Assembly (NCBI GenBank): GCA_016931955.1
Contig: JAFGDV010000022.1
Coordinates: 1 to 35,341 of the forward strand
Length of the DNA: 35,341 nt
Direction: 5' to 3'
Source: Candidatus Altarchaeota archaeon
Lineage (GTDB): Archaea; Altiarchaeota; Altiarchaeia; IMC4; QMZM01
Positions 1 to 35,341 of this stretch are shown piece by piece (positions within the stretch are counted from its first letter, which is position 1; each line of letters begins with the position of its first letter). Under the pieces are notes generated by a model. That model saw nothing but the letters and a program-made list of their open reading frames with translations. It did not search any database and was not told the origin of the DNA. Made by a program: the position numbers and the translations under genes.

Positions 1-1
1 G

Positions 2-3000
2 AAACCAACAAAGAAACTACTCCAAGATGAGTGGATGAATGGAGGTAAAGATGCTGCGGGTGAATTAGTCGATAACTATGTGACCTCCCCAATATTTAAA
101 CGTATTTTAAAAGATCCGTTAAAGGGCGGGATAGTTTCTACGATTGTTGTGGACACAACACAAGCTTTAACTGAACCAGAGGAACTATTCACAACAGAAG
201 GTCAAACTAAATATACCATAGACCTAGCATCGGGTATTGCACTTGTATATTTTGGATTAGGCCCTGAAGTGGCAATACCTGTCTTCATCGTGAAGCAATA
301 TGTATTTTATGAAATAGATGAGAACAAACGCTGTGCATATACTGCAACAGACGACTTGGTTGTAGTAGTTAATGCGGAGCCTGGTGTTTGGCCTGAAATT
401 GAGTGTGACACCTCATTAGCACCCGAGGACTGTAATGTGAATGGTCTACGTGTTCATTTTTCCTGTCAACCCCCTAGAGAAGTGGGGATATTCAATTATG
501 GTGACACATTAGAGGATGCTAGCATTACGGTGACAGATTTGTATGACATCTCAACATGTAAGCAGATTCTAACAGAACCTGAGTACTTCTCCGAAAGCTT
601 TGAATTGTATAGCTCAGAAGAAGAAATGAGCTGCTTTGCGACGTTAAGACGTACCGACAACAGTGATTTCATTGACTACGCATTATTGAGATATGGTGCG
701 GTGACAATAGGAGGTAGTAAACTATGCTATCATGCACCACACTTAAAAACACTAACGACAAAATACCCAATAATACGGGAGACAAAATATATCGGGACAG
801 GTTATCCTGGCGACAACGTTGCAGTATCCTTAGAAATCTACGACGACCAGGACAGTATCAGAGGGGATTCTACCTTTATCAATTGGACGCATAATGGCAT
901 TGCACATAGTGCAGACATAATAAGAGGAACTTATCCTTCCTGGGAGGGAGACATACCGATACCATTAAATGCTGCTGATGGTGACACAATAAATTTCCAA
1001 ATCCAGGTCACAGACACAGAATACCATAAGACTGTTGACGACAACGACCAGCGTATGTATCAAATTATGGTCGTCGAGGATACTGATTTTGGTGGTGATG
1101 TCTCTGATATCAAAGCGGATGCTTACTGGGTTTCTCCTTCGGCTTTTATGAGAAGTGGTTGGTTGTGGCCTCAGCCGGATGAGGTCTTCGGTTCAGAAGA
1201 GGACTGGTATAAAGTGTACATAGAAAAAGGTAAGCATTATGTCGTAGACGTTAATGCGAGCAAGCCGATTGTCGTCAGATTAGATAAGCCGAACGCAGCT
1301 ACCGAAAAACTAACCTTATTCAATCAGGGAAGCATCAACTTCGAATACGACAGCTCAGGCTTCCTGTATCTCGGCTTCGAACCGAGGAGAATAAGCGACT
1401 ACGGCATGAACTACAGCTTCAGAGTCACAGAAAGCGGCACAAAATGGGTCGAACCCTACAGCATGTCAGTCGACTATTACACGCCCTTCAAGAGATACTT
1501 CACACACGTATGTTCGGGAACGGAGACATATTCATGCCTAGGAAGCCAAGTAATGGGTGTCCACGACGTATTATCGTACATCGAAGATTTTGACGGCTAC
1601 GACCCTAATAGTCTAACACCAGGCGATAATTTATACTTTGACATATACGAGGCAGAAGACTGCAACGGTGATGAAAAAGAATACGTGGATGTGAATGTTG
1701 CATTCTACCCATACACAGGCTATGGCGGAGTAACAGTACGGTATATTCAACCAGTAATAAACTCAGAAGGGGATTATGACTGCGATAAGACAACTATTAA
1801 CACGTTCGTATCTGATTACAACACCCAATACTTCACCGCACGTGTACCAATCCCTGAAGAAGATGGAGTATATTATGTAGAGATGAGGGTTGATTACCAA
1901 GTCAGCCCCACATTGCTCCACGCCACGTACACCGAGCCCTTCGCGTTTAACTTTGACGTCAGACAAGCACCAACCTTGAATAACTTCAGCACGAACATAG
2001 GATATAATTCAGTTGTCTTGACTGCAGATGTAAGTGATGACGAAGGATTGGATACTGCAGAATTCTACTTCGACTACGATCTCATATGCACAAAAAGCCT
2101 GAGCGGGAAGCACAATAGTGTCTCATGCACGGTAGACACCTCCAGCCTCACAGACAACACAAACTACAACGCCTACATTAAAGTATACGACGAAGAATCC
2201 AGCTACTTCAAGTCAGGAAAAATATACCCCACAGTCCGAAACGACTTAGAGAAACCCATAATCCTGTCGACTTATGTATTGCCGACGGAGAACGGCGAAG
2301 CCTATAATAACAACGTTAGTGGAACAGTGATGCTCACGGTCTCAACCTACGACACAGAAGGCGGAGCAAACAATATACAGTGGTACAGAGACGGAGTAGG
2401 TATTGGTTCTGGAGCGGCTTTGAACTGGACAACGACTTCTACAAGTGATGGCCTACACAATATTAGAGTCGACATCTCAGATCTGTTTGGAAACACTGAA
2501 ACCCAAGCATTCACTGTAAACGTGGACAACACCCAGCCAGCAATCTCGGACACAGTCCCAGAAGACGGAGACATACTGGAGGGGATAGTGGACCTACGAG
2601 TTAACGTCACAGATTCAGGCTCAGCGTTAAGTGAAGTCGAATGGTATCTTGGAACAACAAAAATCGGTTCCGGGACAAGAACCATCTGGGGCAGCTCCGG
2701 ATTAGATGGAGACTATACGTTGACTGTGAATGTCACCGATTTAGTAGGAAACACCCAAAGCAGAGACATATATGTTACAATAATAAGCCCTGATCTGTCA
2801 ATAAATGAAAGCGAGTTTTCAGTCACAGACAACAACATAACAGCAGTAGTCCGCAACCTAGGAAGCGCCAACGCAACAGACGTTAATATATCATTCTACG
2901 CAGGAAACGAATCATTCAGCTCAGAGATAATCAACCTCACAGCAGGAGAAAGCCAGACATTATTTGTGGAATACAACACAACAGGAAAAGACATCATCGT

Positions 3001-3550
3001 AGTAGCTGACCCATACGACTGGATCACAGAAGTCAGCGAAAGAAACAACTACGTTATAAGAAAATACACACCCTGCCCGTCTGGTGGTTTTATTGGGTGT
3101 AATATGACGTATTGTTGCGGTGCTGTGGATGGTGTTTGTCCGTTGGATTTTGACTGGGTGGAGTGTGGTGTTAGTGACCCGGATTGTCCCGTGGTCTGCA
3201 CTGAGGGGGGTTTCTCGGCGTGCGGCGTAGACTACTGCTGCGGTGTCGTGGATGGAATATGCCCAGAAGACTTTGATGGGGTGAATTGTACGGCTAACGA
3301 CCCCGACTGCGTCCAGGGATGCGCTAATGGAGGATTCTCGGCGTGCGGCGTAGACTACTGCTGCGGCGCCTCTGACGGCATTTGTCCCACAGACTTCGAC
3401 AACGTAGACTGCTCAGTCTGGGATCCAGACTGCTCTCCTGGAGGGATATCAACCTGCCAGGGAGTCTACCTCTGCGGCGAAATAGATGGAATCTGTCCCG
3501 AAGACTTCGACGATGTCTCATGCTCAACATTCGATGTTGACTGCGTCTAA
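2..3550 (+). CDS. Large surface/secreted multi-domain protein (Ig-like domains, CARDB-like domain, four C-terminal Cys-rich repeats); 5' end truncated by window
   Basis: ORF track gives 35..3550, but the frame stays open back to nt 2 (KPTKKLLQDEWMNGGKD...) and there is no signal peptide or clear SD at the 35 ATG. CARDB-like segment 'PDLSINESEFSVTDNNITAVVRNLGSANATDVNISFYAG'. Tandem 'CxxGGFxxCGVDYCCGxxDGICPxDFDxVxCxxxDPDC' repeats at the C-terminus. Confidence 0.8.
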   Translation, partial: KPTKKLLQDEWMNGGKDAAGELVDNYVTSPIFKRILKDPLKGGIVSTIVVDTTQALTEPEELFTTEGQTKYTIDLASGIALVYFGLGPEVAIPVFIVKQYVFYEIDENKRCAYTATDDLVVVVNAEPGVWPEIECDTSLAPEDCNVNGLRVHFSCQPPREVGIFNYGDTLEDASITVTDLYDISTCKQILTEPEYFSESFELYSSEEEMSCFATLRRTDNSDFIDYALLRYGAVTIGGSKLCYHAPHLKTLTTKYPIIRETKYIGTGYPGDNVAVSLEIYDDQDSIRGDSTFINWTHNGIAHSADIIRGTYPSWEGDIPIPLNAADGDTINFQIQVTDTEYHKTVDDNDQRMYQIMVVEDTDFGGDVSDIKADAYWVSPSAFMRSGWLWPQPDEVFGSEEDWYKVYIEKGKHYVVDVNASKPIVVRLDKPNAATEKLTLFNQGSINFEYDSSGFLYLGFEPRRISDYGMNYSFRVTESGTKWVEPYSMSVDYYTPFKRYFTHVCSGTETYSCLGSQVMGVHDVLSYIEDFDGYDPNSLTPGDNLYFDIYEAEDCNGDEKEYVDVNVAFYPYTGYGGVTVRYIQPVINSEGDYDCDKTTINTFVSDYNTQYFTARVPIPEEDGVYYVEMRVDYQVSPTLLHATYTEPFAFNFDVRQAPTLNNFSTNIGYNSVVLTADVSDDEGLDTAEFYFDYDLICTKSLSGKHNSVSCTVDTSSLTDNTNYNAYIKVYDEESSYFKSGKIYPTVRNDLEKPIILSTYVLPTENGEAYNNNVSGTVMLTVSTYDTEGGANNIQWYRDGVGIGSGAALNWTTTSTSDGLHNIRVDISDLFGNTETQAFTVNVDNTQPAISDTVPEDGDILEGIVDLRVNVTDSGSALSEVEWYLGTTKIGSGTRTIWGSSGLDGDYTLTVNVTDLVGNTQSRDIYVTIISPDLSINESEFSVTDNNITAVVRNLGSANATDVNISFYAGNESFSSEIINLTAGESQTLFVEYNTTGKDIIVVADPYDWITEVSERNNYVIRKYTPCPSGGFIGCNMTYCCGAVDGVCPLDFDWVECGVSDPDCPVVCTEGGFSACGVDYCCGVVDGICPEDFDGVNCTANDPDCVQGCANGGFSACGVDYCCGASDGICPTDFDNVDCSVWDPDCSPGGISTCQGVYLCGEIDGICPEDFDDVSCSTFDVDCV
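3074..3550 (+). repeat. Four tandem ~41-aa Cys-rich repeats within the first CDS
   Basis: CPSGGFIGCNMTYCCGAVDGVCPLDFDWVECGVSDPDC / CTEGGFSACGVDYCCGVVDGICPEDFDGVNCTANDPDC / CANGGFSACGVDYCCGASDGICPTDFDNVDCSVWDPDC / GISTCQGVYLCGEIDGICPEDFDDVSCSTFDVDC. A 32-bp identical DNA block at 3212-3243 and 3335-3366 gives a 123-bp period. Confidence 0.9.
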
Positions 3551-3574
3551 AAAAAATGAGGTAAAAAAAAAACG

Positions 3575-4981
3575 ATGAAAACAAACAAAAAAATTGCAAT
3601 AGGAGCGGCATTGACGACGCTCTCGGTAGTCTTATTGCTTAGCTCGGGCCTATTAACAGCCCAAACAGCACCCTGGCTCACCGGATGGGAGTACCGGAAA
3701 CTCATCACCTTAAATAAAACCGTATCAAATGGATTTCAAGTATTGCTTAATGTAACCTATGACAGCGACATGCAAAGCGATTTCGACGATCTACGTTTTA
3801 CAAACTATGCTGAAGACACGGAATTGGATTATTGGATAGAATACAAAGTAGATGGTTCATACGCTGATGTTTGGGTTGAGATGGAAAACAGCGATAAACT
3901 TTATATGTACTATGATAATGACGGTGTTAGTACTACTTCAGATTGTGGTTCTGTTATGGAGATTTGTGATACATTTGATAGGGCAGATAATATGACTGTT
4001 GGTAATGGTTGGACTGAATCAAGCGGTGCTTTTTCAATAAACTCAAATAGGCTTAACGGTATTGGTGATGGCATCGGTGCGGATGATGTGTATAAGTCTT
4101 ATGGCACTTTTTCAGGACTTTATACCTACGTGGTAAAGTTTGGTTATAAGCCTTCGACAAATGGGAGGTCGGCTTTTGGTTATTCTAAGGCTATGACTAC
4201 TCCTCAACTTGGTTGGAATCTTGCAGAGACGGGATATATACAGTATTTAGATGACGAAGGATGGCACAACTATGATACTTATTCTGCTTCTACTTGGTAT
4301 ATTCTCCGTCTTGATATTGATACGTCTTCCAATTCAGGAGATTACTACGTCAACGGCGTCTCTGTTGCATCTGATTGTGGGTATTATTATGACTCAACCG
4401 ACCCTACTATATGGGATATGTATTTTTATTATAGTTATCCTACAGCATATACAGATTATGTTTATATTCGGGAATATATATCCACTATGCCTTCCGCTGA
4501 TTTTGGAAGTGAAGAATCCCAGAATAGTGCGCCTGTGCTTGTGAGCCGGGAACTGTATCCTGCTTCGCCGACTGATGGAGACGACCTCGCACTGAACATG
4601 AAGTGCTCAGACACGGACACAGGAGACACATTGACAGCATACTGGACGTGCTACAAAAATGGTGTAGAACAAGGCAGCTACACCGGATCTATGACAGTAA
4701 CAAACAACGTAGACACACAAGTGGAGACAATATCGAATACGGATACAGCACCAGGAGAACAATGGCAGTGCAGCGTCTACTGCGGCGACGGAAAAACGAA
4801 TACTGCGACTGCAAGCACATCAGTGAGGACAATAGGAGGAGGATGCAGCATAGGAGCAGACTGCAGCCAATGCACAGGATGGGTTTATGTGACAACACTA
4901 CAAGTACGAGACAGCAACGGAAACGGAAAACTCGACCAAATATGCTGCAACGGAATAGTTGAGGCAATAACACCTCTATAG
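3575..4981 (+). CDS. Secreted protein with DUF2341-like N-terminal domain
   Basis: Signal peptide MKTNKKIAIGAALTTLSVVLLLSSGLLTAQT; 'WLTGWEYRKLITLNKT...FDDLRFTNYAEDTELDYWIEYKVDGSYADVWVEM' is typical of DUF2341. GAGGT upstream of the ATG. Confidence 0.8.
   Translation: MKTNKKIAIGAALTTLSVVLLLSSGLLTAQTAPWLTGWEYRKLITLNKTVSNGFQVLLNVTYDSDMQSDFDDLRFTNYAEDTELDYWIEYKVDGSYADVWVEMENSDKLYMYYDNDGVSTTSDCGSVMEICDTFDRADNMTVGNGWTESSGAFSINSNRLNGIGDGIGADDVYKSYGTFSGLYTYVVKFGYKPSTNGRSAFGYSKAMTTPQLGWNLAETGYIQYLDDEGWHNYDTYSASTWYILRLDIDTSSNSGDYYVNGVSVASDCGYYYDSTDPTIWDMYFYYSYPTAYTDYVYIREYISTMPSADFGSEESQNSAPVLVSRELYPASPTDGDDLALNMKCSDTDTGDTLTAYWTCYKNGVEQGSYTGSMTVTNNVDTQVETISNTDTAPGEQWQCSVYCGDGKTNTATASTSVRTIGGGCSIGADCSQCTGWVYVTTLQVRDSNGNGKLDQICCNGIVEAITPL
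4937..4964 (+). repeat. 28-bp direct repeat copy A (caaatatgctgcaacggaatagttgagg)
   Basis: Identical to 5769-5796. Confidence 0.95.
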
Positions 4982-5013
4982 AGTATTTATTGGTGGAATC
5001 CAAGAGTATAGTA

Positions 5014-5253
5014 ATGGCCGAGATGAACATAGTCTACGAAAAAATAAAACCCACAGGGGAGATAAGAATACCCAAAAGCATCCTAGCAAAACTGGGATTG
5101 AAAAGCGGAGAAAAAGTAAGACTCAAACTCACAGGCAAAAAAGTGCTGATAGAACCGATTAAGGATCCTATAAAGGCACTAAGGGGTATGTTAAAACTGG
5201 ATAAAAAAACCGCCAAAGAAATAATCGAATCCCCCGAATTCGAGCCAACATGA
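5014..5253 (+). CDS. AbrB/SpoVT-like (SWIM) antitoxin, VapB-like
   Basis: 'YEKIKPTGEIRIPKSILAKLGLKSGEKVRLKLTGKKVLIEPI' swapped-hairpin AbrB motif. The ORF-track start at 4990 is TTG; ATG at 5014 (or 5023) is more likely. ATGA overlap with the following PIN gene. Confidence 0.75.
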   Translation: MAEMNIVYEKIKPTGEIRIPKSILAKLGLKSGEKVRLKLTGKKVLIEPIKDPIKALRGMLKLDKKTAKEIIESPEFEPT

Positions 5254-5752
5254 AACTAGGAGAACTGCCCAAAGGCGAAAAAGTTTTCATAGACGCCAAC
5301 ATATTCCTCTCAGAAATCTTCGACGAACAAGAAACAGCAGACGAATGCATGAAATTCCTTGAAAGAATCAAAAACGCAGAATTAAAAGGATACCCCCCCC
5401 ATACTGGTTCTCAACGAAGTCTTCCATAAAACCGCTATTGCCCAAGTCCATAAATCATTTAATATCCCACCATCAAAGACCACCACATTCCTAAAAAAAC
5501 AATCCAAACAAACTCAAATCCCTAGACAAACCCTGGGAAGCCATAAGAAACATAATAAGAATACCCAACCTGACCACACTAGAAATTAACGAAAACACAT
5601 TTTTAACAGGATTAAAACTCTCCAAATTACACGGACTCCTATCCAACGACTCACTACACCTCGCAGCCATGAAAATCCATGAAATAAAAAACCTAGCCTC
5701 CAACGACCAAGACTTCAAACGAGTGAACTGGATAAAACAATACGCACCCTAA
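5250..5752 (+). pseudogene. PIN-domain toxin (VapC-like) disrupted by two +1 shifts in homopolymers
   Basis: Starts MKLGELPKGEKVFIDANIFLSEIF (PIN motif 1). Frame breaks at the C8 tract (5393-5400) and the A7 tract (5493-5499). Removing one base from each gives a continuous PIN-like ORF ending ...LHGLLSNDSLHLAAMKIHEIKNLASNDQDFKRVNWIKQYAP*. Confidence 0.75.
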
Positions 5753-5768
5753 CATGTGCGAACAAGAA

Positions 5769-5796
5769 CAAATATGCTGCAACGGAATAGTTGAGG
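5769..5796 (+). repeat. 28-bp direct repeat copy B, in a remnant of the 3' end of the preceding CDS
   Basis: Encodes EQICCNGIVEGIVPL*, matching DQICCNGIVEAITPL* at the C-terminus of 3575..4981. Confidence 0.9.
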
Positions 5797-5883
5797 GGAT
5801 AGTCCCCCTCTAATTTTTTTCTTACATTTTTATATCTGTATTACTATATTATATTGTATTACTTTTTCTCAGAGGTAGGAAAA

Positions 5884-6105
5884 ATGTTTGAGACAACGAT
5901 CATGACAGAGAAAGGACAGATAGTCATCAAAAAAGCATTAAGAGAAAAACTGAAGCTGAAGCCCGGACAAAAACTCATAGAAGAAATAGAAGAAAACAAG
6001 ATAATACTGAAGCCTATGCCAACACTAAAAGAACTCAGAGACAGAGTAAAGATAAAGGAATCAACAGACGAAATCATGAAGGAGATAAAGAAGGGATGGG
6101 AATGA
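5884..6105 (+). CDS. AbrB-like antitoxin (VapB-like), second module
   Basis: MFETTIMTEKGQIVIKKALREKLKLKPGQKLIEEIEENKIILKPM; overlaps the next gene by ATGA. Confidence 0.8.
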   Translation: MFETTIMTEKGQIVIKKALREKLKLKPGQKLIEEIEENKIILKPMPTLKELRDRVKIKESTDEIMKEIKKGWE

Positions 6106-6467
6106 AATACGTGGCAGACACCTACGCCCTCATAGAATGGTACCTCAGAGGAAACCCCAGATATGAGGGATATTTCCAAGAAAAAAACTATGTCACAACG
6201 CTAACACTACTAGAGTTCTACCACCTCACATACCATAGAACAGACAAAGAAACAGCCGACGCATTCTACTTACACATAACCAGAGACAACGAAACAGTGC
6301 ACCTAGACCACGATACAATAAAGGCTGCTGGAATACTCAAAGAGAAAAAAAAGCTGTCATATACTGATTCGGTGAACTACATCACATCAAAGACAAAAAA
6401 GACAAGGCTGCTGACCGGAGACGAAGACTTCAGAAACCTAAGAGAAGACATAGAATTCATCAAATAA
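6102..6467 (+). CDS. PIN-domain ribonuclease toxin (VapC-like)
   Basis: MKYVADTYALIEWYL...LLEFYHLTYHR...LSYTDSVNYITSKTKKTRLLTGDEDF: acidic PIN residues present. Intact. Confidence 0.85.
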   Translation: MKYVADTYALIEWYLRGNPRYEGYFQEKNYVTTLTLLEFYHLTYHRTDKETADAFYLHITRDNETVHLDHDTIKAAGILKEKKKLSYTDSVNYITSKTKKTRLLTGDEDFRNLREDIEFIK

Positions 6468-6514
6468 AGGCGTTTTATACTACGTTTCCTAAAATAATTA
6501 TGTGAGGTAATAAG

Positions 6515-7414
6515 ATGACCACTTTGAGAGAATACCTGGACACGACATCATGCAAAGAAGATCTGAAGGAATTGATCGAGTTAATCGCCAGACAGGCTGA
6601 ACCGATAAGGAAGGCATTCATCACAAACCAAGAATATGTGGACACGGAAAACATCTACGGAGAAGAACAGATCGCGTTAGACAAATGGAGCAACAAACAC
6701 ATGATGGAGGTATTCAAAAAATCAAAACTGGTGAAAGCAGCAGCCTCCGAAGAAGAAGCTGAGATAATAAAATTCCCGGAAGCCAAGACAGAGTATGCGC
6801 TGACGATGGACCCACTAGACGGCAGCAGCCTAGTACAGGTGAACCTCGCAGTCGGCACAATAATCGGGATCTACGACAACGGAGAAGTCATGCAGCCCGG
6901 ACGAAACCTGAGGGCGGCAATGTATATGCTATACGGACCCATGACCGTCTTAGGTCTGACGGTCAAAGAAGGCGTCCACATATTCGCGATGAACGATGAA
7001 GGAGAATACCTGATGCTCGAAAAAGACGTCAGAATACCTGAAGGAGAACTATACGCAAGCGGCGCACTGAAGAAGGACTGGCTGCCCAAACACGCCAAGT
7101 TCATAGAAAAACTCGAAGAAGAAGGATACAAATTAAGGTATTCGGGATCATTCGTGGCAGACGTCCACCAGTACCTGAAATACGGGGGACTGTTTTCGTA
7201 TCCAGCATACAAAGGAAAGGAAACAGGGAAACTTCGACTACTATTTGAGGCAAACCCCATGGGTTATATAGTAACACAAGCAGGAGGCAGGATAAGCACG
7301 GGATATGCGGACATACTAGATATTATGCCGGAAAAAATAGACCACCGCGTTCCAATATACATAGGAAGCAAGGGCGTGATAGAAAGGCTGGAAAAAGAAT
7401 TCAAGGAGGAATAA
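6515..7414 (+). CDS. fbp: Class I fructose-1,6-bisphosphatase
   Basis: 'MDPLDGSS' metal/phosphate motif, 'RYSGSFVADVHQYL', 'LLFEANPMGYIVTQAGG'. Confidence 0.9.
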   Translation: MTTLREYLDTTSCKEDLKELIELIARQAEPIRKAFITNQEYVDTENIYGEEQIALDKWSNKHMMEVFKKSKLVKAAASEEEAEIIKFPEAKTEYALTMDPLDGSSLVQVNLAVGTIIGIYDNGEVMQPGRNLRAAMYMLYGPMTVLGLTVKEGVHIFAMNDEGEYLMLEKDVRIPEGELYASGALKKDWLPKHAKFIEKLEEEGYKLRYSGSFVADVHQYLKYGGLFSYPAYKGKETGKLRLLFEANPMGYIVTQAGGRISTGYADILDIMPEKIDHRVPIYIGSKGVIERLEKEFKEE

Positions 7415-7419
7415 AAAAA

Positions 7420-8538
7420 ATGGCCAAACCGATCTCAGGAAAAAAACTATTCAACGGAGTAAGAGACAAGGACTGCATCGTGATGGCAGCCAACACAAGA
7501 TACATTCCAGGCGCAGCGGAGGGGATACTGAAGGCGGCGAAGGATACTAATACGCCGGTGATCATGGAGATAGCACGCTCCGAATGCGACCTGAAGGGCG
7601 GATACACAGGATATACGCCGGCGGAATACGCGAAGAGGATGGTTAAGGCAGCAGACAAAGTAGGATGGGACAAGTGGGTACTGCACGCAGACCACATCTC
7701 AGTGACGGACGGAAGCCCGGAGACCATACAGGGGACAAAAGACCTGGTGGCGGCGCAAATAGACGCAGGATTCACGTCCTATGCAATAGACGCCTCACAC
7801 ATATTCAACTTCGAAGGAAAAAACGAAAAAGAAGAGCTAGAAGGGAATATAAAGGCGACGATAGAGATCGCTGAATACATAACAGAAAAGATGGAGGAGG
7901 GGGGGATAGGATCCTACGGCCTCGAAGTAGAAGTCGGAGAAGTCGGACGAAAAGACGACAAAGGATTCATGCTGACTACGGCAAAACAGGCAACAACCTT
8001 CATCTCAGAACTGAATAAGGCAGGTATAAAACCAGATACTCTGGCGATAGCCAATGGATCCACTCATGGAAACATCTACGACGAAAGAGGCGTGAAAATA
8101 GAGCAGGTGTCGATAGACATCCCAAGGACAAAGGAGATCGCGCAGGCATTAAGGAACATGGGAAGCCCCGTCAGGGTAGCACAACACGGCATCACCGGAA
8201 CCCCGCTGCACTTGATTGCGACACAGTTCCCGAAGGGAGATGTCATAAAAGGCAACGTTGGAACCTTCTGGCAGGACATTGTATTCGAAGTCTTGAAAGT
8301 GTACGAAATAGACCTCTACGATAGGATACAGGAATGGGTTCTGAAAACATACGCCGGCAAGGGGAAAAGCGACGAAGAAATATTCGGCAAAAACTCAAAA
8401 TACGCCTTCAAGCAGTTCTTCAGAGAGATACATGCCATGAGAGAAGAAACTATTGCGGCCATAGAAGCCCAAGCCTATGCGAGCGCCTTGATGTTCTACA
8501 AAGCATTCGGCTCAAAGGGTAAAGGCGGCCTCATATAG
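7420..8538 (+). CDS. Class II (metal-dependent) fructose-bisphosphate aldolase
   Basis: 'VLHADHISVTDGS', 'YAIDASHIFNFEGKN', 'LAIANGSTHGN', 'AQHGITGTPLHL'. SD GGAGGA overlaps the fbp stop. Confidence 0.85.
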   Translation: MAKPISGKKLFNGVRDKDCIVMAANTRYIPGAAEGILKAAKDTNTPVIMEIARSECDLKGGYTGYTPAEYAKRMVKAADKVGWDKWVLHADHISVTDGSPETIQGTKDLVAAQIDAGFTSYAIDASHIFNFEGKNEKEELEGNIKATIEIAEYITEKMEEGGIGSYGLEVEVGEVGRKDDKGFMLTTAKQATTFISELNKAGIKPDTLAIANGSTHGNIYDERGVKIEQVSIDIPRTKEIAQALRNMGSPVRVAQHGITGTPLHLIATQFPKGDVIKGNVGTFWQDIVFEVLKVYEIDLYDRIQEWVLKTYAGKGKSDEEIFGKNSKYAFKQFFREIHAMREETIAAIEAQAYASALMFYKAFGSKGKGGLI

Positions 8539-8551
8539 GGAGGGGGAGTGG

Positions 8552-9646
8552 ATGAATGTGAGAACCACCATAAGCATAATAAAGGCAGACATTGGAAGCA
8601 TCGGAGGGCACACAAAGCCCTCAGATGAGGTGATGGAGTACTGCAAGAAAAACCTGGAACAAGAAAAAGGGAAACTACTGATAGACTGCTACGTCACACG
8701 CTGCGGAGACGACATAGAACTGTTGATGACCCACGAAAAGGGAGTGGATGCGAAAGAAATACACTCACTGGCTTGGAACACGTTCAAGGCCGGCGCGGAA
8801 AAGGCAAAAGAGCAGGGGCTGTATGGGGCAGGACAAGACCTTCTATCGGATGCTTTCTCGGGCAATGTCCGGGGGATGGGGCCAGGTATAGCTGAGATGG
8901 AAATCGAAGAACGGCCAGCTGAAGCATTCATAGCCTTCATGGCAGACAAAACAGAGGCATCAGCTTTCAATCTGCCACTGTATGAGATGTTCGCCAACCC
9001 CTTCAACACAGCCGGCCTAGTATTAGACCCTAAACTACACGAAGGATTCAAATTCGAGGTACACGACGTCAAAGGAAGCCGGAGAATAATATTCGACACA
9101 CCAGAAGAAGCATACGATCTACTGGCGTTGATAGGGTTAACAGACATATACGCGATAAAAAGCGTCTACAAGAAGTCTGGAGAAATAGCTGCAGTAGCAA
9201 GCACCGAAAAAGTGAACCTTATAGCGGGCAGATACGTGGGAAAAGACGACCCCGCCATGCTGGTAAGGTCGCAGTCAGGGTATCCAGCAACCGGGGAAGT
9301 AGTAGACCCCTTCGCAAGACCCTTCTACATCGCAGGATGGATGCGAGGAAGCCACCGCGGACCAATGATGCCCGTCGGCGAAAAAGACGCCAACCCGACG
9401 AGATTCGACGGACCACCAAGGATAATAGCGCTGGCATTCTCCCTCAAAGAAGGCAGACTAACCGGTCCAGTGGACGTTTTCGCTGACCCAGGATTCGACG
9501 ACGCCCGAAGACAGGCGAACGAGATGGCGAACTACATGAGACGCCATGGACCATTCCAGCCACACCTGCTACCGCCAGGAGAAATGGAGTACACAACGCT
9601 GCCAGGCGTGCTCAAGAAACTAGAAGATAGGTTTGAGAAAATCTAA
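8552..9646 (+). CDS. Archaeal bifunctional fructose-1,6-bisphosphate aldolase/phosphatase (class V FBPase)
   Basis: 'TTISIIKADIGSIGGHTKPSDEV', 'GAGQDLLSDAFSGNVRGMGPGIAEME', 'CRGSHRGPMMPV'-like segment (WMRGSHRGPMMPVGEKDANPTRFDGPPRIIALAF). SD GGAGGGGGAG upstream. Confidence 0.93.
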   Translation: MNVRTTISIIKADIGSIGGHTKPSDEVMEYCKKNLEQEKGKLLIDCYVTRCGDDIELLMTHEKGVDAKEIHSLAWNTFKAGAEKAKEQGLYGAGQDLLSDAFSGNVRGMGPGIAEMEIEERPAEAFIAFMADKTEASAFNLPLYEMFANPFNTAGLVLDPKLHEGFKFEVHDVKGSRRIIFDTPEEAYDLLALIGLTDIYAIKSVYKKSGEIAAVASTEKVNLIAGRYVGKDDPAMLVRSQSGYPATGEVVDPFARPFYIAGWMRGSHRGPMMPVGEKDANPTRFDGPPRIIALAFSLKEGRLTGPVDVFADPGFDDARRQANEMANYMRRHGPFQPHLLPPGEMEYTTLPGVLKKLEDRFEKI

Positions 9647-9667
9647 GGCGTTGGTGAACTGGAGGGA

Positions 9668-9696
9668 GAATTCGCCCACTGCGAATTCCCGTTTTT
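9668..9696 (+). terminator. Hairpin plus T-run, candidate terminator
   Basis: GAATTCGC-CCACT-GCGAATTC (8 bp) followed by cccgTTTTT, between convergent genes. Confidence 0.6.
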
Positions 9697-9734
9697 CTGC
9701 CAGCGCTTTTCTTAAAGGGGCTGCGAGTTTCTTT

Positions 9735-10286
9735 TTAGGTCCCCATGATGGCTGATGTTTTCTTTATTATGTTTCTTGTTGCTTCGGCTGCCATGTCGGC
9801 TTCTCTGGGTGTTTTGGCACCGGTGACTATTATGCGTCCGGACCTGAATACTAGCATGACTGTCTTGGGTTCGTCTAACCTGAATATTAGTCCAGGAAAC
9901 TGTTCAGGCTCGTATTCGGTGTTGTCGCATTCCATCGCCAATATGTCGAGGTTGACTCTGAAGTTCAGGTTAGAGGATGCGACGATGTTCTGTATCTCGA
10001 TCTTTGGGGTGGCTTTGATGATTATGTCGGCCTCCCTCAGCTTCTTCAAGAGCTTCTGGACGGCTAAGTCGATTTCCTCCCTCGACCTTGCGCCGCTGCA
10101 TATGACTTTACCCGTGCGGAAGATCAGCATGGCGAGCTTGGGCTGCTGCATCCGGAAGATGACTCCAGGAAACCTCTTAGGGTTGTCCACCCCCTCCACA
10201 GAACATGCGAACTCCTCCAGGTTGATATCCTGTCCAAGGACTATGGAGGAGACGATGTTCTCAATCTTCGCCTTCATCTTCAACAT
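9735..10286 (-). CDS. tbp: TATA-box binding protein (TBP)
   Basis: Two direct TBP repeats: 'KIENIVSSIVLGQDINLEEFACSVEGVDNPKRFPGVIFRMQQPKLAMLIFRTGKVICSGARSREE' and 'EIQNIVASSNLNFRVNLDILAMECDNTEYEPEQFPGLIFRLDEPKTVMLVFRSGRIIVTGAK'. Start taken at MLKMK. Confidence 0.95.
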   Translation of the reverse strand: MLKMKAKIENIVSSIVLGQDINLEEFACSVEGVDNPKRFPGVIFRMQQPKLAMLIFRTGKVICSGARSREEIDLAVQKLLKKLREADIIIKATPKIEIQNIVASSNLNFRVNLDILAMECDNTEYEPEQFPGLIFRLDEPKTVMLVFRSGRIIVTGAKTPREADMAAEATRNIIKKTSAIMGT

Positions 10287-10361
10287 AATATATTTCCCGT
10301 CGGTGATTAAATACCGAAACATAGATAAAGGTGATTAGACAAATTATATGACACAGTCAAA

Positions 10362-12389
10362 ATGCTAAAAAGAAGCTTGTTTTTGGGTGTTTTTTTGGTT
10401 GCGCTGCTTTTCTCTGCCACCGCGCAGACACAAGAAGAGCTTGCCGGCTGGCATTATGGTCTTGCGAACGAGGCCTATAAAAAAGGCGACATTGGAAATG
10501 CTAGCATCCACGTCGGCGAGGCCTTGAGTCTATATACTCAGTTGGGGGATGTTTCGGGGCAGATTAGATGCAATGGATTAATCCAGGATCTGCATGCAGG
10601 AGATGGCATAGAGGGTTTGAGGCTTTTAGGTGACATCGGGTTGATCATTCTGGTTTCAACATTATTCGCATTCTTTACAAGGCTGCTAAGGCAACCCATG
10701 ATTTTAGCGTATGTGGCTGCAGGGATAGTTATAGGCCCCTTCGGCCTGAAGCTTATCACAGAACAGGGGACAATAGAGACGCTGGCGGAGCTTGGGATAG
10801 CGTTCCTGTTGTTCATGGTCGGATTAGAGCTGGACATAAACAGGCTTAAGGATGTGGGTAAGGTGTCTGCTGGCTGCGGCTTAGGGCAGATATTGATAAC
10901 ATTTATCATAGGATTCGTGCTTGCGGCACTACTCAACCAATTCACTTTGATAGAGTCTTTTTATATAGCATTCGCCCTCACCATAAGCAGCACGATGATT
11001 GTGGTAAAGCTGCTGTCTGATAAAGAGGAACTTGATACACTGCACGGAAAAATCGTGCTCGGAACCCTGCTGATACAGGATGTGGTGACAATCATGGTGT
11101 TGGCTGTTCTGACGACGCTTAACTCTTTCACGTTAACTTCATTGGTTACGGCGGCTTTCACAGGTATTGGGTTGGTTGCATTAGCCATAATAATGGGGAG
11201 ATACGTGCTTCCTCCATTGTTCTGCTTCGCCGCAAGATCTGTTGAGCATCTCTTTCTGACGTCTCTGGCTTGGTGCTTCGTCTTTTCGGCTTTTTCTTAT
11301 ATAGTATTCACAAATCTTCTGGGCTTCGGTGGCTCCGCGATATCAATAGGCTCGTTTCTCGCAGGCGTAAGCCTCGCATCTTTCCCATACAACATAGAGA
11401 TCGTCGGCAGGATAAGGTCGCTGAAGGACTTCTTCGTTGTGATATTCTTCGTGTCACTTGGAATGCAGGTTCCACTGTACATTCCATTGATACAGAACGT
11501 GATCCTGTTCTCCCTCTTTGTCCTAATCGGGACACCAATCATTATGATGTTCATATGCAGCCTCTTCGGGTATGGTAAGAGAACGTCTTTACTCACCGGG
11601 CTTGCATTAGCGCAGATATCTGAGTTCTCGCTGATCCTCGCAGGAGAGGGTTTCTCCTTCGGGCATATACGCGCCGACATGCTCTCGCTTGTGACATGGA
11701 TAATGCTCGTAACCAGCACCGTAAGCTCCTACTACATACTCCACGGAGGCCAGATCTACAACCGATTGCTTCCGGCATTGAAGGTATTCAACAGGTTCTC
11801 CATGAACAAGATCCTAGAAGACGTGCAAAGAGATGCTAGACACCATGTCATAGTCTTCGGATGCGATCGCATGGGCGGCATCATCATCAAAACACTCCAA
11901 GCCATGAAGAAAGACTTCGTCGTAGTAGACATCAACCCAGAGATCATCAAATCACTGATGAGTCAGAGGATTCCTTCACTGTACGGGGACATAGACGACA
12001 TGGAGGTTTTGGAGAGGGTCAACCTTAAGGATGCGAACGTTGTGATCTCGACGATACCTAACCTAAGAGAAAACCTGCTTATAATAGAGGAGACAAAAAA
12101 ACGCAACCCAGATGCTGTGATCATCATAACGGCAAGGAACATAGACAATGCCCTTACACTCTACAAAGCCGATGCCGACTACGTGATACTACCGCATATT
12201 CTAAGCGGTGAACGGGTCTCGGAATTCCTCACAGATTATATAGTCAACAAAGACGAATTCGCTCACCTAAAGAGAAAACACATGGAGCGGCTGGAAAACC
12301 AGAAGAGACTGGATATCTTGATGAAATATGAGCCCTCATTCATAGGCATGCTTGAGAGAAAATTCGAGCACATGGGTCACAGGTTATAG
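10362..12389 (+). CDS. Kef-type cation/proton antiporter (CPA2) with C-terminal TrkA-N domain and N-terminal signal peptide plus TPR-like module
   Basis: Signal peptide, then 'EELAGWHYGLANEAYKKGDIGNASIHVGEALSLYTQLGDVSGQIRCNGLI', Na_H_Exchanger membrane domain ('AGIVIGPFGLKLI...LAELGIAFLLFMVGLELD'), TrkA-N ('HHVIVFGCDRMGGIIIKTLQAMKKDFVVVDINPE'). Confidence 0.9.
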   Translation: MLKRSLFLGVFLVALLFSATAQTQEELAGWHYGLANEAYKKGDIGNASIHVGEALSLYTQLGDVSGQIRCNGLIQDLHAGDGIEGLRLLGDIGLIILVSTLFAFFTRLLRQPMILAYVAAGIVIGPFGLKLITEQGTIETLAELGIAFLLFMVGLELDINRLKDVGKVSAGCGLGQILITFIIGFVLAALLNQFTLIESFYIAFALTISSTMIVVKLLSDKEELDTLHGKIVLGTLLIQDVVTIMVLAVLTTLNSFTLTSLVTAAFTGIGLVALAIIMGRYVLPPLFCFAARSVEHLFLTSLAWCFVFSAFSYIVFTNLLGFGGSAISIGSFLAGVSLASFPYNIEIVGRIRSLKDFFVVIFFVSLGMQVPLYIPLIQNVILFSLFVLIGTPIIMMFICSLFGYGKRTSLLTGLALAQISEFSLILAGEGFSFGHIRADMLSLVTWIMLVTSTVSSYYILHGGQIYNRLLPALKVFNRFSMNKILEDVQRDARHHVIVFGCDRMGGIIIKTLQAMKKDFVVVDINPEIIKSLMSQRIPSLYGDIDDMEVLERVNLKDANVVISTIPNLRENLLIIEETKKRNPDAVIIITARNIDNALTLYKADADYVILPHILSGERVSEFLTDYIVNKDEFAHLKRKHMERLENQKRLDILMKYEPSFIGMLERKFEHMGHRL

Positions 12390-14705
12390 CTAGTCTTCCT
12401 GAAACCCTTCCCCCATGGTCTTCTTGAGCGGTAGACCGTAGCCCAATAACCTGTCCTTCCTTATCTTGGGTAAAGGCTTCCCCTCAGGTTTAGGTTTCTT
12501 TACCTTAGGGGATTCCCTCTGAGGCTGCGAACTTCTTTGCTCACCTTCAGAGCCTAAAGCCATCAAGCCCTCCTTTTTTTTGGGTCTGTAAGCTTCTGTT
12601 TTTCTGGGACTGTGCGGGTGTCTGCCAATCAGATACAGGGAACCGGCTAGTAGCGCGACTATGATTAGGACAAGAACCAGGATTAGTATGTACACCATAT
12701 TTGAGCCGATCGACTTAGAAAGCCCATCAATAGGGTTGCCCGTATCCTCTCTGCTGATCCTGGATATCAGAGACTTTACCTCAAGAAGCTCCTTCACGTA
12801 TCTGCTGTTCTCGTATCTATTCTCCGCTATCTCACCTGCAAGAGCCTTTATGTCTTTCAGTTCAGCAGTTGAGGGATCACAGCCCACCTGAGAACCACTG
12901 TCAAAGCAATTATAGACGTGAAAGGATCTCTGAACGAACACGCTTGCGTTACTGAAATCGCCCACTGCTGCGCTCATCTCAGCCAGCTTGTAGTAGATCC
13001 CTGCAAGAAGTATCTCTGATTCACGGGTTTTGTTTGTGTCCTTTAAGAAGACGTAGTCGATCCTCGACCTTAACGCATTTGTCAGGGATTCTTCGTATTT
13101 TTTATCGTTGTAGAGGATGGTTGCGTTTTCCAGTAGACTTGCTGCCTCAAAACCCATGAACTGGGTTGATTTGTTTATTATGTCATTGCATTTCCCGACT
13201 GCCTTTTCGTTCTTCAGATACGCGTACTTGTATTTTGCCTTCTGAGCAAGGGTGCTGGCGTTCACGTAGTCGCCCGACAGGTAGAGGGCTACGGACTTGT
13301 TGTAGTATTCATCCGCCGACGTCTCCTCCTGTTTGGTCCGCTTCAGATCGCTTTCTATCTTCGAGATGAGTGTTCGAGCATCTGTGACGCCCTTAGAATT
13401 ATCGAGTTCTGAATAGAGTTCCTCTGATTTCTGAGCGTACTTCATTGAATTAACGTAATCCATCTTATTGTAGCTGGACTCTGCAAGCTTGTAGTTGTTG
13501 TAGGCCTCCTGCTCCTTCGCATACGTCTCTGACTGGAACAGGTAGACGTTCTTGTCGCCGGAGCCGATGGCTAATTCAGCATATCCATCACCCTCCAAGT
13601 CGTCTGCGGAGACTTCCCTCACAGTGTTGGTCTCGTATTCCCATAGGGTTTCCCCGTCGCTCTCGACCACATAGGCTCCGTCAGAACAGGCTGCTATGAT
13701 CTCATTGAACCCGTCCTTGTTCAAGTCCACGAGCATTATGTCGTAGACCTCTGAGCCGACTGGATTCTGCCACTCAAGTTCTCCTTTTTTATTTAGGACG
13801 TAGACGTCGTTCGAGCCTAGTATTATCTCTTTATCATCGTCGGCGTCGATGTCTTCGACGGCTATTTCCCTTATAAGACCACCCGTTGAATACTCCCACA
13901 ACTCCGTTCCCTGATCGTCTAAGACATGGAGTTCCTGATATGAGCCCACTAGGATCTCTTTCTTACCATCACCTTCTAAGTCTGCAACGTGGACTGATGC
14001 TACACCCCTGTCGGTGGGGAATGTAAACACCTTAGTACCCTTACTGTTGAATACCTGCACGGCCGCTGCTGTGCTGTACGTCCCCCACCTGCCATAGCTG
14101 CCTACCAGAACCTCCTTAACACCATCTCCGTCAATATCCTCTGCCGTGATACTATGGACTTCCCCGACAGTGGAAGCCGACCAGATTATTCTACCCTCAG
14201 GGCTTATGACAAAGACCTCGTTACGGAGGCTTCCTGAACCCGCACCGACTAGGATCTCTTTCTTCCCGTCCCCGTCTACGTCATCCAAGGAGATGGAGGA
14301 TATGTCATACTCATGTCTTGGAGACATCTCCCACTTCTTCTCTGCTTTAGTATTCAGGACGTGGAGCCTCGAGAATACCGAGGTTATGATCTCTTTCTCC
14401 CCGTCGCCTTCAATGTCGTCGACTACCATCCCAGTAACGTGTCCTGGGAGGAAATATTGACCTGTTGATTCTCCTTCTTTGTTGATTATGTTAACCCACC
14501 CGGCTGCGCCGCCAAGCATCTGCTTGGAGGATGCTATTATAACCTCCTTCTTTCCGTCGCCTTCAAGATCCGCTATTTTGAGAAATGCTATTCCGCCATT
14601 AGAGGAGTACTGCCACTTGAGGGTGAAGTAGTCATCCGATTCTGAACAGACGACGCAGATGCATAGTAGGGCGCAGATGAGCGGTAGTAGAATTCTCCTT
14701 TTCAT
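12390..14705 (-). CDS. Membrane-anchored FG-GAP/VCBS beta-propeller protein with TPR-like repeats and one C-terminal TM helix
   Basis: Repeated 'DLEGDGKKEIIVGS'-type blades; TPR-like 'YYNKSVALYLSGDYVNASTLAQKAKYKYAYL'; TM 'MVYILILVLVLIIVALLAGSLYLIG' and a basic cytoplasmic tail. Confidence 0.8.
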   Translation of the reverse strand: MKRRILLPLICALLCICVVCSESDDYFTLKWQYSSNGGIAFLKIADLEGDGKKEVIIASSKQMLGGAAGWVNIINKEGESTGQYFLPGHVTGMVVDDIEGDGEKEIITSVFSRLHVLNTKAEKKWEMSPRHEYDISSISLDDVDGDGKKEILVGAGSGSLRNEVFVISPEGRIIWSASTVGEVHSITAEDIDGDGVKEVLVGSYGRWGTYSTAAAVQVFNSKGTKVFTFPTDRGVASVHVADLEGDGKKEILVGSYQELHVLDDQGTELWEYSTGGLIREIAVEDIDADDDKEIILGSNDVYVLNKKGELEWQNPVGSEVYDIMLVDLNKDGFNEIIAACSDGAYVVESDGETLWEYETNTVREVSADDLEGDGYAELAIGSGDKNVYLFQSETYAKEQEAYNNYKLAESSYNKMDYVNSMKYAQKSEELYSELDNSKGVTDARTLISKIESDLKRTKQEETSADEYYNKSVALYLSGDYVNASTLAQKAKYKYAYLKNEKAVGKCNDIINKSTQFMGFEAASLLENATILYNDKKYEESLTNALRSRIDYVFLKDTNKTRESEILLAGIYYKLAEMSAAVGDFSNASVFVQRSFHVYNCFDSGSQVGCDPSTAELKDIKALAGEIAENRYENSRYVKELLEVKSLISRISREDTGNPIDGLSKSIGSNMVYILILVLVLIIVALLAGSLYLIGRHPHSPRKTEAYRPKKKEGLMALGSEGEQRSSQPQRESPKVKKPKPEGKPLPKIRKDRLLGYGLPLKKTMGEGFQED

Positions 14706-14739
14706 TTGTTAAAGATATGGGAATCAAAGATTTATATGT

Positions 14740-15708
14740 CTACAGTATTTGGAGAAGCCAGTATATCAGCGCTGAGAGTGATCCAGCCATAACCGGTGTC
14801 AGAACCCATCCAACAGAGATGTATTCGACGGTTTTTATGTTAACCGTCCTCACTCCCTTGGTCAGTCCGATGCCGATGACGCTGCCAACGACGGCCTGCG
14901 TTGACGATATCGGGATGCCAAGGACTGTGAAAAAGTAGACCACCGATGCAGCCGCAAACTGTGAGGTGAATGCCATGATAGGACCCATGCTTGTTATGCC
15001 TTTACTTACTGTTTCGACGACGCGCCTGCTGAAAGAGCTTGCACCCACACCCATTGAGACCCCGACCATGAAGACTATCGCCAGCTGGTTGCTCATAGCA
15101 TTAGAGCCGATGACTGGACCTACTGCGTTGCCTATGTTATTCGCACCCAGGCTGTAGGAGAGGAACACTGAACCCAATACCAGTAGTACCTGGAAGAGTC
15201 TGCTGAAGGTCAACAGATTCAATCTGCCTGAGAGGGGAGTCATCACATACCTGTAGAGGAGTACTGCGAGGACTATTGCTGCAATCGGCGTCATAATCCA
15301 GGACAGGAGCAGTTTGGATATGAGGATAAAATTCAGTTTACCCGCCAACCCCTCAACGATTATGATGCCCATTATTGCGCCCACCATGGTGTGGCTTGTT
15401 GCCACTGGTATGGATAAGGCTGTTGAAATGCCCACGAAGATCAGGGTGGCTAGTAGAGCGGCTAACGCTATATCCTCATCCATTCCATTCTCCAAAGGCA
15501 CAATATCGCCTCCAATCGTCTGTATGACCGCCCCGCCCTGCAGTAGGGCGCCGAGCAGCATGGATATGGACGCCAGCAGGGCTGCTTTCCTGAAGGACAT
15601 TATGTTGGAGCCCACAATGACCCCAATAGCGTTAGATGCGCTGTTTGCCCCGATATTCAATCCAACAAGGAGCGCTGATACAACGATCGATAATGAGATA
15701 GCATCCAT
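14740..15708 (-). CDS. PiT-family inorganic phosphate transporter
   Basis: 'LNIGANSASNAIGVIVGSNIMSFRKAALLASI' and 'SLGANNIGNAVGPVIGSN' PHO-4 signatures; multi-TM. Confidence 0.92.
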   Translation of the reverse strand: MDAISLSIVVSALLVGLNIGANSASNAIGVIVGSNIMSFRKAALLASISMLLGALLQGGAVIQTIGGDIVPLENGMDEDIALAALLATLIFVGISTALSIPVATSHTMVGAIMGIIIVEGLAGKLNFILISKLLLSWIMTPIAAIVLAVLLYRYVMTPLSGRLNLLTFSRLFQVLLVLGSVFLSYSLGANNIGNAVGPVIGSNAMSNQLAIVFMVGVSMGVGASSFSRRVVETVSKGITSMGPIMAFTSQFAAASVVYFFTVLGIPISSTQAVVGSVIGIGLTKGVRTVNIKTVEYISVGWVLTPVMAGSLSALIYWLLQIL

Positions 15709-15710
15709 GT

Positions 15711-16376
15711 CTATGCCTTGTGCAGCAAAAGGATCAGGGATAATGCATCAGTCGCGTCTTCGGCCCTGTCGGATATGTTCCCGGAGTACTCCACAAGCTT
15801 TGATAGCAGCAGTGCAAGGATTCCATCTTCGACTTTCTTATACAGCAAGGAATAGGCCTTGTTTTCTATCTCATCTGCTTCATGTTCCTTCGACCTTATC
15901 CGCTCTATCGCAGACCTCATGTCTGCTATGTTCGCCATATCGATCACGCTCCTGCGGAGTACATCTATCGTATCCAATCCCGCGTCTATCTCCATCTTGA
16001 TTAGTGGGAGTATGTTCTTTGGCATCTTCCTGCCCTCAAGAAAGACCAGCATCTTAGCAGCATCCTGGGCAGCATCTGCTATTTCGTCAACCATCTCCAC
16101 GAAATTAAGTATGAGGCTTCTGCTTCCAGGGAGGAATGCCCCAGAATACATGTTTTCTTCGATCTTCCTCCGGAGGTCATCCGCCATAGATTCGAGATTG
16201 CATGTGTTTTCTACCTGTTTCCCTAATTCCTTGTAGTTCCCTTCCTCAAAGGCGTCGAATGCGTTTTTGAATTCGTATACTACTTTGTAGGTCATATCTG
16301 CGTGCTCGTTTATCAATCGGATGGTCTCTTTCTCCTGCTCGCCCGCCAATACAGATATTAGGTTGAATAATGTCAT
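15711..16376 (-). CDS. DUF47 (PhoU-like) phosphate transport accessory protein
   Basis: 'MTLFNLISVLAGEQEKETIRLINEHADMTYKVVYEFKNAF...MADDLRRKIEENMYSGAFLPGSRSLILNFVEMVDEIADAAQDAAK'; adjacent to PiT. SD-supported start at 16376. Confidence 0.88.
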   Translation of the reverse strand: MTLFNLISVLAGEQEKETIRLINEHADMTYKVVYEFKNAFDAFEEGNYKELGKQVENTCNLESMADDLRRKIEENMYSGAFLPGSRSLILNFVEMVDEIADAAQDAAKMLVFLEGRKMPKNILPLIKMEIDAGLDTIDVLRRSVIDMANIADMRSAIERIRSKEHEADEIENKAYSLLYKKVEDGILALLLSKLVEYSGNISDRAEDATDALSLILLLHKA

Positions 16377-16459
16377 CTTCATCCCTCCGTTGTGTTTAGG
16401 ACATGTGAATGAGAGGATAAGAATGTGCTTTTTAAACACATGCTCCTATACAGTATATA

Positions 16460-16477
16460 TAATGTATATATACATTA
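16460..16477. promoter_or_regulatory. 18-bp perfect palindrome, candidate operator (TAATGTATATATACATTA)
   Basis: Ends 4 nt before the ATG of the RHH gene, in the region divergent from DUF47. Confidence 0.6.
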
Positions 16478-16481
16478 GAAG

Positions 16482-16679
16482 ATGAGGGAAACTATCTCAG
16501 TATACACGGAGCCTTACACAAAATTTGTGATCAAGAATCTGGTCAAGATAAAAGGCAGATCGGAATCCGACGTTGCCAATTTCATACTCAAGAGCTGGAT
16601 AAGCGACCACCTAGATGAACTGAAAGAATACGGCATCACGGTAAAAAAGGCCAGAGAAGTCGGAGCATTGAGGCTATAA
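16482..16679 (+). CDS. Small ribbon-helix-helix/CopG-like protein
   Basis: MRETISVYTEPYTKFVIKNLVKIKGRSESDVANFILKSWISDHLDELKEYGI: beta-strand then two helices typical of CopG/RHH. Confidence 0.6.
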   Translation: MRETISVYTEPYTKFVIKNLVKIKGRSESDVANFILKSWISDHLDELKEYGITVKKAREVGALRL

Positions 16680-16732
16680 AACGAAAAGTATTTAAACCCA
16701 AAGTGACACGGTTTATAAATACCCCCAAAAAA

Positions 16733-17452
16733 ATGGAGATCGAAGAACTGATCGAGAAGTCCTTTTGGAAGGATATCCTGTACGAGATCATAAGCACCAT
16801 GGATCCATGGGACATAGACATCTGCAGACTGGCTACTCTATACTCTGACAGGGTCGAAAAGATGAGGGACATAAACTTCAGGATACCTGCTAACGTCATC
16901 CTCGTAAGCTCCGTCCTTCTTAGGATGAAGGCCGACATAGTGGCCTCCATAGAGATCAATCCGCTGGAATTCGCACCAGATATTGACGAAGGGATTATGT
17001 TCGGGGAACTAGACATTGGATCCTATACCTCGATCGGGGAACTTGGGGAATACAGCGATTTAGAGAAAGACAACGGGGATGAACTGCCCTTCAAGGTCAA
17101 ACCGAAGAGGGTTACGAAGAGGAGGGTCACTGCAGAGGAACTCATCGCAGCAATACAGAAGGTCTTAGAGGACAGGGAGATAAAAAGCAGGCTCAAAAGG
17201 GAGGATAAGATGAGGCTCCCAATAGAGATAACACTCACAAAAGACATCAGGCAGCTGATAGAAGAAACATACAAGAAACTGGTGAGTATCCTGTCGGAGA
17301 AAAAGAATGAGATAGTCCTGTTCTCTGAGATGGTTCCAGAAAGAAAAGAGATACTCCCAACATTCATGTCTCTCCTGCACCTATCCAATGACCAGAAGAT
17401 ATCCCTTAGGCAGGAGAGGATATATGATGAGATCTTCATCAGCGTACGATAG
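16733..17452 (+). CDS. scpA: Segregation and condensation protein A (ScpA kleisin)
   Basis: 'SFWKDILYEIISTMDPWDIDICRLATLYSDRVEKMRDINFRIPANVILVSSVLLRMKADIV' and C-terminal winged-helix 'FSEMVPERKEILPTFMSLLHLSNDQKISLRQE'. Internal ATG at 16733 preferred over GTG at 16703. Confidence 0.85.
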   Translation: MEIEELIEKSFWKDILYEIISTMDPWDIDICRLATLYSDRVEKMRDINFRIPANVILVSSVLLRMKADIVASIEINPLEFAPDIDEGIMFGELDIGSYTSIGELGEYSDLEKDNGDELPFKVKPKRVTKRRVTAEELIAAIQKVLEDREIKSRLKREDKMRLPIEITLTKDIRQLIEETYKKLVSILSEKKNEIVLFSEMVPERKEILPTFMSLLHLSNDQKISLRQERIYDEIFISVR

Positions 17453-18878
17453 CCTTACAGAGTCCATCTATTTTTACCCTGTCCTGTTTCTTAGTATCCC
17501 TGTCCCTCAATGTTACAGTATCGTCTTCAAGGGTTTCATAGTCTATCGTCACGCAGATTGGAACCCCTACCTCATCAGCCCTAGCATATCTCTTCCCTAT
17601 GCTTCCACCCTCATCGTAGAATACGTAAAGACCCTCTTTCTTCAGCAGATCGAAGACCTGCTGCGCCTTCTCGGGCAGCCCATCCTTGCCGACTAAGGGA
17701 AAAACACCCGCCTTATAGGGCGCAATATCCTCTGGAAAGGAAAAAAACACGCGATCGCCTTCCTCCCTGTAACAGGATTCGATGACGCAGTAGAAGGGCC
17801 TGTCTATCCCATAAGCGACTTCTACGACATGTGGTATGAACTTCCTGCCTTCATAGTTCACCGTCATATCCTGCTTGGATAACTTCATGTGCGCTGAAAG
17901 GTCGTAATCAGTTCTATCAGAGACTCCGACCAACTCGATTTTACCAAAAACACTGCTCATGTACTCGATATCCCATGTATCGGTTGAATAGAAGGCCCTC
18001 TCCTCGTCCTTGTGTTGCCTCAGCCTTAACGCCTCAGGGTTTATACCCATTTCCTTAAATAGTTGTAGTGACCTGCCGAGAAAATAAGCGATCATCTGCA
18101 GCTTTACTATGCCCTTCTCCACCGCTTCTTTAAGCGTTAAGCTGGACTCCCTGCCTTCTTTGTCTATGACCTTGGCCTTGATAGCTGAAACGGTATCGAA
18201 TCTGGGAGAATACTTCCCATCCGGTTCCACGAAGAACTGTATCTCTGCCTGATTGAATTCCCTGAGGCGTATCATGCCCTGCCTCGGTGAAATCTCGTTC
18301 CTGAAGGACCTGCCTATCTGTATGACGCCAAAGGGTAGCTTCTTCCTTGCTATCTCCCAGAGCCTTCTGAATCCAAGGTAGGTGGTTTGAGCTGTCTCAG
18401 GTCTGAGGTAGGCTACCTCCTTGTTTTTCCCCGGCCCAATGAAGGTCTGAAACATCAGGTTATAGCTGTAGACCCTGTCCAATCCGCCGCCGCATTTAGG
18501 GCATTTTATCTTATATTCCTTGACCAGCTCGTCCATTGCACTCATGTCTGAGGCTTCGCAGGATTTACCTGTGTGTTCCTCGATCAGGTGATCTGCTCGA
18601 TAAGGCTCACCGCATTTCAGACACTCCGTCATGAGGTCGGAGAAACTGCTTACGTGACCTGATGCCACCCACACTGCTTCGGGCGAAAGCGTCGGACACT
18701 CAACTTCAAAGCACCCTTCTTCTATAATGTAATACCTCCTCACCAGATCTTCTATATTCTTCTTTATCCTTGAACCTATCGGTCCATAGTCATAGAACCC
18801 TCCTACCCCCCCATATATCTCAAAGGAGGGGTACATTATGCCTCTCCTCTTTGATACATCTAATATCTGTTTATGCAT
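17439..18878 (-). CDS. glyS: Glycyl-tRNA synthetase (archaeal/eukaryotic type)
   Basis: 'RRGIMYPSFEIYGGVGGFYDYGPIGSRIKKNIEDLVRRYY', 'LRPETAQTTYLGFRRLWE', 'QIGRSFRNEISPRQGMIRLREFNQAEIQFFVEP'. Start at MHKQIL avoids overlap with the upstream gene. Confidence 0.95.
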   Translation of the reverse strand: MHKQILDVSKRRGIMYPSFEIYGGVGGFYDYGPIGSRIKKNIEDLVRRYYIIEEGCFEVECPTLSPEAVWVASGHVSSFSDLMTECLKCGEPYRADHLIEEHTGKSCEASDMSAMDELVKEYKIKCPKCGGGLDRVYSYNLMFQTFIGPGKNKEVAYLRPETAQTTYLGFRRLWEIARKKLPFGVIQIGRSFRNEISPRQGMIRLREFNQAEIQFFVEPDGKYSPRFDTVSAIKAKVIDKEGRESSLTLKEAVEKGIVKLQMIAYFLGRSLQLFKEMGINPEALRLRQHKDEERAFYSTDTWDIEYMSSVFGKIELVGVSDRTDYDLSAHMKLSKQDMTVNYEGRKFIPHVVEVAYGIDRPFYCVIESCYREEGDRVFFSFPEDIAPYKAGVFPLVGKDGLPEKAQQVFDLLKKEGLYVFYDEGGSIGKRYARADEVGVPICVTIDYETLEDDTVTLRDRDTKKQDRVKIDGLCKAIVR

Positions 18879-18888
18879 CCTGCTGCAC

Positions 18889-20298
18889 CTAAAAAATGTA
18901 TCGAGCGAAACCAACACTGATCTTTCTGAAAAAACTATGTTTAGTGCTGGTCTGCCTTGAAACGCATCTCACAAGATCGCTGAAAAGCTTCCTCTCTTCC
19001 TCATCCAAGAGTTCCTCCTGTGCCCTCTTGTGTTTTACGACGATTACTCCATCCTTATAGCTGCCGCCGCCTTTCATGTCTTCTTTTTCTTCTATCAGGA
19101 ATCTTCGGACTGAATTATACCATGCTGGCAGAGACGACTTGAACCTCCTGCTCGCCTCCATGAAGTCCTTCATCCTTATCCTCCTCTCCTGTCCCGTCTT
19201 TAAAGCCTGCTTCCAGGGTATTGCCGCTGCCTCCTCACATACCTGCTTTATGTCTGCTATGGAGTAACCCTCAGTCAGCCTTGCGAGCCTGCCGTAATTA
19301 ACGCCCTTGTCGACTGGTTTGTCCTTCATCATGAGTTTGAATACCTCTTGGCGAGTTTTCTTGTCCGGCTCCGGGAAGTATATGAATCTGCTGAATCTAC
19401 CCGCCCGCCTCAGGGCGGGATCAAGGTACCACGGAGCATTCGTTGATCCTATTGTGAGGACTCCCTTGTTTGAGGCTTCTATGCCATCCATCTCCATGAG
19501 GAACTGATTTATCGCCCTCTTCTCGAAGCTCTGTTGTGTGGCATCCCGTCTACCGCCTATGCCATCGATTTCGTCGAAGAAGAGTATTGAGGGTGTGTTT
19601 TTTCTGGCCGTTTCAAATATCTTGTGGATGTTCTTCTCAGTGTTCCCGACGTACATGTCCATGATGTCGCTTATCTTAACATTCAGGAATGCTGCATCAC
19701 ATTCTCCTGCTGTTGCTTTCCCTATGTATGTTTTCCCGCAGCCAGGCGGCCCATAGAATACCACCCCTCCGCCAGCGGTCTTGCCATATTTTTCAGCCAG
19801 CTCGGGATTTTTCAGGGGATAGACTATGGCTTCATTTATTATCTCCTTTATTCCCTTCAATCCTGCGACATTGGAAAAATCTATGCCTGGTTTCTCTAGG
19901 AACTCGAACTTGTCTGTTCTCTGTCTTTCGAGCAGTGACTCATCTGCATCCTCCCGTGGGCTTAACCCGATTGCCTTATTGTATTCTTGCCTGGCTCTCG
20001 CAAAATCCTGCTGTTGATCGTATACGTTCCCAAGTGCATGATGTGCTTCCGGGAAGTCGCCTTTTAACTCAATCGCCTTGTTGATGTCGGCTATTGCCTT
20101 AGTGTATTCCCTCTTTGCAATATAAACAAGCCCGCGATTGAAGTGGATATCCCCATTAAGGGGCTCGCTTTCTACAGCCTTCGTGAAGTTCTCTATTGCT
20201 TTATCGAACTCTTGCAGTTTATGGTAGTACATGCCTACCGTAAAATATCTGTTCTTGCTCCTGCTGTCTTCTCCCCCTAACTGCTTTTCCATTCTCAT
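18889..20298 (-). CDS. AAA+ ATPase with N-terminal TPR domain
   Basis: Three TPRs (YFTVGMYYHKLQEFDKAIENFTKAVESEP / HFNRGLVYIAKREYTKAIADINKAIELKG / HHALGNVYDQQQDFARARQEYNKAIGLSP), Walker A 'GPPGCGKT', Walker B 'SILFFDEIDG', 'STNAPWYLDPALRRAGRF'. Confidence 0.92.
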   Translation of the reverse strand: MRMEKQLGGEDSRSKNRYFTVGMYYHKLQEFDKAIENFTKAVESEPLNGDIHFNRGLVYIAKREYTKAIADINKAIELKGDFPEAHHALGNVYDQQQDFARARQEYNKAIGLSPREDADESLLERQRTDKFEFLEKPGIDFSNVAGLKGIKEIINEAIVYPLKNPELAEKYGKTAGGGVVFYGPPGCGKTYIGKATAGECDAAFLNVKISDIMDMYVGNTEKNIHKIFETARKNTPSILFFDEIDGIGGRRDATQQSFEKRAINQFLMEMDGIEASNKGVLTIGSTNAPWYLDPALRRAGRFSRFIYFPEPDKKTRQEVFKLMMKDKPVDKGVNYGRLARLTEGYSIADIKQVCEEAAAIPWKQALKTGQERRIRMKDFMEASRRFKSSLPAWYNSVRRFLIEEKEDMKGGGSYKDGVIVVKHKRAQEELLDEEERKLFSDLVRCVSRQTSTKHSFFRKISVGFARYIF

Positions 20299-20300
20299 CT

Positions 20301-22679
20301 CTACGAATCTGAAGATTCCGTATCATCTGCTTCGCTTTTTTTCATCGACTCTCGTTCTTTTTTTATTATCTCCTTCATCCTAAGCCGCTCAGGTGAGTCA
20401 TCCATCGGCTGATGAATGCCCTCTTCATCTCCTCCTTCCGTCTCTATTATCCCCTTAAGCCTGTTTCTGTCGTCTAAGACACCTTTTTTCTCTCTGCCTA
20501 GAATATCCTTGCCCTTATCGACGATTTCGCCTATCTTATCCCTTTCCCACTCAATGTTATCTAGAACAACTGCCTTCTCTCTCTTTATTGACTCACTCTC
20601 CTGATCGATCATCTCTTCAAGCATTGCTCTGGGGTCATCATGACCCCCCGCCCCCACTTCATCAAGGCCCTCTTCTTTCTTCTTGGGCTTTTCTCTCTCA
20701 CCCCGTAATTCCCTCTCTTCCTTTTTTATGGCTTCCTCTTCCCGTCTGATCATCTCCTCAAGGTAGGCTCTGTCATCGACTTCACTTTTTTCTTCCTTTT
20801 TTTCTTTGGTGCCTGCCCTCTTTTTTTCTTCCTCAACCAGCTCCCTAAGCCTGCTCCTCTCCTCCATCATCTTCCTCTTTTCAGCTTCTCTTCTCCCCTT
20901 CTCGGCTTCAAGTTCTGCCTTTCTCTTCTCTTCCTCTAATCTCTTACTTTCATCCTCAACCTCCTTCTTTTTCCTGGCACGCGATATCTTCGTCCTGCTC
21001 CACAGGAGGAAGATGAACAACACGGAAGCCACAACAAGTAGTAAGATCCACGGAGTTGGTTCTTTTATAGGCATGTCCGCTATAAGCTTTTCTGCATTCT
21101 TCAGACCCTCTGCATGATTTATCTTCTTGTATAGATCCCTTGCCTTTTCAGCGTTTTCAAGCGCCGTCCCATAATCCCTGTAGCTATGGTATTTGAGGGC
21201 TTCTTCGTAGTAGTAAGCTGCTTTGTTCTTGGTCTCATTTCCTTTGTATATGTCCTTTATCGTGGAATTGCATACTTCAACCTCACGGAACCTGCTTATG
21301 TTCTCGTAGATGGCCCTCGCCTTCAATACCTGATTAAGCGCGTTATCGAAATCAGCGACCTTATAGTACTCCAGCCCCTTCTCATAGTATGCGTTCGATT
21401 CATTCAACCTTACAAGCATCCTATTGTTGCTGTCTATGAGGCGCTCACACCTGGTGATGCCTGCAAAGTCCTTGTTTTTTTCGAATATCTCCTTGGCCTG
21501 CACCGCACGCTTCAGCGATTTCTCATATTCTGCCTGCTGGGACAGCTTGTAGGCCTCAGCATATAACTTATCTGCTTCCATGACTGTCTCGCATTTTTCC
21601 TTATCTTCCCCTATCTTCTTGAGCAACTCCTCGCACTCCGTATTTCTATTCCAAAAGTCCCCTGTCCCGAACATTTCATGGAGTTCAACTGCCCTCTGCC
21701 TTGCCGTTTTCACTAGTTCTTCAACTTCATCATAGGCGCTGCAGTTTCCTTCCTGAATCAGTGCACGTTTAGTCTTCGCCTCCTTTATCGACTTATCCAA
21801 TGCCTTCAACATGTCCTCTCTGCAATTTTTTATTGACTCATTGACTTGGCTTAAGATGAGTTCGCAATCCCCTGCACGATCGAAATAGTTTACAAGTATA
21901 TATGTATTCCTAGAATTCTGAAAGTATGTTCTCGCCTCGAAGAAGCCATCATTAGTGCAGTTCGCGCTTTGATAAGCATTTATCCCTTGTTCATAGAGGT
22001 ACCCTGCTCTTTCAGCCGCTTCGGCTATCAAGTCGATTATCTTCCCCCGCAGTATCTCACAGTCTCTTATGGAATCGCCGACATCATATCTCTGATAAAT
22101 CGCAGAAGCATTTTCAACATACAACAGAGCTGTTGTGTATTGCTTGTAGTCCTCCTCCTCAACGATTACCAGAGCCTTGCCATATAACTCATCTGCCTTC
22201 ATTATTTCGCCTTCTTTTATCTTTGCAGCGACCTGGGAATACTGTATGTCAATCTTAGCTATCCTCTCCGTATCCCTTGGGAGCATGTGCTGGAACGTAT
22301 GGTTTGCCTTGAGTAGATAGACTAGGGCTAAATCGAACTGGTCTTTAGCCTTTTCATAGTCACCGGAGTCCAAGTATTGCCCTCCTTTAATGGCGTAATC
22401 AAGCGCCTGCAGATAATTTTGGTCGCCTATCGGCCTCAGGCAGTCATTGATCTTCTTTATAAGGTCGTTGCATTTCGAAATTCCAGGAAGATCACCAGTT
22501 GCACTGTATTCGTCGAATGCCGCACTAACATGCTCGCTTGCATTGACACAATCTCCGCCACTATATGCTGCCACCGCGCGCTCATAATGCCAGTCAGCCA
22601 GACCAGCCTGCGCCTGCACATTCAGGATTCCAACAAAAGCAATCAATAAGACCCCAGAGAGTATCTTCCTGTTCACCAT
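20301..22679 (-). CDS. Receptor-like protein: signal peptide, exported TPR-like repeats, one TM helix, charged coiled-coil cytoplasmic tail
   Basis: Signal peptide MVNRKILSGVLLIAFVGILNVQAQA; many 'YxxGdYxxAxxxxxxAxxIYexxxd' repeats; TM 'TPWILLLVVASVLFIFLLW'; K/E-rich tail with repeated LEEMI-type motifs. Confidence 0.8.
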   Translation of the reverse strand: MVNRKILSGVLLIAFVGILNVQAQAGLADWHYERAVAAYSGGDCVNASEHVSAAFDEYSATGDLPGISKCNDLIKKINDCLRPIGDQNYLQALDYAIKGGQYLDSGDYEKAKDQFDLALVYLLKANHTFQHMLPRDTERIAKIDIQYSQVAAKIKEGEIMKADELYGKALVIVEEEDYKQYTTALLYVENASAIYQRYDVGDSIRDCEILRGKIIDLIAEAAERAGYLYEQGINAYQSANCTNDGFFEARTYFQNSRNTYILVNYFDRAGDCELILSQVNESIKNCREDMLKALDKSIKEAKTKRALIQEGNCSAYDEVEELVKTARQRAVELHEMFGTGDFWNRNTECEELLKKIGEDKEKCETVMEADKLYAEAYKLSQQAEYEKSLKRAVQAKEIFEKNKDFAGITRCERLIDSNNRMLVRLNESNAYYEKGLEYYKVADFDNALNQVLKARAIYENISRFREVEVCNSTIKDIYKGNETKNKAAYYYEEALKYHSYRDYGTALENAEKARDLYKKINHAEGLKNAEKLIADMPIKEPTPWILLLVVASVLFIFLLWSRTKISRARKKKEVEDESKRLEEEKRKAELEAEKGRREAEKRKMMEERSRLRELVEEEKKRAGTKEKKEEKSEVDDRAYLEEMIRREEEAIKKEERELRGEREKPKKKEEGLDEVGAGGHDDPRAMLEEMIDQESESIKREKAVVLDNIEWERDKIGEIVDKGKDILGREKKGVLDDRNRLKGIIETEGGDEEGIHQPMDDSPERLRMKEIIKKERESMKKSEADDTESSDS

Positions 22680-22721
22680 TTTGCGTTACCCTAAAAATCT
22701 TGGGAGAGCTACAATAAATAC

Positions 22722-23675
22722 TCACCTCTGTTTATAATGGAAGGCCGCCGTCTCAGGCGGTATTACATTGATCACAACCTCCGAGCCGTACTCCATCCCA
22801 GCGAAACTTGAAAGCCTTGGAGCCAGCTCTAGGTGAAGGTGCAAGTCTCCGTCTTCAGGCGAATGGTGAAGCCAGAAATTGTATGGTGGCTTGTTCAGGC
22901 TCATATGAAGCCTTCGCAGTATTTTCTTCAGCATCTCGGCGAAGGATTTTTTTTCTAGATCGCTGAGTTCCTCTAGTGTTCTGACGTGTCTCTTCGGCAT
23001 AATCCACGCCTCAAATGGAAACCTTGAGGCGTAGGGTGTGAATGCTATGGTATTTTCGTCCTCAAAGATCAGTCTCTCACTATCTTTCTCACTACGCCAT
23101 ATGTCGCAGAACGGGCAGCTGCCTCTCTCAGCCCCATATTTTCTTGCTGCCTCAGTCTCCGCCTTAACCAACGGAGGAACAACGGATAACGCAATAATCT
23201 GCGTATGTGAGTGGTCCAGTGAAGCCCCAGCTTCCTTTCCCTGGTTCTTGAACACCATCACGTACCTTATTTTCTCGTCTTTCTTCAGTTCTTTTATTCT
23301 TGAGGAATACATGTCTAAGACCTTTACTAAGTGGTCCACTGAAAGCTCATCCAAGTGTTGGCCGTGGTTAGGCGTCTCCGCCACTACTTCGTGTCTTCCG
23401 TAGGCTGGCATCTTCGTCAGCAAGTTTTCTCTGATTTCCCCACACTCGGTAGTAGTTGCAGGATACTTGTTAGGGAAACAACGTATAATCCATTTACCAC
23501 CTTCTTCCACCCTGCTTATCTCCGGCGGCGTAGTATGTTCATTCCCCGGACAGAAATAGCAGAACCCCGGCTTTTCTTCAATTTCTTTTCTGACGAAGTC
23601 AGTCGGCCTCTTCCCCCTATCGCTAGCGATGATCACCCACCTATCCAGTAGATAGTCTTTCCTCAGTTCGTTCAC
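22722..23675 (-). CDS. galT: Galactose-1-phosphate uridylyltransferase
   Basis: 'LRKDYLLDRWVIIASDRGKRPTDF', 'CYFCPGNEHTTPPE', 'ASLDHSHTQIIAL' (HxH), 'FNLWLHHSP'-like 'YNFWLHHSPEDGDLHLHLELAPR'. Confidence 0.92.
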   Translation of the reverse strand: MNELRKDYLLDRWVIIASDRGKRPTDFVRKEIEEKPGFCYFCPGNEHTTPPEISRVEEGGKWIIRCFPNKYPATTTECGEIRENLLTKMPAYGRHEVVAETPNHGQHLDELSVDHLVKVLDMYSSRIKELKKDEKIRYVMVFKNQGKEAGASLDHSHTQIIALSVVPPLVKAETEAARKYGAERGSCPFCDIWRSEKDSERLIFEDENTIAFTPYASRFPFEAWIMPKRHVRTLEELSDLEKKSFAEMLKKILRRLHMSLNKPPYNFWLHHSPEDGDLHLHLELAPRLSSFAGMEYGSEVVINVIPPETAAFHYKQR

Positions 23676-23747
23676 CTTGATTCCTTAATTACATACTTTA
23701 TTGATATATTTATACATTAACTCCAAAGTAAATATCTGCTCCTTCAT

Positions 23748-23910
23748 GGCCGGGATAGGGTAGCCTGGTTATCCTGTGGGTCTGTGGCAAGCTTTTAATA
23801 AAAGCTTGATCAAAAGGTGTGTTTCGTCCCCTTCGGGGACTCAAGCACACTGTATGCAGAGTTGAGCTTGCAGACAACCTACGACTCGGGTTCAAATCCC
23901 GGTCCCGGCC
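23748..23910 (+). tRNA. tRNA-His(GUG) with 88-nt intron (23788-23875) at position 37/38
   Basis: Acceptor GCCGGGA/TCCCGGC; encoded G-1 (23748) opposite C73 (23910); D-arm GGGT-AGCCTGGTTA-TCCT; anticodon stem TGGGT/ACCTA; anticodon GTG 23784-23786; T-arm TCGGG-TTCAAAT-CCCGG. Canonical BHB: helix CTGT/GCAG, bulges GG|C and AC|A, distal helix AAGCT/AGCTT. Confidence 0.93.
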
Positions 23911-23913
23911 CTC

Positions 23914-24195
23914 TCAGATTATATTCTTTAATTTCTTGGCTCCAAGGAGGATGACTGCGGAGATAAGATACCAAGCTAATAGGTCTATCAAAAAATTGGT
24001 GTGGATGAAGGTTCTTGGAAACCCTACAAAACCGCCCCAGTAATAGATGGGTAGGGGTAGTCCCTGATAGTATATGAAGTCACAGCATGGGGGTATCCAC
24101 CACCACTCAATGGAGAACAGAGTAATTCCGACTATCAAAAACAGGACTAGTTTTTCCTTATCCGGTTTTAGAAAGTATTTGAGCTGGTCTAACAT
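23914..24195 (-). CDS. Small hypothetical membrane protein (~93 aa)
   Basis: MLDQLKYFLKPDKEKLVLFLIVGITLFSIEWWWIPPCCDF...LIDLLAWYLISAVILLGAKKLKNII; start set downstream of the ORF-track start, which overlaps the next gene. Confidence 0.5.
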   Translation of the reverse strand: MLDQLKYFLKPDKEKLVLFLIVGITLFSIEWWWIPPCCDFIYYQGLPLPIYYWGGFVGFPRTFIHTNFLIDLLAWYLISAVILLGAKKLKNII

Positions 24196-24245
24196 TATAA
24201 CAGTATTATTGAAGTAAAAGATAAAAATAGAAAAAGGAGTGTTGC

Positions 24246-24914
24246 CTACCGTTTTCTGATCAACAGGTAGGCGAATGCCGGCGTCGTCAATAGTATCACT
24301 AAGCCGACTGCTGATGTCGCGAACTCTGGCACATTGGTTGTTGTGCAGTCCTGCGGACAGTTGCAGATGTTCTCTCCTAAGCCACATATCCCATTACCGC
24401 AGTAGGCGCATATCATAGCTCCAACGCACTCGGTGCAGGTCCCGTTTTGGTCTGGTGTGCTGCAGCTTATCGCAGTCAATCCAGGACAGCAGCTAAGAGC
24501 GCCTGGGACTATAGGATAAGAGTCTCCTTCTGGAACACATTCGAACAGCGTTGTTGTTGTGGTTGTTGCCGGTGTAGTTGTCGTGGAAGACGTTGGTTCA
24601 GTGGTCGTCGTAGTTGGTTCAGTGGTCGTCGTAGTTGTTCCACTGCAGCCACAAATTCCAGTAGCTACTTCAGTGCAGACGCCGACTTCACAGTAGCCTG
24701 AGCAACCTTGACCATCCCAGTGGCATTCCTCGATTATTATGGGAGTGCAGTTACAGGTCTGGAATCCTGTCTCTGTGCACTCAGTGCCTGCTGGACAGAA
24801 TCCTTCACAGGCTTCTGCTGTTGGGTTCCAACCGCAGCAAACAGTCTGTGCTGTTGCAGCTGATGCTGTGAACAACAGAATAATTAATCCCAGTAATATG
24901 TTTGTTTTCTTCAT
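24246..24914 (-). CDS. Secreted Cys-rich surface protein with Thr-rich linkers and C-terminal TM (PEF-CTERM-like tail)
   Basis: Signal peptide; 'ECHWDGQGCSGYCEVGVC'; 'TTTTTTEPTTTTTEPTSSTTTTPATTTTTT'; tail 'NVPEFATSAVGLVILLTTPAFAYLLIRKR'. Confidence 0.75.
   Translation of the reverse strand: MKKTNILLGLIILLFTASAATAQTVCCGWNPTAEACEGFCPAGTECTETGFQTCNCTPIIIEECHWDGQGCSGYCEVGVCTEVATGICGCSGTTTTTTEPTTTTTEPTSSTTTTPATTTTTTLFECVPEGDSYPIVPGALSCCPGLTAISCSTPDQNGTCTECVGAMICAYCGNGICGLGENICNCPQDCTTTNVPEFATSAVGLVILLTTPAFAYLLIRKR
24593..24634 (-). repeat. Two perfect 21-bp tandem copies encoding the Thr-rich linker
   Basis: ttggttcagtggtcgtcgtag repeated at 24593-24613 and 24614-24634. Confidence 0.9.
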
Positions 24915-24920
24915 TTTTTT

Positions 24921-26213
24921 TCACCTCTTTACTAATAACTTCTTGTATCCTAAGACCGCTAATAGTAGGATGAACAGGAAGAACAGTAGGAGGCTTACGT
25001 CGCCTAGTGAGATTCCTGTTACTCTCCCGGTTATCCCTGATTCCACTACCTCTGGTTTCTTGCAGCAGCATCCGCAGTAGGATTCGTTTTCGAGTGTCTG
25101 ACAGTATCCTGTTGCGTTGCATACTCCCAAGCCTGCCATATCACATAGTTCCTCGCAGATGAGCTCTAGGTCGCTGAAGCAGCTTTCGCATTTATCGAAT
25201 GGATTCTGTGGATGAGCGACTGTTATACAATCTACGCCGCACGCTGTTGGATAGATCATGGCTTCCAGCGTTGTCGAAGTCGTGGTCGATGTCGTCGTCG
25301 TAGTGGTTGTCGGGCATGGTGGACATGGTCCTCCGCAGTCTATTCCGGTTTCGCCTTGGTTCTGTATTCCATCACTGCAGCTTATGCATGGGTCGCATGG
25401 TCCTCCACAATCTATTCCTTCCTCACAGAGGTTGTGGTGGCAGTTCTTTATTCCATCGAAGCAGGTGTTGATGGCGCCGCCGCCACCTCCACCGCCACCT
25501 CCACCGCCGCCCCCACCGCCGCCTCCGCCTTGGGTCGTGGTGGTTACGCTTTGGGTTGTTGTGGTCACTATCTCGCATGCACAGATTTCTGGCTCCACCA
25601 TGGTGCAGACGCCGACTTCACAGTAGCCTGAACATACTTCACCATCCCAGTGGCATTCTACCTGTGGCTCTGAGATGTATGCTCTGACACCTAGTTCGGC
25701 TGGAGGCCAATTTGTATTCTGTAGTAGGTCGTCGACTGATACCCAATAGCTAAAATAACCATACTGTTGTGATCTGTTTCCTGCTGCTTCGTTGTTTTCT
25801 CCAAGGGATAAACAGAGGTAGTCGCCGTTATCCGCGGAAAGTCTGACTTCAACGTAGAAGTCTTCGTTTTCTTCTACCGGAAAGTCCTCTGTCAGGGTTA
25901 TTGTCTGCCAGTCGGTGCATTCGGCTACGTTATTTAATATGTTGACTGTTTCATTCGTGTAAGGACCCCAGATGTATACGTCAAATTTGTCGCCTGCGAC
26001 GCAGCAGCCGGGCTGCCAGTGCACGTTGACCTTGCTTAGTTTTCCGTCAGCTGGTGAAGTGAATACTACTCGACCACTGTAGTTTTCATTGATTACTAAT
26101 CCTGCGAAGAAGCCTTCGTTGTCGTATTTTATCTCGGTTTCTGCTGTTGCTATTGAGGTCAGCAGAATCAGTGCTATGCATGATAGTACTATGCCCTCTT
26201 TGTTGTTTTTCAT
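24921..26213 (-). CDS. Secreted Cys-rich surface protein with Gly18 linker and C-terminal TM
   Basis: Signal peptide from MKNNKEGIVLSCIALILLTSIATAE (start 26213, SD GGGGTGAT). 'ECHWDGEVCSGYCEVGVC', Gly18, 'CSDGIQNQGETGIDCGGPCPPC', tail 'GITGRVTGISLGDVSLLLFFLFILLLAVLGYKKLLVKR'. Confidence 0.8.
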   Translation of the reverse strand: MKNNKEGIVLSCIALILLTSIATAETEIKYDNEGFFAGLVINENYSGRVVFTSPADGKLSKVNVHWQPGCCVAGDKFDVYIWGPYTNETVNILNNVAECTDWQTITLTEDFPVEENEDFYVEVRLSADNGDYLCLSLGENNEAAGNRSQQYGYFSYWVSVDDLLQNTNWPPAELGVRAYISEPQVECHWDGEVCSGYCEVGVCTMVEPEICACEIVTTTTQSVTTTTQGGGGGGGGGGGGGGGGGGAINTCFDGIKNCHHNLCEEGIDCGGPCDPCISCSDGIQNQGETGIDCGGPCPPCPTTTTTTTSTTTSTTLEAMIYPTACGVDCITVAHPQNPFDKCESCFSDLELICEELCDMAGLGVCNATGYCQTLENESYCGCCCKKPEVVESGITGRVTGISLGDVSLLLFFLFILLLAVLGYKKLLVKR

Positions 26214-26367
26214 TACACCAATCACCCCTTTTTTTGTTAGATAGTACAATAATAGATTATTATTTGTTATATATTGAACTTCAGTATATAAAAATAGCTC
26301 CATTCCTGAACATCTTAGGCATGATAAAGGCAAAAAAAAGTATAAAAATAGGAAGATTGAGGGGGTA

Positions 26368-27222
26368 CTACTTCTTTCCCATCGTCTTCCAGTAGTAAGC
26401 ACCCAAGAGAAACAAGAACAGGATCACTATGGATATAACTATCGTACCACCACTTCCCTCCAGTATCCTGCCAGTCACGGAAGGTAGCGCTATAGTTGTC
26501 GTCGTAGTCTCTAATGAGGTCGTCGTAACCTCCGCACTTGTCGTAGTAGGCGCGGATGTTGGCGTCGATGCCTTTGTTGTGGTAGGCATTATGGTTGTCG
26601 TGGTCGAACAAGGCGCACAGGGTCCGCCGCAGTCTATCCCGGTTTCGCCTTGGTTCTGTATTCCATCACTGCAGCTTATGCATGGGTCGCATGGTCCTCC
26701 GCAATCCACCCCTTCCTCGCCTTGATTCTTTATCCCGTCAAAGCAGCTTTCCTTAGGCTTTGAGATGATACCTCCACCCCCGCCGCCTCCACCACCGCCT
26801 CCACTGCTTCCACCCCCGCCACTTGCCATGGTGGTCGTCGTTGTGATCTGCGTAGTGGTTGTAGTCGGCACCGATGCTGGAACAGTAAGGTCTAATTTGG
26901 TGGTTTCTCCGTTATTGAATACATAGGTTTCTCCTGTGTCTATTCCGTTCACATAGAAGTTGATTGTTTTCCCATCCCGGTTGTTGTTGGGGTCTGTTAC
27001 GAAAAACATCTTTGGGCTGTAACCGTATTCCCCGTTCAAGGCTGTGGTGCTTGCAACCGTTACCCCCTCTATTTTGGCTTCAATCAGTGAGCCATTGGGG
27101 GCTGGACCATTTATGAAGTCGACTGATCCGTAGAATTGATGCGGTACTCCAGGTAGTAGTGTCTGTGCGGTATATAGGCTGCTGAATAGTGCTAATGCCA
27201 GTATAACTACTGTTTTTTTCAT
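26368..27222 (-). CDS. Secreted surface protein with Gly/Thr linkers, two Cys-rich DGIxNQGExGxDCGGPC repeats and C-terminal TM
   Basis: Signal peptide MKKTVVILALALFSSLYTAQT; 'CFDGIKNQGEEGVDCGGPCDPCISCSDGIQNQGETGIDCGGPCAPC'; tail 'PSVTGRILEGSGGTIVISIVILFLFLLGAYYWKTMGKK'. Confidence 0.8.
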   Translation of the reverse strand: MKKTVVILALALFSSLYTAQTLLPGVPHQFYGSVDFINGPAPNGSLIEAKIEGVTVASTTALNGEYGYSPKMFFVTDPNNNRDGKTINFYVNGIDTGETYVFNNGETTKLDLTVPASVPTTTTTQITTTTTMASGGGGSSGGGGGGGGGGGIISKPKESCFDGIKNQGEEGVDCGGPCDPCISCSDGIQNQGETGIDCGGPCAPCSTTTTIMPTTTKASTPTSAPTTTSAEVTTTSLETTTTTIALPSVTGRILEGSGGTIVISIVILFLFLLGAYYWKTMGKK

Positions 27223-27312
27223 TTTCCTTATATATTATACATAAAACAATATAAACTAATTTTAATTGTACAATAGATTAATTAAAAATAAAAAAGAAAA
27301 ATAATGTTGGTT

Positions 27313-30300
27313 CTACAAGCACATCGTCTCCACTAACTCCTCCGGACATGCTGTAGAACGCGCATAGATGTCTTCCATATCCATTAATATCCAGTAACCT
27401 GCGCCAGGATCCAAGTAACTGCATGCATCATAGTTATACCACTGGTGTGGGTTGTCTGGCTCCCAGTAGGTGCTCAGGGAACTCCACTTCGTCGGCCATA
27501 TCCCATAATCGCTCCTCAACGTGTACAGTGCACAGTATGCCCTGTCCCCGTTACCTAATGGCCCATAGTACCCTGACAGATCGTTTGTTCCATGGTATCC
27601 GATCAGGTTCCAGCCCTCGAACAGCCTTCTGCTTGGGGGTGTGACTGCAGGAATCATCTCGCTGCCTCCGATCATAAGCAGATCAGCCTTGTTTGCTATC
27701 ACCCAATAACCCCAGCCGGGTATCATCTGATGCAGGTTATCATTCCCATCATTTCCGTCTGGCGTGTAGACGCACCAGTCTTCGCCGCATATCTGGTGTT
27801 CTGCGTCAAAGGTCCAGACCGCTTCTACGCTGTCTTCCACGTCCTTGAGGACCTCTTTTATGTCGTCGTCTATCAGCATAAACGGCACAGAGACAAGGTT
27901 CCACTTCTTGTTTATCTGTATCTCGAAGGGAACGCCCTCCACCTTAAACTTCTCCTCATCAATTGGTCCCTTGTTGCCTAATGCATCAACGCAGTAGTAT
28001 TCGAGGTTGTGTTCTGTCTCCTCCAGGAACAAGAACTCCTCTACCACCTTGTCGAGACAGCAGAAGCCGTCGCCGCTTGCATTGTATTCTCCAGCATAGA
28101 ATTCACAGTATTCCTCTGTGTAGTCATCTGCATCCACTTCCGCGTTGAAGCAGACCCTTTCATGATCCACTGGATGAGGCTCAGGGTCCACGCACTCAAG
28201 GGATACTGAGGTGTATAGCGTAACCTTCCAGCACTCTATCTCATCCGCCCCACCATTCCAGCAGAGGTCTTTAATCCCCGGATAGAATATAGAATCTTGT
28301 CCATTCCACTTAGTCTTCGGGTCGCCGACTGTCTTATTCGGTTCAGGGGCTGAATTATCCACGAAGACGCACTGCTTGAGCATAGACTCTTTGTCTACGT
28401 TATCCACTGCCTTAACCTCTATCAGGTGACATGACTGCTGACCGATATTCACTGAAGTTACATTTTCAGACACCGTTGTCCAGCCTCCGGAACCCTCCGT
28501 CTCTTGACATATACTATTGTTTGTGCAGTTGCCGTCTCCTACAAGGGTTATCCTGTAGGACAGCTCCTTCAGACCAGATGGATGCGGCTCATAATCAGTT
28601 GCATTCATCGTTATATTCGTCTCTGAGCTGATCCAATCAGCATCGCCGTCATTAAAGTAGGGTTTACCATACCCCTTATAGACTCCTGGCGGCGTCTTGT
28701 CGACGAACACGCACTGAGCCTTCATGTCCTCAGTATTCCCTAAGGCGTCCACGCTATAGTACTCTATCCTGTGGCATGATTCCTCAGATATGTTGAATGG
28801 CCCAGTGTATGTCTCCCACGTAAACGGCAGAATAACCATTCCGGGTATAATTGCACACTCTGTGGAATTCCAGCAGGCCTCATCGTCAACCCTGCCGTAG
28901 CGGTAGTACGTCGTCACATTGTCTACGTGGCATATTGCTCCGCCGTCCACTGCCGTCAGATTAACCCTTGAAGCTGAGTCGATCCACTCAGTGCCATTTA
29001 CTTCATAGTAGGGTCCTAGATACGTCTTCGTCGTATTCGGCGGAGTGGAATCAACCCTGAAGTACTCCAGGTCAGTGGTTTCTTCTGCGTTTCCAAGATG
29101 GTCTGCGCAGTAAAATTCCAGATCGTGGACTGAATCCTCCATGAAGTTGAACTCAAACACCTCATCTCCCACGTAGATGCAGCACTCATCATCTGTCATG
29201 GTTCCATTGTGGTAGGCGCAGTACTCGTCTGTCACGTAACCATCTGGATCCTCATCAAAGGAGACCTTAAAGCACACCGTCTCCTGGCCTACTGGATGGG
29301 GCTCAGGGTCCACGCAATCCAATGTTATCAGCGTTTCCTGGGTGACAAACCAGTCATCAGATGAGGGAACACAGGGTTCGCCGGAGACATTTATCCAAAT
29401 CTCCTGAACCGCTAAAGTCGAGCCGTCACCCACAACCTCCACGTAGAGGTGGTATTCTCCCCCATGCTGGCCTACTGGAACAGACACTGTGACGTTAAAT
29501 GGAACAGATGCTCCGCCTTCAACATCACTGTATGAAGTAGGCGTCCAAGTGATCCAGTCCTCGAAACCAGGCTTCGGCTTCAAGGTCAGATAACTGATCT
29601 TGGAGGTGATGTTCCCAATCAAGGCAACGATCTCTTCAGACAGGTCGCCCGCACTCCCCAGCTCGGAGAAGATGCCACCCGTCTCATTGGTGGCATACTC
29701 CCAGACACTGTCACAGTAACCGCCTGAATCAATGGCGACAACAGATATGCCCGCCGCCTTCAGATCAGCGACGACATTGGACCAGTTGAGATCATCTGAT
29801 GTGCCTGCGATAGCGTCTCTGCCTGGATCAACCCCAGTCGTGGTACCACAACCGAAAAACCCGAGGTTGCAGTCGTGCGGCACATTATCCTCAAATATGA
29901 TAACGATCTTCCTGGATCCAGGCCTCCAGCCTACGAACTGGGACTCATAAAGGGCCCTTGTGTAGGACTCAGGACCATCATCTCCGTTGCCAAGGACCAA
30001 ATCATTGATGGCTGAGCTGACTGCGCTATTATTTGAGGTTATGTTTTGATCCAGGCTCCATGGATAATCTATTCCAGACCCATAGAAGCCAGAATAACCG
30101 CAGTAGTCATAGTAACCATTGTAATCCATGAAGGAGCCCACTCCAAAAGCGGAATTATTCACGAGAGCGCTTATGTTATTCATTATCTCTATTGAACTGG
30201 ACTTGGCTGTACTCAACTGGAAAGACATGCTACCCGTTAAGTCGAACAGGAAGAGCACATCCAGTTTACCGATTGGTGTCTCCTCGGTGGTTACTGTCTT

Positions 30301-32784
30301 CTGCTCCTCGATGGACTGGCCAGGATCCAACGCAGCCATCAGCGTATCCGGCACAATAGAGGCGCCGCTTCCTTCAGGTACTGCGCCGTCGTAGGTTATG
30401 TTCTCACAGCCTTCGCCTCCTCCGAGGGGTATGCTTGGACTGCCGACAGTCTTCACTCCAACAGGTGGAGTACCATCCACGAACACACACTGCGCCTTTA
30501 TCGATTCCTTGTTGCCTAACAGGTCCACTGAATAATACTCGATCATGTGGCATGAATCCTCCACCGCCGTGAAGGGGCTGGAGTATTCAACCCAGCTGGA
30601 ATCATTGTATAAGTGCTCTGGCATGCAGCCAGCAGGCTCCAGACAATACATGTCATCCACCAATGAATTCATCCAGTAGATCTTGTCCACGCCTACGGCA
30701 CACAAAGCATCGGGATTGTCTGTCGCGTTAAGAACGACCTCTGTGTCGAGGTTGATCCACTGCGGGCAGTTCATGTGCACTTTATCCTTAACGCAGGCTT
30801 CCTTGCTCTCATAGCCTTCAGAAGACCAGCTAACATTACAGTAGCCTTCATAGTTTTCCACACAGCATGGCGCCGCCTTATAGGCTCCAACATAGGTCTT
30901 CTCCGTTTCGGGAGGAGACGAATCCACGTAGAATGTTTCATTGTCTGTGTCGCAGTTTCCAAGCGCGTCACAGCATACTATGTGCAATGTATGCACTGTT
31001 TCGTCGTAGAAGGTTATGTTGAATGGTGGAGTCAATTCACTGCAGCCGCTCATTGAAACATTATCTAACTCATAACTCCACTCACATAGGACTTCGTCGA
31101 CTGCGCACCCATAAGTATCGTCGTCGTATGCTTCCACGTGTATGGTTGTCCCTTCCTCAAACTCCCAGTCTTTTATCCAGCAATCCTGTCCCACCTCAGG
31201 CGGGCAGTCCCCAACTTGTGGACCAATGACTGTCTTGGTTATTATCGGGGCCTGAGAGTCTACCTTAAAGTACTCCAAGTCGGTTGTTTCCTCTGTATTC
31301 CCCAGAGCGTCTATACAGAAAAACTCTAGGCCGTGCAGGGAATCTTCTTCGAAGACTATCTCCTTAGGTGCTTCAACGCAACACCACCCGTCTTCTAAGG
31401 CTTCGTCACAGTATTGGTCTGTCGCATTCGCGCCATCCAATGAGACCTTGTAGCATAGTTCTCCCTGGTTGACTGGGTGATCGCCTTGATCAGTACAATT
31501 TAAAGTTATCGGCGTCACATGGTCTCTCACCCAATAAGAGCAATTACTTGGGTCTCCAGGATCACATAACACCTGTGGTTCGCCGACGTCTTTCACCGCC
31601 ATTGGGGGGGTGTTGTCCACGAAGACGCACTGGTAGTTGGTTAACTCAGTATTACCTAAGGCGTCTACGCTGTAGAACTCGACGATGTGACATGACTCTT
31701 CTTTCTTGTTAAACGGGCCCTCATAAACCTCGAAAGGCACTTCTTCATGTATCCCATAGTACTCTGGATTACATTTTGAGGAATCCCAGCATGATGCGTC
31801 GTCCTCAACTACAAAGTCTCTGTAGTATGTGGTGACTCCTCCGATAGTGCATATCTCCCCTCCATCAGCCGAAGTCAGTGTTATAGGTGTGGTGGATGTT
31901 ATCCAGTGGGGGTAAGGCGCTCCCGCGTTGATGTCTGCAGGATAATGCGGGCAACCGTAGGTCTTGTTCGTCTCCGGCGCTTCCGTATCCACCTTGAATG
32001 TCTCGATCTCCTCTATCATATTTCCTGCAATGTCGGCACAGGTCACAGTCAGTACGTGGACTGAGTCCTCCTCGAATGTCATCAAGTACTCCCAGGAGGC
32101 TTCTCCATTCAAATCCTCGTCTACCTCAGTCTGAATTGGGCCTCCGTCCACTGTGTAGGTTATTATGCAGTAGTCTAGGCCGCTTATTCCGCACTCTCCC
32201 TGATCTACAACTGATATGTTTATAACCGTGGACTGAGTGATCCAGCACTCATCTCCAACACCAGGAGGACAAACACCGGACTGAGGACCAGTGACCGTCT
32301 TAGTTATTTCAGGCGCTACGTCGTCAACGCTCGTAGTATCATTAAGAAATTGAATCCAACCAGTTGCTGGGAAAGTCACATCTCTTGTTTCGAATTGCCA
32401 ATTCCACTCGCATCCACTAGTAGGAGTTTTTGCAGAAAAAGTAAAACTTTCAGTATTTCCAGCAGTTATGCGATAGGAGGAATTTTCAGCTACATACTGA
32501 CAAGCCTGTTTTGTGCCAATAAAATTCAACTCCCAACCAGGTTTTTCGTCACACTGGAAGTTAGTATAGCTCATATTTCGATATATCCTCACTTCATCCA
32601 CTGTATCAGGTCCATTATTGGTTATATTGACTGTGTAATCCATTGTCTGGTTTGCGGCGGACCATTCTGGCTGCAAATCAGCTGAGCTTGTATGCGTTTG
32701 TATATGTACCTGGGCGGATGAGATGCCCATAATAGCTGCCAGAAGCAGACAAAATACTCCTATAGTATATACTTTTGTTTTCAT
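27313..32784 (-). CDS. Giant (1823 aa) secreted surface protein: Ig-like/Cys-containing repeats, a VWA domain, two C-terminal GWNLIG...GYWV repeats
   Basis: Signal peptide; about nine 'ESCHxIEYYSVDALGNTE...QCVFVDxTPP' modules; VWA 'KLDVLFLFDLTGSMSFQLSTAKSSSIEIM'; C-terminal 'KKWNLVSVPF...GWGYWVIA' and 'EGWNLIGYHG...GAGYWILM'. SD GGAGGT before the ATG. Confidence 0.85.
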   Translation of the reverse strand: MKTKVYTIGVFCLLLAAIMGISSAQVHIQTHTSSADLQPEWSAANQTMDYTVNITNNGPDTVDEVRIYRNMSYTNFQCDEKPGWELNFIGTKQACQYVAENSSYRITAGNTESFTFSAKTPTSGCEWNWQFETRDVTFPATGWIQFLNDTTSVDDVAPEITKTVTGPQSGVCPPGVGDECWITQSTVINISVVDQGECGISGLDYCIITYTVDGGPIQTEVDEDLNGEASWEYLMTFEEDSVHVLTVTCADIAGNMIEEIETFKVDTEAPETNKTYGCPHYPADINAGAPYPHWITSTTPITLTSADGGEICTIGGVTTYYRDFVVEDDASCWDSSKCNPEYYGIHEEVPFEVYEGPFNKKEESCHIVEFYSVDALGNTELTNYQCVFVDNTPPMAVKDVGEPQVLCDPGDPSNCSYWVRDHVTPITLNCTDQGDHPVNQGELCYKVSLDGANATDQYCDEALEDGWCCVEAPKEIVFEEDSLHGLEFFCIDALGNTEETTDLEYFKVDSQAPIITKTVIGPQVGDCPPEVGQDCWIKDWEFEEGTTIHVEAYDDDTYGCAVDEVLCEWSYELDNVSMSGCSELTPPFNITFYDETVHTLHIVCCDALGNCDTDNETFYVDSSPPETEKTYVGAYKAAPCCVENYEGYCNVSWSSEGYESKEACVKDKVHMNCPQWINLDTEVVLNATDNPDALCAVGVDKIYWMNSLVDDMYCLEPAGCMPEHLYNDSSWVEYSSPFTAVEDSCHMIEYYSVDLLGNKESIKAQCVFVDGTPPVGVKTVGSPSIPLGGGEGCENITYDGAVPEGSGASIVPDTLMAALDPGQSIEEQKTVTTEETPIGKLDVLFLFDLTGSMSFQLSTAKSSSIEIMNNISALVNNSAFGVGSFMDYNGYYDYCGYSGFYGSGIDYPWSLDQNITSNNSAVSSAINDLVLGNGDDGPESYTRALYESQFVGWRPGSRKIVIIFEDNVPHDCNLGFFGCGTTTGVDPGRDAIAGTSDDLNWSNVVADLKAAGISVVAIDSGGYCDSVWEYATNETGGIFSELGSAGDLSEEIVALIGNITSKISYLTLKPKPGFEDWITWTPTSYSDVEGGASVPFNVTVSVPVGQHGGEYHLYVEVVGDGSTLAVQEIWINVSGEPCVPSSDDWFVTQETLITLDCVDPEPHPVGQETVCFKVSFDEDPDGYVTDEYCAYHNGTMTDDECCIYVGDEVFEFNFMEDSVHDLEFYCADHLGNAEETTDLEYFRVDSTPPNTTKTYLGPYYEVNGTEWIDSASRVNLTAVDGGAICHVDNVTTYYRYGRVDDEACWNSTECAIIPGMVILPFTWETYTGPFNISEESCHRIEYYSVDALGNTEDMKAQCVFVDKTPPGVYKGYGKPYFNDGDADWISSETNITMNATDYEPHPSGLKELSYRITLVGDGNCTNNSICQETEGSGGWTTVSENVTSVNIGQQSCHLIEVKAVDNVDKESMLKQCVFVDNSAPEPNKTVGDPKTKWNGQDSIFYPGIKDLCWNGGADEIECWKVTLYTSVSLECVDPEPHPVDHERVCFNAEVDADDYTEEYCEFYAGEYNASGDGFCCLDKVVEEFLFLEETEHNLEYYCVDALGNKGPIDEEKFKVEGVPFEIQINKKWNLVSVPFMLIDDDIKEVLKDVEDSVEAVWTFDAEHQICGEDWCVYTPDGNDGNDNLHQMIPGWGYWVIANKADLLMIGGSEMIPAVTPPSRRLFEGWNLIGYHGTNDLSGYYGPLGNGDRAYCALYTLRSDYGIWPTKWSSLSTYWEPDNPHQWYNYDACSYLDPGAGYWILMDMEDIYARSTACPEELVETMCL

Positions 32785-32809
32785 TGTTTACCTCCATAAA
32801 AATTGGTTT

Positions 32810-33340
32810 TAGATAAGGGTGAGAATCTGAATCTAGAATTAGGTATGAGATCAGCCTCATAGGCTCTGCCATAGCCTAATAACGGAATAACACACGTCAC
32901 ATACCCACCCTTTAGATGCTAGGGCTAAAAAACCCCACCATAGACTCGCATACTTGGTGTTTGCTCATAGAACAAACATTATCCCAAATAGACTCATAAT
33001 ATATGGTTACCTATAATCGCAAGGGTTTAAAAAGGATTATTTCGTTACCAAAAACTGCCTAAATTATCGGACAAAGTCCTAAACCCGATATCTAGAAAAA
33101 AAATTATTTCAGCAATCCTCGTCAACATAGGATAGTGTTCTAAACAAGGGATAGACGAGGAAAAAGCCAGTAAGAGTTTAAGCAGGGGTGAGAGGACCTA
33201 AATTCCGTAGAGGGCGCAAGGAATTTAGAAGTAGGTCCGGATCGCTTTAAAGATAATCGACTTACATCGATCACCCGTTTTGTTTTACTGAGGTAAAACA
33301 TCAGCCAATCACCCCTGCTCCTCCGTAATAGGAGGTAGTA
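32810..33340 (-). promoter_or_regulatory. Hairpin-rich intergenic region; candidate long structured 5' leader or ncRNA (minus strand favoured)
   Basis: Perfect inverted repeats: AGCAGGGGTGA(33181-33191)/TCACCCCTGCT(33309-33319); GGACCT+AAATTCC(33194-33206)/GGAATTT(33220-33226)..AGGTCC(33233-33238); TGTTTTAC/GTAAAACA(33281-33300); TCCTCGTC/GACGAGGA(33116-33161); AAGGGTG/CACCCTT(32815-32912); three-way junction 32838-32880. Confidence 0.5.
33140..33301 (-). CDS. Candidate 53-aa upstream ORF in the structured leader
   Basis: Minus-strand ATG at 33301 preceded by GGGGTGATTGG-CTG; translation MFYLSKTKRVIDVSRLSLKRSGPTSKFLAPSTEFRSSHPCLNSYWLFPRLSLV*. Same SD sequence and near-identical spacing as the 26213 start. 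Confidence 0.25.
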   Translation of the reverse strand: MFYLSKTKRVIDVSRLSLKRSGPTSKFLAPSTEFRSSHPCLNSYWLFPRLSLV

Positions 33341-33508
33341 ATATATTGAACATTATTTTTTATAAATCAACTAAATCCTGATAATGTATGATAAATTTCC
33401 TGATAATAAATTTTAAATCCCAATAAAATCCTTAGATGATATAAATCGTTCGATTTCTTTTGACAGTCAGACTGTATTTATCCAAAAAAAGCCAATAAGG
33501 TAAAGCAG

Positions 33509-35341
33509 ATGGAACTCGTTTTCGGAGACTATGGAATAGAACAACCGTACCTATTACTTCTCATAATCCCCACCATGTTCGCCCTCCACCACTACATAAA
33601 AAAAGGCGGCATGAACAAAGGCAAATGGTTCTTTCTCTTCACGCGGCTCGTGATCGTTTCAATAATAGCCATAGCACTAACCTCGCCATTCACCTCCACG
33701 ATAACAGAAGAATTCAAGGACCTGACGTCCATAACCATACTCTTCGACCAATCAGAGAGCATGACGGTAACAGACATCGACAAAGACCTTGCAGATAAAA
33801 TATACGACGACATATCATCCGCTATCGGGAACCTGACAGGCAACAGAGGGGCTGTGGAGCAGAAGCACTTCTCTGAGGGGAACAGAACAGAGATAGGCAA
33901 CGCACTCTACAAGGAAACGCTGGGTAAGAGCAAGGAAAAAAACCTCATAGTGCTATTAAGCGACTGCAACAACAATTACGGCAGGGACGCGTCAGACATG
34001 GCGCAGGTGCTAGCAGAAGCGAACATCACCGTCTACGCAGTCATCCCAAACACCATACAAAAGGACGTATACATATCAGAGATGACTGGAGACAAAAAAA
34101 CCCCTGCCAATGCAGACTATACGCTCAAGATAGGGGTGGGGAAGGCGGGTTCAGATGTGTCGGAGTACAACCTCCTCCTGAAGGTTGACGACAACCTGAT
34201 CCATATGGTGAACAACGTAGTCCAGGTAGAGGACACCAAATCCTTCCGCTTCACCTTCTCGATGAAGGACGAAGGCGTGCACAAGATAACGGCGGAGATA
34301 AAACCTAAGGGCGAAGACCTCTTCAGGATAAACAATGAGATGATCAAAAGCGTCGATGTCGTGGAACGCCCGGACGTACTTCTGGTGACTGAAAACCATA
34401 ACTCGCTGCTCTCAACCCTCCTCAATGAGAACTACGACGTCTTCAGGACAACGCTTCCGAGACAGGACTACAGCAAATACGATGTTGTTTACTTCGACAA
34501 CGTACCGGTGGAGAGGATGGATGACTGGGTCATTAATTCACTGAACAACTACGTCGTCGAAGGCAACGGACTCGTTGTTGTCGGCGGAGAAAAAGCCTAT
34601 GAAAGGGGTGACTACCATAATAGCCAGATAGAGACCCTGCTCCCAGTTATATCCACGGAGCCGCCGGAGAAGAAGAGAAAAGAGATCGCAGTCATATTCC
34701 TCATAGACATCTCAGAGAGCACAAGCTACGGCATGACAGGAGAGACAAAAGTCGATGTTGAAAAGGCTTTGGCGATAAACATGCTAAGGCAGTTAGACTT
34801 AGACGACATGGTTGGTGTGATAGCCTTCAACGTTAAAGCATACACTGTATCTCCACTCAAAAAGATCGAAGACGTCGAATTAGAGCTTGAGACTAGGATA
34901 AGGTCGCTGACATTCACCGGAGGCACAGACATGATGGAAGCCCTCCTCCAGGCAGAAACGCTCTTCGGCGACTTCGAAGGTAAAAAATATGTGATATTGA
35001 TCTCAGACGGCGTCATACAGAGACTCTCTAGGGAGGAGACAACCCTGCAACATGTGAAGTCCATGAACGACAAAGGCATTACAGTCTACACTGTGGGCGT
35101 GGGCTTTGACACAAACGAGAGATTCATGAGAGCCCTCGCCGACACAGGAAAGGGGATCTACTTCAGACCAGAGGACTATGAGCGGCTTCATATAGAGTTC
35201 GAGGAAAAAGAGAAGGTGGAAAAAGACCAGTACACGCTGGGAGTATACAACAAGTACCACTTCATAACACGCGACCTCACGCAGTTCTGGCCTGCAATAA
35301 AGGACTTCAATGGGGTGACTGAGAAATCAGTGGCCCAGGTT
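33509..35341 (+). CDS. Membrane protein with two VWA domains flanking a GATase1-like segment (BatA-like N-terminus); 3' truncated by window end
   Basis: Not in the ORF track because there is no stop in the window. MELVFGDYGIEQPYLLLLIIPTMFALHHYIKKGG...; VWA1 'SITILFDQSESM'; 'PDVLLVTENHNSLLSTLLNENYDVF...NYVVEGNGLVVVGGEKAY'; VWA2 'EIAVIFLIDISESTSYG...FTGGTDMMEAL...KYVILISDGV'. Confidence 0.85.
   Translation, partial: MELVFGDYGIEQPYLLLLIIPTMFALHHYIKKGGMNKGKWFFLFTRLVIVSIIAIALTSPFTSTITEEFKDLTSITILFDQSESMTVTDIDKDLADKIYDDISSAIGNLTGNRGAVEQKHFSEGNRTEIGNALYKETLGKSKEKNLIVLLSDCNNNYGRDASDMAQVLAEANITVYAVIPNTIQKDVYISEMTGDKKTPANADYTLKIGVGKAGSDVSEYNLLLKVDDNLIHMVNNVVQVEDTKSFRFTFSMKDEGVHKITAEIKPKGEDLFRINNEMIKSVDVVERPDVLLVTENHNSLLSTLLNENYDVFRTTLPRQDYSKYDVVYFDNVPVERMDDWVINSLNNYVVEGNGLVVVGGEKAYERGDYHNSQIETLLPVISTEPPEKKRKEIAVIFLIDISESTSYGMTGETKVDVEKALAINMLRQLDLDDMVGVIAFNVKAYTVSPLKKIEDVELELETRIRSLTFTGGTDMMEALLQAETLFGDFEGKKYVILISDGVIQRLSREETTLQHVKSMNDKGITVYTVGVGFDTNERFMRALADTGKGIYFRPEDYERLHIEFEEKEKVEKDQYTLGVYNKYHFITRDLTQFWPAIKDFNGVTEKSVAQV

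What the first reader, a model, noticed from the sequence alone, without database searches (positions are those of the whole stretch)
32785..33340. ~550-nt highly structured leader/ncRNA upstream of the giant surface protein
Seen: a 724-nt non-coding gap (32785-33508) in an otherwise tightly packed window, filled with perfect inverted repeats including an 11-bp closing stem (33181-33191/33309-33319) around a ~139-nt domain, a two-part bulged hairpin, an 8-bp TGTTTTAC/GTAAAACA hairpin, an 8-bp TCCTCGTC/GACGAGGA stem and a three-way junction at 32838-32880. A TATA-like motif at 33338-33351 would place a minus-strand start near 33320, at the base of the 11-bp stem. I found no RNase P (GAGGAAAGUCC) or SRP helix 8 signature. 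Inference: a novel structured RNA, riboswitch-like leader or stable ncRNA.
Basis: partly seen in the sequence, partly recalled or inferred. Interest (0 to 1): 0.7.

Follow-up and report, generated by a model that had tools for sequence, protein, structure and literature searches.

The report
New conserved structured RNA in Altiarchaeota
A roughly 160-base folded RNA, read from its own promoter and kept in at least five related deep-sediment archaea, sits here beside cell-surface protein genes; it matches no known RNA family, and is probably a regulator of its own rather than part of the giant gene next to it.

Summary
The 724-nt gap and the named stems exist. Only about 160 nt (minus strand, 33338-33181) folds far better than chance (z about -5) and is conserved. 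The remaining 385 nt (33170-32785) folds unremarkably (z -1.5) and gave no match in relatives. Covariance searches found clear homologs in two other Altiarchaeota genomes and two diverged ones. All share a TATA promoter, a closing stem P1 with three compensated pairs, and an exposed CCCUCUAC. No Rfam family matches, and RNase P RNA and SRP RNA lie elsewhere in the genome.

"Leader of the giant surface protein" is not supported. In the sister species the RNA is kept without the giant gene, and the giant gene is kept elsewhere without the RNA. In the window a hairpin plus U8 tract and a second promoter-like site separate the two.

In two other genomes the RNA directly precedes a different surface-protein family, whose copies elsewhere use the same promoter type. 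Best explanation: a lineage-specific regulatory RNA of the surface-protein regulon, now an independent short transcript in this genus. A cis-acting, riboswitch-like leader is the main rival. Target, ligand and transcript are unproven.

The parts
33350..33387 (-). Promoter of the RNA: TATA box TTTATAAA (33366-33359) flanked by ACATTAT (33387-33381) and ATAATGT (33356-33350), an inverted repeat
   Evidence: Conserved in three genomes. TTTATANARAATAATGTTCAA occurs without mismatch only at the three RNA loci and before one surface gene in G003. Coordinates checked. Not tested experimentally.
33320..33335 (-). P0: hairpin CCTCC/GGAGG just 5' of P1
   Evidence: Predicted folds in G000, G001 and G009 each place a hairpin here; the sequence is not conserved
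33181..33319 (-). Core of the conserved structured RNA, closed by P1 (33319-33309/33191-33181)
   Evidence: R1 hits in G000, G001, G009. P1 100% paired in five genomes with three pairs changed on both sides. Alignment-level fold beats all 300 column shuffles.
33281..33300 (-). P2 hairpin TGTTTTAC-CTCA-GTAAAACA; GATGTTTTACCTC invariant in G000, G001, G009
33195..33306 (-). P1b: short inner helix GGC (33306-33304) with GTC (33197-33195)
   Evidence: Consensus fold; a G-U pair in G000/G001 reads A-U in G009
33256..33280 (-). P3: optional hairpin (around GGGTGATCGATGTAAGTCGATTATC), deleted in G001
   Evidence: Folds; 24-nt gap in G001. Ends approximate.
33198..33228 (-). P4 hairpin CTAAATTCC-[TTGCGCCCTCTAC]-GGAATTTAG, loop 33219-33207
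   Evidence: Loop invariant in three genomes; CCCTCTAC also kept in G005 and G011
33116..33161 (-). Hairpin TCCTCGTC/GACGAGGA downstream of the core
   Evidence: Fold z -2.2; not conserved
33096..33103 (-). U8 tract, candidate terminator of the RNA in this genome
   Evidence: Sequence; inference from known U-tract termination in archaea
33026..33033 (-). TTTTTAAA, candidate TATA box of the giant gene itself
   Evidence: Followed by ATTATAGGTAACCA; the G001 ortholog has CTTTTTA and ATTATAGGTAAGCA upstream in the same register. Short match, weak evidence.
27313..32784 (-). Giant surface protein (1823 aa); its ortholog in G001 has no RNA upstream
24921..26213 (-). Surface protein of the 'SPA' family (430 aa); homologs follow the RNA directly in G009, G011 and (truncated) G005
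   Evidence: the same promoter type lies at 26292-26271
33509..35341 (+). Divergent VWA (BatA-like) gene; the RNA also lies on the divergent side of this gene in G001, G005 and G011

Best explanation
It is a new, Altiarchaeota-restricted structured regulatory RNA tied to the cell-surface protein regulon. Shown by sequence: an RNA of about 160 nt on the minus strand with a conserved TATA promoter, P0, a closing stem P1, hairpins P2 and P4 and an optional P3. Its promoter belongs to the same type as the promoters of a surface-protein family ('SPA'). The RNA lies directly before SPA genes in G009 and G011 but is free-standing in the window's genus. Inferred: in the window it is a short independent transcript starting near 33338 and ending at or before the U8 tract (about 33100). 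Inferred mechanism: it acts in trans through its exposed pyrimidine-rich segments (ACCUC at P2, CCCUCUAC in the P4 loop), which could pair with purine-rich ribosome-binding sites of surface-protein mRNAs, or it is bound by a protein there. P1 itself masks a ribosome-binding-site-like strand (GGGGUGAUUGG).
For: Homologs in G001 and G009 (E 1e-22 and 3e-25), then diverged ones in G005 and G011 (E about 0.03 on first sight, next to the same VWA gene). P1: all 40 cells paired, three pairs with compensatory change, the best of all slid registers. Consensus fold z -8.4 against column shuffles. Conserved promoter. Independence from the giant gene: G001 keeps the RNA with no surface gene behind it, and keeps the giant gene on another contig without the RNA. 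U8 and a second TATA-like site separate RNA and gene; U-rich tracts also follow P1 in G005 and G011. Of 17 gene starts in the window, 5 pair with the P2 segment better than 95% of random sites, including the giant gene and two other surface genes.
Against: No transcript data. Only five genomes, two of them sister species (G005/G011). P2 and P4 stems show almost no variation, so they are not proven by covariation. The ribosome-binding-site pairing is what any anti-Shine-Dalgarno-like sequence would show; the P4 loop shows no preference for such sites, and GAGGTAAA is not found at starts in the G001 and G009 stretches. In G009 and G011 the RNA sits 33-62 nt before an open surface gene, as a cis-leader would.
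Confidence: 0.5

Rival explanations
1. A cis-acting 5' leader (riboswitch-like or protein-bound attenuator) of surface-protein genes of the SPA family. P1 opens and closes to expose or mask a ribosome-binding site. In the window's genus the leader has been separated from its gene.
For: In G009 the SPA gene starts 33 nt after P1. Its ribosome-binding site GGGUGGUU repeats the 5' arm of P1, so the 3' arm (ACCACCC) could pair with either: a classical switch layout. In the window the SPA gene 26213-24921 has GGGGTGATTGG, identical to its own RNA's P1 arm. G005/G011 also have the RNA before an SPA gene. P2's ACCUC could pair with the same GGGGU.
Against: G001 has the RNA intact with no gene behind it. 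In the window the gene behind is unrelated, 397 nt away, beyond a U8 tract and a second TATA-like site. Window and G003 SPA genes have the promoter but no RNA. The G001 SPA gene has neither the RNA nor this ribosome-binding site. No match to any Rfam riboswitch.
Confidence: 0.35
2. A small-protein gene: SD GGGGUGAUU, AUG at 33301, ORF MFYLSKTKRV...SKFLAPSTEFRS... of 53 codons, partly conserved in G009.
For: AUG with a good SD in G000, G001 and G009. SKFLAPSTEFRS in frame in G000 and G009; the G009 ORF overlaps the SPA start by ATGA.
Against: Two in-frame stops in G001 after 8 codons. The 20 residues between the two conserved bits are unrelated. No AUG in G005/G011. The P4 stretch has a single difference among three genomes, wobble positions included, which points to constraint on the RNA.
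Confidence: 0.05
3. Non-functional: a repeat-like or decaying leader fragment kept by chance or by gene conversion.
For: Patchy: 3 clear cases in 29 phylum genomes (5 with diverged ones). Related 14-mers occur in another repeated element.
Against: Compensatory changes in P1, an invariant 13-nt loop and a conserved promoter between genera whose proteins are 60-70% identical.
Confidence: 0.1

Closest known systems
Archaeal trans-acting sRNAs such as Methanosarcina mazei sRNA162 (PMC3510493, abstract seen)
   Same: Short, own promoter, structured; sRNA162 is reported to target cis- and trans-encoded mRNAs through two domains
   Different: No sequence relation was found or claimed; targets here are only guessed; different phylum
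Riboswitch-type 5' leaders (Rfam classes)
   Same: Three-way-type architecture closed by P1; in G009 P1 can compete with a ribosome-binding site
   Different: No Rfam match even at E 5 except chance hits; not always in front of a gene
Archaeal RNase P RNA (RF00373) and archaeal SRP RNA (RF01857)
   Same: Large structured RNAs of archaea
   Different: Both have their own clear loci elsewhere in this genome

Membership tests
   G001 ortholog at C66 has no RNA upstream (R1 none); the G001 RNA has no such gene downstream
   U8 tract and second TATA-like site argue against it; RNA-seq needed
Any Rfam family | Match at the gathering score | tested here: not met
   permissive search gave only E 3.6-4.3
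Archaeal RNase P RNA | Match to RF00373 at this locus | tested here: not met
   the genome's single match is at C40:382-655
Archaeal SRP RNA | Match to RF01857 at this locus | tested here: not met
   the genome's single match is at C38:94034-94309
Riboswitch / cis-regulatory leader | Consistent position 5' of the regulated gene | tested here: inconclusive
   met in G009 and G011, gene truncated in G005, not met in G001, distant and unrelated gene in G000
Riboswitch / cis-regulatory leader | Ligand-dependent switch | not testable with these tools
   needs in-line probing or a reporter
Trans-acting sRNA | Own promoter | tested here: met
   conserved TATA promoter motif; sequence evidence only
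Trans-acting sRNA | Conserved complementarity to target mRNAs | tested here: inconclusive
   P2 segment fits some ribosome-binding sites in the window, P4 loop does not
Structured RNA (general) | Compensatory base changes | tested here: met
   P1: three pairs changed on both sides in five genomes; P4 and P2 uninformative

The most novel reading that the evidence does not exclude
This RNA and a second conserved element with the same start (P0 hairpin, P1 GGGUGGUUGGCUGA, hairpin, CCACCC; next to a coiled-coil/winged-helix-like gene in other Altiarchaeota) form one new archaeal RNA superfamily, in which a ribosome-binding-site mimic is masked by mutually exclusive pairings. That would be a new class of switch or SD-targeting RNA controlling the archaeal cell surface.
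Probability: 0.15. Interest if true: 0.7.

Novelty: new member of a known kind. Interest (0 to 1): 0.45.

Why it matters
Few structured RNAs are known from uncultivated archaea, and I found no paper on Altiarchaeota regulatory RNA. A defined RNA with a conserved loop and promoter at surface-protein loci gives a concrete candidate for post-transcriptional control of cell-surface proteins in this phylum, and a model that others can search with.

Tried and rejected
RNase P and SRP RNA, tRNA/tmRNA and all Rfam families: rejected. The 17-mer of the P4 loop in other genomes: 18 hits, only the two Altiarchaeota are real, the rest are chance by covariance model; none in viral contigs. Small protein: in-frame stops in G001. 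Complement of the P4 loop in the genomes: no target beyond the RNA itself and two one-mismatch sites in G000. Plus-strand RNA: weaker in model and consensus fold. Model R2 scores for G005/G011 (E 1e-10) are circular because they were in its alignment; only their first detection (E about 0.03) counts.

Full report
Setting. The window lies in contig C38 of a 1.55-Mb archaeal genome. Twenty-nine genomes of the phylum are held.

What the sequence shows. The minus strand of 33100-33345 folds much better than shuffles (z -5.8; plus strand -4.6). The rest of the gap, 32785-33170, does not (z -1.5). DNA search of relatives hit only about 33175-33396.

Conservation. Aligning G000, G001 and G009 shows a conserved promoter (TTTATAAARAATAATGTTCAA, flanked upstream by ACATTA), then a variable P0 hairpin, then the core. 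Invariant blocks are GATGTTTTACCTC and TTCTAAATTCCTTGCGCCCTCTACGGA. P1 has two compensated pairs among three genomes and G-U pairs that point to the minus strand. The consensus fold has z -8.4 against column shuffles on the minus strand and -6.7 on the plus strand. A covariance model finds exactly these three at E below 1e-20 in the phylum.

Diverged homologs. The model then gave full-length weak hits in G011 and G005 (E about 0.03), in both cases on the divergent side of the same VWA gene and just before an SPA-type surface gene. They share GGGTGGTTGGCTGA, a matching P1 with a new compensated pair, AATCC-TT---CCCTCTAC, and U-rich tracts after P1. With five genomes all 40 P1 cells pair and three pairs have changed on both sides; slid registers give 45-70% paired. 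P4 is not kept as a stem in G005/G011, but CCCTCTAC stays exposed. MAFFT made this alignment without knowledge of the structure.

Independence from the giant gene. G000 and G001 are collinear from the Kef-type transporter to the VWA gene. In G001 the GalT-like gene and an intron-bearing tRNA are followed directly by the RNA; in the window four surface genes lie between. The G001 ortholog of the giant protein and its neighbour are on another contig, C66, with an AT-rich upstream region and no RNA. Short collinear matches (CTTTTTA, then ATTATAGGTAA-CA) suggest that the giant gene has its own promoter at about 33033 in the window; this is weak evidence. A hairpin and U8 tract (33161-33096) lie between. 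So the RNA is not a conserved part of the giant gene.

Link with the SPA surface family. The SPA gene in the window (start 26213) has a promoter of the same type (TTTTTATATACTGAAGTTCAATATATAAC) and ribosome-binding site GGGGTGATTGG, identical to the 5' arm of P1. In G009 the gene 33 nt behind the RNA has GGGTGGTTGA, again identical to its own P1 arm. G003 has the promoter and the gene but no RNA. This fits either an origin of the RNA from an SPA leader or a functional competition for the ribosome-binding site. G001 does not fit the latter.

Mechanism. I prefer an independent regulatory RNA acting through its exposed pyrimidine segments (0.5) over a cis-acting leader switch (0.35). Interaction energies are only suggestive: the P2 segment pairs well with 5 of 17 ribosome-binding sites in the window, as any anti-SD-like sequence might, and the P4 loop shows no preference. 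No step of the mechanism is shown experimentally.

Known or new. No Rfam family matches. A paper search for Altiarchaeota with non-coding RNA gave one unrelated paper. I file it as a new RNA family of a known kind.

Noticed in passing
L134 (1592-1501 and 1816-1803), L136 (1560-1501), L137 (1560-1501), L138 (1559-1501), L140 (1611-1501), L142 (153-140), L146, all minus strand: A second conserved element: GGGTGGTTGGCTGAATTACCACATC...GATGTGAT..., preceded in several loci by a GC-rich hairpin and followed by CCACCC. It lies beside the 3' end of a conserved coiled-coil gene with no Pfam match in six loci (L134, L136-L138, L140, L146). It shares the first 14-15 bases and the layout with the window RNA; no Rfam match in the six loci tested (L142 not tested).
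   Followed up: partly
window 33381-33387 and 33350-33356: ACATTAT and ATAATGT flank the TATA box as an inverted repeat, nearly identical in the three close homologs (G009 has ACATTAG): possible binding site of a dimeric regulator.
   Followed up: partly
window 23750-23912: A tRNA-like gene with an intron, missed by ARAGORN; its counterpart in G001 is L002:1231-1343. The surface-gene island lies between it and the RNA in the window and is absent there in G001.
   Followed up: partly
window 24246-32784: Four surface proteins with Thr-rich linkers and repeated CxDGIxNxxExGIDCGGPCxPC motifs; such motifs occur in many copies across the phylum's genomes.
   Followed up: no
L129 (G005:C33:10500-12600): In G005 a ~72-nt segment with promoter-like sequence and the start of the RNA is tandemly duplicated, and the SPA gene behind it seems to lack its N-terminal signal part compared with G011.
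   Followed up: no
L135:1501-1577 (G006:C72): GGGTGGTTGGTTGATGTTTTAC resembles the 5' part of the window RNA (R2 E 0.046) but lacks CCCTCTAC in the same layout; beside a tRNA-like sequence.
   Followed up: no
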